Program-made: the position numbers and the translations under genes | The notes under the pieces: generated by a model | What the model saw: the letters and a program-made list of their open reading frames with translations, nothing else | What the model was told of the DNA's origin: nothing | The model's database searches: none | DNA from: an uncultured Clostridia bacterium | GTDB taxonomy: Bacteria; Bacillota; Clostridia; Oscillospirales; Ruminococcaceae | Assembly: GCA_947630845.1 (NCBI GenBank) | Contig: CANRJB010000003.1 | Span: 62,001-126,000 of the forward strand | Direction of reading: 5' to 3' | DNA: 64,000 nucleotides | Shown here: positions 1 to 64,000 of the stretch, in pieces | Layout: every line of letters begins with the position of its first letter | Numbering within the stretch: the first letter of the stretch is position 1

Positions 1-468
1 CCGGGTCTGGAAAAGATTCGGGACAGGGATCTTCGTCACCTTGCATCCGATACATGCTACCAACACATTCAGTATGCCGAACGCTAATATATTGATGGCG
101 ATCATGCTTGATGAATTGGACAGATAATCTGACAGCAGCTCCTCATAATTGACAGGGAGCGTACCATCCGCACTTGCGGAATCCACAATACCCGTCAATC
201 CATAAAATATCCCGATCAGCACGGCTGCGATCACATTGGACAGCAGAAAATGCCCTGCCAGAAATCCTCCTACAATATTCTCATATCGCCGTATCCTGCT
301 TTTCTCCCTGCTGTTTGGTTTCAGAGGAATGCGGCAGCCGGGAATGCGTATCTGTGGTACGATCTCGCCATAATCCCCGTTATAATATGCAAACTCTGTT
401 TCGTTACCAAAAGGATCATGCGGATCGATCGTCACTTCTCCCGCAGTCTGTTCCTGAAAATCGTTCAT
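1..468 (-). CDS. membrane protein, N-terminal part (possible CPBP-family intramembrane protease)
   Basis: The reading frame is open from the ATG at 468 to the window edge, giving 156 codons with no stop, so the C-terminus lies outside. AGGAG sits 6 nt before the ATG. The first 65 residues are polar and acidic. Two hydrophobic segments follow, at about residues 66-90 and 125-143, separated by a short polar loop. The last visible residues (KVTKIPVPNLFQ) resemble the stretch that precedes the core of CPBP-type intramembrane proteases, but the catalytic EExxxR motif would be beyond the edge. The gene and its membrane location are well supported; the family is a guess. Confidence 0.6.
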   Translation of the reverse strand, partial: MNDFQEQTAGEVTIDPHDPFGNETEFAYYNGDYGEIVPQIRIPGCRIPLKPNSREKSRIRRYENIVGGFLAGHFLLSNVIAAVLIGIFYGLTGIVDSASADGTLPVNYEELLSDYLSNSSSMIAINILAFGILNVLVACIGCKVTKIPVPNLFQTR

Positions 469-494
469 ATCCTACTCCTTTCATTGCTTCTTAT

Positions 495-523
495 ATTTTA
501 CCATAAAAAATGAATTTCGTAAA
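495..523 (-). promoter_or_regulatory. sigma-A-type promoter for the membrane protein gene
   Basis: On the minus strand, TTTACG (518-523) and TAAAAT (495-500) are separated by 17 bp, about 25 nt before the AGGAG ribosome site. Confidence 0.55.
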
Positions 524-592
524 TACTTTTTTCAAAAATATTTTTTGTCATACTCATTTTGAAAATTTTTTTCAAAAGTGACAAAAAAATGA

Positions 593-621
593 TAGACAAA
601 AGGAATAAAATATGTTATAAT
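593..621 (+). promoter_or_regulatory. sigma-A-type promoter for the Nudix gene
   Basis: TAGACA (593-598), a 17-bp spacer and TATAAT (616-621) lie 43 nt before the start codon in a very A/T-rich stretch. Confidence 0.75.
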
Positions 622-664
622 CAATATAACAGTGAATCATGCTCAGAGAAAGGAAGCGAACAGA

Positions 665-1081
665 ATGCGGCATGAAAAGTCCTGCGGAGCGATTGTCTAC
701 CGCAGATTTCATGGGAATATCGAAATTTTGCTGATCCGGCACATCAACAGCGGGCACTGGTCCTTCCCGAAAGGACATGTCGAAGAAGGGGAGACAGAGG
801 TGGAGACCGCAGTCCGGGAGATCAAGGAGGAGACTTCTATTGATGTCATCATTGACCCGACATTCCGGGAGACTGTTTCCTATTCCCCGAAACGGGACAC
901 CCAGAAGGTGGTCGTCTACTTCATCGGCAAGGCAAAGAATTATGATTATGTGCCGCAGGCGGAGGAGATCTCCGAAGTACGATGGGTGGATATCGGGTAT
1001 GCTTCCCGGATACTGACCTATGAAAATGACAAGAACATTGTCATTAAAGCAAAAAATGTCATAAAAAGCGTAGCAACATAA
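665..1081 (+). CDS. Nudix hydrolase (Ap4A hydrolase-like)
   Basis: A 138-residue single-domain Nudix protein. The Nudix box begins at GHVEEGE and runs to REIKEETSI, so the metal-binding glutamates are present while the usual glycine near the end of the box is serine. The compact size, the early SCGAIVYR strand and the WSFPKGHVEEGE context match bacterial bis(5'-nucleosyl)-tetraphosphatases, which cut Ap4A to ATP and AMP; this substrate is inferred from family resemblance. The ATG at 665 follows AAAGGAAG and has the best spacing; an upstream in-frame ATG at 632 has no ribosome site. It is a monocistronic unit with its own promoter and terminator. Confidence 0.88.
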   Translation: MRHEKSCGAIVYRRFHGNIEILLIRHINSGHWSFPKGHVEEGETEVETAVREIKEETSIDVIIDPTFRETVSYSPKRDTQKVVVYFIGKAKNYDYVPQAEEISEVRWVDIGYASRILTYENDKNIVIKAKNVIKSVAT

Positions 1082-1117
1082 AAAAACAGAGTGACATTAT
1101 GCCGCTCTGTTTTTCTT
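1082..1117 (+). terminator. intrinsic terminator after the Nudix gene
   Basis: AAAACAGAG pairs with CTCTGTTTT around a 13-nt loop and is followed by a T-rich tail. Because the stem is flanked by A's and T's it can also serve the convergent minus-strand gene ending at 1121. Confidence 0.75.
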
Positions 1118-1120
1118 TTT

Positions 1121-1528
1121 TCAACTCTGCTGTGCTGTCTGGACAGGCTGCTGTTTCTGTGAAGTCATCTGTTCTGTCAGTCGTGCCAGCAATTGTGTCT
1201 GCTGTGTCAGCAGATTTTCATATGCTTCCCGTTTAGCGACCGATGCGAAGATACTGCATAACCGCACAGCAAAACCGATCGTAATCACAATGCTTCCATA
1301 AATCATGATAGCGTTGATCATTTTTATAAGATCATCAAGATTATCTGTTGCATGGCTGACCTGTTTGTGGATCTCCGTGTAGAAATCTCCACCAAAAGTT
1401 TCATAACCACCGCTGTAACCATTAAACCCCTCTGATATGACCCAGATCAGCATGATGATACCTGCCACCACTCCCAGAACGCAGAGAATGAGCTGAAAAC
1501 GTTCAGATGCTTTCATTTTCGACCACAT
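1121..1528 (-). CDS. small two-helix membrane protein of unknown function
   Basis: A 135-residue protein with hydrophobic segments at about residues 13-33 and 75-95, an extracytoplasmic-looking loop rich in Gly/Tyr/Asp between them, and a Gln-rich amphipathic tail (QTQLLARLTEQMTSQKQQ) that may form a coiled coil. No enzymatic motif is visible and I do not recognise the family. The ATG at 1528 has AGGAGG 7 nt upstream; an in-frame ATG 18 nt earlier lacks a ribosome site. It is transcribed alone from an extended -10 promoter and converges on the Nudix gene. Confidence 0.75.
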   Translation of the reverse strand: MWSKMKASERFQLILCVLGVVAGIIMLIWVISEGFNGYSGGYETFGGDFYTEIHKQVSHATDNLDDLIKMINAIMIYGSIVITIGFAVRLCSIFASVAKREAYENLLTQQTQLLARLTEQMTSQKQQPVQTAQQS

Positions 1529-1573
1529 TACATTTCCTCCTTTCATTCTATTCGGGTCTGTTGCCCTGTCTTT

Positions 1574-1582
1574 ATTATAGCA
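1574..1582 (-). promoter_or_regulatory. extended -10 promoter for the small membrane protein gene
   Basis: The minus strand reads TGCTATAAT, an extended -10 element. No good -35 is seen 16-18 bp upstream. Confidence 0.5.
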
Positions 1583-1641
1583 GAATTATTTGATAAAAGA
1601 TAGATTCACTATAGCATCAGAAACGCATCATATCTACATAC

Positions 1642-1668
1642 AAAAAGGCGGCAAGAGATCTTGCCGCC
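1642..1668 (-). terminator. intrinsic terminator of groESL
   Basis: GGCGGCAAG and CTTGCCGCC form a perfect 9-bp stem around a 4-nt loop; on the minus strand TTTTTG follows. It lies directly after the groEL stop. Confidence 0.93.
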
Positions 1669-1676
1669 CATTCCTA

Positions 1677-3323
<1,647 letters not shown>

Positions 3324-3326
3324 TCA

Positions 3327-3738
<412 letters not shown>

Positions 3739-3805
3739 GTGCATTTCTGGAATTTTTCAAAATTTCAGCCATTTGCACAATTTTCAACGTTGAAAGGCAT
3801 ATATT

Positions 3806-4297
3806 TCATGCGGTTTCCAGATCGATCCAGTTTTCCTGAACACCGCAGTCAGCGCACTGTGTGTCAATGGTGATCCAACTGAAGGCGTTCACAAAATCCT
3901 CCGGTTGAAAACTATCCGGTTCTTCTGCCACGACTTCTTCCATAAACTGTTCCTCATCTTCCGGTTCAATGGAAACCGTCATCCGGAACTGACTGCTGCC
4001 GCATCCGCAGAGATGCGGATGCAATGTGCCGGGGTCTGCCGTCTGATAAGAATGACAGACAAACCCGTCATAGCCATGCTTTGCTTCATCAACGATCACA
4101 CAGACAGCACCGCACTGCACGCAGGTTGCCTGAATCAGCAGCCCGTCCTCTCCATACCCCCGGGAAGGACTGTTTTCATTGTCCGAAACATGAAACACCT
4201 CTCCACCACAGGGACACACAATATTGCCTTTCAAAAAGCCATTCTTTGTCAATTCCGGATGCCAGACAGCTTTCAGATGACCGGGAACAGAACTCAT
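3806..4297 (-). CDS. cysteine-rich zinc-ribbon-like protein of unknown function
   Basis: A 163-residue soluble protein with paired cysteines in three places: CPCGG near residue 28 with CVQCG near 60, CGCG near 98 and CADCG near 150. These spacings suggest one or two structural zinc ribbons. Between them lies a strongly acidic linker (EPEDEEQFMEEVVAEEPD). I do not recognise the family. The ATG overlaps the stop of plsY by 4 nt (ATGA) and has GGAGAG upstream, so it is the last gene of the der-plsY unit and translationally coupled. The link to lipid synthesis may be only positional. Confidence 0.75.
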   Translation of the reverse strand: MSSVPGHLKAVWHPELTKNGFLKGNIVCPCGGEVFHVSDNENSPSRGYGEDGLLIQATCVQCGAVCVIVDEAKHGYDGFVCHSYQTADPGTLHPHLCGCGSSQFRMTVSIEPEDEEQFMEEVVAEEPDSFQPEDFVNAFSWITIDTQCADCGVQENWIDLETA

Positions 4298-4959
4298 GAT
4301 CTTCTCTCCTTCTTATCCGTAATTTTCCGTTCCGTTCCCTCTTTCAGACGTTGGATGTTAGAACGGTGCATAAATACGACCATCCCTGCCATGACTGCCG
4401 TCATGCAGAAATGCAATATGATCTGCGGCATGGTGTAGTGCGTATCTAAAAGATACTGCACCACAGCCGTCACGAACGGACAGCATGATGCTGCAATGAC
4501 AGATGCAAGACTTACATATTTGGAGAGCAGCAGCACCACCGCAAAAATGCCGATGAGAATGCAGAACACCCTCCAGTCCAGTACCAGAAAGATGGATACC
4601 CCCACCAGTACACCCTTGCCGCCCTTGAAGTGATGGTAAATCGGAAACACATGCCCGAGGATGGCAAAGCATCCGGCAAGACAGCCAATGAAATATGTGT
4701 CCCCCGTCCCCTGCATCCAGAGGTCGGTCAGATACCGGCTGATGAGTACTGCCACAACGCCCTTTGCCAGATCGCCGATCAGCGTCAGTGCCGCACAGCC
4801 TTTGCCGAAACAGCGCAAAGTATTCGTCAGCCCGGCATTGCCGCTGCCGAAATTCCGGACATCCTCATGTTTCAGAAGCCGTACCGTCAGGATCGCCGAG
4901 TTGATGCTTCCCAACAGATACCCCACAAGTGCTGCCACAAGACAGCAGAGTAGTAGCAT
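4294..4959 (-). CDS. plsY: acyl-phosphate:glycerol-3-phosphate acyltransferase PlsY
   Basis: A 221-residue multi-pass membrane enzyme that moves the acyl group of acyl-phosphate to glycerol-3-phosphate, making lysophosphatidate for phospholipids. Seen are the three PlsY motifs: GSINSA near the N-terminus, the RNFGSGNAGLTNTLR block around residues 34-48, and HHFKGGKG around residue 105. About five hydrophobic helices cover the rest. The ATG at 4959 follows a G-rich AAGGGGGG site; an upstream extension lacks similarity to the family. It follows der by 13 nt, a pairing common in clostridia. Confidence 0.96.
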   Translation of the reverse strand: MLLLCCLVAALVGYLLGSINSAILTVRLLKHEDVRNFGSGNAGLTNTLRCFGKGCAALTLIGDLAKGVVAVLISRYLTDLWMQGTGDTYFIGCLAGCFAILGHVFPIYHHFKGGKGVLVGVSIFLVLDWRVFCILIGIFAVVLLLSKYVSLASVIAASCCPFVTAVVQYLLDTHYTMPQIILHFCMTAVMAGMVVFMHRSNIQRLKEGTERKITDKKERRS

Positions 4960-4972
4960 ACCATCGCCCCCC

Positions 4973-6301
4973 TTATGTGTCATTCCGGCTGCGTTCCCGG
5001 ATGACAAAGCGCACAGGTGTCCCCTCCAACCCGAACGTCGTCCGTATCTGGTTTTCCAGATACCGCTGATAGGAAAAATGAAACAGGTCGGCACGGTTCA
5101 CAAACAGCACAAAGGTCGGCGGCTTGGTGCTTGCCTGTGTCATATAGTAAATTTTCAGCCGCTTGCCCTTATCTGATGGGGGCTGCACCCTTGCGACCGC
5201 ATAGGCAAGCACATCATTGAGCATACCCGTGCTGATGCGCATAGAGTTCATTTCATTGACCTGCTTTATCATGTCAAACAGCTTTTCCACACGCTGACCG
5301 GTCTTAGCTGAAATGAAAATGAACGGCACGTAGGACATGAAGCTAAAATCGTTCTCAAGCTTTTTCTGGTATTCCTGCATGGTCTTGTCGGTCTTTTCCA
5401 CTGCATCCCACTTATTGACGGCGACGATGCACCCCTTGCCCTGCTCATGGGCATAGCCTGCGACCTTGGAATCCTGCTCCGTGAAGCCCTCCAGTGCATC
5501 GATCATGATCACACAGACATCCGCCCTGTCCACAGCCATATATGCACGCAGCACAGAGAAATGCTCCACACGTTCCGTGATCTTCGACTTCTTCCGGATG
5601 CCTGCCGTGTCAATAAAGACAAACCGTCCCTCTTCCCGTTCAATGACGGTATCTGTTGCATCCCGTGTTGTGCCGGCAATGTCGGAGACAATGACACGCT
5701 CCTCACCGGCAATGCGGTTAATGAGGGAAGATTTTCCGGCATTCGGCTTGCCGATGACAGCGACCTTGATGTCGCTTTCGTCGTAATCATCCGTTTCTTC
5801 CTCCGGAAAATGGCTGACGATCTCATCGAGCATATCCCCCGTCCCATGCCCATGTACGGATGATACAGGAAACGGCTCACCAATGCCAAGATTGTAGAAT
5901 TCATAAATATCCATCGGCAATTCACCGGGGGTGTCGCACTTATTCACGGCAAGCACAATGGGCTTTCCGCTCTTCTGGAGCATATCAGCAACGGCATAGT
6001 CATTTGCCGTCACGCCGCTGCGCACATCTGTCACAAGCACGATCACATCCGCATGAGAGATGGCAATTTCTGCCTGCTGCCGCATGAGGGTAAGCATCTT
6101 GTCGTTCTCTTTCGGTTCGATACCGCCCGTATCCACGACCATGAATTGATGCCCTCTCCATTCGCATTTCGAGTAAATTCTGTCCCTTGTCACGCCGGGC
6201 GTATCTTCCACAATGGAAAGCCGCTGTCCGATGAGCTTGTTGAACAGCGTGGACTTGCCCACATTCGGGCGTCCCACTACGGCAACTACTGGTAATGGCA
6301 T
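4973..6301 (-). CDS. der: ribosome assembly GTPase Der (EngA)
   Basis: A 442-residue double GTPase needed for maturation of the 50S subunit. Two tandem G domains are clear: the first begins VVGRPNVGKSTLFN and has DTGG and NKCD motifs; the second begins VIGKPNAGKSSLIN and has DTAG and NKWD. A KH-like C-terminal domain follows (about residues 350-442, with PPTFVLFVNRADLFHFSYQR). The start at 6301 follows AAAGGAGG with 7-nt spacing; a longer frame is possible upstream but has no ribosome site. It is followed by plsY. Confidence 0.98.
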   Translation of the reverse strand: MPLPVVAVVGRPNVGKSTLFNKLIGQRLSIVEDTPGVTRDRIYSKCEWRGHQFMVVDTGGIEPKENDKMLTLMRQQAEIAISHADVIVLVTDVRSGVTANDYAVADMLQKSGKPIVLAVNKCDTPGELPMDIYEFYNLGIGEPFPVSSVHGHGTGDMLDEIVSHFPEEETDDYDESDIKVAVIGKPNAGKSSLINRIAGEERVIVSDIAGTTRDATDTVIEREEGRFVFIDTAGIRKKSKITERVEHFSVLRAYMAVDRADVCVIMIDALEGFTEQDSKVAGYAHEQGKGCIVAVNKWDAVEKTDKTMQEYQKKLENDFSFMSYVPFIFISAKTGQRVEKLFDMIKQVNEMNSMRISTGMLNDVLAYAVARVQPPSDKGKRLKIYYMTQASTKPPTFVLFVNRADLFHFSYQRYLENQIRTTFGLEGTPVRFVIRERSRNDT

Positions 6302-6314
6302 GTGTTTCCTCCTT

Positions 6315-7604
6315 TCAATTGAGAACCGCATCAAGCAGTTCATATCCGTCATTCGGGACGATGCGGATCTTCGTATGCAGTACACGCTCCACATCTGCAA
6401 TGGTCAGATCATCCAGAAAGACTTCACTGTTTTTCCGGAAAATCGACTCCGACAGCAGCAGCATCTCCCCTAAAGGCTTGCCGCTGAGCTGCCTGATGAT
6501 ATCTTGTCCGGTCAGCAGTCCTGTTACGGTGATACTCTCTCCGAAAAAGTCATTTCGTATCCCATACACATTGCACTGAATTTCCGGAAACCTCTGCTCC
6601 GCCTCCTGCATCAGTCCGCAGAGAAACGAATATGCCGCCATGCCCGTCGCAACAGCAACCGTCCGTTTCCCCGGTGCATCTGCCTCATCAAGCGCAGCAT
6701 GAAATTCATCTGCCAGTGACCGCAGCATCCCTACGCCGTTCTCATACTGCGGATATCCCTCATAATAGCTCTCATCCGGCAGTTCCCGTCCGGCAAGCAG
6801 AAAAAATTCATCCGACGGGAACACAGCTCTTGTTCCGAATTTCTCTAAAAACTGTTCCTGAAATGCTGCAATGAGATCGAGAGTCGCAGCCGCCGTTTCC
6901 GGCGTGAATGGTGTCAGCGGATACAGCTCCTCCCGGAATTTCGACAGTCCCACCGGAACGACTGCCACACTCGTCAGGTGCGGCAGCATCTTTCCCAAGT
7001 CCGTCAGTGTTCTCTTTAATTCTTCGCCGTCATTCAGCCCCGGACAGAGTACGATCTGACAATTGAGCTGAATGCCTGCCTTTGCCATCTGCCAGAGATA
7101 ATCGAGCTTTTCTCCGGCAAAGCGGTTCTGCATCATTTTGCAGCGCAGTTCCGGATTTGTCGTATGGACGGACACATTGATGCCAAGGCGCATGGCAATG
7201 ATGCGGTCAACATCCTCCTGTGTCATATTGGTCAGCGTGACATAGTTCCCATGCAAAAAGCTCAGCCTTGCATCATCATCCTTGAAGTAGAGTGTCTCAC
7301 GCATACCGGGCGGCATCTGGTCAATGAAACAGAACACGCACTTGTTCCGGCAGCTCTGTTTGCTGTCCATGAGAAAGCTTGCAAATTCCAGTCCTGTATC
7401 GTCATATTCATCCTTTTCAAGATGATAATGTGCCTGTTTTCCGTCCAGTTCGGTCACGACATCCAATGCCGTCTCTGCCGCATAATACATATAATCCACA
7501 ACATCCCGGATCACATGTCCGTTGAGCGACACGAGCTGCATCCCTTTCCGGATGCCGGCATGTGCCGCAGGGGAATCCTGTATCACGCCCGTGATCTCGA
7601 CCAT
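6315..7604 (-). CDS. PDZ / radical SAM / DUF512 protein
   Basis: A 429-residue protein with three parts. Residues 1-60 form a PDZ-like domain (QDSPAAHAGIRKGMQLVSLNG). Residues about 65-290 carry a radical-SAM-like cluster motif CRNKCVFCF, with the loop spacing typical of this family, followed by a TIM-barrel-like stretch. The remainder matches DUF512 (TGMAAYSFLCGLM, ITVTGLLTGQDI). Homologues sit next to der in many Firmicutes and in cyanobacteria; their substrate is unknown. It lies 13 nt upstream of der. The ATG at 7604 has a weak GGTGGAG site; the in-frame ATG at 7622 has none. The gene lies behind a terminator, so it depends on readthrough or an unrecognised promoter. Confidence 0.88.
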   Translation of the reverse strand: MVEITGVIQDSPAAHAGIRKGMQLVSLNGHVIRDVVDYMYYAAETALDVVTELDGKQAHYHLEKDEYDDTGLEFASFLMDSKQSCRNKCVFCFIDQMPPGMRETLYFKDDDARLSFLHGNYVTLTNMTQEDVDRIIAMRLGINVSVHTTNPELRCKMMQNRFAGEKLDYLWQMAKAGIQLNCQIVLCPGLNDGEELKRTLTDLGKMLPHLTSVAVVPVGLSKFREELYPLTPFTPETAAATLDLIAAFQEQFLEKFGTRAVFPSDEFFLLAGRELPDESYYEGYPQYENGVGMLRSLADEFHAALDEADAPGKRTVAVATGMAAYSFLCGLMQEAEQRFPEIQCNVYGIRNDFFGESITVTGLLTGQDIIRQLSGKPLGEMLLLSESIFRKNSEVFLDDLTIADVERVLHTKIRIVPNDGYELLDAVLN

Positions 7605-7619
7605 TTCTCCACCCCCATG

Positions 7620-7653
7620 CAAAAATAATGGAGAGAAGGGATACCCTCTCTCC
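7620..7653 (-). terminator. intrinsic terminator after rpmF
   Basis: A GGAGAGAGGG / CCCTTCTCTCC stem with a single bulge and a 3-nt loop, followed on the minus strand by ATTATTTTTG. Confidence 0.8.
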
Positions 7654-7662
7654 GCCTGCCGC

Positions 7663-7848
7663 TTATTCAGCGTCCATCTTCAGGACTTCTACGCCCTTAT
7701 AATAGCCGCAGTTCTTGCAAACCTTGTGCGGAGCTTTCAGCTCACCGCAGCGGTCACATCTGCACATAGCCGGAGCATCGAGCTTCCAGACTGCACTGCG
7801 TCTCTTATTTTTTCTTGCTTTAGACGTTTTTCTCTTCGGTACTGCCAT
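7663..7848 (-). CDS. rpmF: 50S ribosomal protein L32
   Basis: A 61-residue L32. It starts [14 protein letters not shown], the hallmark of the family, and has the zinc-binding pattern CDRCG-N8-CKNCG. The ATG at 7848 has AGGAGG 8 nt upstream; a second ATG nine nt earlier is not needed. It follows yceD by 21 nt, the usual yceD-rpmF pair, and ends in a terminator. This is the zinc (C+) form of L32. Confidence 0.98.
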
Positions 7849-7869
7849 TTCAGGCACCTCCTTACTTAA

Positions 7870-8322
7870 TTATCTCTCACTCATACAACCGCATTCTGTG
7901 ACATTCCTGTCACAGCCACACACCGGACAAAGTCCCTTGCAGTCCTCCCGGCACAGCAGCTTTGCCGGCAATTCGAGAATGAGGTCTGACACTGCGATCT
8001 CCACCGGATCAATGCATTCTGCCCTTGCAATAACATAGTCATCTTCATCCTCTTTAGATGCCACAGACCGGACGACCGTATGCAGTTCGTCATAGGCAAG
8101 CTCCTGCACTGTCTCTTTCAGACAGCGGTCACATGTCACCAACAGGGAGCAGGTAATCCGGAACGAAAGCGTGACCACGCCGGCACGGTTTGCGATCTGC
8201 CCGTTTACCCTCACAGGTGAGGCAAAGACATACCGACTGATCTGCGCCAGACGCTCCTCCGGGATACAGAAATCAATTTGTTCCGAAGTTCCGGGAATAT
8301 TCAGCACGTTTTTGACATTCAT
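7870..8322 (-). CDS. yceD: YceD (DUF177) family protein
   Basis: A 150-residue member of the YceD/DUF177 family, nearly always encoded just before rpmF and linked in plants and bacteria to 23S rRNA accumulation. The central motif TCDRCLKE and the C-terminal cysteine-rich segment (CREDCKGLCPVCG, then CGC) are characteristic and probably bind zinc. It has its own consensus promoter about 40 nt upstream. AAGAGG precedes the ATG by 10 nt. Confidence 0.93.
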   Translation of the reverse strand: MNVKNVLNIPGTSEQIDFCIPEERLAQISRYVFASPVRVNGQIANRAGVVTLSFRITCSLLVTCDRCLKETVQELAYDELHTVVRSVASKEDEDDYVIARAECIDPVEIAVSDLILELPAKLLCREDCKGLCPVCGCDRNVTECGCMSER

Positions 8323-8362
8323 CCGTCAGATACCTCTTTCTTTGCAGAGCATCGCAAATTCT

Positions 8363-8391
8363 ATTATACCAAAAAAAGCCTGTTTTGTCAA
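8363..8391 (-). promoter_or_regulatory. consensus promoter of yceD-rpmF
   Basis: TTGACA (8386-8391), a 17-bp spacer and TATAAT (8363-8368) on the minus strand. Confidence 0.92.
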
Positions 8392-8506
8392 GCCCTTTCC
8401 GGTATTTTTCAGAAAACTATCCGAAAGCTGTCAGCACAGACCAGCAGCTTTCATGCGCATTGCCTATCATCCTGCCGGGGAAGGACGACAGAAAACAGCA
8501 GACATT

Positions 8507-8540
8507 CCCTGACGATCTGATGTCGGTCAGATCATCAGGG
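8507..8540 (-). repeat. 34-nt 3'-UTR hairpin element, copy 1
   Basis: On the minus strand, CCCTGATGATCTGA pairs with TCAGATCGTCAGGG over 14 positions around the hexaloop CCGACA, with one U-G wobble. It begins 24 nt after the stop of the P-loop gene. No T-run follows, so it is not a standard terminator. A second copy at 39318-39351 has the same length, stem and placement. Confidence 0.8.
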
Positions 8541-8564
8541 ATGCGCAGCAGTATCAGAAATGGT

Positions 8565-8969
8565 TCAGAGATACTTGGTCACAGATTCCGGCAGATCAGC
8601 ATTGTCAGCCGATACCGTAAAGGTGACGAGAGTATCGTTTCCGGTGAGCTTGTCCAGTCTTGCGAGCATTGCACCCAGCTCATCGTAATCCCTGCCGCCG
8701 ATCTTCAGGATGCCGTCGATGAAGATCTCCTTGATGTCATAGTTGCCGGCAAGCATTCCTGCGAGGAATCCGTAGAAATTCTCATAGCCGGTAATGTCAA
8801 ACTGCTCCACACCGACCCAACGTACCTTATAGCTGATGGAGCGGCGCAGTGTTTCACCCTTTTCGATGCAGACAAGGCAGCCGTTGGTTTCTGCCACAGC
8901 AGTGTTGATGAGTTCAATGAGGGTCTTGGTCTTGCCAGAGCCCTTCTTGCCTGTAATCAGTTTAATCAT
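8565..8969 (-). CDS. small P-loop ATP-binding protein
   Basis: A 134-residue protein with an N-terminal Walker A motif (MIKLITGKKGSGKT). A possible Walker B strand, EIFIDGILKIGG, lies near residue 85. Homologues in clostridia are sometimes labelled as twitching-motility (PilT) proteins, but the length and the lack of other PilT motifs make that label weak; I would call it a stand-alone P-loop NTPase of unknown role. The ATG at 8969 has AAAGGAG upstream. It follows pgi by 43 nt, presumably on one transcript, and ends before the 34-nt hairpin. Confidence 0.82.
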   Translation of the reverse strand: MIKLITGKKGSGKTKTLIELINTAVAETNGCLVCIEKGETLRRSISYKVRWVGVEQFDITGYENFYGFLAGMLAGNYDIKEIFIDGILKIGGRDYDELGAMLARLDKLTGNDTLVTFTVSADNADLPESVTKYL

Positions 8970-9012
8970 GATATGACTCCTTTCCATGCCCTGCGGCATG
9001 ATAAAATAGCGA

Positions 9013-10350
9013 TTAGTGACCGAGCTTTGCTTCGAGCGCAGCTTTTGCGTTCTCATAGCCGGGTTTGCCGAGCAGAGCGAACATATTGGACTTATAGCTC
9101 TCCACACCGGGCTGGTTGAACGGATTCACACCGAGTACATAACCCGAAACAGCGCATGCCTTCTCAAAGAAATAGATCATATAGCCGACGCTGTATTCCG
9201 TGGTATCCTCCAGTTCCAGAATGACCTGCGGCACGCCGCCCTCCGTATGGGCAAGGATCGTACCTTCAAATGCCTTGCGGTTGACGAGGGACATATTCTG
9301 TCCGCAGAGGAAGTTCAGACCGTCCAGATTCTTTTCATCCTTTTCAAGGAAGAGATCCTGCTTCGGTTTCTGGATATCCACAACTGTCTCAAACATCAGC
9401 CGTGCGCCCTGCTGGATGTACTGCCCCATGGAGTGCAGGTCAGTCGAGAATACCACCGATGTCGGCAGCAGACCCTTACCGTCCTTTCCTTCACTTTCCC
9501 CGAAAAGCTGCTTGTACCACTCGTTCATGAGTGCAAAGCTTGGGTCATAGGCAACGAGCATTTCCGCAGATTTTCCCTTTCTGTAGAGGATGTTGCGGAT
9601 GGCAGCGTACTTGTAGCAATCGTTGCTGTCAAATTCTGCCATATAGTCAGCTTCTGCCTTGGCAGCACCTTCCATGAGCTTGTCAATGTCGCATCCTGCC
9701 ACGGCGATCGGCAGCAGACCTACAGCAGTCAGCACAGAGAACCGTCCGCCGACATCATCCGGAACGACAAATGTCTCATAGCCCTCCGTATCGGACAACT
9801 CCTTGAGAGTCCCCTTCTTCTTGTCTGTGGTGGCAAAGATATGGTGCTTTGCTTCCTCTTTGCCATACTTATCCTCAACAAGTTTCTTGAACACACGGAA
9901 TGCTAAAGCAGGCTCTGTGGTCGTGCCGGACTTAGAGATGACATTGACCGAAATATTTTTCCCCTCACAGATGGAGAGTACCTCATTAAGATAAGTCGGG
10001 CTGATATTGTTGCCGACATAATAGATGTCGGGAGTATCTTTCTTCATATTATTGTAGAACGGGCTTTTCAGCAGTTCAATTGCCGCTCTTGCTCCGAGAT
10101 ACGAGCCGCCGATACCGATGACGATCAGCACGTCCGAATTGCTCTGTATCTTCTTTGCCGCAGCTTTGATACGGGCAAATTCCTCCTTGTCATAATCTGT
10201 CGGAAGTCGCAGCCAGCCAAGGAAGTCACTCCCCAGCCCCGTCCCGCTGTGCAGCATCTTCACAGCCGTCTCCACCTGCGGACGGATACCTGCAATATCC
10301 TCCTTACCGATGAAGCTGTCAAGATATTTGGTATTCAGTTTCAGTGCCAT
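9013..10350 (-). CDS. pgi: glucose-6-phosphate isomerase
   Basis: A 445-residue isomerase of glycolysis and gluconeogenesis, interconverting glucose-6-phosphate and fructose-6-phosphate. Seen are the sugar-phosphate-binding SIS-type segments [12 protein letters not shown] (about residue 80) and SKSGTTTEP (about 140), the glutamate region around GQYIQQG, and the C-terminal [12 protein letters not shown] with the conserved lysine. The size matches the short bacterial/archaeal-like Pgi rather than the 550-residue enterobacterial form. The start is the ATG at 10350 with GGAGG 8 nt upstream. It is driven by its own promoter. Confidence 0.98.
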
Positions 10351-10387
10351 AATCAACGCCTCCAGAATTTATCAGAATCCATTATCT

Positions 10388-10416
10388 ATCATACTATAAT
10401 TTGCAGAATTTTTCAA
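10388..10416 (-). promoter_or_regulatory. pgi promoter
   Basis: TTGAAA (10411-10416), a 17-bp spacer and TATGAT (10388-10393) on the minus strand. Confidence 0.75.
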
Positions 10417-10432
10417 GTATCTGATGCCATCC

Positions 10433-10450
10433 TTTCACAACATTGTGAAA
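10433..10450. promoter_or_regulatory. 18-bp palindrome between divergent pgi and dacA-like genes
   Basis: TTTCACAA-CA-TTGTGAAA is an 8-bp perfect inverted repeat with a 2-bp centre, 17 bp upstream of the pgi -35. It looks like a repressor or activator site. The TTGTGA half-sites point outward, unlike Rex or Crp sites. Confidence 0.5.
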
Positions 10451-10477
10451 ACAAGACAATTTTCATGCTTGTTTTTT
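10448..10477 (+). terminator. terminator-like hairpin in the dacA-like leader
   Basis: AAAACAAG (10448-10455) and CTTGTTTT (10468-10475) form an A/T-rich 8-bp stem with a 12-nt loop, ending in T's. It shares three bases with the palindrome to its left. It is upstream of the gene, so attenuation or a chance hairpin are both possible. Confidence 0.35.
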
Positions 10478-10551
10478 ATAGAATATGTCAATGCTTTTGG
10501 ATAGCAGACGGCGCATAAACTGAATACAGAGCTAACTGACGGAGGGATAGT

Positions 10552-11673
10552 ATGAAACGAGCAAAGTATTTTCTGGTCGGTGCGATCCTGTTTCTGCTTT
10601 TTTTGCATCCCACTCCCGTGGAGGGAACGGAAACAAAAGCGACACTTCTCATTGAGGCGAACACGGGATCTGTTCTTGCAGAAGAAAATGCCGATGAGCG
10701 TCTGCCGGTCGGTTCGCTGGCAAAACTCATGACTGCCTATCTTGCCGCACAGGCGATCGAAAACGGCACACTTGCCAACGTCCTGACCGCCGGAGAAAGT
10801 GTGCGTGAGGTAACGGGGGCAGTCATCTGGCTTGAGCCGGGCGACACTGCAACAGCAGAGGAGCTGCTTCTGGGACTGCTTGTGGGCAATGCCAATGATG
10901 CTGCCGCCGTCCTTGCAGAACAGATTTCCGGCAGTCAGGAGATGTTTGTCATGGACATGAATGCTGCTGCCTTTGACCTCGGCATGCGTGACACACACTT
11001 CACCTCCCCACAGGGCTATGATGACCCGATGGCATATTCCACAGCCCATGACATGGGGCAGCTTGCCTGTGCCGTGCTGCATTGCGAGATGCTGATGCCA
11101 TATGTCTCCACATGGCGCACTGTGATCCGTGAAGACCGTCTACCGGCAGAACTGGTCAACGAAAATCGTCTCACCCGGACAATGGAAGGCTGTCTGGGGC
11201 TGAAGGCTGCCCATTCTCCGGATGCCGGAAATTGTGTCATTGCGGCAGCCGAAAAGAACGGCATGGTCTGTGCAGCAGTAGTGCTTGGCTGTCCGGATGA
11301 GGACGAGCGTTTTGCAGCCGCAAAGCAGATGCTGAATTCTGCATTTTCCGGATATCACATCTCAACGCCCGGTTTCTCCGAAGAATTTCTCCAGCCCATG
11401 AAACTCCGGGGCGGTACGGAAAATGCAGTCCTGCTCGAGCTGTCTGACCTTCCGCCGCTTGCCCTGTCGTCAGGGAAAGCACCGACCTCTGTCATCGTCC
11501 TGCCCGAATACTGCACTGCTCCCATCCGGAAGGGGCAGGCTGTGGGGAGGGTCTGCTTCTATCAGGGCGACACGCTCCTGACAGAAGCGCAGCTCCTTGC
11601 AGCCGATGATGTTCCGGAGATGAGTTTTGGCGCAGCATGGAGAAAGGTGATCCATTTTCTTTTCAGTGCATAA
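10552..11673 (+). CDS. DacA/DacF-like D-alanyl-D-alanine carboxypeptidase homologue with altered active site
   Basis: A 373-residue exported protein of the S11 (low-molecular-weight PBP) family, which normally trims the terminal D-Ala from peptidoglycan stem peptides. A signal peptide or anchor covers residues 4-20. The first motif is intact (S55-L-A-K58). The second, normally SxN, reads N113-A-N115, and the third, normally KTG, reads K218-A-A. The C-terminal part (about 270-340) matches the beta-rich PBP5-type domain and a short hydrophobic end (VIHFLFSA) follows. GGAGGG precedes the ATG. With two of three motifs changed, catalysis is doubtful; it may bind rather than cut. It is the only plus-strand gene between pgi and the HPr-like gene. 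Confidence 0.85.
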   Translation: MKRAKYFLVGAILFLLFLHPTPVEGTETKATLLIEANTGSVLAEENADERLPVGSLAKLMTAYLAAQAIENGTLANVLTAGESVREVTGAVIWLEPGDTATAEELLLGLLVGNANDAAAVLAEQISGSQEMFVMDMNAAAFDLGMRDTHFTSPQGYDDPMAYSTAHDMGQLACAVLHCEMLMPYVSTWRTVIREDRLPAELVNENRLTRTMEGCLGLKAAHSPDAGNCVIAAAEKNGMVCAAVVLGCPDEDERFAAAKQMLNSAFSGYHISTPGFSEEFLQPMKLRGGTENAVLLELSDLPPLALSSGKAPTSVIVLPEYCTAPIRKGQAVGRVCFYQGDTLLTEAQLLAADDVPEMSFGAAWRKVIHFLFSA

Positions 11674-11677
11674 CAAA

Positions 11678-11708
11678 CAAACGGACTTTCTGTCGGAAAG
11701 TCCGTTTG
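11678..11708. terminator. terminator between convergent dacA-like and HPr-like genes
   Basis: CAAACGGACTTTC and GAAAGTCCGTTTG form a perfect 13-bp stem with a 5-nt loop. On the plus strand a T-run comes 11 nt after the stem. Confidence 0.75.
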
Positions 11709-11744
11709 CTGCAAAACACTTTTTTTATTTTTCTCTGAAATCGC

Positions 11745-11975
11745 TTACTTTACAATATACTTGTCGATGGCTGCAAACAGCTCCTCAGCATCTTCTGTGT
11801 GTGCCTTGAGGATGATCGGCTTTGTGAGGTCGAGGCTGTAAATACCCATGATGGACTTTGCATCCACAATGTAGCGTCCGGACACCAGGTCAATGTCAAA
11901 CCCGAACGTGATCAGGATATTGACAAATTCCTGCACATCGCCAAAGGTCTGCAACGATACTTTTGTTTCTGTCAT
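11745..11975 (-). CDS. HPr-like protein lacking the active-site histidine
   Basis: A 76-residue protein with the HPr fold length. The region around the regulatory serine is well kept (VDAKSIMGIYSLDL, serine at residue 41), as is the helix after it. The N-terminal TGxHxRPA loop that carries the phospho-histidine in PTS HPr is absent; the matching region reads ITFGFDIDLVSG. By analogy with Bacillus Crh, which also lacks the histidine, it may work in serine-phosphorylation signalling (HprK, CcpA) and not sugar transport; this is inference. AAGGAGG lies 7 nt before the ATG. Confidence 0.87.
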   Translation of the reverse strand: MTETKVSLQTFGDVQEFVNILITFGFDIDLVSGRYIVDAKSIMGIYSLDLTKPIILKAHTEDAEELFAAIDKYIVK

Positions 11976-12039
11976 AACACTACCTCCTTATGACTTGTTC
12001 TTTTTTTCCTTGTGTACAGCTTTTTCCGGCTGTGACTAT

Positions 12040-12068
12040 AGCATACCACGAAACTGTTTTTCTGTCAA
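12040..12068 (-). promoter_or_regulatory. promoter of the HPr-like gene
   Basis: TTGACA (12063-12068), a 17-bp spacer and TATGCT (12040-12045) on the minus strand. It lies back to back with the mtaB promoter, only 5 bp away. Confidence 0.75.
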
Positions 12069-12073
12069 GGGTA

Positions 12074-12102
12074 TTGCAAAAAATTCGGCATTTTAGTATA
12101 AT
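12074..12102 (+). promoter_or_regulatory. mtaB promoter
   Basis: TTGCAA (12074-12079), a 17-bp spacer and TATAAT (12097-12102). Confidence 0.8.
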
Positions 12103-12191
12103 GGGAATAGGGAGAAAAGAAATTTTTTATTTACGTTGCCAACACTCCATTGTTGATTCCCTTTATTATGCCATTCTGGAAGGAGCTGCCC

Positions 12192-13484
12192 ATGAAACTC
12201 TATCTTCACACGCTTGGCTGCAAAGTCAATGCCATCGAATCTGACAGCATTGCCGCACTGCTCGGCATGCACGGATACCACGTCTGTGCATCGCCGGAGC
12301 AGGCGGATGTGATCGTCCTCAATTCCTGTACCGTGACATCTTCCGGCGACAAGCGCACTGTCCGGATGCTGCATACGCTCCGGACTGCCGCACCGGATGC
12401 TGTCATAGTCCTGACCGGATGCTATGTACAGGCATTTCCGGAGGAGACATCCCTGCTTCCTGAAGCAGACATCGTACTCGGCACACGGAACAGGGCTATG
12501 CTTCCGGCACTGCTTGCACAATATTTCCGCCATCCGCAGCACTGCATGGCTGTCCCTGCCCACCAGACGGAGGACAGCTTCGAGGAACTGCCGCAGGGGG
12601 GAGATGCTGCCCACACCAGAGCTTTTCTGAAACTACAGGACGGCTGTGATCGTTTCTGTACCTACTGCATCATCCCCTATGCAAGAGGACATTCCCGTTC
12701 CCGGCAGCTTACCTCCGTCCGTGAAACAGCAGAAGCACTGTACCGGCAGGGCTATCAGGAACTGGTGCTTTGCGGCATTAACCTTGCCTGTTACCGTACT
12801 GATGCCGGTGAAACACTCTGTGATGCCGTTCAGACCTGTGCAGATGCTGGGTTTCCACGGGTACGGCTCGGCTCGCTCGAACCTGACGGGCTGACAGAGG
12901 ACATGCTCTCCCGGCTTGCCGGCATTTCCGCACTCTGTCCGCAGTTTCATATCTCCGTCCAGAGCGGCTGTGACCGCACGCTCCGGGCAATGGGGCGGCA
13001 TTATACTGCCGGAGAATTTGCATCTCTGACGGAATACATCCGTCGCTGTTTTCCGGATGCTGCCCTGACGACGGACATCATCGTCGGTTTTCCCGGTGAG
13101 ACGGATGCCGATTTTGCAGAGACACTGCACTTTGCCGAAACAGTGGCATTTTCCCGTATTCATAGTTTTCGCTATTCTCCCCGTCCCGGTACGGCTGCTG
13201 CCAACTTTCCGGAACAGGTGGCAGATGCTGTAAAAAAAGAGCGTGCCGACCGTCTGCATGCGCTCGGAGAACGTCTGCACACTGCCTTTCTGCAAGACTG
13301 TATCGGAAAGACCATGTCTGTGCTGTTTGAACGGGAACGGGGCAATGGCTTTCAATGCGGACATGCCCGTAACGATGCCGTCGTACTCGTTCCCGTACAG
13401 ACCGATGACGACTGGCGCAACACCATCCGGAACGTCCTCATTACCGGCATAAGCGATGGCAAGCTGACAGGTATCATACCGTAA
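12192..13484 (+). CDS. mtaB: tRNA t6A37 methylthiotransferase MtaB
   Basis: A 430-residue radical SAM methylthiotransferase that turns t6A37 into ms2t6A37 in ANN-decoding tRNAs. The N-terminal UPF0004 domain has its three cluster cysteines (LGCKVN, NSCTV, TGCYVQ). The radical SAM motif is CDRFCTYCIIPYARG at about residue 153. The C-terminal TRAM-like region is short and poorly conserved. The ATG at 12192 has AAGGAG 6 nt upstream. Among the family, the LGCKVN start and the total length fit MtaB rather than MiaB or RimO. It is a single-gene unit. Confidence 0.94.
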   Translation: MKLYLHTLGCKVNAIESDSIAALLGMHGYHVCASPEQADVIVLNSCTVTSSGDKRTVRMLHTLRTAAPDAVIVLTGCYVQAFPEETSLLPEADIVLGTRNRAMLPALLAQYFRHPQHCMAVPAHQTEDSFEELPQGGDAAHTRAFLKLQDGCDRFCTYCIIPYARGHSRSRQLTSVRETAEALYRQGYQELVLCGINLACYRTDAGETLCDAVQTCADAGFPRVRLGSLEPDGLTEDMLSRLAGISALCPQFHISVQSGCDRTLRAMGRHYTAGEFASLTEYIRRCFPDAALTTDIIVGFPGETDADFAETLHFAETVAFSRIHSFRYSPRPGTAAANFPEQVADAVKKERADRLHALGERLHTAFLQDCIGKTMSVLFERERGNGFQCGHARNDAVVLVPVQTDDDWRNTIRNVLITGISDGKLTGIIP

Positions 13485-13533
13485 CGCATGTGCTTGTGAG
13501 GAGTGCGCCGACATATTTCACAGGGCAAACAGA

Positions 13534-13568
13534 ATGCGGCAGCCGGCTTTCTTGCCGGACTGCCGCAT
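13534..13568. terminator. strong hairpin between convergent genes
   Basis: ATGCGGCAGCCGGC pairs with GCCGGACTGCCGCAT (one bulge) around a 6-nt loop. Neither side has a clean T-run, so it is at best a weak bidirectional terminator. Confidence 0.55.
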
Positions 13569-13574
13569 ATTGAC

Positions 13575-14141
13575 TTATATCGGTGATTTTAGAGTTGTAC
13601 CGCTTTGTCTTTTCTTCCGATAGTTGAGCATCAGCTGTGAAATGGTGTGCGTCTGATCGGAGGGATCAAAACGGAACTGGTAATTCACCCCGAAATCTGC
13701 ACCCAGACACTTCTGCATCGCCAGTGCAAACGCCAACCGGTGATAGCTCTCCTTCGGCGGAGATTCAAAGCCCATCTCCTGAAAATTATAGATCTCCTTC
13801 ATCAGCACACGCCGGTTATCCACAATATCTGTCAGATAGGTTACTTCAATATCATTATTGTTGAACGTGATATCCCACAGCACGTCGTCATACTTCATCC
13901 CCTCTTGGATCCGCATCAGCAGGTCATGTACCAGCCCCGACCTCTCATATCTCGGCAGCAGTGTCTCTGCCTTTGTCCGGAGCGCATTTTCAGCAGCTCT
14001 GCGCAGACTGTCCGTTTCTGCTGTATCCTGATGTTCCGGTACATAGACCGGCAGTGCAGACGGTCTTTCACGCAGTTTTTTGTTCAGCCCTGCATTCTGG
14101 ATCCAGAGAATGATGATCACAATGGCAAAAATAAATTCCAT
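13575..14141 (-). CDS. membrane-anchored protein of unknown function
   Basis: A 188-residue protein with one N-terminal hydrophobic helix (MEFIFAIVIIILWIQ), a charged helical linker (residues 18-70) and a soluble domain of about 115 residues with the motif GMKYDDVLWDITFNNNDIEVTYLTD. No family was recognised. The short helix with no positive residues before it suggests an anchor with the soluble domain probably in the cytoplasm; topology is uncertain. The ATG follows GGGGGGG by 8 nt, and a consensus promoter drives it alone. Confidence 0.75.
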   Translation of the reverse strand: MEFIFAIVIIILWIQNAGLNKKLRERPSALPVYVPEHQDTAETDSLRRAAENALRTKAETLLPRYERSGLVHDLLMRIQEGMKYDDVLWDITFNNNDIEVTYLTDIVDNRRVLMKEIYNFQEMGFESPPKESYHRLAFALAMQKCLGADFGVNYQFRFDPSDQTHTISQLMLNYRKKRQSGTTLKSPI

Positions 14142-14165
14142 TTGTCATCCCCCCCTTTTTGCTTT

Positions 14166-14194
14166 ATTATACCATGTTTTTTTATAAAAGTCAA
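14166..14194 (-). promoter_or_regulatory. promoter of the anchored protein gene
   Basis: TTGACT (14189-14194), a 17-bp spacer and TATAAT (14166-14171) on the minus strand. Confidence 0.88.
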
Positions 14195-14264
14195 CAGTCT
14201 GAAATAATTTAATGAAACTTTAATCATCTGTCAGAGCATATCTGAAAAAAATAAAAAAAAACAT

Positions 14265-14293
14265 TTGCCTTTTCCGGAAAAGTGTGATACAAT
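14265..14293 (+). promoter_or_regulatory. purL promoter
   Basis: TTGCCT (14265-14270), a 17-bp spacer and TACAAT (14288-14293). The 45-nt leader holds only a small TGCCGG/CCGGCA hairpin; there is no purine riboswitch. Confidence 0.75.
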
Positions 14294-14343
14294 AGAAGAG
14301 AGGTGCCGGTCATTCCGGCAGTAAATGGAAAAGGAGAAGTATT

Positions 14344-17300
14344 ATGTCTGTTTTTCGTGTCTATGTTGAAAAGAAGCCGCCCTATGCCGTAGAAGCACAA
14401 GCAGTTCTGAACGATGTCAGGACGGCACTGCGCCTTGACCTGACAGGCGTGCGTATCCTGAACCGCTATGATGCTGACCATCTGACGGAAGAGGATTTTC
14501 AGATGTCCATCCCGAATGTATTTTCTGAGCCGGCAGTAGATGAGGTCTACAACACGCTTCCGCCGCTCGCACCGGGTGAACGGATGTTTGCTGTAGAGTA
14601 TCTGCCCGGGCAGTTTGACCAACGTGCCGACAGTTGTGAGCAGTGCATCCAGATCCTTACGCAGAAGGAACGCTGCCGGGTCCGGAACGCAAGAATTTAC
14701 ATTATTTCAGGCAATCTGTCTGATGCGGATTTTGAGCGTCTGAAGCACTATCTGATCAACCCTGTGGAGAGCCGTGAAGCAAGCCTTGGCATCTGCCAGT
14801 CACTGGATACGAATTATGACATTCCGACCACAGTAGAAGTGCTGGAAGGGTTTATCCGGCTGAATGAAGCCGGATTGAAAGCTTTCCTGAAGGAATTCGG
14901 ATTGGCAATGGATCTCGACGACATCCGCTTCTGTCAGGATTATTTCCGGAGAACGGAAAAGCGTGACCCCACCATCACAGAGATCCGCATGATCGACACT
15001 TACTGGAGCGACCACTGCCGACATACCACCTTCCTGACAAATATCAGGGATGTAACGATCCCGACCGACTACATCCGCCGCACCTATGACCGCTATCTTG
15101 CCGACAGAAAGGCTCTCGGACGTGAGGACAAGCCCCTCACACTGATGGATCTTGCCACCATGGGCGCACGGAAGCTCAAGGCTGACGGACTGCTCAAGGA
15201 GCTTGATGAGAGCGAGGAGATCAATGCCTGCTCCGTGAAGATCAAAGCAAACATTGACGGCGAGGAAGCCGACTGGATCCTGATGTTTAAGAACGAGACA
15301 CATAACCATCCGACAGAGATCGAACCGTTCGGCGGTGCAGCGACCTGTCTTGGGGGTGCGATCCGTGATCCGCTGTCGGGGCGTTCCTATGTATATCAGG
15401 CAATGCGTGTAACGGGTGCGGCAAATCCCCTCATTCCGGTAGAGGACACCATCGCCGGAAAATTGCCGCAGCGTAAAATCACGGTCGGTGCTGCCAACGG
15501 CTACAGCTCCTACGGCAACCAGATCGGTCTTGCGACCGGTCATGTTGCAGAGGTGTACCATCCGGGATATATGGCAAAGCGACTGGAGATCGGCGCAGTA
15601 TTGGGTGCTGCACCGGCTGAAAATATCCGCAGGGAAGTACCTGTACCGGGGGATGTGGTCATTTTGCTCGGCGGCAAGACCGGACGTGACGGCTGCGGCG
15701 GTGCAACGGGTTCGTCCAAATCCCATACCCTCGAATCCCTCGAAAACTGCGGTGCGGAAGTCCAGAAAGGCAATCCTGCCGAGGAACGCAAATTGCAGCG
15801 TCTTTTCCGTAACCCCGAAGTGACTGCTATGATCAAACGCTGCAATGACTTCGGTGCAGGCGGTGTGTCCGTTGCCATCGGTGAGCTGACGGACGGGCTT
15901 GTGATCGATCTGGGAGCAGTGCCGAAGAAATATGATGGTCTGGACGGCACAGAAATTGCCATCTCCGAATCACAGGAGCGTATGGCAGTTGTCGTTGCGG
16001 CAGAAGATGCGGAACGGTTCATTGCAGAAGCAGGCAAGGAAAATCTTCAGGCGACCAAAGTGGCAGATGTTGTTGCTGAACCACGGCTGAAAATGATCTG
16101 GAACGGGTGTGCCATTGTTGATTTGTCCCGTGATTTTCTCAATTCCAACGGTGCGGCAAAGTATACAGACATTGTCATTGAAGAACCTGAACAGAATGAA
16201 AAGGTCATCCCCTCCGACCGTCCCGAAAGCTGGATGGAGATGATGGCAGACCTCAATGTCTGCTCACAGAAGGGGCTTGTGGAGAAGTTTGATTCCACCA
16301 TCGGTGCAGGAACGGTACTCATGCCCTACGGCGGTGCTTACCAGATGACACCCTCGCAGGCAATGGCTGCTAAACTTCCGGTACTGGAGGGAGAAACTGA
16401 CACCTGCTCCCTCATGGGCTGGGGCTATAATCCCGAAATCAGCACAAAAAGCCCATACCACGGCGCACTTCTTGCTGTTGTGGAATCCATTGCAAAGATT
16501 ATCGCCGCAGGCGGCAGCCGGTCGCAGTGCTGGCTGACGTTTCAGGAGTATTTTGAACGCACACAGAACGACCCCAGACGTTGGGGCAAACCGCTTGCAG
16601 CACTGCTTGGTGCATATAAGGCACAGCTGGAACTGGGCTGCGGTTCGATTGGCGGCAAGGACTCCATGTCCGGTACCTTTGAGCATATCGACGTACCGCC
16701 GACGCTCGTCTCCTTCGCTGTCTCCACTGCAAGTGCCGGCAAAGTCATCTCCACGGAATTCAAGCATCCGGGCGATAAGGTCATTCTGCTGACTCCGGAG
16801 TACGATGGCTACGGTCTGCCGAATTTTGACAGTCTGAGAGATACCTTCAACAAAGCAGAAAAGCTCATTGCTGCCGGCAGGGCAAAGGCAGTCTGGGCTG
16901 TCGGTTATGCAGGTGTGGCAGAGGGGATCGCAAAGATGTGCCTCGGAAATCGTCTGGGCTTCACCTTCTCCGGACAGCTTTCGCCTACCGTGCTGTTCAC
17001 ACCATGCTACGGTGCATTCCTGATCGAACTGGACGGCGATGCACAGCCGGATGAACATGTCATCGGCTCTGTCATTGAGGAATATAAGATCTATACACTG
17101 GACTATTCCGTCGCTCTTGACAAACTCCAGAGGGTGTGGGAGGAAAAACTCGAAAGCGTGTTCCCCTGCCGCATCAGAACTACATCTGAAACACCGCAGA
17201 TCTACAGCTTTGATGCTGCCAAACGTCCGGCATCCTTCATCCATTATGCAAGACCTCGTGTCCTTATTCCGGTATTTCCCGGCACAAACTGTGAATACGA

Positions 17301-18048
17301 CACGGCAAGAGCATTTACCCGTGCAGGCGCAGTCACAGAGACACTCGTCATCCGTAATCTGTCCGCATCTGACATCGAAAGCTCCGTCCGGGCAGCCGTG
17401 GACAAGATCGCCAATGCACAGATCATCATGATTCCGGGCGGTTTCTCCGGCGGTGACGAACCGGACGGCAGCGGTAAGTTTATTACTGCCTTCTTCCGTA
17501 ATCCGGAGGTGAAAGAAGCGGTACACACCCTTCTCCAGAAACGTGACGGTCTGATGCTCGGCATCTGCAATGGGTTTCAGGCACTTGTCAAACTCGGGTT
17601 GGTACCGTTCGGAGAAATTGTCGATATGACCGATGAATCTCCGACTCTGACATTCAACACCATCGCACGCCACCAGAGCATGATGGTCAATACCCGTATT
17701 GCCTCCAACAAATCCCCATGGCTTGCAGATGCGAAGGTGGGCGACATCCATACCATCCCGATTTCCCATGGTGAAGGACGTTTCGTTGCTCCCCCAAGCC
17801 TGATCCAGCGTCTTGCCGGCAATGGACAGATTGCCACACAGTATGTTGACCTCAACGGCAAACCGACCATGGACATCCGTTACAACCCCAACACATCCAT
17901 GAGTGCCATCGAGGGCATCACTTCGCCGGATGGCAGGGTACTCGGCAAAATGGGACATTCGGAACGTATCGGTACGGACATCTGCAAAAACGTACCCGGC
18001 AGCAAAGACCAGCATATCTTTGTAAATGGGGTGAAGTATTTCCTGTAA
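14344..18048 (+). CDS. purL: phosphoribosylformylglycinamidine synthase, single-chain PurL-PurQ
   Basis: A 1234-residue enzyme for step four of purine synthesis, turning FGAR, ATP and glutamine into FGAM. The N-terminal PurS-like part covers about residues 1-150. The FGAM synthase core begins near WSDHCRHTTF (about 223) and includes NETHNHPTEIEPFGGAATC (about 318) and GFGAGGVSV-like DFGAGGVSVAIGEL (about 505). The class I glutamine amidotransferase domain covers residues about 975-1234, with PGGFSGGDEPDGSG, the nucleophile motif LGICNGFQAL and HGEGRF. This is the large fused form, unlike the split PurS/PurL/PurQ of Bacillus. AAAGGAG precedes the ATG. No other pur gene is adjacent. Confidence 0.98.
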   Translation: MSVFRVYVEKKPPYAVEAQAVLNDVRTALRLDLTGVRILNRYDADHLTEEDFQMSIPNVFSEPAVDEVYNTLPPLAPGERMFAVEYLPGQFDQRADSCEQCIQILTQKERCRVRNARIYIISGNLSDADFERLKHYLINPVESREASLGICQSLDTNYDIPTTVEVLEGFIRLNEAGLKAFLKEFGLAMDLDDIRFCQDYFRRTEKRDPTITEIRMIDTYWSDHCRHTTFLTNIRDVTIPTDYIRRTYDRYLADRKALGREDKPLTLMDLATMGARKLKADGLLKELDESEEINACSVKIKANIDGEEADWILMFKNETHNHPTEIEPFGGAATCLGGAIRDPLSGRSYVYQAMRVTGAANPLIPVEDTIAGKLPQRKITVGAANGYSSYGNQIGLATGHVAEVYHPGYMAKRLEIGAVLGAAPAENIRREVPVPGDVVILLGGKTGRDGCGGATGSSKSHTLESLENCGAEVQKGNPAEERKLQRLFRNPEVTAMIKRCNDFGAGGVSVAIGELTDGLVIDLGAVPKKYDGLDGTEIAISESQERMAVVVAAEDAERFIAEAGKENLQATKVADVVAEPRLKMIWNGCAIVDLSRDFLNSNGAAKYTDIVIEEPEQNEKVIPSDRPESWMEMMADLNVCSQKGLVEKFDSTIGAGTVLMPYGGAYQMTPSQAMAAKLPVLEGETDTCSLMGWGYNPEISTKSPYHGALLAVVESIAKIIAAGGSRSQCWLTFQEYFERTQNDPRRWGKPLAALLGAYKAQLELGCGSIGGKDSMSGTFEHIDVPPTLVSFAVSTASAGKVISTEFKHPGDKVILLTPEYDGYGLPNFDSLRDTFNKAEKLIAAGRAKAVWAVGYAGVAEGIAKMCLGNRLGFTFSGQLSPTVLFTPCYGAFLIELDGDAQPDEHVIGSVIEEYKIYTLDYSVALDKLQRVWEEKLESVFPCRIRTTSETPQIYSFDAAKRPASFIHYARPRVLIPVFPGTNCEYDTARAFTRAGAVTETLVIRNLSASDIESSVRAAVDKIANAQIIMIPGGFSGGDEPDGSGKFITAFFRNPEVKEAVHTLLQKRDGLMLGICNGFQALVKLGLVPFGEIVDMTDESPTLTFNTIARHQSMMVNTRIASNKSPWLADAKVGDIHTIPISHGEGRFVAPPSLIQRLAGNGQIATQYVDLNGKPTMDIRYNPNTSMSAIEGITSPDGRVLGKMGHSERIGTDICKNVPGSKDQHIFVNGVKYFL

Positions 18049-18109
18049 GAGGAAATTTTTCCCATGTATCTCATGAAATGAGAAGCATGGAAAGCAGCAA
18101 TAAAAACCT

Positions 18110-18149
18110 ACAGAACAAACAAATGCCGTTCCCATCCGGGAACGGCATT
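18110..18149 (-). terminator. terminator of the ispH-S1 gene
   Basis: AATGCCGTTCCC and GGGAACGGCATT form a 12-bp perfect stem around a 4-nt loop; the minus strand continues TGTTTGTT. The stem core recurs in the terminator at 47483-47516. Confidence 0.85.
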
Positions 18150-18164
18150 GTCTATCCGAATATC

Positions 18165-20120
18165 TTATTCTTCTTCGTCTTCATCCTCATAGTCATCAGC
18201 ATCGTTCAATGCTTCTCTGATGGAGAGGGAAATTCTCTTGCTGTCTTCATCAATGTTGGTGATCTTCACCTTGACGATATCGCCAACGGAAACGACATCC
18301 TTGACATTCTCAACCCGGCGGTCAGCCAACTGAGAAATATGGATCAGACCATCCACACCTTCAATGATCTGTGCAAAAGCACCGAATGTGGTGATGGATA
18401 CGATCTTCGCCTCCACAATATCACCGATCTCATAATCGGACAGGAATTTCTCCCACGGATTGTCCTCTGCACGCTTGTAGCCAAGAGAGATACGGTCTTT
18501 CTCCTGATCAAGATCCTTGATGTAAACCTTCAGCACATCGCCGACAGAAACGACCTGACTCGGATGCTTGATCCTGTTCCATGACAGCTCGGAGATGTGT
18601 ACCATACCGTCAATACCGCCAAGATCAACGAATGCACCGTAGCTTGTGAGGGACTTGACTTCGCCCTCATACTCCTTACCGATTTCGGCAGTCTCCCAGA
18701 ATTTCTTCTTGGCAGCTTCCTTCTCACGGCGTGTTACTGCCTTGATCGAGCCGACAGCACTCTTGCGGCGTTCGGGAGCTTCGATGATGACAAACTTCAC
18801 CGTCTTGCCTTTAAGCTCAGACAGATCAGCCTCTCTCGGCAGACCGGTCTGGGATGCCGGGATGAACACACGAACGCCTTCATAGAAGACATTCACGCCG
18901 CCCTTGACAGATGCAGCCACTTCTGCTTCGAGAACCGTTTCTTCTTCCTTAGCCTTGATGACCTTCTCCACGCCTGCCTGCTCGTCCACTCTCTTCTTGG
19001 AGAGAGTAGCCATGCCATCCTGATCGCTCACCTTAATGACGATCAGCTCCAGCTCATCGCCTACATTGACCAGATCAGAAGGCTTTTTGGACGGATCATT
19101 TGACAGCTCAGATGCCGGAACACTGCCCGTCTGCTTTGCACCAAGGTCAACGATGACCTCGCTGTTGTTCACAGCCATGACGCAGCCCTTGACTCTTGAC
19201 CCCGTATGTAGTTTCTTGAAGGTTTCATCGATTGCCTGTGCAAAATCAATGTCCTCCTCTGTAGGATTTTCCTTGTTCAGAATTTCTTCCATAGTAGTAA
19301 CTACCTCCTTAATAATGGTGGCAGGGGTGCTTGCCCCAGCCGTAATGCCGATCTTCTCAGCATTGGATAGGTCTAAAGTGTCGAGCTCGTCCGCATTTTC
19401 TATATGGTACGTCCTGCAATGCCGTGAGCAGATATCATAGAGCTTCACTGTATTGGAGCTATGTTTTCCGCCGATGACGATCATCAGGTCAGAATCCGCT
19501 GCCAGTGCCGCTGAATCGGTCTGCCGCTGTTCGGTTGCAGTACAGATTGTGTCATATACGACGATATTCGGATCATCTTCAGGAAGAACTTTCAAACACT
19601 CTCCCCATATTATATTATTATACGTCGTCTGAGAAATAATTGCAAGCTTTTTTTGAGAATTCCTTTCAAAAAAAGCTTTTAGCACAATTTCGTCTTTGAA
19701 AACAAAATAATTTTGTTCACAATGCCCAACGATTCCCTGCACCTCCGGATGATGTTCATCTCCGGCGATGAGGATAAAATATCCCTCTGCGGTCTTTTCT
19801 GCTGCGATCTTATGGATCTTTGCCACAAACGGACAGGTCGCATCAATGATGGGGTTACCAAGTGCATGGATTTTTTCATAAACATCCCTGCCGACACCAT
19901 GCGAACGGATGACCACATACTCTCCCTGCCGCAATTCGGACACTTCCTCGATCACCCTTGCACCCTTTTTGATCATATCGTTGACAGCATCCCTGTTGTG
20001 AATGAGCGGACCGAGAGTTGCCACCTGCTTGCCCTCATCAAGTGCCTTGTAAACTTTTTCCACAGCCCTGTTGACACCGAAACAGAAACCTGCGGTCTTT
20101 GAAACAGTCAGCTTCGCCAT
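18165..20120 (-). CDS. ispH: IspH (HMB-PP reductase) fused to four S1 RNA-binding domains
   Basis: A 651-residue fusion. Residues 1-285 are IspH (LytB), the last enzyme of the MEP isoprenoid pathway, with its three cluster cysteines in AGFCFGVNRAV (12), IDATCPFV (96) and DTICTATEQRQ (near 195). A short linker follows, then four S1 domains as in ribosomal protein S1 (for example GAFVDLGGIDGMVHISELSW and GAFAQIIEGVDGLIHISQL) and an acidic tail. This fusion is well known in clostridia. Why the two functions are joined is not settled. The ATG at 20120 lies 1 nt after the stop of plsC and its AAGGGGG site is inside plsC. Confidence 0.97.
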   Translation of the reverse strand: MAKLTVSKTAGFCFGVNRAVEKVYKALDEGKQVATLGPLIHNRDAVNDMIKKGARVIEEVSELRQGEYVVIRSHGVGRDVYEKIHALGNPIIDATCPFVAKIHKIAAEKTAEGYFILIAGDEHHPEVQGIVGHCEQNYFVFKDEIVLKAFFERNSQKKLAIISQTTYNNIIWGECLKVLPEDDPNIVVYDTICTATEQRQTDSAALAADSDLMIVIGGKHSSNTVKLYDICSRHCRTYHIENADELDTLDLSNAEKIGITAGASTPATIIKEVVTTMEEILNKENPTEEDIDFAQAIDETFKKLHTGSRVKGCVMAVNNSEVIVDLGAKQTGSVPASELSNDPSKKPSDLVNVGDELELIVIKVSDQDGMATLSKKRVDEQAGVEKVIKAKEEETVLEAEVAASVKGGVNVFYEGVRVFIPASQTGLPREADLSELKGKTVKFVIIEAPERRKSAVGSIKAVTRREKEAAKKKFWETAEIGKEYEGEVKSLTSYGAFVDLGGIDGMVHISELSWNRIKHPSQVVSVGDVLKVYIKDLDQEKDRISLGYKRAEDNPWEKFLSDYEIGDIVEAKIVSITTFGAFAQIIEGVDGLIHISQLADRRVENVKDVVSVGDIVKVKITNIDEDSKRISLSIREALNDADDYEDEDEEE

Positions 20121-20121
20121 G

Positions 20122-20748
20122 TTATGCCCCCTTCTCTTCCGCTGCCGGTTCATCCACCAATGCTCTGATCCCATCCATAATGGGCGGTACTACTTCCTTT
20201 TTCAGGTAACGGAGCAGTTCCTTGTCTGTCATTCCGTCGGCAATCTGAAACCGTTCTGCCGGAATGGGTTCTCCGAGCCGGACTATGACCTTGCTCCGAA
20301 AATGCAGCTTACCTTTGAAATTGATACCGACCGGGATCACATCCGCACCGGCACGGGCTGCAATGAGTGCCACGCCCGTCTTTCCTCTGCCGACTGTGCC
20401 GTCCTTGCTGCGTGTGCCCTCCGGAAAAATCAGCAGATTGACACCGTTTTTTACATTATCAATGGCTTTGTTGATCGCTTCCATATCGCCCTTGCCACGC
20501 TCCACTGGAAATGCCCCTAAGTAGCGTATCAGCCATGCAAACAGCGGCTTCTCAAACAGCTCCGACTTTGCCATGAAACTGAATCGTCCCCGTCCTGCCA
20601 GAGTCACAAGCACCGGGTCTGCATAGGTGCGGTGATTGGAGGCAAAGACAAACGCCCTGCCTTTCGGAATATGTTCTCTCCCCTCAAAGCGCAGGTCAAA
20701 CCAGATGTGCATGGCGAACCGCACAAGGAATACAATGATACCGTACAT
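20122..20748 (-). CDS. plsC: 1-acyl-sn-glycerol-3-phosphate acyltransferase (PlsC family)
   Basis: A 208-residue membrane-associated acyltransferase that converts lysophosphatidate to phosphatidate. The HX4D catalytic motif appears as NHRTYAD near residue 38 and the substrate motif FPEGTRSKDG near residue 106. A hydrophobic N-terminus (YGIIVFLVRFAMHIWF) anchors it. The start at 20748 is the ATG after cmk; longer versions overlap cmk heavily. With plsY (4.3 kb) the window holds both glycerol acylation steps. It sits between cmk and ispH, an order widely kept in clostridia. Confidence 0.93.
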   Translation of the reverse strand: MYGIIVFLVRFAMHIWFDLRFEGREHIPKGRAFVFASNHRTYADPVLVTLAGRGRFSFMAKSELFEKPLFAWLIRYLGAFPVERGKGDMEAINKAIDNVKNGVNLLIFPEGTRSKDGTVGRGKTGVALIAARAGADVIPVGINFKGKLHFRSKVIVRLGEPIPAERFQIADGMTDKELLRYLKKEVVPPIMDGIRALVDEPAAEEKGA

Positions 20749-20761
20749 GCCGCACCGCCCG

Positions 20762-21427
20762 TCAGTCCAGTTTTTCCCGGATGAGGGTTTTGATATGCTC
20801 CACGACCTCATTGAATCCCATGTCGGACGTGTCCACCAGTACCGCATCCTCTGCCTGTTTCAGCGGAGCGATCTCCCTGTGCATGTCGTCATAGTCACGC
20901 TGTTCGATGTCACGGAGAATTTCCTCATATGTCGGACAGTCCGGCTTCTCCCGCAGCTCCAGATAACGGCGGCTTGCCCTTTCCTTTGCAGATGCCGTGA
21001 GGTAAATTTTCAGGTCAGCATCCGGCAGTACCACTGTACCGATGTCCCTGCCGTCCATGATGATATGATTCTCTGCTGCGATCTTCTTCTGCAAATCAAG
21101 CAGATGCGCACGGACTGCCGGGATCGCCGACACTTTTGAAGCTGCCATCGTCACTTCCGGTGTGCGGATCTGATCGGTCACATCCTCACCGCAGAGCATC
21201 ACACGCTGTGTACCGCCGATGAATTTCAGCGTGACATCTATGCTGTCAATGCAGTCTGTCATCTGCTCCGGCGACAGACAGTGATTTCTGACAGCATACA
21301 GCCCGATGGCTCTGTACATTGCACCCGTATCCACATGGATAAAGTGCAGATCGGATGCGATCGTTCTGGAAATGCTGCTTTTCCCGGCACCGCCGGGACC
21401 GTCAATGGCAATGTTGATGGTTTTCAT
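20762..21427 (-). CDS. cmk: cytidylate kinase
   Basis: A 221-residue (d)CMP kinase that recycles pyrimidine nucleotides. It begins MKTINIAIDGPGGAGKSS, the P-loop, followed by the CMP-binding DTGAMYRAIGL, and has the MDGRDIGTVVLPDAD motif (about residue 100) and the KYLTAS-like IYLTASAKERASRR lid region. The length is standard. AAAGGAG precedes the ATG. It is the fifth gene after tepA in the ftsK-containing minus-strand run. Confidence 0.97.
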   Translation of the reverse strand: MKTINIAIDGPGGAGKSSISRTIASDLHFIHVDTGAMYRAIGLYAVRNHCLSPEQMTDCIDSIDVTLKFIGGTQRVMLCGEDVTDQIRTPEVTMAASKVSAIPAVRAHLLDLQKKIAAENHIIMDGRDIGTVVLPDADLKIYLTASAKERASRRYLELREKPDCPTYEEILRDIEQRDYDDMHREIAPLKQAEDAVLVDTSDMGFNEVVEHIKTLIREKLD

Positions 21428-21446
21428 ACGATTTCTCCTTTATGGG

Positions 21447-22667
21447 CTATGCCCGATTTTTCCCTGATCTCGCTGCAAGGTATGCTGTTGCCCATGCGAT
21501 CTGTAAATTGAATCCCCCCGTGTATCCGTCACAGTCCAGCACCTCTCCGGCAAAGTAAAGTCCCTCCACGAGTCTCGAAGCCATTGTTTTCGGGTCTACC
21601 TCCTTGCAGAGTACGCCGCCCCTTGTGATGATGCCTTCTGCCATCGGACGGGTACAGCGGACTGTAAATGCGAAATTTTTCATCTCCTCGCAGATGCGCC
21701 GCCGCTGCGGCTTTGTCAGTGAATTGCCCTTTGTATGCACCCGGATGCCGCACCGTCCCAAAAACGGCATTACCATATTCGCCGGCAGCATCCGCCGCAG
21801 CAAGGACGGCATCTCCTTGTTCGGGGCAGCCTGTATCTCCCTCTGGATGCGCTTGTCAAGCTGTTCGGGTGTGAGTGCCGGTTTCAGGTCAATATGGAGT
21901 GTATACGTTCCTTTGCCGTCCATATGCGCCGATGCACTCAATACCAACGGTCCGGATACACCGAAATGCGTAAATAGCATCTCCCCAAGCTCCTCATAGA
22001 CCGTCTTGCCGTCCTTACTGAGTGTCAGCGTGACATTTTTCAGGGAAATTCCCATCATCTCTGCACAGTCTCTCTCCAGTGTCTCCAACGGCACAAGAGA
22101 CGGACGCAGTGCTGAGATCGTATGTCCTGCCTGTTCTGCAAGGTGATAGCCATCTCCTTCCGAGCCGGTTGCCGGATAGGTCGCACCTCCGGCAGCAAGA
22201 ATGACCCTGTCTCCCGTGATGCATTTGGTACCGCAGCGCACGCCCCTGCATATGCCGTTCTCCAGCAGCAGTCCCGTTACCCGGTCATGCAGCACCTCCA
22301 CATGCAGACGTTTCATCTCCGTCCCCAACGCTTCTGCCACCTCTGCTGCCTGATCGCTGACAGGGAACACCCGGCTGCCACGCTCCGTTTTCAGTCTCAC
22401 ACCAAGCCCCTCAAAATACGCCATCACATCCTGCGGTGAACAGGCAGCAAAGGCACTGTACAGAAAACGTCCTCCGTTCGGGATATTCTGCATCAATGTG
22501 TCAGTATCGCAGTTGTTGGTGAGGTTGCAGCGTCCCTTTCCGGTGATACGCAGTTTTTTGCCGAGACTGTCATTGCGTTCAATGACAAGCACCTGTTCTC
22601 CCGATGCTGCCGCTTGGACTGCCGCAAAGCATCCTGCCGCACCGCCGCCGATGATGATCGTTTTCAT
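21447..22667 (-). CDS. FAD-dependent oxidoreductase of the HI0933 / YhiN / BaiN family
   Basis: A 406-residue flavoprotein. The dinucleotide-binding motif IIGGGAAGCFAAVQAA opens the protein, GKGRCNLTNNCD follows near residue 38, and the family C-terminal signature TRGGVLCKEVDPKTM and GEVLDCDGYTGGFNLQ is present. One relative, BaiN, reduces bile acid intermediates, but most family members are housekeeping proteins next to cmk, and that is the better reading here. The ATG at 22667 overlaps the stop of the preceding gene by 4 nt; GGAGAG precedes it. Confidence 0.9.
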   Translation of the reverse strand: MKTIIIGGGAAGCFAAVQAAASGEQVLVIERNDSLGKKLRITGKGRCNLTNNCDTDTLMQNIPNGGRFLYSAFAACSPQDVMAYFEGLGVRLKTERGSRVFPVSDQAAEVAEALGTEMKRLHVEVLHDRVTGLLLENGICRGVRCGTKCITGDRVILAAGGATYPATGSEGDGYHLAEQAGHTISALRPSLVPLETLERDCAEMMGISLKNVTLTLSKDGKTVYEELGEMLFTHFGVSGPLVLSASAHMDGKGTYTLHIDLKPALTPEQLDKRIQREIQAAPNKEMPSLLRRMLPANMVMPFLGRCGIRVHTKGNSLTKPQRRRICEEMKNFAFTVRCTRPMAEGIITRGGVLCKEVDPKTMASRLVEGLYFAGEVLDCDGYTGGFNLQIAWATAYLAARSGKNRA

Positions 22668-22879
22668 GATTTTCTCTCCAACAGCCTGCGTCTGCGTTCG
22701 GCAAGGGATGCACGCCGGGTTTGTTCTTCTACCGGACATAACGCCCATCCCTGTTCTGTTTTTATAAGTATGCTTCCCTCATGTATACCCTCCGGCAGTT
22801 CCGAAAGCGGTATGTCTATGGATACGCCGTCCTGTTCTATGACGGCGATCCTTCCCTCGATCCGGTCTATGGTCGTCAT
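22664..22879 (-). CDS. DUF3006 family small protein
   Basis: A 71-residue protein, IDRIEGRIAVIEQDG at the start and a basic C-terminal tail (RRRRLLERK). It matches the small DUF3006 beta-barrel family, often encoded next to, or fused to, ComEC-type MBL hydrolases, as here. Both ends overlap neighbours by 4 nt (ATGA), so translation is coupled to the MBL gene before it and the flavoprotein after it. Function is unknown. Confidence 0.8.
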   Translation of the reverse strand: MTTIDRIEGRIAVIEQDGVSIDIPLSELPEGIHEGSILIKTEQGWALCPVEEQTRRASLAERRRRLLERKS

Positions 22880-23829
22880 TGCGTATCTCCTTGTGCAGTG
22901 CTGCCTGTGATGATCTGTTTCGTTCCGGTATCGGCATCATAGAGAAATACAATATCTCCATCCTGCGCCGTAATGTACACATCATCCGTATAGTTTGCTA
23001 ACTTGTCAAGTGTCACCTGTGCCGGATGTCCATAGGAATTGTTCACGCCGCAGGAAATTGCCGCAGCCTTCGGCTGTGCCCATTGGAGAAACATTTCGCT
23101 TGAAGAAGAATCGCTCCCATGATGCCCGACTTTCAGAAAGTCTACCTCATGGTTCTCGCTGTCAGCAAGCAGTTGACGTTCCTCCTCTTCCTCGGCATCA
23201 CCCATGAGCATGACCTGCGCATCGCCGTAGCGGATGTCAAGCACTAAAGAGGTATTGTTGATGTTGCTGATCTTCACGTCGTCATTGTGATCCGGCGCAA
23301 GCACATTTACCTGCGCACCGCCGAGTGCAAAGTTCTCCTTCGCCTGCATGGTACGGTACTCTGCACCGGACTGCTCAATGGCATCAAGATAGCGTTCAAA
23401 TGTCTTGGTCGTAGGGAGCAGGCTGTCGGGACATTCGGAATCAATGATAACCTTCGTCGGAATCGCTTCCAGCACCTGCGCAAATCCCCCGATATGGTCG
23501 GCATGGAAATGCGTGGAGACAAGATAGTCCAGTTCTGTGATACCATGTTCCTTCAGGTAGGAAATGATGGTATCCGCCTGATCGGATTCTGCCGTATCGA
23601 CCAGCATCGTCTGTCCGTCAGCGATCACAAGGATACTGTCCCCCTGCCCGACATCCAGTACATGCACCTGAAACTCTGCATCCGGCAGAGCGATACTGCT
23701 GTTTTTCTGCTGCATGCTCATCCGTGCGCTGTACAGCGCAACGGCAAACAGGATCGTAACTACAATACAGTACAGTACAACATTTTTGGTTCTGATCTTA
23801 TGCGGCATGCTGTCATTTTTCCGGCGCAT
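22876..23829 (-). CDS. membrane-anchored ComEC/Rec2-type metallo-beta-lactamase-fold hydrolase
   Basis: A 317-residue protein with one N-terminal helix (about residues 17-37) and an extracytoplasmic MBL domain. It has the ComEC-like opening VHVLDVGQGDS, the metal motif STHFHADHIGG (HxHxDH) near residue 107, GDAEEEEE and the closing VGHHGSDSSSS with its histidine. All metal ligands look intact, so it is probably a nuclease or phosphodiesterase. GAGG stands 8 nt before the ATG at 23829. The ComEC in this window (33.5 kb) lacks these metal ligands, so this protein could supply that activity in trans; this is inference. Confidence 0.88.
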   Translation of the reverse strand: MRRKNDSMPHKIRTKNVVLYCIVVTILFAVALYSARMSMQQKNSSIALPDAEFQVHVLDVGQGDSILVIADGQTMLVDTAESDQADTIISYLKEHGITELDYLVSTHFHADHIGGFAQVLEAIPTKVIIDSECPDSLLPTTKTFERYLDAIEQSGAEYRTMQAKENFALGGAQVNVLAPDHNDDVKISNINNTSLVLDIRYGDAQVMLMGDAEEEEERQLLADSENHEVDFLKVGHHGSDSSSSEMFLQWAQPKAAAISCGVNNSYGHPAQVTLDKLANYTDDVYITAQDGDIVFLYDADTGTKQIITGSTAQGDTQ

Positions 23830-23839
23830 GGCGCTCACC

Positions 23840-26341
23840 TCACTTCATCTTGCGCAGTTTCCGCTCGTCATACTGCTCTTTTGTAAGCAGCACCCGGCGT
23901 GGCTTTGCACCCTCATACGGTCCGATGATACCCATTTTCTCCAGCTCATCCATGATTCTTGCCGCACGCCCATAGCCCAGACGCAGCCTTCGCTGAAGAT
24001 TGCTTGTGGATGCCTGTCCTGCTGCAACGACAACTTCGATCGCCTGCTCGATGAGGTCTGCATCCTCGTCGATCTCCGGCTCTCTGCCGGTATCCGCAGC
24101 AGTCTCTTTATTCTCATCCGGCGGATTGACCGTCAACTGGTCAACTGCCTGCATGATGCTTTCATCATACTCGCTGTCGTACTGCGACTTGATGAAATTC
24201 ACTACTTTTTCGATCTCTCCTGTGGAAACATAGCACCCCTGCACACGAATCGGCTTTGGCTGTCCGTTCGGGAGATAGAGCATGTCGCCGTTACCGAGCA
24301 AGGTTTCCGCACCGCTGACATCAAGAATGACACGGGAGTCGATCTGCGACTTGACAGAAAGGGCGATACGGCTTGGAATATTGGCTTTGATAAGACCTGT
24401 GATGATGTTGGTCGTCGGTCTTTGGGTCGCAATGACAAGGTGCATTCCGGCAGCACGTGCAAGCTGTGCCAGACGGCATACGGAATCTTCCACTTCCTTC
24501 GATGCCGTCATCATCAGCTCTGCTAACTCGTCGATACAGATGATGATCTGCGGCATTGTTTCCAGATCGGAGCGTTCCTTGCACAGATGGTTAAATTCGC
24601 CAAGATTACGCACGCCGTTCTCTGCAAACACATCATACCGCCGCAGCATTTCCTGTACAGCCCAGCTCAATGCCCCGGCAGCCTTCTTCGGGTCGGTCAC
24701 GACCGGGATCAACAGATGCGGAATGCCGTCGTAGACCCGGAATTCCACGATCTTCGGGTCTATCAGGATGAGCCGCACCTCCTCCGGAGAGGCATGGTAC
24801 AGAATGCTCATGATAATGGAATTCGTGCAGACGGATTTACCCGAACCTGTTGCACCGGCGATGATCATATGCGGCATCCGGGCGATGTCTCCGATAATGA
24901 CATTGCCGGCAATATCCTTCCCCACACCAAATACCAGCTTGCTCTTTGCTTCTGTAAACTGTTTGGATTCCAGCAGTTCCCGGAGTGACACAGTATCTCT
25001 GTGGGAATTCGGCACTTCAATGCCGACTGCCGGTTTGCCGGGAATGGGTGCTTCGATGCGCACGCCCTCCACTGCGAAATTCAGGGCAATGTCATTGGCA
25101 AGATTGGTGATCTTCGATACCTTGACACCGGCTGCCGGCTGCACCTCATATCGGGTGACAGACGGACCTCTTGCGATATTTGTAATACGAGTCTCCACAT
25201 TGAAGCTTCGCAGGACCTCTTGCAGCAGATCGGCTTTTTCACGCAGCTCCACACCGGCTTCTGCATCATTGGCATGGGTCTTGCCCTTGTTAAGAAATTC
25301 AATTTTCGGCATCCGGTAAGGCGCAGGATGGGTTTCCGTCTGCTGTGCGACTTCGTCCGCAATGGCAAGCATTGCTTCGAGCTTTTCATCCTCTTTGGTC
25401 TTTTTCTTCGGCTTTTCCGTCGCCTTACGAATGAGTTCCTCCAGTGCCGCATCCTGTTCCGGATCAGGCGGTACAGGATCACTGAGAATGCCCTCCTCCG
25501 TCATATCCTTCAGCTCATTGAAAGTCTGCACCTCCTGTTGATCGCTCACAGTCTCATCGGGCATGGGGATATCAATCAGGAATTGCTTTTCCGACGGCTT
25601 GGCAATGCTGTTTTTCTGGGCAATGGAGAGTGCTTCGGATTCGGTGCGCTGCTGCTCCCGTTCTTCCTCTTCCTCCATCTCCTCCAGAAGTTCACTGTCC
25701 TCCTTGTCCTCATGCATCCACTCCGACAGTCTCCGGAATGGTGCTGACACCATATGGAAAAAATCAGAGAGACTCTTCTTGGTCATGATCATGATACTCA
25801 CAAACAGCAGCAGGCAAATGGTGATCTTCGATCCGACATCACCGAGCAGCTTTTGAAACGGATACGCCACAAAGCCCAGCATTCCGCCTCCGCTCCATGC
25901 AAGCCCGTCCTCATACAACAACGTCATGGATTCATTCAGCTTCAGATCCTGCAATCTGCCGCCGCCGAACATGATCTCAATAAAACCGCTCATGAATGCC
26001 GTCACCAACAGCACATGCATACCCTGCCGCATGATCTTCTGCGGCGTAGTATCCTTTTCCATCCTGACCGCTATGTAACAAAGAGATGGTGGGATGATCA
26101 GCAGCGGCAGCCCGAAAAATCCCTTCAACATCCTGTGCAGCACCAGCCATCCGCTTGACCCCTGCACAAGTGCCAGCATCAGGATCAGAACTGCTGCCGC
26201 AAACAAAATCACTGCATAAGCCTGATTCTTAGTATTGACAGCATTTGCAGCTTTTTCCCGTTCCTCACGGGAGGATGGACCGGGTTTCCGGGTTCCGCTT
26301 TTCTTCTGTTGATTTGCACCTTTTTTCTTTTTCTCAGCCAA
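23840..26341 (-). CDS. ftsK: DNA translocase FtsK/SpoIIIE
   Basis: An 833-residue DNA pump of the division septum or sporulation septum. A basic N-terminus is followed by about four membrane helices (residues 40-185), an acidic linker (about 210-330), the motor with Walker A GATGSGKS (near 495) and Walker B IIICIDELAELM, and the C-terminal gamma winged helix (about 765-833) that reads KOPS-like sites. The predicted start is TTG at 26341, supported by AGGAGG 7 nt upstream; no good ATG is near. tepA is just upstream, the same order as tepA-spoIIIE in Bacillus. Confidence 0.96.
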   Translation of the reverse strand: MAEKKKKGANQQKKSGTRKPGPSSREEREKAANAVNTKNQAYAVILFAAAVLILMLALVQGSSGWLVLHRMLKGFFGLPLLIIPPSLCYIAVRMEKDTTPQKIMRQGMHVLLVTAFMSGFIEIMFGGGRLQDLKLNESMTLLYEDGLAWSGGGMLGFVAYPFQKLLGDVGSKITICLLLFVSIMIMTKKSLSDFFHMVSAPFRRLSEWMHEDKEDSELLEEMEEEEEREQQRTESEALSIAQKNSIAKPSEKQFLIDIPMPDETVSDQQEVQTFNELKDMTEEGILSDPVPPDPEQDAALEELIRKATEKPKKKTKEDEKLEAMLAIADEVAQQTETHPAPYRMPKIEFLNKGKTHANDAEAGVELREKADLLQEVLRSFNVETRITNIARGPSVTRYEVQPAAGVKVSKITNLANDIALNFAVEGVRIEAPIPGKPAVGIEVPNSHRDTVSLRELLESKQFTEAKSKLVFGVGKDIAGNVIIGDIARMPHMIIAGATGSGKSVCTNSIIMSILYHASPEEVRLILIDPKIVEFRVYDGIPHLLIPVVTDPKKAAGALSWAVQEMLRRYDVFAENGVRNLGEFNHLCKERSDLETMPQIIICIDELAELMMTASKEVEDSVCRLAQLARAAGMHLVIATQRPTTNIITGLIKANIPSRIALSVKSQIDSRVILDVSGAETLLGNGDMLYLPNGQPKPIRVQGCYVSTGEIEKVVNFIKSQYDSEYDESIMQAVDQLTVNPPDENKETAADTGREPEIDEDADLIEQAIEVVVAAGQASTSNLQRRLRLGYGRAARIMDELEKMGIIGPYEGAKPRRVLLTKEQYDERKLRKMK

Positions 26342-26378
26342 CAGGTACCTCCTTGCACCGGCATTCTGCTGCCGGTAT

Positions 26379-26407
26379 GCCCCATCAGCAGCTTAACTGA
26401 TGGGGGC
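26379..26407 (-). other. hairpin between tepA and ftsK
   Basis: GCCCCATCAG and CTGATGGGGGC pair around an 8-nt loop, 22 nt after the tepA stop, with no T-run. It may tune tepA versus ftsK levels. It is not the same sequence as the 34-nt element, though it has a similar distance from the stop. Confidence 0.45.
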
Positions 26408-26429
26408 AGCTTCTACACATCGACCGGCA

Positions 26430-27209
26430 TCATGTCCGATCTGTATTCTTTGGTATCTCATCCGGATAACGTGGCGGACTGGTTTCGATCAGCTCATACA
26501 GCCCCTCCACAGCATCACTCAGCGTCCCGATGCTGTCGATCAGCCCCATTTCCACTGCCTGCGCTCCGGACAAAACCGAGCCGACATCCGTTGCCAGCTC
26601 TTCCGTATTCATCATCAGGCTGCGGAATCTCTCTTCCGTAATGCGGCTGTTCCGGGTCACAAAGTCTATGATCCTGTCCTGTATCCGGTCAATATACGTC
26701 AGACTCTGCGGCACACCAAGCATCATGCCGTTCACCCGTACCGGGTGGATCGTCATAGACGCTGACGGCACGATATACGAACGCTTTGCACTCACTGACA
26801 GCGGCACACCAATGGAATGACCTCCGCCGACTACAAGCGATACCGTCGGCGTGCGCATTCCTGCGATCAGTTCCGCAATGGCAAGCCCTGCCTCCACATC
26901 ACCGCCGACTGTATTCAGAATGATCATCAGTCCCTCAATGCTCCTGTCCTGCTCAATGGCAACCAGTGCCGGGATGATGTGTTCATACTTGGTCGTCTTG
27001 TTCTGTGAAGAAAGCACATAGTGTCCCTCCACCTGTCCGATCACCGTCAGACAGTGTATCAGGTGTTTGGCATCCTGCGGACGCACGCTGCCGCTGCGCT
27101 CGATCATCTCCTGCTCATCAAGCTGCTCCTGCGTCTCACTGTTCTGCTCCTGTTCATCCTCTTTCGGGGATTCGCCGGGCGGCTGGTAGACGCCGCAGTT
27201 CTCTCTCAT
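26430..27209 (-). CDS. tepA: ClpP-like serine protease, TepA family
   Basis: A 259-residue member of the ClpP/crotonase fold family related to Bacillus TepA (YmfB). The first 65 residues are acidic and Gln-rich, beyond the usual ClpP core. The core has NTVGGDVEAGLAIAE, the nucleophile region GGGHSIGVPLS and the histidine in SMTIHPVRV. It lacks the hydrophobic Clp-ATPase-docking features that I can judge by eye. The ATG at 27209 has AAAGG upstream. Its place directly before ftsK matches Bacillus. Its targets are unknown here. Confidence 0.88.
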   Translation of the reverse strand: MRENCGVYQPPGESPKEDEQEQNSETQEQLDEQEMIERSGSVRPQDAKHLIHCLTVIGQVEGHYVLSSQNKTTKYEHIIPALVAIEQDRSIEGLMIILNTVGGDVEAGLAIAELIAGMRTPTVSLVVGGGHSIGVPLSVSAKRSYIVPSASMTIHPVRVNGMMLGVPQSLTYIDRIQDRIIDFVTRNSRITEERFRSLMMNTEELATDVGSVLSGAQAVEMGLIDSIGTLSDAVEGLYELIETSPPRYPDEIPKNTDRT

Positions 27210-27284
27210 AGCATCACGCCTTTCTTTCCGTAATACCCTTATTATACCGGAAATCTGCGGCATTATGCTATGCGCCTATCTTCT

Positions 27285-27312
27285 ATTATACCACAGAACA
27301 GAAAAAAGTCAA
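27285..27312 (-). promoter_or_regulatory. promoter of the tepA-ftsK operon
   Basis: TTGACT (27307-27312), a 16-bp spacer and TATAAT (27285-27290) on the minus strand. A second TATAAT-like box at 27240-27246 is nearer the gene. Confidence 0.7.
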
Positions 27313-27352
27313 GGCTGCCACAAGAGAGCGCATCTGTCCACGCCGGAAAGCA

Positions 27353-27817
27353 TCAGCTCTCCGCATCCTCCTCCAGTACGGATGCCACGGCTTCCTCCAC
27401 CGTCATGTTGTGTCCGACAAGCCCGTTCAGAACGCCGGCTGTCCGGTCAAGAATGTCCAGACACAGATATATCCGCTCTGCGATCTCTTCTTCATCCGGC
27501 AAAGCTTTCCCGAATAGATTCCCAAGTCGGAACACCGGCAGCATTTCATTGGTATCCAGATACAGACACCCCATCGGCAGTGACATATTCATGGCATTCA
27601 TAAATGTCATCACCACATTTCCTGCTTCCTCGGGGACTGCGCTGTCCAGTGCGGTCATGATGACCAGACCATCCTCACCTGTGCTGATCTGTATCATTGC
27701 TCTCACATCCTCATGGAGCATGATATTGCTTTCAAACCAGTCATCAAAGCGTTCAAACTTCCAGTTTTCCTGCTTGAAAAAAGCTTCCACCACATCAGGT
27801 ATTGTGTGATGCGTCAT
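27353..27817 (-). CDS. YbjN-like domain protein
   Basis: A 154-residue acidic protein. The fold pattern, two helices around a mixed sheet (FERFDDWFESNIMLHEDVRAMIQIST, then NEMLPVFRLGNLFG), resembles YbjN / type III chaperone-like proteins. The central NAMNMSLPMGCLYLDT supports this. The role of these proteins in Firmicutes is unknown. AAAGGAG precedes the ATG. It is downstream of the pspA terminator and upstream of the tepA promoter, so it is probably transcribed on its own or by readthrough from pspA. Confidence 0.72.
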   Translation of the reverse strand: MTHHTIPDVVEAFFKQENWKFERFDDWFESNIMLHEDVRAMIQISTGEDGLVIMTALDSAVPEEAGNVVMTFMNAMNMSLPMGCLYLDTNEMLPVFRLGNLFGKALPDEEEIAERIYLCLDILDRTAGVLNGLVGHNMTVEEAVASVLEEDAES

Positions 27818-27832
27818 GATTATCTCCTTTCT

Positions 27833-27864
27833 AATGAAAAGTCTCCCCCGAAAACAGGGGAGAC
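27833..27864 (-). terminator. intrinsic terminator of pspA
   Basis: GTCTCCCC and GGGGAGAC form a perfect 8-bp stem with an 8-nt loop, followed on the minus strand by TTTTCATT. Confidence 0.85.
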
Positions 27865-27879
27865 ATGTATGCGCATCTG

Positions 27880-28647
27880 TTATTCGGTCGTAACAGCACC
27901 AGCAGCAGCCTGCTCCGCAGCCTTTTCTGCTGCTGCGATCTGCTCCTCAAGGGAAGGTTCACCTTCTGCTGTCGGTGTTGTCTGTCCAAGCTCAGCCATC
28001 AGACGCTGAAGCTCCGTATCCACTTTGGCATTGTTCTCGATCTGCTCGAAAGTTTCATAATCCTTCGCAACCGATGCGCCTGCCATCTGGGAGAATGCTT
28101 CTGCTTCTGCCTCTTTGCGCATGACCTTTTCTTCCATACGATTGAATTTCTCGAAAGAACTGGACGTGTCGATGCCGCCGATGGACTGTGCCAGAGACTT
28201 CTGGGTATCTGCCATCTGGGAACGGGCAATGAGCATTGCCTGCCGGCTCTTTGCCTCTGCCATCTTTGCCTTCAGGGTCTCCACCTGCGCACGAATGGCT
28301 TCGCTCTGATTGGAGATGGTCTCATGCATCTCTTTGTAGGTCGCAGCCTCTTCATCAGCTTTGACTTTCTGTGCGAGGGCACGCTTTGCAAGATCGGTAT
28401 TGCCGGATGCAAGTGCAGCCTTTGCCTTTGCTTCCCAATCGGCAGATTTTCTCTGGGCATCGTTGAGCTGCTTTGCAGCCATACGTTCGCTGGCAACTGC
28501 CTTGCCGAGAGCCTGTGTGGACTTCTGAAGCTCCTTGTCCATATCCATGATGATCTGCTTTACCATTTTTTCAGGATCCTCCGCACGGTCAATGAGGTCA
28601 TTGACATTTGACTTGAAGATGTCGCTGATTCTGGAAAAAATTCCCAT
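27880..28647 (-). CDS. pspA: PspA/IM30 family membrane stress protein
   Basis: A 255-residue ESCRT-III-like protein that binds and stabilises the cytoplasmic membrane. It opens with the amphipathic membrane helix MGIFSRISDIFKSNVN and continues with the family stretch EDPEKMVKQIIMDMD, then a long alpha-helical coiled coil to about residue 215 and an Ala/Glu-rich tail. No psp regulator (pspF, pspC or liaFSR) is next to it. It has its own promoter and terminator. Confidence 0.95.
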   Translation of the reverse strand: MGIFSRISDIFKSNVNDLIDRAEDPEKMVKQIIMDMDKELQKSTQALGKAVASERMAAKQLNDAQRKSADWEAKAKAALASGNTDLAKRALAQKVKADEEAATYKEMHETISNQSEAIRAQVETLKAKMAEAKSRQAMLIARSQMADTQKSLAQSIGGIDTSSSFEKFNRMEEKVMRKEAEAEAFSQMAGASVAKDYETFEQIENNAKVDTELQRLMAELGQTTPTAEGEPSLEEQIAAAEKAAEQAAAGAVTTE

Positions 28648-28702
28648 ATCGTTTCCTCCGTTCAGATGTACAGTCTATGCTGTACCATCAATGTATATTT
28701 TT

Positions 28703-28731
28703 ATGATACCATATCTTCTGCAAAATGTCAA
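28703..28731 (-). promoter_or_regulatory. pspA promoter
   Basis: TTGACA (28726-28731), a 17-bp spacer and TATCAT (28703-28708) on the minus strand. Confidence 0.82.
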
Positions 28732-28830
28732 GGGTTTTTACAAAAACGTCTGCAAATATAATGTCGTTTCCCAAACAGCAGATGTACTCTTCCGGACAGC
28801 ATCCTGTGAGAGGAAAGTCAACAGAACGTC

Positions 28831-29328
28831 TCACAGCTCAAAGACATTCCGTATGCTGTCATAATGCAGGAAAATGCCCTGCCGTGCAAGCTCCTCGATC
28901 TGTGCCTTGTCCGCAAGCATGAACCCCTGCATTTCCGAAAACTGCGGTCTGACATCTGACTCCTCAAATGCAAGCATGAAGCGGTAAATGTCCACAAAGT
29001 AATTGTCCCCCTCGCTCTCACGCCGGTAACTGAACTGATAGCCGCCCTCTGCGCCTGTCACATCAAGTCCTGTCTCCTCAAACACCTCTCTGCGGACAGC
29101 CTCTTCCGAAGTCTCTCCTGCCATCACGCCGCCGCCGGATACCTCCCACCAGCCTGCTGCCCAGTGCTTGTTCATGGCACGCTGTGTGATGAGAAATTTT
29201 CCGTCCGGACGACAAATCACACCAAGCACCGTCAGGTGATAGTCTCCCGGCTGCATGGTGAAATCATTGCGCTGCATCGTCCTGCCGGTACGCTGCTTGT
29301 TGATGTCATAAATATCCCAGTATTCCAT
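28831..29328 (-). CDS. Nudix hydrolase (isopentenyl-diphosphate isomerase-like / YfcD type)
   Basis: A 165-residue Nudix protein. The box GGGVMAGETSEEAVRREVFEETG is complete with its glycines and glutamates. The N-terminal WDIYDINKQRTGRTMQRND is the pattern of the YfcD/IDI-like subgroup. Such proteins are often misnamed IDI; the cysteine that IDI needs is replaced (IT-QRAMNKHWAAGWW), so a general nucleotide-diphosphate role is more likely. AGGAGG precedes the ATG by 6 nt. It follows the DHHW gene by 99 nt. Confidence 0.9.
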   Translation of the reverse strand: MEYWDIYDINKQRTGRTMQRNDFTMQPGDYHLTVLGVICRPDGKFLITQRAMNKHWAAGWWEVSGGGVMAGETSEEAVRREVFEETGLDVTGAEGGYQFSYRRESEGDNYFVDIYRFMLAFEESDVRPQFSEMQGFMLADKAQIEELARQGIFLHYDSIRNVFEL

Positions 29329-29427
29329 ATTTTCCTCCTGTTATGATTCGTCTCCTGTTCTCTTTTCATACCGTTTCTTTCATTCCGATGGACAAAATCT
29401 ATCAGAATGAAGCCGCTGAAAGCTGCG

Positions 29428-30528
29428 TTAAGGATTTGTATCACACAGCTTTTCCCAGTTTTCCATGCTGCAAAGGAACAGTGCCTGTGTATATTCCGAC
29501 GGGTCGATCTGCACATTGCCGCTCTCTGCCATGTTCAGATTCACAATATGGATCTCGCTGTAATGCTGCAAGAGAAACGTTATCATGCAGTCCCCGAAAT
29601 CGTCCTGATAGAGCAGCAGCTTTTTGCCGTTGTCAAGATTCGTCTTGATGACGAGCTGCTCACATGGCGCACCAAGATAGAACCGATACATATCCTCCGA
29701 TAAAAGTGCCGATTCGCTGTAAATAGAATTTCCTCTGCTCCCTGAAGAACCGTCCGGGTACCATGCCGTCACCTCTGTGATATGTGCGCCCCCTTCATAG
29801 CTGTAGCAGTCAAGCACATCCGACCGGACATTCTCATACAGCGTCCGTTCATAGAGATCGCCCCGGAAATCCGTTGACAGATGCGAGATCACATATCTGT
29901 CATACGGTATGGCAGTAAAGCCCATTTTCTGAATGGCAGACTGGTAAACATAGTATGCGCCGTAGCTTGTCCAGTGCGTATCGGTGCGGTAGTAGATATA
30001 ATTGTCTTTCTGCGACTTCAGGACATTGCATGCATCAATGCAGTGTACACCGTTTACTGCTGCGTCATATACCTCTTGTATCCGGCTCGTCTGTTCGTCA
30101 CTGACCGCATTAGCCGGCAGAAGTGTCCGGTAGATCTCAGATGCCGACGGAACGAGAATCAGGAATGTCGGGATCTGCGTCTTTTCGTAAAAGTCACTGA
30201 CCGGTGCGGCAAGATCTTCTGGTGTAAGTGTATTGTCTGCCGTCAGCTTTTCGAGCAGCATTTCATCCGTGACATAGACATCCCGTATTCTCTTTTCACC
30301 AAGCAGCAGATCTGCCTGACTCTTGACCCGGAACAGCGTGTCATGGAAACCGATATGCTCTGTCAGATAAGTCTCTGTCTGCTCCGCCCATGTTCCGTTG
30401 ATCAGACCGTAGAAGGTCGGCATCGGAAAATCCGAAAGTGAGAATACATGGAACGTTTCGCCAAGCAAGATCAGATAGACCACTGCAATGACCAGTACCG
30501 TCCAGCGGTGCAGATTGTTCTGTTTCAT
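29428..30528 (-). CDS. DHHW / AlgJ-like SGNH-fold protein with altered nucleophile
   Basis: A 366-residue protein with one N-terminal helix (residues 9-25) and an extracytoplasmic domain of the DHHW type, partners of MBOAT acyltransferases in sugar O-acetylation. The motif near residue 183 reads D183-T-H-W186, as expected. The block that normally carries the nucleophile (KDSxxN) reads Q-D309-D310-F-G-D, so serine is replaced by aspartate. Family residues around it are kept (FLLQHYSEIHIVNL). AGGAGGG is 6 nt before the ATG, and the gene follows its MBOAT partner by 10 nt. Activity is therefore uncertain. Confidence 0.85.
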   Translation of the reverse strand: MKQNNLHRWTVLVIAVVYLILLGETFHVFSLSDFPMPTFYGLINGTWAEQTETYLTEHIGFHDTLFRVKSQADLLLGEKRIRDVYVTDEMLLEKLTADNTLTPEDLAAPVSDFYEKTQIPTFLILVPSASEIYRTLLPANAVSDEQTSRIQEVYDAAVNGVHCIDACNVLKSQKDNYIYYRTDTHWTSYGAYYVYQSAIQKMGFTAIPYDRYVISHLSTDFRGDLYERTLYENVRSDVLDCYSYEGGAHITEVTAWYPDGSSGSRGNSIYSESALLSEDMYRFYLGAPCEQLVIKTNLDNGKKLLLYQDDFGDCMITFLLQHYSEIHIVNLNMAESGNVQIDPSEYTQALFLCSMENWEKLCDTNP

Positions 30529-30538
30529 CCTATCCCTC

Positions 30539-31891
30539 CTACAGCCGCAGCCAGAATCCCTGCACCCGGTCGCCGTAAAGCATGGATGCCACACAGAACA
30601 GCATGAGCAGCCCATACAGCACCGGCTGAAAGACATGCAGGATCTTTCCCCATTTTGTGGAATGCAGACGCTCTGTGATGTTGCGGAACAGATCTGTTGC
30701 GATATACATGCCGATCAGCAGCAGAGCAATATAGGAGGTGAAGAAGTACACACCATGTTTGTCGATCAGCCCATTGCCGAATCCCAGCATTGCAGCCCAG
30801 ATGCTGCCGGTCTCTGACAGGGAATCCCCAAAAAACAGCACCCATACGAACTGCATCACGATCCCTGTATAAAGCATACCTGCCACGAAATTTTTCCGGA
30901 ACACTTTTTCCAGTACAAGCTGATCGAGTGTCAGCAGTACCCCGACTGCCAGTCCCCAGAGCAGGAATTGCAGTGTCAGTCCGTACCATGCCCCGATCAG
31001 AATCCACATCAGGATAAGAATTGCATATTTCTGCCATTTTTTATGTCTGCTGCCAAATAGGAAATAACGGAAGTTGGTCTGAAACCAGAGTACCAGCGTG
31101 ATATTCCAGCTCTGCATGAATCCCGTCACGGTCGAACGGAAGAAAGGCTGACTGAAATTTCTCGGAAGCTCCAGACCAAAACATTTGCCCAGTCCTCTTG
31201 CCATCTCCGAGACACCGAGCATCTCAAAATACAGATACAGCGAAAAGGTGATCGTCGTCAGCCATGCCGTCAGCATACTCATGCCATTCGTCTGCCGCAG
31301 TTCCCGGAACACATAGCCGAAAGTATCCGCCAGTACGACCTTCTCCGCCAGTCCACGGATATAGAGTGCCAACCCTTCGCTCAGATGGACAATGGAGCTG
31401 TGATTTCTCCGGATCTGTTCGCTGAATTCCAGATATGTCGTCATCGGTCCCATGTAGAGGATCGGGAAAAAAGACAGATACAGTGCCAGATGCAGCAAGT
31501 TTACAGCCGCAGGATGCCGTCCCCGGTAAACAGCGATCAGATAGCCAAGCCCCTGCAAGGTATAGATCGCAAATCCGAACGGATACAGCAGTGCAGTCGC
31601 CTCTGCATTGCGTACCCAGACCATCGCTGCCGTATGCACCACTGCTGCCGCAGCCAGCACCGCACAGCTCAGCGTCTTTTTTTCACGCCAATGCTCAAGC
31701 AGCAGCCCGATGCCATAGTCAAACAGAATGCATGCCGCAAGGTACAATACCCTCAGCGGACTGCCCCACCCATAAAAGATAAAGCTTGCTGTCAGCAGTG
31801 CCGCCTGCTTGCCCTTGTTCGGCATGAAATAATAGCACAGCAGCAGCACAGGCAGTCCTGCCACCAGAAATGTCAGCGAGGACAGGTTCAT
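30539..31891 (-). CDS. MBOAT family O-acyltransferase homologue with altered histidines
   Basis: A 450-residue multi-pass membrane protein with 10-12 helices and the MBOAT pattern (FFPILYMGPMTTYLEF, LYLYFEMLGVSEMARGLGKCFG). These proteins pass acyl groups across the membrane to a partner that O-acylates a cell-surface polymer. In AlgI and DltB the two signature histidines sit in a WH motif of the FWRRWH block and in WHG. Here the first reads W262-N263 and the second W302-Y303-G304. The ATG is 2 nt after the rnmV stop with AAGGGGGG before it. With the DHHW protein it forms a pair that looks catalytically silent. Confidence 0.87.
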   Translation of the reverse strand: MNLSSLTFLVAGLPVLLLCYYFMPNKGKQAALLTASFIFYGWGSPLRVLYLAACILFDYGIGLLLEHWREKKTLSCAVLAAAAVVHTAAMVWVRNAEATALLYPFGFAIYTLQGLGYLIAVYRGRHPAAVNLLHLALYLSFFPILYMGPMTTYLEFSEQIRRNHSSIVHLSEGLALYIRGLAEKVVLADTFGYVFRELRQTNGMSMLTAWLTTITFSLYLYFEMLGVSEMARGLGKCFGLELPRNFSQPFFRSTVTGFMQSWNITLVLWFQTNFRYFLFGSRHKKWQKYAILILMWILIGAWYGLTLQFLLWGLAVGVLLTLDQLVLEKVFRKNFVAGMLYTGIVMQFVWVLFFGDSLSETGSIWAAMLGFGNGLIDKHGVYFFTSYIALLLIGMYIATDLFRNITERLHSTKWGKILHVFQPVLYGLLMLFCVASMLYGDRVQGFWLRL

Positions 31892-31893
31892 CC

Positions 31894-32478
31894 TCAGCCC
31901 CCCTTCCGGTCGGTCATTTTCAAAAACGCCTCCCTTGTCATCATTGCATTGAGTACCTCAAGCAGACCGCCTGCGGTCAGACCCGATGGCAAGCCAAGCT
32001 CTTTCTGAAGCGCATGACGGCGTTCCGTGCATCCGGGTGTTCCATTCAGTCCTGCCAGATAGAGGTCGGTTTTGGTAATGGGTTCGCCGGACGGCACCTC
32101 TTCTGTCAGTACGCCTGCCTTCCGGAATGCCTCATACAGTATCTCCGCTTCCATTCCCTCCACGCCAAGTTTTCCCTCAGCAGAGGGTTTCTCCTTGCGC
32201 TTTTCCTTACCGAACACATCAGGGATGTAGAGATTGCGTACATCTCCCTCCGGCACTGCGCCTTTCAGGTAATTCCGGATACGAAATCCCGCCCTGTCAG
32301 AGTCCGTCAGGATGAGAATGCCTGTCGTCACAGCATAGTACCGTATCAGCTCCAGAAGCTCTGCATCCTTGAAGATCCGGAAACCGTGTGTCGGAATAAT
32401 GACCGCCTTTACCAGAGAGGAAAGCTTGATCTTATCATATTTTCCCTCAACAATGATTGCCTGACTGATTTGCAGCAT
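31894..32478 (-). CDS. rnmV: ribonuclease M5 (5S rRNA maturation)
   Basis: A 194-residue enzyme with an N-terminal Toprim domain, starting LQISQAIIVEGKYDK (catalytic glutamate) and with LTDSDRAGFRIRNYLK carrying the DxD pair. A C-terminal DUF4093-like part follows (NLYIPDVFGK). It cuts 5S rRNA precursors, usually with help from L18. GGGAGGGG precedes the ATG at 32478; a second ATG at 32496 overlaps holA but has no ribosome site. There is no ksgA next to it, unlike Bacillus. Confidence 0.92.
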   Translation of the reverse strand: MLQISQAIIVEGKYDKIKLSSLVKAVIIPTHGFRIFKDAELLELIRYYAVTTGILILTDSDRAGFRIRNYLKGAVPEGDVRNLYIPDVFGKEKRKEKPSAEGKLGVEGMEAEILYEAFRKAGVLTEEVPSGEPITKTDLYLAGLNGTPGCTERRHALQKELGLPSGLTAGGLLEVLNAMMTREAFLKMTDRKGG

Positions 32479-32492
32479 ACGCCCCTCCCGGT

Positions 32493-33536
32493 TCATCTGC
32501 GGAGCATTTCCACGATGGTCTGCTCAAGCAGCACCCTCTCGTCCACTGCTTCCGAATGCATCTTCTGCTCCGCCCTGCTCAGCAGCAGCAGACAGCGGTC
32601 AATATGCTCCTGTGTTTCCCCTGTGCTGCTGCGGAAGGCATTGTCCACGATAAAAGAAAAGCCGTAGGAAAAATCATGTGCCACATTTTCCGAATTTCTG
32701 CCTGACTGTCTTGCCGCACAGGCTCTTTGCACATCGATCATCGCACCCGAGACTGATGCCATCAGGTATGGCATCTCCACACGCATTCCGAGCAGCTCCT
32801 CCAGCGCACGCATCGCATCCGGTGCTTTGTGGCGCATGACGGCATTGGTCAGCGCATAGACCGTTGTTTCGATCTGCGGCGTGACCATCTCACGTACCAT
32901 CTGCTCTGTGATCTCTCCTCCGTCCGCATAGGCGCAGAGCTTGCCCATCTCCTGTGAGATACGCAATGTCTGCGCACCGCAGAGTTCTGCAAGCAGCACC
33001 GCTGCCGGACTTCCCATGGTACAGCCGCTGTGCTTCGCCATTGCCATGATTCCGGCTGCCGCCTGCACGGGTGTCTTTGGCTCAAAGCAGCATACTGTAC
33101 CATTTTTGGCGATATAGTCGATTATTTTCTTGTTTTTAGGAGTGGGCCGCTTGTTTTTTCCCGTCTTGCCGCCATAAATATCATAACCCGTCACATCAAA
33201 CACCAGCACCGTCTGTGGTGCAACATTTTCCAGAACACCCTGTACTGCCTTCCGGACATCCTCCCTCTGTTTCTCCAGATCGAGGTCGTGGATCCAGATG
33301 CAGTTGTAGTCCGCAAACATCGGGCACAGCTCCGCTTCATCTGCCAGCCGGCTGACATCCAGCTCTCCGCCGTCAAGCTTTGTGATGCTGTCCGGATCGT
33401 CGGCAGATATCTCCTTCAGGAGCAGCTTTATACTATTTTCCACCTGTGCTGTGTCACTGCCGTAGAGGTAGTACAGATTGGAAAAAGCCTTCTTCTTCAA
33501 CTGGTCATTCAGTTTTTTTGCATCAAGTACTGCCAT
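32493..33536 (-). CDS. holA: DNA polymerase III delta subunit
   Basis: A 347-residue clamp-loader subunit that opens the beta clamp. The N-terminal AAA-like domain holds NLYYLYGSDTAQVENSI and the family strand VLVFDVTGYD. The remaining part is helical with the typical ALTNAVMRHKAPDAMRALEELL. The Walker motifs are degenerate, as in all delta subunits. The ATG follows AGGAG by 5 nt and overlaps the end of comEC by 14 nt. comEC-holA is a common order in Firmicutes. Confidence 0.93.
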   Translation of the reverse strand: MAVLDAKKLNDQLKKKAFSNLYYLYGSDTAQVENSIKLLLKEISADDPDSITKLDGGELDVSRLADEAELCPMFADYNCIWIHDLDLEKQREDVRKAVQGVLENVAPQTVLVFDVTGYDIYGGKTGKNKRPTPKNKKIIDYIAKNGTVCCFEPKTPVQAAAGIMAMAKHSGCTMGSPAAVLLAELCGAQTLRISQEMGKLCAYADGGEITEQMVREMVTPQIETTVYALTNAVMRHKAPDAMRALEELLGMRVEMPYLMASVSGAMIDVQRACAARQSGRNSENVAHDFSYGFSFIVDNAFRSSTGETQEHIDRCLLLLSRAEQKMHSEAVDERVLLEQTIVEMLRR

Positions 33537-35574
33537 ACAATCTCCTCACCCGGCATGTGCCGTCATCTGCGATCGTCAGCTCCAGATTATTTTCTCCCAC
33601 ATAAGTATGGGCATCTGCCTGATAGGGACTGTTTTCATCAAGCAGGATGTAAATGCCGCCATCCGGCAGAGTTGTTTTGTTTTTTCCGTAGAGTATCAGG
33701 ATCTCCGGTGTACCCTCCGGAACATGTCCTTCCTTTGCGCAGACGCATGTCTGTCCTGCATATTCGATCCTGACCGTATCCGCTCCCATCGTCAGTCTTG
33801 CGCCATGGAACAGCGTCTGCCGCTCCGCATCCTCTGATATTACGCCGATCTCTTCCGGGCAGATCAGATATTCACGATAGCTTTCTGCACTCTGTTCCGG
33901 TGACTGGTACAGATAAAGCGCACTGACCTCCACAACACCGCTCTCTGTCAGAAATGCATCCGCATAGGCAGGCGAATTTCTGTCCCCGGTCATATCCACT
34001 ATCAGTGCCTCGTTTCCGCAGGTCAGCGCAAGAACACAGTCTTTCCCGTCACCCAGCACACCAATGCGCAGTGCATCCGCAAGGAGCGTCTGTTCTCCCC
34101 CGACATCAAGCACTATGATCGTCAGGGCTGCGAGCAGTGCCCGTGTCACAAGCTTTTTGTCTCTGCTGATGAGACAGCAGGCAAGTGCCAACAGTATCCC
34201 TGCCGCAAGCAGCGGCACAAGGAGACTGCCAGAGGTCGGTGCATGTGTCCATGCCATCCCGGACATGTACTCCGATATGCCTAAGATCAGTCCGTTCAGC
34301 CGATCAGACAGGTACAGAAACAGCAGCGCAGGCTGACTTGCCGCTCCCAACAGGATCGCTGCCATGCCGCACAGCATGGATACCATGCAGACCGGCACGA
34401 GAAAAATATTGCTGAGCGGTGAGATCAGGGACACCTCCCGGAAATACACTGCACTTGCCGGCAATATCGCTGTGAATGTCCAGAATGATACCATAAAACT
34501 CCGCATCAGTTTCTGAAGTGAGCTTTCTTTCCGCATCTCTTTCGTCATATAGGGTGCAAATACCCCGACACCCCATGTTGCCGTACAGGACAGCCAGAAT
34601 GCCGCACTATGGACGACAAACGGATTTTCCAGTCCCAGCAGCAGCACCGCAATGCCAAGAGAATTGAAGGGATCTGCCGTCCGGAACACCAGTCCTGCCC
34701 CCACACGCAGCAGGATCATGATGAAGGCACGCTTTACGGATATCGTCTCTCCTGCGCAGAGTACGAATGTGCCGCAAAATATCACCGTCAGCACAAAGGT
34801 CAGCTTTCTCCCTGCACGCATTCTTTCAAGCAGCCATCCGAGACATACCGCAAGAAAGTCCAGATGCAGCCCCGATACTGCCAGCACATGCCCGATGCCC
34901 ATACGATACAATGCCGTTTTGCTGCTCCGGCTCATTGCAGACTTATCTCCGAACAGCAGCCCGATGAGCAATGCACCGTTTTCCGCATTCATGGATGCAA
35001 GAATGCGCTCTGTCATGTTCATCCGCCAGTGATAGAGTACGCTCCTGACTGTCGGTCTGTCAAGCGGTATGATCTGCCGGATCACGGGGTAATCAAATCT
35101 CAGGAAAATACCCTCTCCCATTCCCGAACGCTTTGCATCATAGAGATAATCCGATGTCAGCAGCTCCGGTGTGCCGGAAAGAGTGACCGTGTCGCCATAG
35201 TCACACTCTGTATCGCAGAACACTTCCACCTTTGCCCGTGTTCCGTCCGGAAAGCTGCCGTTCAGCACACAGGTCGCATAGCCGCCGCTGTAATGTGTCA
35301 GTTCCGTGACCTGTCCGGTGAAGTCCGTTTCCGTTCCTGCAAACGGTAATTGGCACAGATACGTCACATTCTCCGTATGCCAATAGACACAGCACGCCGT
35401 CAGACATGACAGCGTGCCAAGCAGAACATATTTCCAACAGTTTCTGCGCCACATCAGCACTGCACCTGCCACCGCTGTCACACCGCCGCAGACCGGTATC
35501 CATAGCCGAGTACACGATGCGAGTACCAGTCCCAGAAGAAACGGAAATCCGATCCAGAGTGCCGGGCGTTTCAT
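33523..35574 (-). CDS. comEC: competence channel protein ComEC/Rec2 without metal-binding MBL motif
   Basis: A 683-residue integral membrane protein. It has N-terminal helices (residues 5-75), a DUF4131-like OB domain, the competence channel domain (about 215-490) with the typical HVLAVSGLHLDFLAVCLGWLL and KRAFIM motifs, and a C-terminal MBL-like domain (about 500-683). In ComEC the latter normally has LDVGQGDS and LTHxHxDH. Here it reads LGDGKDCVLAL and LYLYQSPEQSAES, with no HxHxDH. The start ATG is coupled to apt (TGATG) and has no clear ribosome site. It probably conducts DNA, with no nuclease activity of its own. Confidence 0.93.
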   Translation of the reverse strand: MKRPALWIGFPFLLGLVLASCTRLWIPVCGGVTAVAGAVLMWRRNCWKYVLLGTLSCLTACCVYWHTENVTYLCQLPFAGTETDFTGQVTELTHYSGGYATCVLNGSFPDGTRAKVEVFCDTECDYGDTVTLSGTPELLTSDYLYDAKRSGMGEGIFLRFDYPVIRQIIPLDRPTVRSVLYHWRMNMTERILASMNAENGALLIGLLFGDKSAMSRSSKTALYRMGIGHVLAVSGLHLDFLAVCLGWLLERMRAGRKLTFVLTVIFCGTFVLCAGETISVKRAFIMILLRVGAGLVFRTADPFNSLGIAVLLLGLENPFVVHSAAFWLSCTATWGVGVFAPYMTKEMRKESSLQKLMRSFMVSFWTFTAILPASAVYFREVSLISPLSNIFLVPVCMVSMLCGMAAILLGAASQPALLFLYLSDRLNGLILGISEYMSGMAWTHAPTSGSLLVPLLAAGILLALACCLISRDKKLVTRALLAALTIIVLDVGGEQTLLADALRIGVLGDGKDCVLALTCGNEALIVDMTGDRNSPAYADAFLTESGVVEVSALYLYQSPEQSAESYREYLICPEEIGVISEDAERQTLFHGARLTMGADTVRIEYAGQTCVCAKEGHVPEGTPEILILYGKNKTTLPDGGIYILLDENSPYQADAHTYVGENNLELTIADDGTCRVRRLYGST

Positions 35575-36116
35575 CAGTCTTTGAAAAAGAGCGGCAATTT
35601 CTCCAGATAAATGATGTCTGTCCGTTCTGCCGCATCGCCCTCCGCAAGCACTGCCGTACAGCCGGCGATCCTGCCGCCTGCCTGCTGCGCCAGCTCCACC
35701 AGCGCACGCAGGGATTCTCCCGTGCTGATGACATCATCCACGATCAGCACACGCTTGCCGATGAGCATATTGTAACTGTCCTCACCGAGGTACAGCATCT
35801 GTTCTTCGGCTGTGGTAATGGACTTCACTTTGACGCAGACAACATCCTTCATGTAGATCTTGACAGATTTCCGGGCTACCACATAAGGCTTGCCGCATTG
35901 TCTTGCCATCTCGTAGGCAAGCGGAATGCCCTTGCACTCCGCCGTCAGGATCACATCAAAGTCCGGGCATTTTCCGAGCAGAGCCTTTGCGCTTGCAATG
36001 GTGATCTCCACGTCCGAAAACATGATGAACGCTGCAATGTCCAGCTTTTCACTCACAGGGAATTTCTCCAGTTTTCTTGTCAGTCCTGCGATCTGCATTT
36101 CATAGTATTCAGCCAT
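35574..36116 (-). CDS. apt: adenine phosphoribosyltransferase family protein
   Basis: A 180-residue type I phosphoribosyltransferase. The PRPP-binding motif VLIVDDVISTGES is near residue 130 and the substrate part TAECKGIPLAYEMAR near residue 60. It matches Apt in length and order, salvaging adenine to AMP, but xanthine or other purine specificity cannot be excluded. AGGAGG precedes the ATG at 36116 by 9 nt. It lies between a HIT hydrolase and comEC, overlapping comEC by 1 nt. Confidence 0.88.
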   Translation of the reverse strand: MAEYYEMQIAGLTRKLEKFPVSEKLDIAAFIMFSDVEITIASAKALLGKCPDFDVILTAECKGIPLAYEMARQCGKPYVVARKSVKIYMKDVVCVKVKSITTAEEQMLYLGEDSYNMLIGKRVLIVDDVISTGESLRALVELAQQAGGRIAGCTAVLAEGDAAERTDIIYLEKLPLFFKD

Positions 36117-36132
36117 CTCCGGGACCTCCTTT

Positions 36133-36477
36133 TCAGCCAAGCGATTGTTCGCCCCAGCCCATCTTTTTTCCTGCCAGAAGGTGGAAATGCAGATGCATCA
36201 CGCTCTGTCCGGCATCCTCGCCGCAGTTGTTGATGACACGGTAGCTTTCGATGTTCTCATCGGCTGCCACTTTTGCGATGGACTCAAAGATTTTTGCAAC
36301 ACTTCCGGAATTTTCTGCTGTGATTTTCTTAGCACAGCAGATATGTTCCTTCGGGACAAACAGATAGTGTACCGGTGCGATCGGCTGGATGTCCTTGAAC
36401 GCATAGACAAATTCGTCCTCATATACCTTGGCAGAGGGGATCTCCCCTGCGATGATCTTACAGAATAAGCAATCCAT
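36133..36477 (-). CDS. HIT family nucleotide hydrolase/transferase
   Basis: A 114-residue HIT protein. MDCLFCKIIAGEIPS is the usual start with a zinc-binding CxxC, and the catalytic histidine triad is HLHFHLLAG after QSVM. Bacterial relatives (HinT-like) hydrolyse AMP-lysine and other phosphoramidates. The ATG at 36477 is 7 nt from AAGGAG; an ATG 6 nt earlier is too close to it. It lies 11 nt after alaS. An Ap4A-related role links loosely with the Nudix proteins. Confidence 0.93.
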   Translation of the reverse strand: MDCLFCKIIAGEIPSAKVYEDEFVYAFKDIQPIAPVHYLFVPKEHICCAKKITAENSGSVAKIFESIAKVAADENIESYRVINNCGEDAGQSVMHLHFHLLAGKKMGWGEQSLG

Positions 36478-36488
36478 ATCCATTCTCC

Positions 36489-39122
36489 TTACTGAATCAA
36501 TTCTGAAACAACAGATCCCAGTGTCTGCAATGCCGTTTCCGTCAGCGACTGGTCGCCGATGCCTGCCATGGCACTGTCGGGTCTGCCGCCGCCCTTGCCG
36601 CCTGTGAGGGCTGATAGCTTCTGGACGATCTTGCCGGCATGCGCACCCTTTGCCACAGCCGCCTTGCTGCATACGCAGTAGAGCTGTCCCTTTTCACCGC
36701 CGACACCTGCAAGCACTGCGATCAGGGCATCTTCTGTCCCCTTGAGCTGATCACCCATTTTCCGCAGCATATCTGCATTTGCACCTTGTACGGCAGTGCC
36801 TGCCACTTTCACGCCGCCGATCTCCTTTGCGGACTTCAGGATGTCCGTCACAGAATTTCCGGCAAGCTTCTGTCTCAGTTCCTCAATGGTCTTTTCGGCA
36901 TCTCTGAGCTGTGCCATAACAGCAGCGCACTTAGCAGGCAGATCATTCGGGTTGCCGAGCTTCAATGCCTTTGCACTCTCGTTCAGCGTTCCCTGTACGT
37001 TATCGAGCAGTGCAAGTACGCCGTTTCCGGTCACAGCTTCGATACGGCGCACACCGGAAGCGACCGAGCTTTCCGAAACGATGCGGAACAGCCCGATATG
37101 GGTCGTATTGTTGACATGTGTGCCGCCGCAGAATTCGATCGAAACGTCGCCAGCCTTGACAACTCTGACGATATCACCGTATTTTTCGCCGAACAGTGCC
37201 ATTGCACCGAGCTTTCTTGCTTCCTCGATGGGCATTTCATTCACCTCGACCGGGATGGCATCGAGGATCCACTGGTTGACAAGCTGCTCCACCTTCCGGA
37301 TCTCTTCCGTGGTCATGGCACTGAAATGAGAGAAGTCAAACCGGCAGACTGCGGCATTGACAAGCTGTCCTGCCTGATGGACATGTTCACCCAGTACCTG
37401 CCGCAGGGCTGCCTGCAACAAATGTGCTGCGGTATGGTTGCGCATGATTTGCAGACGGCGTTCCCAGTAAAATTCTGCCTCCACTTCATCGCCGACACGG
37501 CAGATGCCATGTGTTACATGACCGTGGTGCAGGTAGTGCCCGTCTTCATCCTTTGTGACAGCGGACACCTCAAATACATCCTCTCCGTCTTTCCGGATCT
37601 CACCGGTATCGGCGACCTGTCCGCCGCTTTCGGCATAGAATGGTGTGGTATCGAGTATCAGCGTGATCTTGCCCTCCGTCTGTGCATCCACAGCATCCAC
37701 GGCAGTGTTCTCACGGAGGATCGCTAAGATCTTCGCTTTTGCGGTATATCTCTGATAACCGACAAATGTCGTTTTCGGCACATCAAGTTTGACGGAATTA
37801 TCTGCCCACGAGGAGCTTGCCTTTGCCAGATGGTCAGCCTTTGCAGTTGCTCTCTGTTTCTGCACCAGTGCCCGGTAGCCCTCCTCATCGACTGTCAGTC
37901 CACGCTCTGCTGCGATCTCTACCGTCAGATCAAACGGGAAACCGTAAGTGTCGCTCAGCCGGAACACATCCTCACCGGACAACTGTCCGTCTGCCCTGTC
38001 CATCAACTCGTTGAGCAGTTCCAGTCCCCGGTCAATGGTCTTGGCAAATGTCTCCTCTTCGACCTGAATGATTTTCTTGATATAGCTGCGTTTTTCTTCC
38101 AGTTCCGGATAGGCGTTCCGGTTTTCGTCAATGACCGTATCGCAGACTTCATGCAGGAAAGTTCCCTTGATGCCGATCATTCTGCCATGCCGTGCAGCTC
38201 TGCGCAGCAGACGGCGCAGCACATAGCCCCGTCCCTCATTGGACGGCAGCACACCATCGCCTACCATGAATGTTGTGGAACGGATATGGTCGGTGATCAC
38301 ACGCAGCGAGACATCCCTTGCAGCATCCTCTCCGTAGGTAATGCCTGCAATACGGGAAATATGCTTCATGATGTTCTGCACGGTGTCCACCTCGAACAGG
38401 TTGTCCACACCCTGCATCACGCAGGCAAGCCGTTCCAGTCCCATACCTGTGTCGATGTTCTTGTGTTCCATCTCGGTATAATGCCCGTTGCCGTCGGAGT
38501 CAAACTGGCTGAACACCAGATTCCACACTTCAACATAGCGGTCACACTCACAGCCGACATGACAATCCGGTCTGCCGCATCCCTTATCTGCGCCACGGTC
38601 AAAATAGATCTCCGAACATGGACCGCACGGACCGGAACCATGCTCCCAGAAATTGTCCTCCCTGCCCATGCGCACCATGTGGGACGGGTCAACGCCGATC
38701 TCCTTCGTCCAGATATCGTATGCTTCATCGTCATTCTCAAAGACAGAGCAGTGCAGCAGTTCCTTCGGCATTTCCAGAACCTCTGTGAAAAATTCCCATG
38801 CCCAGCGGATGGCATCACGCTTGAAATAATCGCCGAACGAAAAATTACCCAGCATTTCAAAATACGTGCCATGACGAGCTGTCTTGCCGACATTCTCGAT
38901 ATCAGGGGTACGGATACACTTCTGACAGGTCGTCACACGCACATTCGGCGGTACAGCCTGTCCCAGAAAGAATTTTTTCAGCGGTGCCATGCCGGAATTG
39001 ATGAGCAGCAGGCTTTTGTCTCCCTGTGGAATCAGGGATGCACTTGCCATCCGGGTATGCTGCTTGCTTTCAAAAAAGGAAAGAAACTGCTCACGCAAGT
39101 CATTCAATCCACGCCATTCCAT
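36489..39122 (-). CDS. alaS: alanyl-tRNA synthetase
   Basis: An 877-residue class II synthetase that charges tRNA-Ala. The catalytic core starts with FLSFFESKQHTRMASASLIPQ and has the TCQKCIRTPDI motif and GCGRPDCHVGCECDRY insertion region. The editing domain contains HTAAHLLQAALRQVLG and CGGTHVNNT, and the C-Ala domain begins around residue 740 and ends SGD-like VSELIQ. All family parts are present. No T-box leader precedes it; a TTGACT/TATACT promoter lies 50 nt upstream. Confidence 0.98.
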   Translation of the reverse strand: MEWRGLNDLREQFLSFFESKQHTRMASASLIPQGDKSLLLINSGMAPLKKFFLGQAVPPNVRVTTCQKCIRTPDIENVGKTARHGTYFEMLGNFSFGDYFKRDAIRWAWEFFTEVLEMPKELLHCSVFENDDEAYDIWTKEIGVDPSHMVRMGREDNFWEHGSGPCGPCSEIYFDRGADKGCGRPDCHVGCECDRYVEVWNLVFSQFDSDGNGHYTEMEHKNIDTGMGLERLACVMQGVDNLFEVDTVQNIMKHISRIAGITYGEDAARDVSLRVITDHIRSTTFMVGDGVLPSNEGRGYVLRRLLRRAARHGRMIGIKGTFLHEVCDTVIDENRNAYPELEEKRSYIKKIIQVEEETFAKTIDRGLELLNELMDRADGQLSGEDVFRLSDTYGFPFDLTVEIAAERGLTVDEEGYRALVQKQRATAKADHLAKASSSWADNSVKLDVPKTTFVGYQRYTAKAKILAILRENTAVDAVDAQTEGKITLILDTTPFYAESGGQVADTGEIRKDGEDVFEVSAVTKDEDGHYLHHGHVTHGICRVGDEVEAEFYWERRLQIMRNHTAAHLLQAALRQVLGEHVHQAGQLVNAAVCRFDFSHFSAMTTEEIRKVEQLVNQWILDAIPVEVNEMPIEEARKLGAMALFGEKYGDIVRVVKAGDVSIEFCGGTHVNNTTHIGLFRIVSESSVASGVRRIEAVTGNGVLALLDNVQGTLNESAKALKLGNPNDLPAKCAAVMAQLRDAEKTIEELRQKLAGNSVTDILKSAKEIGGVKVAGTAVQGANADMLRKMGDQLKGTEDALIAVLAGVGGEKGQLYCVCSKAAVAKGAHAGKIVQKLSALTGGKGGGRPDSAMAGIGDQSLTETALQTLGSVVSELIQ

Positions 39123-39172
39123 ATTTTTCCACTCCCATGTTCAGATTTCCGGGCGTTCGCCCATACATATAC

Positions 39173-39201
39173 AGTATAGCAAATTTCCGGAAAAAAGTCA
39201 A
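39173..39201 (-). promoter_or_regulatory. alaS promoter
   Basis: TTGACT (39196-39201), a 17-bp spacer and TATACT (39173-39178) on the minus strand. It probably drives the long run from alaS through comEC and holA. Confidence 0.8.
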
Positions 39202-39317
39202 TCGCCTGAGAGAAAAAAATCAATTCTTCTCTGCAAGCGATCTTAATGTGTTTATGTACACACATGCCCTATCCATTTCCGGAAAAATGAAAACGACGAT
39301 CGGATACAAATGCTGCT

Positions 39318-39351
39318 CTCTGACAACCTGACAGGCATCAGATCATCAGAG
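39318..39351 (-). repeat. 34-nt 3'-UTR hairpin element, copy 2
   Basis: On the minus strand CTCTGATGATCTGA pairs with TCAGGTTGTCAGAG around the hexaloop TGCCTG. It starts 20 nt after the maf stop. Against copy 1 (8507-8540), the second stem pair changes from C-G to U-A and two others from Watson-Crick to G-U wobbles; the loop is free to vary. Confidence 0.8.
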
Positions 39352-39371
39352 CATACCTGCGGCTATGATGC

Positions 39372-39977
39372 TCAGATCTGACCGCCCGGTCGCTTGAACA
39401 TCACCCTTGGATGTGCTACAGCCTGTTCAAACTGTTTCAGGTTTCTGGATAATGCTGCCACAGGCAGTCCCACAACATTGAAATAATCCCCCTCAATGCA
39501 TTTCACAAGCAGCGCACCCTTGCCCTGAATGCCGTATGCCCCTGCTTTGTCAAATGGTTCACCTGTGTCCAGATAGGCATCAATTTCATCATCGGAGAGC
39601 GTAAAGAAGGTGACAGCCGTTTCCACTGTAAATACAGTAGTCTGTCTGCCATGATAGAGAGAGACACCGGTCATGACAGTATGAGTCTCGCCGGAGAGTT
39701 TCCGGAGCATGCGGAAGGCATCCTCTCTGTCTGCCGGCTTGCCCATGATCTCGTCATTCAGCACAACGACCGTATCGCAGCCGATCACGATATCTTCCGG
39801 GAATTGTGCAGCTGCGATACTTGCTTTCAGGTCGGCAAGAAAGGCAGCCGCCATCTCCACAGGCATCCCCTCCGGCAATGTTTCCTCCGCATCGACCGGA
39901 TGCACCGTAAACTCCTCCGTGATCAGCCGCAGCAGCTCCTGCCGTCTCGGTGAACCGGATGCAAGGATCAGGCTCAT
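39372..39977 (-). CDS. maf: Maf family nucleotide pyrophosphatase
   Basis: A 201-residue Maf protein, a house-cleaning pyrophosphatase for dTTP/UTP or modified nucleotides that also limits septation. SLILASGSPRRQELL opens the protein; VIGCDTVVVLNDEIMGKP and the TGVSLYHG and EPFDKAGAYGIQG motifs follow. The ATG has AAGGAG upstream and overlaps the tautomerase stop by 4 nt. The 34-nt hairpin element lies in its 3' untranslated region. Confidence 0.95.
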   Translation of the reverse strand: MSLILASGSPRRQELLRLITEEFTVHPVDAEETLPEGMPVEMAAAFLADLKASIAAAQFPEDIVIGCDTVVVLNDEIMGKPADREDAFRMLRKLSGETHTVMTGVSLYHGRQTTVFTVETAVTFFTLSDDEIDAYLDTGEPFDKAGAYGIQGKGALLVKCIEGDYFNVVGLPVAALSRNLKQFEQAVAHPRVMFKRPGGQI

Positions 39978-40210
39978 TTCAGCAGCTCCTTCGGGTCATA
40001 ATCAGGTTTCTGCACAAGATTGGCATTTTCCGTCACCTCAATGCGGTACTGTTCCTGCCATTCCTCCGGCGTGAAATCCTCCACAGAAACGGAAATATGC
40101 GACGGCGTGCATCCGATGGCTTCCACAAGCGCAGCAGAAAGTTTCTCAGCTGCTGTTTTCTTCTGCTCATCGGTACGTCCTTTGAGCATTTTCAATGTAA
40201 TATGCGGCAT
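39974..40210 (-). CDS. tautomerase family protein (4-oxalocrotonate tautomerase-like)
   Basis: A 78-residue protein whose catalytic Pro follows the initiator Met (MPHITLKMLKGRT). It has the family helix DEQKKTAAEKLSAALVEAIG and the strand ISVSVEDFTPEEW. The natural substrate is unknown; the longer C-terminus (DYDPKELL) differs from the 62-residue 4-OT. The ATG at 40210 is preferred because it puts proline at position 2. A promoter is 30 nt upstream and maf follows on the same transcript. Confidence 0.85.
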   Translation of the reverse strand: MPHITLKMLKGRTDEQKKTAAEKLSAALVEAIGCTPSHISVSVEDFTPEEWQEQYRIEVTENANLVQKPDYDPKELLK

Positions 40211-40236
40211 GATAAGCATCCTTTCTGTTTTTCTTT

Positions 40237-40265
40237 ATTATACCACATCCATCTGAAAAATGCAA
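40237..40265 (-). promoter_or_regulatory. promoter of tautomerase-maf
   Basis: TTGCAT (40260-40265), a 17-bp spacer and TATAAT (40237-40242) on the minus strand. Confidence 0.8.
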
Positions 40266-40285
40266 GTCCCTGTATGTACCGTTTG

Positions 40286-40675
40286 TCAAAACTCACCCCC
40301 CTGACCTGAGAAGGCAGCGTTCTCTCCGCACTTTCCTGCCTTTACCGCAAGCAGATGCTGTGCCTCCTCCAGTGTCATGGCGGTATAGAACACATACTCC
40401 CTTGCCATGTCCTGACACAGCTCTGCCGCCTTCCCGTCCTCCGGCAGATACACCAACAACACACACCGCAGTATCTCTTCATCCATCCATGCGATCTGAG
40501 AGGCATAATGATGCAGTAAAGCCTTTGTGGACGGACTGCCGTCCGGTACGGGCAGTATGGCAAACGGCTGCAGCACCTCCTCCTGTGTCTGCTCCGGCAC
40601 ACACAGCAGCACATATACCAGCACGCCCCCTATCGCTGTCAGCAGTATCCCTCCGACAAACCATAACCCATACAT
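40286..40675 (-). CDS. small membrane-anchored protein of unknown function
   Basis: A 129-residue protein with a single N-terminal helix (about residues 2-24, MYGLWFVGGILLTAIGGVLV) and a soluble remainder. The remainder has a run SPSTKALLHHYASQIAWMDE and several cysteines. I found no known domain. GGAGGG precedes the ATG at 40675 by 6 nt. It is divergently transcribed from the PHP phosphatase gene and ends just upstream of the tautomerase promoter. Confidence 0.7.
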   Translation of the reverse strand: MYGLWFVGGILLTAIGGVLVYVLLCVPEQTQEEVLQPFAILPVPDGSPSTKALLHHYASQIAWMDEEILRCVLLVYLPEDGKAAELCQDMAREYVFYTAMTLEEAQHLLAVKAGKCGENAAFSGQGGEF

Positions 40676-40706
40676 AGACAGCCCTCCGTTTCTTCCATCT
40701 GCTGTC

Positions 40707-40735
40707 ATTCTATGCATTTCAAAAAAAATTGTGAA
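40707..40735 (-). promoter_or_regulatory. promoter of the small membrane protein gene
   Basis: TTCACA (40730-40735), a 17-bp spacer and TAGAAT (40707-40712) on the minus strand. Confidence 0.5.
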
Positions 40736-40751
40736 TTTTTGAAAAGAAGTA

Positions 40752-40780
40752 TGGAAATCTGTCTGCTGATGTGTTATAAT
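40752..40780 (+). promoter_or_regulatory. promoter of the PHP phosphatase gene
   Basis: TGGAAA (40752-40757), a 17-bp spacer and TATAAT (40775-40780), about 20 nt before the ribosome site. Confidence 0.6.
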
Positions 40781-40809
40781 GGATATGTATACCCGAAAGG
40801 AGAATGTCT

Positions 40810-41643
40810 ATGCTCGACTGTCATACCCACACGGAGCTGTCACCGGACAGTAAGGCGAAGCTGCCGGATATGTGCCGTGCCGCAAAGGAAAAGGGGCTGC
40901 ATGCCCTTGCGGTCACAGACCATATTGAGCTGTGCCGCTGGTATCCGCAGGACTACTACAAGGCTCGTCCCCGCAATGAAGAAGATTTTTATCACTATGC
41001 TGCACGCTTTGAACGCTCCATGGAGCAGAATCTGCTTGCAAAGGAAACCGCAGACGGTTTTGTGTTCATGAACGGCATTGAAATGGGGGAACCGGATGCT
41101 GACTTTGCCTTAGCGGAACGGCTCTACCGGGATGAAAGGCTGGATCTTACCATTGCTTCTCTGCATGAGCTGCCGGGCAGACTGGATTTTTATTTTCTGG
41201 ATTATGCGAAGGAAGATATACCTGCGCTGCTTGGGGACTATTTTGCGGAGCTGCTGAAAATTGCAGAGCATGACTGCTATGATGTGTTAGGTCATATTAC
41301 CTATCCGCTGCGGTACATAGAGGGCACAGCAGGCATCCCCGTGGACATGGGGGGATACCGGGATAGGATCGCTGCCATTTTCAAAACAGTCATCGGCAAA
41401 GGCAAGGGCATTGAGCTGAATACTTCCGGCTACCGGCAGTCCTACGGCAAGCCCTTCCCGGACAGGGAACTGCTATGTCTTTACAAAGACCTTGGCGGCA
41501 GCATCCTGACACTCGGCTCGGATGCTCATGCACCGGAGGATGTCGGGAGCGGTATCACGCAGGGGCTTGCACTTGCGAAAGCATGCGGATTTGACAGGGT
41601 ATGCTGTTATTTGCGGCATGAACCGCAATTTATTACGATCTGA
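40810..41643 (+). CDS. PHP-domain histidinol-phosphatase-like protein
   Basis: A 277-residue PHP metal hydrolase. The metal ligands appear in DCHTHTELSPDS (start), VTDHIEL, IEMGE, TIASLHEL and the closing SDAHAPEDVG. The pattern and length match HisK-type histidinol-phosphate phosphatase, the penultimate step of histidine synthesis. No his genes are nearby, so other phosphoester substrates are possible. The ATG at 40810 stands 7 nt from AAGGAG; the one at 40804 is only a base away from it. Confidence 0.87.
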   Translation: MLDCHTHTELSPDSKAKLPDMCRAAKEKGLHALAVTDHIELCRWYPQDYYKARPRNEEDFYHYAARFERSMEQNLLAKETADGFVFMNGIEMGEPDADFALAERLYRDERLDLTIASLHELPGRLDFYFLDYAKEDIPALLGDYFAELLKIAEHDCYDVLGHITYPLRYIEGTAGIPVDMGGYRDRIAAIFKTVIGKGKGIELNTSGYRQSYGKPFPDRELLCLYKDLGGSILTLGSDAHAPEDVGSGITQGLALAKACGFDRVCCYLRHEPQFITI

Positions 41644-41700
41644 TGCGAATCTGTCAATAGATGGAAAGAATCGGTATGATCTCAATAAGGAGGAGTTATG

Positions 41701-42177
41701 ATGAATGATTTGCTGAATCTGCTCAAGGAGAATGCACGGCTGACCAATGTACAGCTTGCGGATATGCTCGGTACGACCGAACAGGATGTCGCCGCACAGA
41801 TCGCTGCACTCGAAAAGAAGGGCGTGATCCGTGGCTATACTGCCATCATCAATGAGGAGCTGACCGAAAGCTCGGAGGTGGAGGCACTTATTGAACTGCG
41901 TGTCACACCGAAGCGTGATTTTGGGTTTGATGACATTGCCAGAACCATCATGATGTATGATGAGGTGGAAAGCGTGCTGCTGATGTCGGGAGCATATGAC
42001 CTCGCACTGACGGTCAAGAGCAACAGCCTGAAAGATGTGGCAATGTTCGTGTCACAGCGGCTTTCTGCTATGGAGGGCGTGCTGTCCACTGCGACCCATT
42101 TCGTCCTTAAACGCTATAAGGAAAAGGGCATCTTCATTGAGGATGAAGAGCAGGATGAAAGGAGCATGATCTGGTGA
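41701..42177 (+). CDS. Lrp/AsnC family transcriptional regulator
   Basis: A 158-residue regulator with an N-terminal winged helix-turn-helix (NVQLADMLGTTEQDVAAQIAAL, residues about 16-40) and a C-terminal RAM domain that binds small molecules, usually amino acids. Two ATGs are adjacent at 41698 and 41701; the second has better spacing to AAGGAGG. The stop overlaps the start of the aminotransferase by 4 nt. This regulator-aminotransferase pair is common in Firmicutes, so the product of the enzyme or a related amino acid may be its ligand. Confidence 0.92.
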   Translation: MNDLLNLLKENARLTNVQLADMLGTTEQDVAAQIAALEKKGVIRGYTAIINEELTESSEVEALIELRVTPKRDFGFDDIARTIMMYDEVESVLLMSGAYDLALTVKSNSLKDVAMFVSQRLSAMEGVLSTATHFVLKRYKEKGIFIEDEEQDERSMIW

Positions 42178-43355
42178 ATTATGAAGCTATCCTGTCCAGA
42201 CGTGTGCAGCAGATGAAGCCGTCGGGCATCCGGCGTTTCTTTGATCTTGCTGCCACGATGGACAATGTCATCAGTCTTGGCGTGGGAGAACCGGATTTCT
42301 CCACACCGTGGAGCATCCGGAAGGAAGCCATAGATGTGCTCGAACGCAAGAAGATCATCTATACTGCCAATGCCGGACTCATACAGCTGCGTGCTGCCAT
42401 TGCACGCTATCTGGAACGCTCCATTCATACGAAGTATGACCCGGAGCATGAGATCGTGATCACGGTCGGCGGTTCGGAAGCAATTGACATTGCCATCCGT
42501 GGTGTGGTGAATCCGGGCGATGAGGTACTGGTGGTAGAGCCGTCTTTTGTCTGCTATGCCCCCATTGTGGAAATGGCATGCGGCGTGCCCGTGCCGATAC
42601 CGACCAAGCCGGAGAATTGTTTCAAGCTCACTGCTGACGAACTCCGGGAAAAGATCACGGATAAGACCAAGCTCCTTGTCCTGCCCTTCCCGAACAATCC
42701 CACAGGTGCGATCATGACGAGAGAAGATCTCGAAAGCATCGCAGAGGTGCTGCGTGGGACGGATATCATGGTGCTGTCGGATGAAATTTATGCGGAGCTG
42801 ACCTATGGCAGAAAGCACTGCTCTATTGCGGAGATCGACGGTATGCAGGAGCGTACCATCCTTGTCAACGGCTTTTCCAAGGCGTATGCCATGACGGGCT
42901 GGCGTCTGGGGTATGTCTGCGCACCCGAACCGGTCACAAAAGAACTTGTTAAGATCCATCAGTACATCATCATGAGCAGTCCGACTGTCAGCCAGTATGC
43001 AGCCATCGAGGCATTGGAACACTGTGAGGACGATGTGAAGCGCATGACGAAAGAATACAATCTGCGCCGTCGTTATCTGGTCGAAGCATTCAACCGCATC
43101 GGCATGACCTGTTTCAATCCGGAAGGGGCATTCTACGTGTTCCCGTCCATCCGGTGTACAGGAATGTCAAGCGAGGAATTCTGCGAACGGCTGCTCGATG
43201 AGGAGCATGTTGCCGTTGTACCGGGCAATGCATTCGGGGAGAGCGGTGAGGGATTTGTGCGTGTGTCCTACGCCTATTCGCTCCGCCATCTGATGGAAGC
43301 AGTGGAGCGCATCAGCCATTTTCTGGAACGGCATGGAGGGAAACATGAAACATAA
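42174..43355 (+). CDS. PLP-dependent class I/II aminotransferase
   Basis: A 393-residue aminotransferase related to aspartate/aromatic aminotransferases. The PLP lysine is in NGFSKAYAMTGWRLGYV near residue 235. The PLP-binding NNPTGAI and the DEIYAELTY motif are present, and the substrate-binding arginine is in FVRVSYAYS near the end. The start is GTG at 42174, supported by AAAGGAG 9 nt upstream and by the overlap with the Lrp gene. The exact amino acid substrate cannot be read from the sequence. Confidence 0.93.
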   Translation: MNYEAILSRRVQQMKPSGIRRFFDLAATMDNVISLGVGEPDFSTPWSIRKEAIDVLERKKIIYTANAGLIQLRAAIARYLERSIHTKYDPEHEIVITVGGSEAIDIAIRGVVNPGDEVLVVEPSFVCYAPIVEMACGVPVPIPTKPENCFKLTADELREKITDKTKLLVLPFPNNPTGAIMTREDLESIAEVLRGTDIMVLSDEIYAELTYGRKHCSIAEIDGMQERTILVNGFSKAYAMTGWRLGYVCAPEPVTKELVKIHQYIIMSSPTVSQYAAIEALEHCEDDVKRMTKEYNLRRRYLVEAFNRIGMTCFNPEGAFYVFPSIRCTGMSSEEFCERLLDEEHVAVVPGNAFGESGEGFVRVSYAYSLRHLMEAVERISHFLERHGGKHET

Positions 43356-44244
43356 TACTCTGACACTGCGCTGTGCTGCAAAGCTCAACCTCTCCCTCGA
43401 TGTGACCGGAAAACGCCCTGACGGCTATCATACGCTTGAAAGCATATTCCAGAGCATTTCTGTATATGATACAATATCCCTGTCCGTCAGAGAGGGAACA
43501 GGCATCACTCTGACCTGTGATGCACCGGGTGTGCCGTGTGATGCACACAATTTAGCATACAAAGCAGCTGCCGCATTGCTAAAAGCATCCGGACAGGATG
43601 TCGGCATTGTCATTGACCTGCATAAGGAGATCCCTTCCGGTGCAGGCATGGGAGGCGGCAGTGCTGATGCAGCAGGAGTACTGTACGGACTGAATCTGCT
43701 GCTCGGCTGCGCTTTTTCCAACGAACAGCTCCGGGAGATCGGTGTCCGGCTCGGAGCGGATGTACCGTTCATTCTGCTGGGCGGTACGGCATATGCAGAG
43801 GGTGTGGGCGAATTGCTGACGCCGCTCAGACCTCTCCCGGAACTGCCGGTCGTCGTGGTGAAGGGGACACAGAGCATCTCCACGCCGGCTGCCTATCAGA
43901 AAATCGACACCCTTGTCTGTCCGTCCCATCCGGATACGGCTGCTGTGCGGAAAGCGATCGACACGCAGGACATTGCACTTCTGTGCAGAAGCTGCGGCAA
44001 TCTGTTTGAAGCGGCTGTGGAATGTGAAGATGTCACAAGGGCAAAAGCACGTCTGCTTGCATGTGGTGCGCAGTGCGCCGTCATGACGGGAAGCGGTGCA
44101 GCAGTGTTCGGCATCTTTCCGGATGAACAGACAGCACAGGATCGTGCAGCACAATTGCAGACAGAATTTGCTTTTGCAAGGGCAGCAGTGCTGACGTCCG
44201 CCTCCTTTCTCACAGTACCGGAGGTGACAGATGAAACGATATAA
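43345..44244 (+). CDS. ispE: 4-diphosphocytidyl-2-C-methyl-D-erythritol kinase
   Basis: A 299-residue GHMP kinase of the MEP isoprenoid pathway. The ATP-binding motif PSGAGMGGGSADAA is near residue 95, the N-terminal AAKLNLSLDVTGKRPDGYH matches the substrate-binding region, and the C-terminal MTGSGAAVFGIF closes the site. The ATG at 43345 lies in the end of the aminotransferase gene with GGAGGG 4 nt upstream. Together with ispH (18.2 kb) it shows that this organism uses the MEP route. Confidence 0.96.
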   Translation: MKHNTLTLRCAAKLNLSLDVTGKRPDGYHTLESIFQSISVYDTISLSVREGTGITLTCDAPGVPCDAHNLAYKAAAALLKASGQDVGIVIDLHKEIPSGAGMGGGSADAAGVLYGLNLLLGCAFSNEQLREIGVRLGADVPFILLGGTAYAEGVGELLTPLRPLPELPVVVVKGTQSISTPAAYQKIDTLVCPSHPDTAAVRKAIDTQDIALLCRSCGNLFEAAVECEDVTRAKARLLACGAQCAVMTGSGAAVFGIFPDEQTAQDRAAQLQTEFAFARAAVLTSASFLTVPEVTDETI

Positions 44245-46495
44245 TCTATTTGCGCTGCTGACGGCTGGGATATGCTGTCTTGCTCTTATACCGGCATTCC
44301 CGGCAAAGGCTGGATCTTCCATCCGGCTCGGACATTTTGAAAACAACAGTCAATTCCGCTCTGCCGCAAAGAACGGCATTCTGACTGCCGTCCCCGATGT
44401 TGCAGCAGACACGGGGGGATCTCTTCCGTCTGCCTATGATCTGCGTGAGCATGGACTTGTCACAAAGGTGCAGGATCAGGGAAATTACGGGATGTGCTGG
44501 AGCTTTTCGTCTTTGGCATCACTTGAATCCACACTCATCACCCGTGACCCGCTCGTCAACCTCTCGGAATGGCATCTGGCATACTACACCTACTCCGACC
44601 AATTCGGTCTTTCCTCTGATGCGGAAACCATAGAAGATGTCTTTGAAACAGGCGGCAATGCCTTCATTCTCTCTACATTGCTTACAAAATGGGCAGGTCC
44701 TGTCAATGAAGAAACCTATCCGTCCGGTAATTTTGAGCTGCTCGACCCGGATGCTTCGCTCGAAGAGGTCATGGAGGGAGATACTTGTCATATCACGGAT
44801 GTGAAGATGATGAATTACAACTGCTTTTCTGAGGTATTTGAGGAGCAGATCGACAGCATCCGTCAGGCTGTGTATGACGGACATGCCGTTTCCATCAGCT
44901 ACCAGAACCGGGACATATGCTACAATGACGACAAAACCACCTTCTATTCCGATATCTACGATGACGGTGTCAGCAGCTATCATGCCGTTACCATTGTCGG
45001 ATGGGATGACAATTATCCGGCAGATGCCTTTGTGAGCGACCCCGGCAGGGATGGTGCATGGCTCATCAAGAACAGTTGGGGACCGGACTATGGGGAGCAT
45101 GGGTATTTCTGGATGTCCTATGCAAATGCATCCATTGTGGAATGTTTCTATCTCGAAGCAGAACCGGTGCAGGTGCATGACAAACAGTACCGGTACGATG
45201 ATTATGGCTACTGGACTTCCTTCTCCGTTGAAGAGGAGGATGAAAGCGACTACATGGCGAATGTGTTTACTGCCGAAGAGGATACATGGCTGACTTCTGT
45301 GATGTTCTGCACGGCTATGCCGGAGGAGGACTATACCGCAGAGGTGTACACGGGTCTGAAACGAAAAAATGTCCCCAATTCCGGCACGCTGCGCACATCC
45401 GCATCCGGACATCTGTCAGCGTATGGCTACCATACTGTTGATCTGGAACAACCTGTTTATCTGAAAGAGGGGGAGACATTCTCCATTGTGGTGCATCTCT
45501 CCGGCGATTACGGACAGCACATCCCCTGTGAATCCTATCTCCGCTATACTACCACCTATTCCGACGGTTCGACAGAGGTCGATGAATCTATGGTGAAGGA
45601 GGAGATGATCGATCAGAATTTCCATGCGGGAGAAAGTTTTTACAGTACTGACGGTAAAAACTGGAACGATTTCTATGATGAAGAAGTTTATAGGGAAAGC
45701 TATGAGATCATTGTCGACGTAGATGAAACAGCCACGACAGATATCTATGCCAGAATGGGAAATGCCTGCATCCGGGGACTGACGCAGTCACCCGGTAAGG
45801 TCGTATTCTCCGACTATGCGGAAGCTGTTCCCAGCGGCACGCAGATCACTCTCTCCTGTCCCGGTGCGGATGCCATCTATTATTCCGTCAACGGCGGTGA
45901 GGAACAGCTCTTTTCTGATCCCATCACCATCATGGAGGAAACAGAACTCTCTGCCTATGCTGTCTCCGGAAATACTGTCTGCCCCGTTTATACCCAACAC
46001 TATGGCATACAGGCAGCACAGCTCTCCAGTCTGCTCGAAACCCAGAATAACAGCTATGTGACATTTGAACCGCTCGGCGGCAATGTCTATACAACTGTCA
46101 TCACAGACAATGCCCCTGCTTTCCTGCCCATCACGACCGGGACGATCACCTGTGAACAGGCGGAATTTACTTCCGGTCATATCACACAGCCGGATGCCTC
46201 GCTGCCTGCCATCTCGTTCCGGGTCAGTGAGGGCGGTATGCAGGACAGCCTGTACATCATCTACCGCACAGAGGACTACATCGGCGACACCAACCTCAAC
46301 GGCATTTTGGAAACTGCTGATGCGGCTGATATTCTCGTACAGATCGCCAACGAGGGCGCAGGCAATACGGAAAGCGTTCCGGATGCCGCATGGGTCGTGC
46401 GTGCGGACTATCATCAGGACGGCATCATTGACACATCAGATGCCGCTTCCATCCTGACAGCCATTGCCGAACAGGGCGCAGGCGTATCATTCTGA
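44231..46495 (+). CDS. secreted C1 (papain-like) cysteine peptidase with dockerin
   Basis: A 754-residue secreted protein. The signal peptide ends near AKA (27). The peptidase has glutamine and cysteine in QGNYGMCWSFSS (Q83, C89), the histidine in SYHAVTIVGWDD (H251) and the asparagine in KNSWG (N281). A lectin-like beta domain (about 305-500) follows, then a short chitobiase-C-like repeat (about 520-580) and a type I dockerin (about 675-754) with two calcium loops, DTNLNGILETAD and DYHQDGIIDTSD. The dockerin says it attaches to a cellulosome. GGAGGTGA is upstream and its start overlaps ispE by 14 nt, an odd neighbour for an exported enzyme. Confidence 0.95.
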   Translation: MKRYNLFALLTAGICCLALIPAFPAKAGSSIRLGHFENNSQFRSAAKNGILTAVPDVAADTGGSLPSAYDLREHGLVTKVQDQGNYGMCWSFSSLASLESTLITRDPLVNLSEWHLAYYTYSDQFGLSSDAETIEDVFETGGNAFILSTLLTKWAGPVNEETYPSGNFELLDPDASLEEVMEGDTCHITDVKMMNYNCFSEVFEEQIDSIRQAVYDGHAVSISYQNRDICYNDDKTTFYSDIYDDGVSSYHAVTIVGWDDNYPADAFVSDPGRDGAWLIKNSWGPDYGEHGYFWMSYANASIVECFYLEAEPVQVHDKQYRYDDYGYWTSFSVEEEDESDYMANVFTAEEDTWLTSVMFCTAMPEEDYTAEVYTGLKRKNVPNSGTLRTSASGHLSAYGYHTVDLEQPVYLKEGETFSIVVHLSGDYGQHIPCESYLRYTTTYSDGSTEVDESMVKEEMIDQNFHAGESFYSTDGKNWNDFYDEEVYRESYEIIVDVDETATTDIYARMGNACIRGLTQSPGKVVFSDYAEAVPSGTQITLSCPGADAIYYSVNGGEEQLFSDPITIMEETELSAYAVSGNTVCPVYTQHYGIQAAQLSSLLETQNNSYVTFEPLGGNVYTTVITDNAPAFLPITTGTITCEQAEFTSGHITQPDASLPAISFRVSEGGMQDSLYIIYRTEDYIGDTNLNGILETADAADILVQIANEGAGNTESVPDAAWVVRADYHQDGIIDTSDAASILTAIAEQGAGVSF

Positions 46496-46510
46496 TAAAA
46501 GGAGTAAAGT

Positions 46511-47479
46511 ATGCTTTTACAGTTATTTCAACTCAACAGCACAGACAGTCTGCTGCCGGCAGCGGCTGTGGCATTTCTGCTGACGCTGCTCGGCATTCTG
46601 GTCGGCACACGCTTTCTTCCCAAAGATCATGGCAGGGAGTTTGCTGTCAACGGCGCACTCTCCAAGGGTAAGGCAAGGGGAGCCGGACTGATCCTGATAC
46701 TGGCACTGATCGTGTCGGCAATTCTCTGCATTCCGCTGAAACTGGAATACATCATCTATCTGGCAGCACTCTTTCTGGAAATGATGAGCGGCTATCTGGA
46801 TGATGCCGCCGAAAAGGCATGGGGAGAGCTGAAAAAGGGACTGATCGACCTTGCCATTGCCGTGGCAGTTTCGTTCACGATCTACTGGTTTCACGGGAGC
46901 GATGTGGAGCTGTTCGGACTTACATTCCACATCCCGGCTGCACTCTACATCATTCTGGGTATCATCCTGATCTGGGCAAGCATCAATGTCACCAACTGCG
47001 CTGACGGCGTGGACGGACTCTGCGCAAGCCTGTCTATTGTGACGATGCTCACTGCCGTTACATTCTTTCTCATCCTGCCGGATACGGATGACGACATGCT
47101 CGTCATGCTGATGATGGCAGTCGGGATGCTGACGGCTTATCTCTGGTTCAACTGCTCGCCGAGCAGCATCCTCATGGGGGATGCCGGGTCACGGGCACTG
47201 GGACTGCTGATCGCCATGGGCTTCATGATCTCTGGTTCTCCGTTCCTTTTCATCCCGGCAGCACTGCTGCTGCTCATAGACGGCGGCATGGGACTGCTCA
47301 AGCTCACAGTCCTGCGTGTCACCAAGTCCAGTACATTCATGCAAAACATCCGCACGCCCATCCATGACCATGCCCGGAAAAACAAGGGCTGGAGCGATAC
47401 ACAGGTCGTGGTACGGTTCACCTTATTGCAGGTAGTGCTTTCGGCGGCGGTGATCGTGGCAGAATATATGACGTTGTAA
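46511..47479 (+). CDS. mraY: MraY-like phospho-N-acetylmuramoyl-pentapeptide transferase
   Basis: A 322-residue, about ten-helix membrane enzyme that makes lipid I. Motifs are SGYLDDAAE (near residue 92), NVTNCADGVDGL (near 158), ILMGDAGSRALG (near 220) and the C-terminal PIHDHARKNKGWSD. The latter replaces the usual HHHF. It is not in the division cluster; its neighbours are the dockerin peptidase and, converging, a class B PBP. It may be the sole MraY or a paralogue. AAAGGAG precedes the ATG. Confidence 0.9.
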   Translation: MLLQLFQLNSTDSLLPAAAVAFLLTLLGILVGTRFLPKDHGREFAVNGALSKGKARGAGLILILALIVSAILCIPLKLEYIIYLAALFLEMMSGYLDDAAEKAWGELKKGLIDLAIAVAVSFTIYWFHGSDVELFGLTFHIPAALYIILGIILIWASINVTNCADGVDGLCASLSIVTMLTAVTFFLILPDTDDDMLVMLMMAVGMLTAYLWFNCSPSSILMGDAGSRALGLLIAMGFMISGSPFLFIPAALLLLIDGGMGLLKLTVLRVTKSSTFMQNIRTPIHDHARKNKGWSDTQVVVRFTLLQVVLSAAVIVAEYMTL

Positions 47480-47482
47480 CAG

Positions 47483-47516
47483 AAAATGCCGTTCCGGATC
47501 TCCGGGACGGCATTTT
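47483..47516. terminator. bidirectional terminator between mraY and the PBP gene
   Basis: AAAATGCCGTTCCGG and CCGGGACGGCATTTT form a nearly perfect 15-bp stem with a 4-nt loop. Flanking A's and T's serve both strands. The core AATGCCGTTCC/ACGGCATT is shared with the terminator at 18110-18149. Confidence 0.85.
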
Positions 47517-47524
47517 GGCGCATA

Positions 47525-49117
47525 TCAGTATGACAGGGAATTGGTAGCAGACGCTGTGATCTGTTCAGCTATCGTCCGGAAAATGGGGGCAGCGGCATCA
47601 TTCCCGTAACCGCCGTCCTCCACCAGCACAGTGACAGCATACTTCGGATCTTCGATCGGAAAATACCCTGTGATCCATGCATGACACAGCTCGATCTCCT
47701 CCTCATTGTATCGTCCGGTCTGGGCGGTGGAAGTCTTGGCGGCGGCATAGACATTGGACGGCACAGCGTTGGAATTATCACTTTCATTGATGGCAGCGAT
47801 CATCATGTCCTGTAGGTAATACGCTGCATTCCGGGGAAGGGCATGGGCATACATTGTCTCCTTTTCATTCCCGACCGTTTCGCCGTCCTCCGTATACCCC
47901 CGTATAAGACGTGCAAGGGGCATGTCGCCGTCATTGGCAATGCCGCAGGTCATCTGTGCTACCTGCAAGGGGGATGCCGTCAGCAACCCCTGCCCGAAAC
48001 AGAAATTTGCCATCTCCGCCGGCAGCTGCAGATCCTCCATCGTCGGCAGCGTGCCGCTTGCGGAAACAAGGCTGCTTGTTAATACGATCTGTGTACCAAA
48101 GCCAAATCTCTGCGCCGTCTCCCGCATTGCAGCCGGGTCAAGCAGTGTACTCAGATTGACAAAATACACATTGCAGGAATAGGTCATTGCACGCTTCATG
48201 TCCAGTACACCATGTCCCCTCCAGTCATGGCAGCGGAATACCTGTCCCTTTACCTCTGTCTTGCCGGTACATTCGGTGATGAAGTCTGTCGTTCCCTCCT
48301 GATAGGCTGCCGCACAGGTCATAAGTTTGAAAATCGAACCGACGCTATAGGCACACAGACAGCGGTTGATGAGCGGACTGTCCTCCTGTGCCATTGCTTC
48401 TTCGAGCTTGTCGGGGTCATAGGACGGATAGCTTGCCATCCCCAGAATGTCGCCGCTCTCTACATCCATCACCACGACTGCCCCTTTTGCAATGGGCTGT
48501 TCCTCACAGAGTTTCTGGATGTCTGTATCCAGTGTGGTGACGACACCCGGATTGGCATGTCTCACAGGTGACACCACCGGTATCTCACCAAGCAGTACCT
48601 TTCCTTGTGCATCGACGGTATAGGTGACTGTGGCAGTATCCTTTGTACCACGCAGAATACGGTCATAGTCTGCCTCCAGTCCCGTTATGCCGGAATGTTC
48701 CTGTGTGTAACCGATGACATGCTGCGCAAGCAGCTTTCCGTTCCGGCGTTCCGGTACGGTCAGCATGATGATGTCGTCACAGTCCACCTGATCTGTACTC
48801 ACCCGGCAGATAAACGGCTTTCCCGTCCGGATACCTTCCATGATCGGAGACATCTCCTCTGCAATGGGCAGTAATATTTCTATCGCCTCCCTGCTTGGGA
48901 TCACAGAGGCATAGTAAACGTCCCTCTGGTTGACAAGCGGAGTGAAGCGGCGGTCATAGATCATGCCCTCTGCCTGTCCGGCAGTGAGGACGGTCTGGCT
49001 CTGACGGAGAGAGGCATCGGTATAGTCGGTATTCTGCATCTCTACCGCTATATTTGCCACCAACAGCGTAAAGCTCAGCACCAGTACAGCACCGACGAGC
49101 GTCATTCTTCTGTACAT
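47525..49117 (-). CDS. class B penicillin-binding protein (PbpA-like transpeptidase)
   Basis: A 530-residue transpeptidase with an N-terminal anchor (residues 7-25), a dimerisation region (about 50-170) and a transpeptidase domain. Catalytic motifs are S261-I-F-K264, S314-C-N316 and K461-T-S463, where the last normally reads KTG. It lacks the large N-terminal module of PBP2, so it fits the short PbpA group, which work beside SEDS glycosyltransferases such as FtsW or RodA. None is in view. GGGAGGA is 6 nt before the ATG at 49117. It converges on mraY. Confidence 0.92.
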   Translation of the reverse strand: MYRRMTLVGAVLVLSFTLLVANIAVEMQNTDYTDASLRQSQTVLTAGQAEGMIYDRRFTPLVNQRDVYYASVIPSREAIEILLPIAEEMSPIMEGIRTGKPFICRVSTDQVDCDDIIMLTVPERRNGKLLAQHVIGYTQEHSGITGLEADYDRILRGTKDTATVTYTVDAQGKVLLGEIPVVSPVRHANPGVVTTLDTDIQKLCEEQPIAKGAVVVMDVESGDILGMASYPSYDPDKLEEAMAQEDSPLINRCLCAYSVGSIFKLMTCAAAYQEGTTDFITECTGKTEVKGQVFRCHDWRGHGVLDMKRAMTYSCNVYFVNLSTLLDPAAMRETAQRFGFGTQIVLTSSLVSASGTLPTMEDLQLPAEMANFCFGQGLLTASPLQVAQMTCGIANDGDMPLARLIRGYTEDGETVGNEKETMYAHALPRNAAYYLQDMMIAAINESDNSNAVPSNVYAAAKTSTAQTGRYNEEEIELCHAWITGYFPIEDPKYAVTVLVEDGGYGNDAAAPIFRTIAEQITASATNSLSY

Positions 49118-49168
49118 AAACAGTCCTCCCATGCTTTTTATCAGAAGTATGGGAAGCTCCGGAACATA

Positions 49169-49459
49169 TTATTCGCCGGACTGCGCTTTTTTTGCCTTTG
49201 TTAAGGCAAGCAGGAGCTGTTCTGACGGATCCTTGCCGTACAGCTCACACCATGCAAAAAATTCCTGCAAGGTGAGTGTGCCGGGCATATGATAGCGGCG
49301 GCGTGCGGTACGTTCGGAAATACCGAGCTTGTCTGCGATCTTTTTGAAATCGGATGTTCCGTTTCTCCTCCACATGATCAGACTGAGCTTGATGGCATCA
49401 ATAAAGCAGTCATACTGTTCCGGGTGGCTGATCTTTGGTTCCTGATGTTCTGTTTTCAT
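49169..49459 (-). CDS. small helix-turn-helix protein
   Basis: A 96-residue protein with a helix-turn-helix-like centre (DFKKIADKLGISERTARRRYHMPG, written here in part: IADKLGISERTARRRY, residues 41-56). The rest is helical. It may bind DNA, but there is no recognised sensor. AGGAGG precedes the ATG. It follows dtd by 11 nt on the same strand and precedes the PBP gene by about 50 nt, so a role in regulating either is possible. Confidence 0.7.
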   Translation of the reverse strand: MKTEHQEPKISHPEQYDCFIDAIKLSLIMWRRNGTSDFKKIADKLGISERTARRRYHMPGTLTLQEFFAWCELYGKDPSEQLLLALTKAKKAQSGE

Positions 49460-49470
49460 GAATGCTCCTC

Positions 49471-49905
49471 CTATGCTTCAAGTATGATGGTAAAAGGACC
49501 GTCATTGCAGAGCTGCACCTGCATCTCTGCACCGAATTTTCCGGATGCAAGGTGTCTGACCTGTGGGCGCAGACGTTCCAGAAACACTTCATACAGATTC
49601 TCTGCCATCTCCGGCGCTCCGGCATGGCAGAAGCTCGGTCGGTTCTTTTTACAGTCAGCATAGAGCGTGAATTGGGAGATGACAAGCACCTCTCCGTCCA
49701 CATCCTTCAGTGACAGATTGGTCTTACCCTCCGCATCCGGAAAGATGCGGAGTTTCAGCAGCTTGTCCGCAAGGCGGCATGCCGTTTCCTCCGTATCCTC
49801 CCTGCCGACTCCCAGCAGTACGACATAGCCCCTGCCGATCCTGCCGATCACATTTCCTTCTGCTGTGACAGCTCCTTCTGTCACACGTTGTATCACAAGT
49901 TTCAT
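49471..49905 (-). CDS. dtd: D-aminoacyl-tRNA deacylase
   Basis: A 144-residue deacylase that removes D-amino acids, and glycine from tRNA-Ala, from charged tRNA. The family motifs are [17 protein letters not shown] (residues 76-92) and the catalytic NDGPFTI near the end (Gly-cisPro type in DTD). [14 protein letters not shown] is the typical start. GGAAGGG precedes the ATG at 49905. The reading frame stays open far upstream of the ATG but that extension has no similarity and overlaps the divergent EAL gene. Confidence 0.96.
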
Positions 49906-49932
49906 CGTATCCCTTCCTTTCTGTTCATTTAC

Positions 49933-49961
49933 ATTATAACCGATACCCGTCCGGATTGCAA
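49933..49961 (-). promoter_or_regulatory. promoter of dtd and the HTH gene
   Basis: TTGCAA (49956-49961), a 17-bp spacer and TATAAT (49933-49938) on the minus strand. Confidence 0.75.
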
Positions 49962-50040
49962 GAGGTGTGCTGTTTTTTTCAAAGCAGATCCGGAGTACAC
50001 ACTGATGGTCAACACTCCGCAATGGATCATCTCTGTATAC

Positions 50041-50069
50041 TTGACAAGACAGAACAGATATGTTATAAT
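50041..50069 (+). promoter_or_regulatory. consensus promoter of the EAL gene
   Basis: TTGACA (50041-50046), a 17-bp spacer and TATAAT (50064-50069), both exact consensus. Confidence 0.92.
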
Positions 50070-50100
50070 AACGGTGAGAAGCTACTATGGAGGTGATCCT

Positions 50101-51291
50101 ATGGAATTCAGTGCAGAAAATGTCCGCAGAGCCATTGCACAGGAGGAATTGCAGGCTTATTATCAGCCGCAGTTCGATGCCATTACCGGTAAGGTCAAAA
50201 GTGCAGAAGCTCTTGTCAGATGGATCCAGAGCGATGGAACGGTCGTTCCGCCGTTTGCATTCATTCCACAGGCAGAAGAAAGCGATCTCATTATGGAGAT
50301 CGACTGGTACATGGCAAAAAAAGTCTGTGAGACTCTCATCAGACAGAACGGCAGAAAACAACATCCCATTGCCGTCAATTTCTCCAGACGGCATATCGGG
50401 GAAGCGCATTTTACAGAAAAGCTCACTGCGCTTGTGGACAGCTATCATCTGCCCCACCACCTGATCGAAGTGGAAATCACGGAATCTGCCATGGTCAATG
50501 AATCGGAAAAGATTTTGGACTGGGTTATCTCTGTCCGCAGTGCCGGGTTTACAATTGCGATCGACGACTTCGGGAGCGGACTGTCCTCTTTGCAGTTTGT
50601 AAAAGATATGCCGGCAGATGTACTGAAAATTGACAAATCCCTGCTCAGCCATAACTGTGAGAATGAGAAGGAACGTATCGTTCTGGAAAGTATCTTCTAT
50701 TTTGCACATCGTCTGCATATGACGACCATTGCGGAGGGTGTGGAGACTAAGGAACAGCTTGCCTTTCTCCGAACCTGTGACTGCGGAAAAATACAGGGTT
50801 TCCTCTTTGCAAAGCCCATGCCGGAGGCAGACTATCTCACTCTCTGCGACGAACATGTGGAAGATGAGTCCGTGGACATTCTTGAGATACAGACACCTGC
50901 AAGTGCTGCCGATCTGCTGCGGCGTGTCATCTTTCAGAAATATCCGCTTGTCATCTATTCCAATCTGACCCGAAACAGTTTCTATATGATGGCGTATGAG
51001 GATTTTTCTTCGACCGGATGTCCGTCTACAGGTGTGTTTGATGAACTCATCCAGCACGGTGCATCTTCCATGTACCCCGACGATCAGCAGGTATTTGCCC
51101 AGACCTTTTCAAGAGAGCATCTGTTGGCAGAATACCATGCCGGCAAGACAGAGGTGAAACTCATCACAAGACAGCTTGGCAACGATGGATGTTACCGGCG
51201 TGTCGAAACAACGGATTATTTTGTGAAAAGCCCGTCATCCGAGGATGTGCTTGTCATCACGCTCTGTGAAAATCTGCCGGACGAGGAATAG
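50101..51291 (+). CDS. EAL-domain c-di-GMP phosphodiesterase with C-terminal PAS-like domain
   Basis: A 396-residue soluble protein. Residues 1-250 form an EAL domain with all catalytic groups visible: [43 protein letters not shown] and [10 protein letters not shown], so it should cleave c-di-GMP to pGpG. Residues about 265-396 resemble a PAS domain ([31 protein letters not shown]) and may sense a ligand. There is no membrane helix and no GGDEF partner in the window. GGAGGTGA precedes the ATG. Confidence 0.92.
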
Positions 51292-51313
51292 GCATGAGAA
51301 ATATATGCACCTT

Positions 51314-51339
51314 AGGCTGCGGCATTGCCGCAGCCTTTG
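51314..51339 (+). terminator. hairpin after the EAL gene
   Basis: AGGCTGCGGC and GCCGCAGCCT form a 10-bp stem with a 3-nt loop, followed by only TTTGA. The next promoter begins 4 nt later. Confidence 0.6.
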
Positions 51340-51342
51340 ACA

Positions 51343-51371
51343 TTGACAGAAAGTCTGATCCGGTGTATAAT
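51343..51371 (+). promoter_or_regulatory. consensus promoter of the leucine-rich-repeat gene
   Basis: TTGACA (51343-51348), a 17-bp spacer and TATAAT (51366-51371), both exact consensus. Confidence 0.92.
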
Positions 51372-51393
51372 AGATACAGAGAGGGGGGAGCGT

Positions 51394-53028
51394 ATGGGAT
51401 TCCAGAATATCATGGACAGATTGCTGCGGCGGTTTGTGATCGACAAGGAAGGTGTTCTGGTACACTATAAGGGCAAGGCGAAGCATGTCGTCATCCCGGA
51501 CAGGGTCACTGCCATCGGTACGGGTGCATTTGAGCGGAACAGCACACTGGAATCCGTGACGATTCCACAAAATGTTCATGTCATCATGGAAAAAGCATTC
51601 CTGCGTTGCAGCAGACTCTCCAGACTCCGCCTCACCAAAGGGCTTTACAGCATCGAATCAAAAGCTTTCTCCTACTGTCCCATTGAAGAGCTTACACTGC
51701 CTGCCGGATGTCAGTTCATCGGGGACAGCACCTTTGCCGGATGCAGCAGGATGGTGTCCCTGACGCTTTCCTCCGGTCTGCAAAGTATTGATGCATATGC
51801 CTTCAAGGATTGCAGGGAGCTGAAGGACGTCATCATTCCCGACTCGGTTTCTCATCTTGGCATCGGAGTATTCAAGGGCTGCACGGTACTGCGCAGTGCC
51901 GTCCTGCCGAAGGGAGAATCAGCCCTGCCAGAAGAGCTGTTCTGCGAATGCAGCCATCTCCGGGATGTCCATATTCCGGACAGTGTTGCCTATATCCGGA
52001 AAAATGCCTTTCTGGAGTGCCATAGTCTTGAAAGCATTCAGCTCCCTTCACACCTGATGGAGATCGGAGACGCTGCCTTTCAGCACTGCATTTCCCTGCA
52101 AACCATCAGCATACCGGATTCTGTCTGTCTTATGGGCATGGGTGTCTTTTCCCGCTGCGATGTCCTGAGATCTGCAAAACTTTCCTGTACCCCCATCAGG
52201 GAATCCATGTTTGAGAGCTGTCCGAATCTCTGTGAAGTCCATATGCCGGACGGCATCCGGTCGATCGAGGACTATGCCTTCCGTTCCTGCGGCAAGCTCA
52301 CAAATATCTCCATTCCTGCCACAGTCAAAGAATTCGGGACTGATTGCTTCGGAATGACTCCGTTCTTTCAGAAATGTCCGGGAGAGCTGGTGATCATGGG
52401 CGATGGTGTGCTGCTCTCCTATCGGGGGCATGCCAAAAAGCTTGAATTGCCGCCGGAGGTAAAATCCATCCATGAACAGGCATTCATGGACGATCAGCCG
52501 AAAGTACTGGTCATCCACGAAACGGTGGAACGCCTGCGCTGGAAATTCATCCCCGGTCTGATCCTGATTTTCTGCCGGAAGGGATACCGTGTGGACATTA
52601 CATTGTATGATAAATACACACATCTGGGGCAGGATGAAAAACGTATCATCAGTTTCTGGGAAAACAAGCACATCATCCGCAGACACAGGATGTTCTATGA
52701 GATCCATGACCCGGTTTACAAATTTCCACTTTCGGTGCTGATGTTCCTGTCAGAGCCGGAAGATCCGTTTTTTGCGGAATATGTGAAACGTAATGCCAGA
52801 GATATCCTGAAGAATCTTATCATCCGGAACGATGTGGAAAATCTGGAACACTTCCTCTCTCTCGGATTTGTCAATGCGGACAACATCGACGAGCTGATCG
52901 CATATGCAATCAGCCATGCACAGGAAAACGGAAACATGGAACCGCAGCTTGTACTGATGGACTATAAGAGAGAGCATATCGGCTATTCCGACATTAGTAG
53001 CATCATCGGAAATGCATTTGATCTGTGA
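51394..53028 (+). CDS. leucine-rich-repeat (BspA/LRR_5 type) protein without signal peptide
   Basis: A 544-residue protein. Residues about 25-410 hold some 14 repeats of the BspA-like LRR_5 type, with the consensus IPdsVtsIgxxAFxxCxxLxxIxI (for example IPDSVCLMGMGVFSRC). After a gap there is a C-terminal helical part (about 440-544) with an ankyrin-like stretch NVENLEHFLSLGFV. There is no signal peptide, anchor or dockerin, unlike surface BspA proteins, so it is likely cytoplasmic. GAGGGGGG precedes the ATG at 51394 by 4 nt. Its partner is unknown. Confidence 0.88.
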   Translation: MGFQNIMDRLLRRFVIDKEGVLVHYKGKAKHVVIPDRVTAIGTGAFERNSTLESVTIPQNVHVIMEKAFLRCSRLSRLRLTKGLYSIESKAFSYCPIEELTLPAGCQFIGDSTFAGCSRMVSLTLSSGLQSIDAYAFKDCRELKDVIIPDSVSHLGIGVFKGCTVLRSAVLPKGESALPEELFCECSHLRDVHIPDSVAYIRKNAFLECHSLESIQLPSHLMEIGDAAFQHCISLQTISIPDSVCLMGMGVFSRCDVLRSAKLSCTPIRESMFESCPNLCEVHMPDGIRSIEDYAFRSCGKLTNISIPATVKEFGTDCFGMTPFFQKCPGELVIMGDGVLLSYRGHAKKLELPPEVKSIHEQAFMDDQPKVLVIHETVERLRWKFIPGLILIFCRKGYRVDITLYDKYTHLGQDEKRIISFWENKHIIRRHRMFYEIHDPVYKFPLSVLMFLSEPEDPFFAEYVKRNARDILKNLIIRNDVENLEHFLSLGFVNADNIDELIAYAISHAQENGNMEPQLVLMDYKREHIGYSDISSIIGNAFDL

Positions 53029-53050
53029 TGCACCACACAAGATCACACCA

Positions 53051-53084
53051 TACCCCTCATCCAACTGAGATCGGATGAGGGGTA
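53051..53084. terminator. hairpin between the LRR and comEA-like genes
   Basis: TACCCCTCATCC and GGATGAGGGGTA form a 12-bp perfect stem with a 10-nt loop, between convergent genes. There is no T-run on either side. Confidence 0.6.
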
Positions 53085-53122
53085 ACATTTGCTGTGTCTG
53101 GTTTGCAGAGTGCAAAAGGAGG

Positions 53123-53908
53123 TCAATCATAAAGCTGCTTGCTACCGTCGTCATCAACAGCAAGGTACTCCTCCCATTGCAGATACAGCTCATCGGAAAT
53201 ATCCTCAAGCAGGAGCAGCTCCAACGGATTGTGGAAAATGTGAATCAGCTCATCACGCAGATACAGGATCTCATCGGCAAGCTCCGCAGTACATCCCGGC
53301 AGAAGCATCAGCTCCTCTTTCGTCGCCTTATTCAGATTGATCATGGGTATGGTCGGCGGCTCTGTCTCCGGAGCAGGAACCGTCATTTCCTCTGGCGGTG
53401 CCTCTGTTGCAGGCGGTTCTGTAGGTGGTTCTGTCAGCATCTGTTCGTTCTCCAGATACAGATACGACATGATCGCATTCAGCTTTGCCTCCCCTATTCC
53501 ATTGACTTCAAGCAGTTGCTGACGGTTCGTAAAACCGCCGATCTTTTCCCGGTAGTCTATGATCGCCTGTGCTGTCACTTCTCCGATTCCCGGCAGCGTG
53601 CAAAGCTGCTCAAAAGTCGCTGTGTTCAGATCAAGCGGATAGGAAACTGCTGCTGTGGTTACTATGGTAGTGGTAGTGGTTTCTGTGCTGGTTGCTGTGG
53701 TTGCAGAAGTGGTCATCGGCACTGTTGTTCCGGTCAGAGTAGTTTCCGTCACCACAGTAGCAGAGGAAACCGTTTCTGTCTGTATCATGGGATGCTGATA
53801 GGGCAAAACATTCTCAAAAGAATCCCTGTAATTTTTGTACTGCCAACAGCTCAATCCGATCACTATGCAGAGATATATGACAAACAATGGAGCAATCTTT
53901 CGTTTCAT
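53123..53908 (-). CDS. ComEA-like DNA-binding protein with two helix-hairpin-helix regions
   Basis: A 261-residue protein with an N-terminal membrane anchor (residues 5-22), a Thr/Val/Ser linker (about 42-90) and a helix-hairpin-helix (HhH) domain (92-150) with LPGIGE and VNGIGEAKL. A Pro/Glu/Thr linker (157-188) leads to a second, altered HhH-like unit (190-250) with LLPGCTAELADEILYLRD, where the GIG turn is lost. ComEA carries incoming DNA to the ComEC channel; the standard protein has one HhH domain. It is the last gene of the recD2-comF-mreB run, 2 nt after mreB. Confidence 0.88.
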   Translation of the reverse strand: MKRKIAPLFVIYLCIVIGLSCWQYKNYRDSFENVLPYQHPMIQTETVSSATVVTETTLTGTTVPMTTSATTATSTETTTTTIVTTAAVSYPLDLNTATFEQLCTLPGIGEVTAQAIIDYREKIGGFTNRQQLLEVNGIGEAKLNAIMSYLYLENEQMLTEPPTEPPATEAPPEEMTVPAPETEPPTIPMINLNKATKEELMLLPGCTAELADEILYLRDELIHIFHNPLELLLLEDISDELYLQWEEYLAVDDDGSKQLYD

Positions 53909-53910
53909 GG

Positions 53911-54930
53911 TCAGTGATATTTATAGACTGTTACACCCTCAAAACCATCCAGCAGATTGTTGATTTTCTGGAAGGCAAGTCCCGTTCCCTTCGCCACGCA
54001 ATGGATGGCATCCTTTGCAAGCACACAGTTGACATTCAGCGTCCGGTGAATCAGCTCACGCAGTCCGCCCAGCAAGGAGCCGCCTCCCGTCAGCAAGATA
54101 CCGTTCTCATAGATGTCTCCGACCAACTCCGGCGGTGTTTCCTCCAATACCTTCTTGACTGCCTCCATAATGGCAAAGATCTCATCCTCCATCGCATCAA
54201 ACAGCTCCATCTCATTGAGCTCAACGGCATCCGGCAGTCCACGCATCATGCTGCGACCCTTGACCGTCATGGTGATATCATCCCGGGGGTCATAGAGATT
54301 GGTAAGTTTTTTCTTGACCTGTTCTGCTGTCTGGTCGCCGATGAGGAGCTTGTAGTGGTTCATCATGTATTTCTGAATTGCCTTGTCGATCTGATTGCCG
54401 GCACTCTTGATGGAATGTGAGGTCACAATACCGTTCATGGACACAATTGCCACATCGGTCGTACCGCCGCCAATATCCACGACCATATGCCCCTTCGCTC
54501 TGGCAATGTTGATGCCTGCACCAAGCATGGCTGCGATCGGCTCGTCAATAAGATATGCCTTCCGGCAGCCTGCCGCCATGACGGCATCACCAACAGCACG
54601 CTTTTCCAGATCGGTAATGAAAGCCGGCACACAAATGATGATTCTCGGCTTAACGAGCTGTCTACCGCAGACCTTGATGAGAAATTCCCGTATCATGCAC
54701 TGTGTCAGCAAATCGTCCGAAATGACACCATCCGACATCGGATGAGCGACATCTATGTAAGACGGCGTTTTTCCGATCATCTTGTAAGCTTCCTCGCCCA
54801 CAGCCAATATGCGCTGTGTGCTGGTGTTATAGGCAATCACGGATGGCTCCGACAGCACGACACCCTTTTTTCCGTAGGTCATGACGATATTGGCAGTACC
54901 AAGATCAATGCCGATATCTGCTGTATTCAT
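53911..54930 (-). CDS. mreB: MreB/Mbl-family actin-like cell shape protein
   Basis: A 339-residue bacterial actin. It starts IGIDLGTANIVMTYGKKGVV with the phosphate-1 motif, and has DEPIAAMLGAGI, DIGGGTTDVAI (phosphate 2) and the adenosine motif LTGGGSLLGGLRELI. It directs lateral wall growth under the membrane. There is no mreCD in view. Its placement in a competence-type run, overlapping comF by 4 nt, is unusual and suggests either an Mbl-like paralogue or a coupling of shape and uptake. AGGAGG precedes the ATG. Confidence 0.95.
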   Translation of the reverse strand: MNTADIGIDLGTANIVMTYGKKGVVLSEPSVIAYNTSTQRILAVGEEAYKMIGKTPSYIDVAHPMSDGVISDDLLTQCMIREFLIKVCGRQLVKPRIIICVPAFITDLEKRAVGDAVMAAGCRKAYLIDEPIAAMLGAGINIARAKGHMVVDIGGGTTDVAIVSMNGIVTSHSIKSAGNQIDKAIQKYMMNHYKLLIGDQTAEQVKKKLTNLYDPRDDITMTVKGRSMMRGLPDAVELNEMELFDAMEDEIFAIMEAVKKVLEETPPELVGDIYENGILLTGGGSLLGGLRELIHRTLNVNCVLAKDAIHCVAKGTGLAFQKINNLLDGFEGVTVYKYH

Positions 54931-55649
54931 TGTGTTTCCTCCTTTGTTAGGGGTGGTTTTAACATGGGGACAGTCGTTGCCGCAGCGGCAATGACGACTG
55001 CTTCTGCACCATTCTGTTTGAGCAGTGCTGCACAGCGGTTCATGGTGCTGCCTGTGGTCAGAACATCATCGCACAACAGAATCCGCATCCCGTCGAGAGG
55101 AATGTCATGGATCCCGAAACTTGACACATTGCGCATCCGTTCCTCTGCGTTCAGTTTATGCTGTTCCTGTCTGTTGTTGTCCTTGCAGAGGATATCATTC
55201 CGACAGGGGATCTCCAGCAGCGATGCCATTTCCTCTGCGATCAGCTCTGCCTGATTGTAACCTCTCCGACGCTGCTTTGACGGATGCATCGGTACGGGTA
55301 CAACGCAGTCAAATGTGCCGTAATTCAGACTGTACCGGATGCGGTCAGCCAGTATTCTTGCCGAAAAGCGAGCAAAATTGGTGTTGCGGGAACGTTTCAT
55401 GCTGACGATGGCAGATACTGTCTCGTCCCGGTAACGGCAGGCAACCACTGCCCGGTCATAGGAAAAACTGCGTTTCTTACAGACGCACAGCACCTTGCCG
55501 CAGGTATGACAGACCGCATCATGCGGCAAAATCATCCGCTCTCCACACGATTCACAGACCAGCTCACCCGGATACAGGATCGCATCACATCCCGGACACC
55601 GGTTCGGGAACAGAAATTCAATGAGGTAATTCATCCATGTTCTCTTCAT
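54927..55649 (-). CDS. comF: ComF family phosphoribosyltransferase-like protein
   Basis: A 240-residue protein with an N-terminal double zinc ribbon (FPNRCPGCD, CESCG, CHTCG and CVCKK) and a C-terminal phosphoribosyltransferase-like domain with ILLCDDVLTTGSTMNRC. ComF is required for DNA uptake in naturally competent Bacillus, and may couple with the ComFA helicase or PriA. comFA is not present here. The ATG at 55649 has GGAGG 6 nt upstream. It overlaps recD2 by 32 nt. Confidence 0.93.
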   Translation of the reverse strand: MKRTWMNYLIEFLFPNRCPGCDAILYPGELVCESCGERMILPHDAVCHTCGKVLCVCKKRSFSYDRAVVACRYRDETVSAIVSMKRSRNTNFARFSARILADRIRYSLNYGTFDCVVPVPMHPSKQRRRGYNQAELIAEEMASLLEIPCRNDILCKDNNRQEQHKLNAEERMRNVSSFGIHDIPLDGMRILLCDDVLTTGSTMNRCAALLKQNGAEAVVIAAAATTVPMLKPPLTKEETQ

Positions 55650-57870
55650 GTTCATCCTCCGGACGAATACTGCTCTCCAACATACTTTTCAGGCAGGAAT
55701 AACGGTTCGTGCTCCGCTTATTCATGACCATCTGTTCGATTTTCTGTGGTGTCCCGATGAGGATGAGCAGACGTCTTGCACGGGTCACTGCGGTATAGAG
55801 CAGTTTCCGGTAGCTGAGCTTTTCAAACTTTCCGAGCAGAGGGATGATGACAGCCTCAAATTCACTGCCCTGACTCTTGTGTACTGTGATCGCATACGCA
55901 AGCTCAAGCTGCTCCATCAGCATGAGCGGATAGATCGTCATACGTCCGTCAAAGTCGATCAGAGCTTCACCACTGCGGCGGTTGATCGTCTGGATCTGTC
56001 CGATATCTCCATTAAAAATGCCCTGTCCGCTCTCGCCGTCCTTCGTCCATGTGATGTCGTAATTATTTTTGGTCTGCATGACTTTATCGCCCTCACGAAA
56101 TTCATAGAGGGTAGATTTGAGCTGTGCCTTGCCTGCCTGTGGGGGATTGATCCGTGACTGCAATACTTTGTTCAGCTCAATGACACCAAGCAATCCTCGC
56201 CTTGACGGACAAATGACCTGAATATCTTTGGTCGGAGAGAAACGATACTGCGGTGCAGCCGGCAGTCTCCGGCATACCAGATCAATCAGCAGCTCTGCTG
56301 CCTGTGGAAATTCCGTGCGGTGGAAAAAGAAAAAATCACTGTTTTTCACTGTCAGATCCGGCATTTTACCCTTTACGATCAGATGGGCATTGGTGACGAT
56401 GCAGCTCTGCTGTGCCTGACGGAAAATCTCCTTCAGGGCAATTGTCGGCATGCAGCGGCTGGCAATCAGGTGACGGAGCAGATTGCCTGCCCCGACTGAA
56501 GGGAGCTGGTCGCTGTCGCCGACCAGAATCATCCTGCACCCCAGCCGCATTGCTTTCAACAGATGCGAAAACAGCAGTACATCCACCATGGACATCTCAT
56601 CCACGATCAAAACATCACATGCAAGCGGATTATCTTCCTTATGGATAAATTTCTGCTGACCGGAGGGGTCAAACTGTACTTCAAGGAGACGGTGAATCGT
56701 CTTGGCATCATAGCCCGTCAGGTCAGAGACACGTTTGGCTGCACGTCCGGTGGGAGCTGCGATCATAACACGTCTGCCCAGCTTCTCAAAGCAGGAAATG
56801 ATGGCATTCAGCGTGGTGGTCTTACCAGTACCCGGACCGCCTGTCAGGATGAGCAGCCCCTGCTGCAATGCGATCCGGATCGCATCTTTTTGCAGGGCAG
56901 CATAGGTGATGCCGCTCTCCTTTTCTGCATCTGCGATCATATCGCTGAAATCCGTACTTTCCCGGACACTAAAATCACGCATCATGCCAATGCGTTCCGT
57001 GATGCATTTTTCTGCCTCATAATATTCTTTCAGATAGACAAATTCCCGGTCACGTCCCGGCTTGCGGTATTCAACGATCTCACCTTCCGCAAGGAAGGCA
57101 TTGTAACCGGCATAGAAGGCAGGCTCATTGATGCCGAGAAAGGATGATGTTGTCGGACACAGCTTATCCAACGGGATGCAGGTGTGCCCCTGTCCGAGGT
57201 TATGGCGGAGAATATGTACGATGCCTGCGCCCACCCTGCATACAGCTTCCGGATCAATCCGCAGATCATGTGCATAGCTTTCTGCATGCCTGAAATCCAG
57301 CCCGATCTCCTCATTGCAGAGCAGGTAGGGATTCGTCTCGATCACATCCTGACACTTGTCTCCCCATACCCGGAACGCACGCATGGCATACCGGGACTTG
57401 ATGCCATAGCCCTCAAAATAAGAAATAACGCCCCGGAGTCTGAAGATATTCCTTGCTTCGTCTGCGACCTGCTCACACTTGTTCTTGGTCATGCCCCGTA
57501 TTTCCATCAGACGCATCGGCTCGTTTTCTATGATCTCCAAAGTTCTGCTGCCGAACGTATCCACGATTTTGTCCGCCAGCACCTTGCCGATTCCTTTGAT
57601 GACACCAGAGGACAGATAGCGGCGGATATTTTCTGCTGTATCCGGCAGTCTGCGTTCACAGCTTTCCACCTGAAACTGCTCTCCGTAGCGTGGATGGGTG
57701 ACAAACGCACCTGTCAGCAAAAGGTACTCTCCCGTTTCCACATCACCCAATTCACCCGTCACGGTGACGGAATCTCCGTTGGATTTCAGGTCAAGGACAA
57801 CATAACCATTTTCCTCATTGCGGAACAGAATGTTCACAACCGTTCCCTCCACACGCAGCAGTTCAGGCAT
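55618..57870 (-). CDS. recD2: RecD2-like superfamily 1B DNA helicase
   Basis: A 750-residue helicase of the RecD2 (YrrC) type without RecBC partners. An OB-like N-terminus (LRVEGTVVNILFRNEENGYVVL) and HhH region (IKGIGKVLADKIVDTFG) are followed by the motor: Walker A LTGGPGTGKTTTLN (near 350), Walker B VLIVDEMSMVD, and motif VI LYTAVTRARRLL. Motif V has ITVHKSQGSEFEAV. RecD2 acts in repair and at replication forks. GGGAGGTGG precedes the ATG at 57870. It heads the operon recD2-comF-mreB-comEA. Confidence 0.95.
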   Translation of the reverse strand: MPELLRVEGTVVNILFRNEENGYVVLDLKSNGDSVTVTGELGDVETGEYLLLTGAFVTHPRYGEQFQVESCERRLPDTAENIRRYLSSGVIKGIGKVLADKIVDTFGSRTLEIIENEPMRLMEIRGMTKNKCEQVADEARNIFRLRGVISYFEGYGIKSRYAMRAFRVWGDKCQDVIETNPYLLCNEEIGLDFRHAESYAHDLRIDPEAVCRVGAGIVHILRHNLGQGHTCIPLDKLCPTTSSFLGINEPAFYAGYNAFLAEGEIVEYRKPGRDREFVYLKEYYEAEKCITERIGMMRDFSVRESTDFSDMIADAEKESGITYAALQKDAIRIALQQGLLILTGGPGTGKTTTLNAIISCFEKLGRRVMIAAPTGRAAKRVSDLTGYDAKTIHRLLEVQFDPSGQQKFIHKEDNPLACDVLIVDEMSMVDVLLFSHLLKAMRLGCRMILVGDSDQLPSVGAGNLLRHLIASRCMPTIALKEIFRQAQQSCIVTNAHLIVKGKMPDLTVKNSDFFFFHRTEFPQAAELLIDLVCRRLPAAPQYRFSPTKDIQVICPSRRGLLGVIELNKVLQSRINPPQAGKAQLKSTLYEFREGDKVMQTKNNYDITWTKDGESGQGIFNGDIGQIQTINRRSGEALIDFDGRMTIYPLMLMEQLELAYAITVHKSQGSEFEAVIIPLLGKFEKLSYRKLLYTAVTRARRLLILIGTPQKIEQMVMNKRSTNRYSCLKSMLESSIRPEDEHEENMDELPH

Positions 57871-57902
57871 TTTTCCACCTCCCAATCTCTGATTTCTATT
57901 TT

Positions 57903-57931
57903 ATTATACAATAAAATCAGAGAAATTGCAA
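57903..57931 (-). promoter_or_regulatory. promoter of the recD2-comF-mreB-comEA run
   Basis: TTGCAA (57926-57931), a 17-bp spacer and TATAAT (57903-57908) on the minus strand. Confidence 0.8.
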
Positions 57932-58023
57932 CCTTTTTTCATAGATTTCCACATTTTTTCGCTGCTTCCATACCCTACAGGCTTTCTCCGCAGAATTGCA
58001 CAGCCGTCAGCTATGTATAAGGC

Positions 58024-58056
58024 AAAAAAACAGAGCCGCACCAAAGTGCAGCTCTG
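58024..58056 (-). terminator. intrinsic terminator of the GH48 gene
   Basis: CAGAGCTGCAC and GTGCGGCTCTG form an 11-bp stem (one wobble) with a 4-nt loop, followed on the minus strand by TTTTTTTG. Confidence 0.93.
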
Positions 58057-58069
58057 AGTTTTGATTTGT

Positions 58070-60709
58070 TTACTTAACAGGAAGTGTGATGAGATCAATG
58101 CATGCTCTCAGGATGTTCAGACCGTCATCCTGCTCAACTTCACCGTTGATGTTGACATCGGCATTCACAAGACCCTGCGGAGTTACTTCTTCACCGATCA
58201 TCAGGTACTTGTTCAGCAGAATCATGTCAACCATCTGTACTTCACCGTTGCAGTCTGTATCACCGTACAGAGTTGCACCCAGAGACTCAGAAGGATCAAC
58301 GTTCTCAGACGGCTTTTCTGTTTCAGAAGGCTCTTCAGTCTCAGAAGTAGGCTCTGTCGGAGGAACATCCTCAGAATCCGGTGTCAGGTCAGGATAGAGA
58401 TTTGCCATTGCGCCGAGTGCCATCATGATGTCGCCTGCATGCCAGAATCTGTGGTATGTCAGATCAACTGCTGCAACATTCTTGAATCCTGCAAGCTGTT
58501 CTGTACCCTCTGTGCTGGATGCGGACAGATCCGGATCAAATTTCGCACCTGCTGCAACGTCCTTCTCATAAGCAGCCTGCAATTCCTTCACAAGATCAAT
58601 AGCTTCCTGTGAGGTCTTTGCGCCTACGCACTTGCTGCTGTCGAGGTACTGAGAACGGATGTCAAGGAACTTGATGCCGTTCTTGATAACATCGCCGTTC
58701 GGCATTTCGCCCTGATAACCATCAGGAACATAGATCGTCTGTGCAAACATACGAGCGAAGGAACCATTGTGATCCACTCTGGACAAGCCGATATCGTCAC
58801 GACCCAGCTCCCACTCACGGTCAAGAAGCTCCTTAGCCAGATACAGGCTGACTGCACCCAGATCTTCACTGTCAGCAGTGTAGGTCTTGGAACCAGCCTT
58901 TACAGCTGCATTGTCAATGCCGCCTGCATAGGAACCACCAACATCAGAATCGGAATAACCTGCGATCTGATCAGCAGTAACGCCCTTAGCACTTGCATAG
59001 TAGATCAGGGTATTTGCCAGAGAAGATACGCAACCGAGGTCTGTGTTGCCATAGCCAGTGATCTCACAGGTCAGACCGCTGTTAGCAGAGGAAGAACCCT
59101 TCCACTCATCAGGCTGACCGCTCCAGTTGAGGTTGGACGGAATGTAGTAATCTGTGCCGTCAACCAGTACGGTGTTGTTCAGGAACCAAGCAACCCACTT
59201 GTCAAGGATCTGCTCCAGAGCTGCATCCATTGTCATGCCGCCCGGATTTACGAGGCTTTCATCACCGTTCTGCTTCTCCCAGTAGTACAATTCAGCAAGA
59301 CGCTGTACTGCCCATACCTGGTTACCGATCCAGTGGTTGGAACCCGGGTCAGCGTATACAGGATGCTCAACATACATCATGCCGTAGAAAGTGGATACAC
59401 CAGACGGATATGTCTCATAACGACCCTTATAGGAGTTGGTTGCACCGCCGGCGATCGGACCATCAGAGGACTGGAGCCAGAGATAGAATTCAAGCTGTCT
59501 CTCCAGAGAGGTCATGTAGTCATCCTTTGCACCGGAAGCCTTCATGCCATCAGCCAGATCTGTTACCAAAGCATAAGCTGCCAGCGGGTTCTGATAGAAT
59601 TCATGGCAGTGTGAGCAGCCGATCTGCCATGCCCATGTGCCATCAAGTGCGCCGCCCCAAGAGGTGTACCAGTTCATCAGGTAATGTGCACTGGACTTTG
59701 CATCGCCTGCTGCACTGCTCCAGCTGTTGGCAGCACCCTGAGCATCGCCTATCTTGCGATAATACTTGTCATACATGTTGTTACGCAGCTCGTCACCCAT
59801 CTTGGAAGCCAGTGCGCTGACACTGGAATCTTCTACGCCCCACTGGGTGGACTCATAAACGCCCTGAATTGCACGGTCTTCGGCGTCAGGTGCATTGGTG
59901 TAAGCATACTGCGGAGCTACATTTTCATCTCTGTTGAAGATACCCTTGATACCTCTGGTAGAATTACCATACTTCAGCTCTTCCACGCAGGGCTGCGGAA
60001 CAGTTTCCCAGCAGGACTCCATTTCGCCACGCTGGAAGGTATTGATCAGGATGCAGTCTGTAGAACCCTGACCGCCGAAACCATACCAGTTGTCAACGTC
60101 AGCCAGCCAGTTCATCAGGTACAGACCCTTATCACCGGAATATGCAGATGTAAAGAGCTTGTAGATCGGGTTTTCAGCCGTCTTGTCAGCCTCACCTGCC
60201 CATGCTCCCGGGCACTGATCGGGAGTGTCGTACTCACCGCAGTACTGTGCGCTGACACTGTCACGGGTCCAGAAACCAGACTGTTCCTCCGGAATCAGGT
60301 TCTCCATGGTGCTCCATGCCTTTGCAAGCTCATTGGTGTTGGTAACACTGCCGGTGCTGACCAGATCTGCATGATTTGCTGCGATGTTGTCTCTCATAGC
60401 AGCGGTCCATACCAGATAGGACATAGCCTCGGAGGTTGTTACATGACCATAGTCAGGAGCCTCGACGATAACTTCTTCCACTGCATGGTAAGGGATCCCT
60501 TCAGATGAGAGATAACCGTTTGCCTTTCCGTTGGTGACAACGTCATCATACAGGGACAGGAAACGCTCTGCATAAGTAGAGTCACCGAATGCTTCAGCCT
60601 TGGATCTTGTGCCGGCAGCAGAAGCACTCATGCTTGCGATCATTGTGCTGGAAGCCATCGCAGCGGACAGCACAGCAGCAATAACAGCTTTGCTCTTTTT
60701 AAAAAGCAT
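58070..60709 (-). CDS. GH48 cellobiohydrolase with C-terminal dockerin
   Basis: An 879-residue secreted cellulase, the type that is usually the most abundant processive exoglucanase of cellulosomes. A signal peptide ends at about ASAA (31). The GH48 domain runs from about 38 to 770, with family stretches GLYLMNWLADVDNWYGFGG, AHYLMNWYTSWGGALDGTW and IGCSHCHEFYQNPLAAYAL. A Pro/Glu/Ser linker (about 770-810) leads to a type I dockerin with two calcium loops, DTDCNGEVQMVD and DVNINGEVEQDD. There is no carbohydrate-binding module. The ATG at 60709 has GAGGGG upstream. It is a single gene with a consensus promoter and strong terminator, fitting a highly expressed gene. Confidence 0.97.
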   Translation of the reverse strand: MLFKKSKAVIAAVLSAAMASSTMIASMSASAAGTRSKAEAFGDSTYAERFLSLYDDVVTNGKANGYLSSEGIPYHAVEEVIVEAPDYGHVTTSEAMSYLVWTAAMRDNIAANHADLVSTGSVTNTNELAKAWSTMENLIPEEQSGFWTRDSVSAQYCGEYDTPDQCPGAWAGEADKTAENPIYKLFTSAYSGDKGLYLMNWLADVDNWYGFGGQGSTDCILINTFQRGEMESCWETVPQPCVEELKYGNSTRGIKGIFNRDENVAPQYAYTNAPDAEDRAIQGVYESTQWGVEDSSVSALASKMGDELRNNMYDKYYRKIGDAQGAANSWSSAAGDAKSSAHYLMNWYTSWGGALDGTWAWQIGCSHCHEFYQNPLAAYALVTDLADGMKASGAKDDYMTSLERQLEFYLWLQSSDGPIAGGATNSYKGRYETYPSGVSTFYGMMYVEHPVYADPGSNHWIGNQVWAVQRLAELYYWEKQNGDESLVNPGGMTMDAALEQILDKWVAWFLNNTVLVDGTDYYIPSNLNWSGQPDEWKGSSSANSGLTCEITGYGNTDLGCVSSLANTLIYYASAKGVTADQIAGYSDSDVGGSYAGGIDNAAVKAGSKTYTADSEDLGAVSLYLAKELLDREWELGRDDIGLSRVDHNGSFARMFAQTIYVPDGYQGEMPNGDVIKNGIKFLDIRSQYLDSSKCVGAKTSQEAIDLVKELQAAYEKDVAAGAKFDPDLSASSTEGTEQLAGFKNVAAVDLTYHRFWHAGDIMMALGAMANLYPDLTPDSEDVPPTEPTSETEEPSETEKPSENVDPSESLGATLYGDTDCNGEVQMVDMILLNKYLMIGEEVTPQGLVNADVNINGEVEQDDGLNILRACIDLITLPVK

Positions 60710-60852
60710 TGTAATTTCCCCTCTCGTTAATTTTTTTGGCAGACAAGCTGCCGATTTGTGTTTGGCAGAGAGAAAGCTCTGCCCCTTTGCGCTCAATCGA
60801 AACACCTCACGCAGACACTGGCAGTGCGCATGATGCCCGCATAGGTTTTTCA
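60710..60852 (-). other. structured 5' leader of the GH48 gene
   Basis: About 140 nt lie between the predicted start of transcription and the ATG. On the minus strand it can form GCGCA/TGCGT (with one wobble), GGCAGAG-cttt-CTCTGCC (60764-60783) and GGCAG-cttgt-CTGCC (60738-60752), the last two able to swap partners. It ends in an A-run, not a T-run. I could not match it to a known riboswitch. Confidence 0.55.
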
Positions 60853-60858
60853 CATTTA

Positions 60859-60887
60859 ATTATAACCAGTTTCTCTTTCTTTGTCAA
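60859..60887 (-). promoter_or_regulatory. consensus promoter of the GH48 gene
   Basis: TTGACA (60882-60887), a 17-bp spacer and TATAAT (60859-60864) on the minus strand; both boxes are exact consensus. Confidence 0.93.
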
Positions 60888-61283
60888 GGCTTTACAGAAA
60901 ATCCAGATACCGTCGTCATTTTTTTCAGCGTTTTTTCCATAACCGCAGCTATCTTTTTGTGGATTTTGACAAGAGATTTCATTTTGCCTTCACAATTTGT
61001 CATTTGATTTGACATCATTCTTACATAGTTTTTCCCATTCCGTAACCGTTTTCACATCATCCGTATACATTTTCATGTTATACTGTTGTAATGAAATATG
61101 CCGATATTTCTGAAAATGTCAGGTATCCGGCAGAGAAGTCCATGTTTTTTTGTGCCTTTGCTCCTCTTTCAAAAAATGTACACATTTTATTCATGTTCCG
61201 TACAAGATTATATGTCATAATAAAATGTGTGTGTATGTCCGCAGGACTGCATGACTCTGAAACTGAAAAGGGTGACTCTATTT
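60888..61283. other. A/T-rich intergenic region between GH48 and the ABC locus
   Basis: Nearly 400 bp without a gene. I see no RNA gene. On the plus strand an extended -10 (TG-T-TATACT, 61076-61084) lacks a -35, and CATAAT (61216-61221) lies nearer the ABC gene. The strong A/T content could hold binding sites for a cellulase regulator. Confidence 0.5.
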
Positions 61284-62282
61284 ATGGTCGAGATCAAACA
61301 TCTCACAAAATACTACGGCAAACACATTGCCGTCAATGACATCGACTTCCAGATCCATGACAATGAGATTCTTGGCTTTCTCGGACCGAACGGCGCCGGA
61401 AAATCCACTACCATGAACATCATTGCCGGATACCTCCCCTCTACCAGAGGGACTGTTGTCGTCAACGGGTTCGACATTACGGAACAGGCTGCTGATGCCA
61501 AAAAATGTATCGGCTATCTCCCGGAAATCCCCCCCGTCTATCCGGATATGCGTGTGGAGGAGTACCTGAGCTTTGTTGCAGGTCTGAAGGGCGTGAAACG
61601 GAAGGATATCAAAAAGCAGGTGGAGACATCTATGGAACGCCTGCACATCACGGATATGCGCCGCCGCCTCATCCGGAATCTCTCCAAAGGCTATAAGCAG
61701 CGTGTCGGCTTTGCACAGGCACTGCTCGGCGACCCGAAGATACTCATCCTTGACGAGCCTACTGTCGGTCTTGACCCGGCACAGGTCACAGAAGTCCGTA
61801 AACTTATCTTAGACCTGAAAAAAGATCACTCCATCATTTTCAGCTCTCACATCTTAGCTGAAGTAAGTGCAGTCTGTGAGCGTGTGGTCATCATCAATAA
61901 AGGCGAGATCATGGCGATCGACACCATCGAAAATCTTGAACGCAGCATGACCGCTGATACGCTTCTGAAACTGACGGTGGATGGCAGCAGGGAAACCATC
62001 GAACGTCTGCTCAAGGATATCCGGGGTATCAAGAAGATCGTGGACATCACTGAGACGGCAAACAATCGCTTTACATGCAGGATCGAGCTTGAAAATGAGG
62101 AGATCCGGAACGAGATCATGACATCTTTCGTGGCAAACAAGCTCAACATCGTGGAAATGTCTATGGACAAGCTGAATCTCGAAGAAGTCTTTCTCAAACT
62201 CACCAGTCAGAAAAAGAAACGCTCCGGTCTGGAAGAAATACTTGAGGAAACACCGGAGCAGCCCGAACAGCCGGCTGAATAG
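61284..62282 (+). CDS. ABC transporter ATP-binding protein (GldA/NosF-like)
   Basis: A 332-residue ATPase. Walker A is LGPNGAGKST (about 38), the signature is LSKGYKQRVGF, Walker B is ILILDEPTVGLDP, and the switch histidine is in FSSHILAEV. The C-terminal 100 residues form an extension rich in charged residues, as in the GldA and NatA-type ABC-2 ATPases. It ends with EETPEQPEQPAE. The ATG at 61284 follows AAAAGGGTGA. The permease is 9 nt downstream, so these form one exporter; substrate unknown. Confidence 0.93.
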   Translation: MVEIKHLTKYYGKHIAVNDIDFQIHDNEILGFLGPNGAGKSTTMNIIAGYLPSTRGTVVVNGFDITEQAADAKKCIGYLPEIPPVYPDMRVEEYLSFVAGLKGVKRKDIKKQVETSMERLHITDMRRRLIRNLSKGYKQRVGFAQALLGDPKILILDEPTVGLDPAQVTEVRKLILDLKKDHSIIFSSHILAEVSAVCERVVIINKGEIMAIDTIENLERSMTADTLLKLTVDGSRETIERLLKDIRGIKKIVDITETANNRFTCRIELENEEIRNEIMTSFVANKLNIVEMSMDKLNLEEVFLKLTSQKKKRSGLEEILEETPEQPEQPAE

Positions 62283-62291
62283 GAGGTCACC

Positions 62292-63023
62292 ATGTTTGCA
62301 CTATATAAAAAGGAGATACAGTCCTTCTTCTTCTCGTCGTTTGCCTACGTTCTGTCGGCACTGTTCATGTTCATTTTTTCTGTCAGCTTCGTGACGGCGA
62401 TCTCCGACATGACCTCCAACACCCTGAAATTTACCTTTTCAAGCATCTTCTATAACAACTTCTTCTACTTCATCTTCCTCATCCCGATCCTGACAATGCG
62501 TTCCTTTGCCGACGAACGGCGGGGCGGTACGGAGGTTCTGCTGCTGACGAGTCCGCTGTCTGTGGCAAAGATCGTAGCGGCAAAATTCCTTGCCATTCTC
62601 ACTGTCTACATCATGATGTTGTGTACGACACTCTTTTTCCCCATCTACGCTGCCTGCACCGGTCAGGTGATGTGGGCACCGCTGATCTGTGCTTATCTGG
62701 GATTTTTCCTCTGGGGAATGGTCTGCATTGCCGTGGGCATGCTGCTGTCCTCTCTGGTCGGCAATGCCATCATTGCTGCCATCATTGGTGAGATCATTAT
62801 GGAGGGGCTGCTCTTCTTAGACAGATTCGGCAGCAGCGCACTGGTTGACTCTTACCCGAAACTCAATTCCCTCGTCACATGGTTCTCCATGCAGCGCAGA
62901 TTCATTTTCTTCTCGAAAGGGATCTTCCGGCTCGAAGATCTGGTGTTCTTCCTGAGTACCGGAGCTATGATCCTCTGCTGGAACATCATCATTATCGAAA
63001 AACGCCGCTGGAGTCGTGGTTAA
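62292..63023 (+). CDS. ABC-2 type permease (GldF-like)
   Basis: A 243-residue membrane protein with six helices. FALYKKEIQSFFFSSFAYVLSA is typical of ABC-2/GldF permeases, as is the cytoplasmic loop MRSFADERRGGTEVLLLTSPLS. It contains no soluble domain. AGGAGG stands 5 nt before the ATG. In gliding Bacteroidetes GldA-GldF-GldG form a complex; here the same three-gene order appears in a Firmicute, in which it is a general exporter of unknown substrate. Confidence 0.93.
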   Translation: MFALYKKEIQSFFFSSFAYVLSALFMFIFSVSFVTAISDMTSNTLKFTFSSIFYNNFFYFIFLIPILTMRSFADERRGGTEVLLLTSPLSVAKIVAAKFLAILTVYIMMLCTTLFFPIYAACTGQVMWAPLICAYLGFFLWGMVCIAVGMLLSSLVGNAIIAAIIGEIIMEGLLFLDRFGSSALVDSYPKLNSLVTWFSMQRRFIFFSKGIFRLEDLVFFLSTGAMILCWNIIIIEKRRWSRG

Positions 63024-63033
63024 GGAGGACGCT

Positions 63034-64000
63034 ATGGAACAGAAAGAAAAAAGCTTCCGGAATCTGAAAAACCGGAAATTCACCCTCTATGCCCTGATCC
63101 TTGCAGTACTGGCGTTTGCGATCACCATTCCGCTTAACCTGCTCGCAAGCCGTCTGGACATTCAGTGGGATATGACCCCCACTAAGATTTATAACCTGAC
63201 AGATACCACCAAAGATTACCTCTCATCACTTGACAAACAGGTTGATTTTTATTTCCTGCTCGACATGGATCTTTTGTCCACGGATATGAATTCCATGGAA
63301 CTGTATCACACCCTCGAACAGTATGCATCCTACGACTGTATCAATTTCGTTTCCTTTGACCCGGATGATGAACCCACCCTGACCAAGAAACTCATGGATC
63401 TTGGATATACGCTTTCTGAGGGAGACATGGTCATTTCCTGCGACGGCAGAAGCAAGCACATCGAGGCAAGCAGTATGTACAGCACCCAGTATTCTACCGA
63501 TGACAGCGGCAACATGATCGCTGATTCCGCCTTCTTCAACGGCGAGAACATCATCACCGGTGCCATTGAGGCTGTCGCATCCGGCAGGGATACCAAGGTG
63601 TTCTTCCTGACAGGACATGGCGAAAGACAGATCGACACCGACTACACCAAGCTGAAAATGAACCTTTCCAACCGGAACTATGATTTGCAGGAACTTGACC
63701 TTGCGGCGGAAGAAGCTGTGCCGGAGGGGACGGCATTCGTCATTCTTGCTGCACCGCAGACCGATATCTCCAAAGATGAACTGCGCAAGCTCAATGCATA
63801 TCTTGACAATGGCGGCAATGTGTGCTTCTGGATGTCACCGAATGCATCCGAGACACAGTACAAGAACATCGAATCCATCATGAACAGCTTTGGCATTGCA
63901 ATGGACTATGACAGAGTCAAGGAAACTGACTCCAGCATCCATGTCAGCGATGACCCCTACACCTTCCGCTGTACGGTCGTTGCTTCTGAGGATGAAGTTG
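63034..64000 (+). CDS. GldG-like auxiliary protein of the ABC exporter (partial)
   Basis: The frame is open from the ATG at 63034 to the window edge, 322 codons with no stop. A basic N-terminus and a helix (about residues 17-38, FTLYALILAVLAFAIT) precede a large extracytoplasmic region. It includes the family strand VFFLTGHGERQ near residue 190 and AFVILAAPQTDISKDELRKL near 233, the pattern of the GldG / ABC_transp_aux (DUF4350-like) domain. AGGAGG precedes the ATG. The domain may bind the exported substrate. Confidence 0.88.
   Translation, partial: MEQKEKSFRNLKNRKFTLYALILAVLAFAITIPLNLLASRLDIQWDMTPTKIYNLTDTTKDYLSSLDKQVDFYFLLDMDLLSTDMNSMELYHTLEQYASYDCINFVSFDPDDEPTLTKKLMDLGYTLSEGDMVISCDGRSKHIEASSMYSTQYSTDDSGNMIADSAFFNGENIITGAIEAVASGRDTKVFFLTGHGERQIDTDYTKLKMNLSNRNYDLQELDLAAEEAVPEGTAFVILAAPQTDISKDELRKLNAYLDNGGNVCFWMSPNASETQYKNIESIMNSFGIAMDYDRVKETDSSIHVSDDPYTFRCTVVASEDEV

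Follow-up and report, generated by a model that had tools for sequence, protein, structure and literature searches.

The 34-nt hairpin that occurs twice in the window (the whole stretch of 64,000 nt analysed here) is, with a probability of about 0.88, the stem at the 3' end of a mobile element that is MITE-like and non-autonomous. The hairpin comes last in a larger, asymmetric element made up of several hairpins, which measures about 140-170 bp when complete and represents a new MITE family in the genus; bacterial MITEs as a kind are already known. If the two window copies are decayed right modules of such a mobile repeat, they are therefore not a signal belonging to their genes.

Both hairpins were found where the original prediction had placed them, at 8507-8540 (copy 1) and 39318-39351 (copy 2), starting 24 and 20 nt past the stop codons of the minus-strand ORFs 8565-9107 and 39372-39977, respectively. 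Also as predicted, the two copies are identical at 24 of 34 positions, the second stem pair is C-G in one copy and U-A in the other (a compensatory change), and all other differences in the stem read as G.U on the minus and as A.C on the plus strand. The minus-strand RNAs fold with -23.2 (copy 1) and -19.1 kcal/mol (copy 2), as good a value being reached by none of 200 shuffles of either copy. The ORF upstream of copy 2 is maf, encoding a Maf-like protein (PF02545, E 2e-62), with orthologues in 34 of the 37 other genomes of the genus. The gene before copy 1 has orthologues in 33 of these 37; its earlier label as a P-loop gene finds no backing in Pfam, where it matches no family. None of the Rfam families reached its gathering score in the whole window, and the 11 matches returned for six element loci at E<=5 (best E 0.017) all remained below this score as well.

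The hairpin had been described as a 34-nt element, but conserved flanks extend it on both sides. Since these flanks are asymmetric in 24 aligned copies, each copy has an orientation. The element is bounded by short inverted ends (TACYRATYC...GATTRGTA). In its left module, two hairpins are enclosed by an outer stem, in which the left end pairs with a copy of the right end located internally; its right module consists of two smaller hairpins followed by the variable terminal hairpin. Many copies keep one module only. The 26 full-length copies span 138-170 nt, which is too short for a transposase gene, and the GC content of 0.52-0.53 is near that of the genome. Predicted folds are exceptionally stable: a 169-nt full-length copy from the congener G006 reaches -84.9 kcal/mol versus -41.0 for shuffles (z -10.3), and a diverged 186-nt copy from G020 reaches -97.8 versus -48.2 (z -11.9). 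In an alignment of 11 left modules, 9 of 21 pairs carry double compensatory changes.

For searches we used a covariance model built from the two window hairpins only (R1) and models of the right (R2) and left module (R3), places for the latter two being counted at E<=0.01. In the genome of origin (G000; 2.03 Mb, 91.8% complete), the R1 search, which the original prediction had proposed as its check, gave more than chance: 45 rows with E values from 7.3e-10 to 0.032 correspond to 24 places, the nearly palindromic core being matched on either strand. R2 identified at least 35 places and R3 at least 41 (together at least 70, six of them with both modules); these and the following copy counts are lower bounds, as the best 114-150 candidates were scored per genome, and the weakest R3 rows may include chance matches. 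Of the two outcomes that the original prediction had named as refuting its RNA element, a lack of further copies did not occur, but random orientation did. Both neighbouring genes are on the minus strand, the element of copy 1 on the plus and that of copy 2 on the minus strand, so that relative to its gene copy 1 is antisense and copy 2 is sense. The full right-module match of copy 1 covers 8472-8562 (plus strand; G000:C3:70472-70562), the R2 score being 68.6 bits in the element sense, antisense to the neighbouring gene, versus 40.3 bits on the minus strand. For copy 2, the decayed match covers 39296-39386 (minus strand; G000:C3:101296-101386), with 57.4 bits in the sense of maf versus 23.5 bits on the plus strand.

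In 11 congeners at least 90% complete, R1 gave no match at E<=1. Besides absence, divergence of the sequence contributes to this result: three of the 11 (G001, G014 and G020) carry diverged relatives of the element detected by R3. The left module was found in at least 13 of 38 genomes of the genus, the genome of origin included, with at least 15 rows each in G001 and G014, at least 8 in G020, at least 7 in G008 and fewer in the remaining positive genomes. Among the best candidates scored, strong R2 copies in relatives were confined to G009, G006, G033 and G001, because the right module has diverged most. Most of 19 weak R2 loci in relatives (L067-L079 and L082-L087) were rejected by eye as terminators, coding or unrelated sequence; L087 was judged real, L068 and L084 possible. 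An exact pattern, CTGATGATCTGAN{3,12}TCAG, searched in 61 genomes, matched once in G007 and twice in G034 outside the genome of origin. We took these matches as chance since the conserved flanks are absent and the sequence looks coding-like by eye. A BLAST search with one full-length copy against 148 genomes of the family returned the genome of origin only, plus two marginal short matches (E 0.008-0.009), and a 170-nt copy had no match among phages and plasmids. The open-licence literature searched yielded no account of a repeat like this from Ruminococcus or Ruminococcaceae.

The ends of the element speak for mobility. In seven genomes the end pattern TNATACYRATYCYC matched 84 times versus once for the reversed control, some matches being without a visible element, and outward-facing pairs of ends lie about 160 bp apart, e.g. 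in loci L285, L287, L289 and L319. In 35 of 43 copies, ATACC is preceded by the same base that follows GGTAT (100,000 shuffles: mean 14.3, maximum 28); the comparison fails in the other eight. Here the flanking bases of full-length and left-only copies were read by eye, and six of 49 were dropped owing to an unreadable right end. The matching flank base, together with the T before and the A after it, therefore indicates a 3-bp TNA duplication around TACC...GGTA. One copy is nested: a 72-nt left module, flanked by TCA on each side, interrupts the terminal hairpin of a second copy within the loop, and deleting the insert plus one TCA restores the host hairpin, albeit imperfectly.

The window itself harbours a third copy, a stand-alone left module at 29367-29448 on the plus strand (R3 64.6 bits, G000:C3:91367-91448), with both inverted ends present and TCA on each side (TCA, TACCGTTTC...GGATTTGTA, TCA). 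The minus-strand ORF 29428-30636, encoding a DHHW protein, ends inside this copy, which thus supplies its stop codon. Copies 1 and 2 retain only a recognisable right end, without a clear left end or complete target duplication. As read from the sequence, copy 1 has a decayed left end, its right end GTA at 8551-8553 and a presumed target copy TCA at 8554-8556; the right end GTA of copy 2 lies at 39307-39305.

Further repeats share the ends of the element. In G014, a different repeat is nearly one long palindrome of about 164 bp, bounded by the inverted ends of the element and by TNA-type flanks (L285 1842-2006, L287 1692-1855 and L289 1514-1677), which suggests several MITE subfamilies common to one mobilising enzyme. 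A repeat in G001 with the same ends contains a GC-rich CCCCCTCCCC-type hairpin (L319 2462-2627; L321 from 2515 onward). Around position 2627 of L283, also from G014, the left end of an element runs on into another repeat-like, GC-rich stretch (CCCCTCC...GGGGAGC).

Orthologous loci were compared in 29 relatives for each of the two genes adjoining copies 1 and 2, i.e. 58 loci or 60 with the two own ones. R2 found nothing below E 0.69 in the 58 loci, matching only the two own copies, and R3 found nothing at E<=1 in all 60. Behind the copy-1 gene, the next promoter follows the stop codon after 26-101 nt in 29 of 29 relatives versus 173 nt in the genome of origin. Behind maf the distance is 11-55 nt versus 170 nt, as seen in those 10 of 29 relatives where a promoter could be recognised, the remaining 19 not being comparable. 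Judged from these sequences, both window loci are element-free in relatives, i.e. empty sites that indicate insertion, in a comparison made across species. The proposal of a dedicated 3' signal is hard to reconcile with such loci.

Another view holds that the hairpins are bidirectional or Rho-assisted transcription terminators grown alike through convergence. As strong hairpins between genes, eight of the 24 own copies between convergent ones, they would suit such a role. But there is no T-run after copy 1 or copy 2, which confirms the original statement that they are not T-run terminators, and copy 1 sits upstream of the ancestral-type terminator of its gene, which is still present beyond the element (8413-8452, minus strand; stem GAAAGCTG...CAGCTTTC, then TTTT). 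In relatives (e.g. G010, G016, G027 and G005) a similar terminator directly follows the stop codon of this gene. As conserved asymmetric flanks and target duplications are not expected of convergent terminators either, we regard this explanation as very improbable. Two further hairpins in the window, at 18122-18149 and 47483-47516, lie at different loci and have a common stem core, ATGCCGTTCC / GGGAACGGCAT or GGGACGGCAT; they are possibly related terminators.

A closer rival to the mobile element is an RNA element that acts in cis and is under selection at the 3' ends of mRNAs, where it would serve stability, RNase III processing or protein binding, dispersed copies having been recruited and kept. 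Its strength lies in gene context, as 20 of the 24 copies border on the 3' end of one gene or more, and in one copy that two species have at a corresponding position behind a cyclophilin gene (L020 and L060; 58 and 53 nt after the stop codon). Here, identity is 81% over 1.3 kb upstream, the only side compared as the own contig ends downstream, and three stem differences between the species are compensated. The two species may have this copy from one old insertion, perhaps kept for some use. Against a role in cis, however, stand the element-free orthologous loci, the mixed orientation of the copies and the four copies between divergent genes; besides these and the eight in convergent gaps, eight lie in tandem gaps, and four could not be assigned (contig end, or a scored gene missing to one side). 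That the copies have a fixed sense with respect to genes, as originally supposed, is at odds with both the divergent gaps and the R2 scores of copies 1 and 2. All but one of the 24 copies lie outside scored ORFs, the exception (L026) overlapping the 5' end of a called ORF.

The gathering of copies at gene 3' ends is helped by the target itself, because TNA covers TAA and TGA, and a frame hit at its stop codon thus remains closed. In 9 of 39 copies, the triplet that was duplicated terminates a coding-scored frame, as do 24 of the 411 TAA and TGA triplets located up to 200 nt away (p 0.0009); with looser criteria, which include poorly coding-scored frames, this applies to 17 of 38 copies.

The stems themselves do covary, in line with a cis-acting RNA. 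Over the 24 own copies, 94.8% of cells pair, four pairs show double changes versus 1.4 expected (as high in 4 of 500 shuffles), and the covariation score is 0.150 versus 0.122 (reached by 1 of 500). Hence the original claim of a recurrent structured element with compensatory changes holds for 24 copies; the part of it that attributed the pattern to selection on RNA only is not established. If the stems were maintained solely as RNA from one strand, that strand should show more G.U pairs than A.C mismatches and should fold better. The first expectation seemed borne out by a ratio of 36:17 in the element sense of 34 own hairpins (p 0.013), but this bias is lost without the loop-closing pair (23:14, p 0.19). 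Nor was a difference in MFE between the strands found in 26 full-length copies (p 0.82) or the 34 own hairpins (p 0.26). In sum, we consider a cis-acting RNA element unlikely.

Recent copies, in which cells share ancestry so that counts of changes are to be read accordingly, point in the same direction. In 19 of them, one-sided changes are balanced (12 G.U versus 13 A.C), and 34 of 35 two-sided changes stay Watson-Crick, several being transversions. Nine copies from G020, G008 and G001 show 31 of 32 two-sided changes as Watson-Crick, many of them transversions, and one-sided changes of 4 G.U and 11 A.C, which favour neither strand; ten near-identical G014 copies add three more two-sided Watson-Crick changes, including A-T to C-G. 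Given strands that do not differ in MFE and balanced one-sided changes, selection on RNA rather than DNA, as proposed initially, does not follow. The stem changes in recent copies fit upkeep of a DNA palindrome at least as well as RNA selection. As a tentative and rather doubtful mechanism, the stems might be kept near-perfect DNA palindromes by hairpin or cruciform template-switch copying or by a transposition that reads the hairpin, and covariation would then arise without RNA selection.

As to the enzyme that moves the element, we used two transposase profiles, PF01797 in the genome of origin and PF13340 in 38 genomes. The former (Y1_Tnp, RAYT) bears on REP/BIME-type palindromes moved by a RAYT tyrosine transposase, which the hairpins resemble as small imperfect palindromes in intergenic regions, present in dozens per genome. 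Yet PF01797 has no match in the genome of origin at E<=0.001, whereas 5 of 14 control genomes match, and the element has inverted ends and a TNA duplication. REPs also usually exceed 100 copies per genome, according to PMC2817692, and intergenic palindromes are what our element shares with REP/BIME-RAYT systems. Of the explanations weighed here, this one appears the least credible.

A 3-bp TNA target duplication is shared with the IS427/IS1031-type transposons of the IS5 family. Unlike a system of that family, though, the genomes G000, G001, G014 and G020 yielded no DUF4096 (PF13340) in the profile search of 38 genomes, and no IS with the ends of the element was found; DUF4096 occurs once in G008 and in 13 of the 38 genomes overall. 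In the loci examined, pairs of inverted ends 500-3200 bp apart enclosed no transposase. L028 (39-933, G000:C1; 895 bp) was considered as an autonomous element and rejected, as it encloses a rhomboid-like membrane protein and not a transposase; it consists of two partial elements facing opposite ways, each bordered on its outer side by TAA, and is the sole pair with a target duplication and matching ends.

Taken as a mobile element, the repeat would probably be mobilised in trans by a DDE-type transposase recognising its ends, an enzyme that neither PF01797 nor PF13340 brought to light. Insertion duplicates a 3-bp TNA target, as the matching flanks and the nested insertion show. Copies at stop codons or gene 3' ends would be harmless and survive selection, and old ones would decay, as copies 1 and 2 presumably did to right modules.

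Among known repeats, pneumococcal BOX elements are modular (boxA, boxB and boxC). Compared by description and not by sequence, they resemble our element as modular, structured, intergenic repeats with nested copies; what differs is that inverted ends and a target duplication are demonstrated for the element here. BOX elements cluster and nest with RUP and SPRITE, according to PMC10969869. The bacterial MITEs reviewed in PMC2229807 and PMC10969869 (Correia/NEMIS, ERIC and RUP) are alike in their length of about 100-200 bp, inverted ends and target duplication. They likewise lack room for a transposase, are multi-copy and largely intergenic, form stable stem-loop transcripts and occur nested in one another. 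On the other hand, our element differs in its end sequence and TNA duplication, in being an array of five hairpins whose two modules also occur alone, and in having no known partner transposase as far as the two profiles reach. Nor is it AT-rich, which MITEs typically are according to PMC10969869.

The element gives a bacterial genus a MITE family that is both structured and modular. Because TNA targets include stop codons and changes in the stems come in matched pairs, this mobile repeat acquires 3' positions and compensatory changes with no dedicated function and so mimics a conserved 3' RNA element, and genome scans reading covariation as proof of RNA function would misinterpret it. Should upkeep of DNA palindromes be general, covariation in bacterial repeat families alone would be no proof of a functional RNA. 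Copies may still change mRNA 3' ends in their hosts, by analogy with NEMIS, copies of which are reported to do so in PMC2229807, and they could serve as strain markers.
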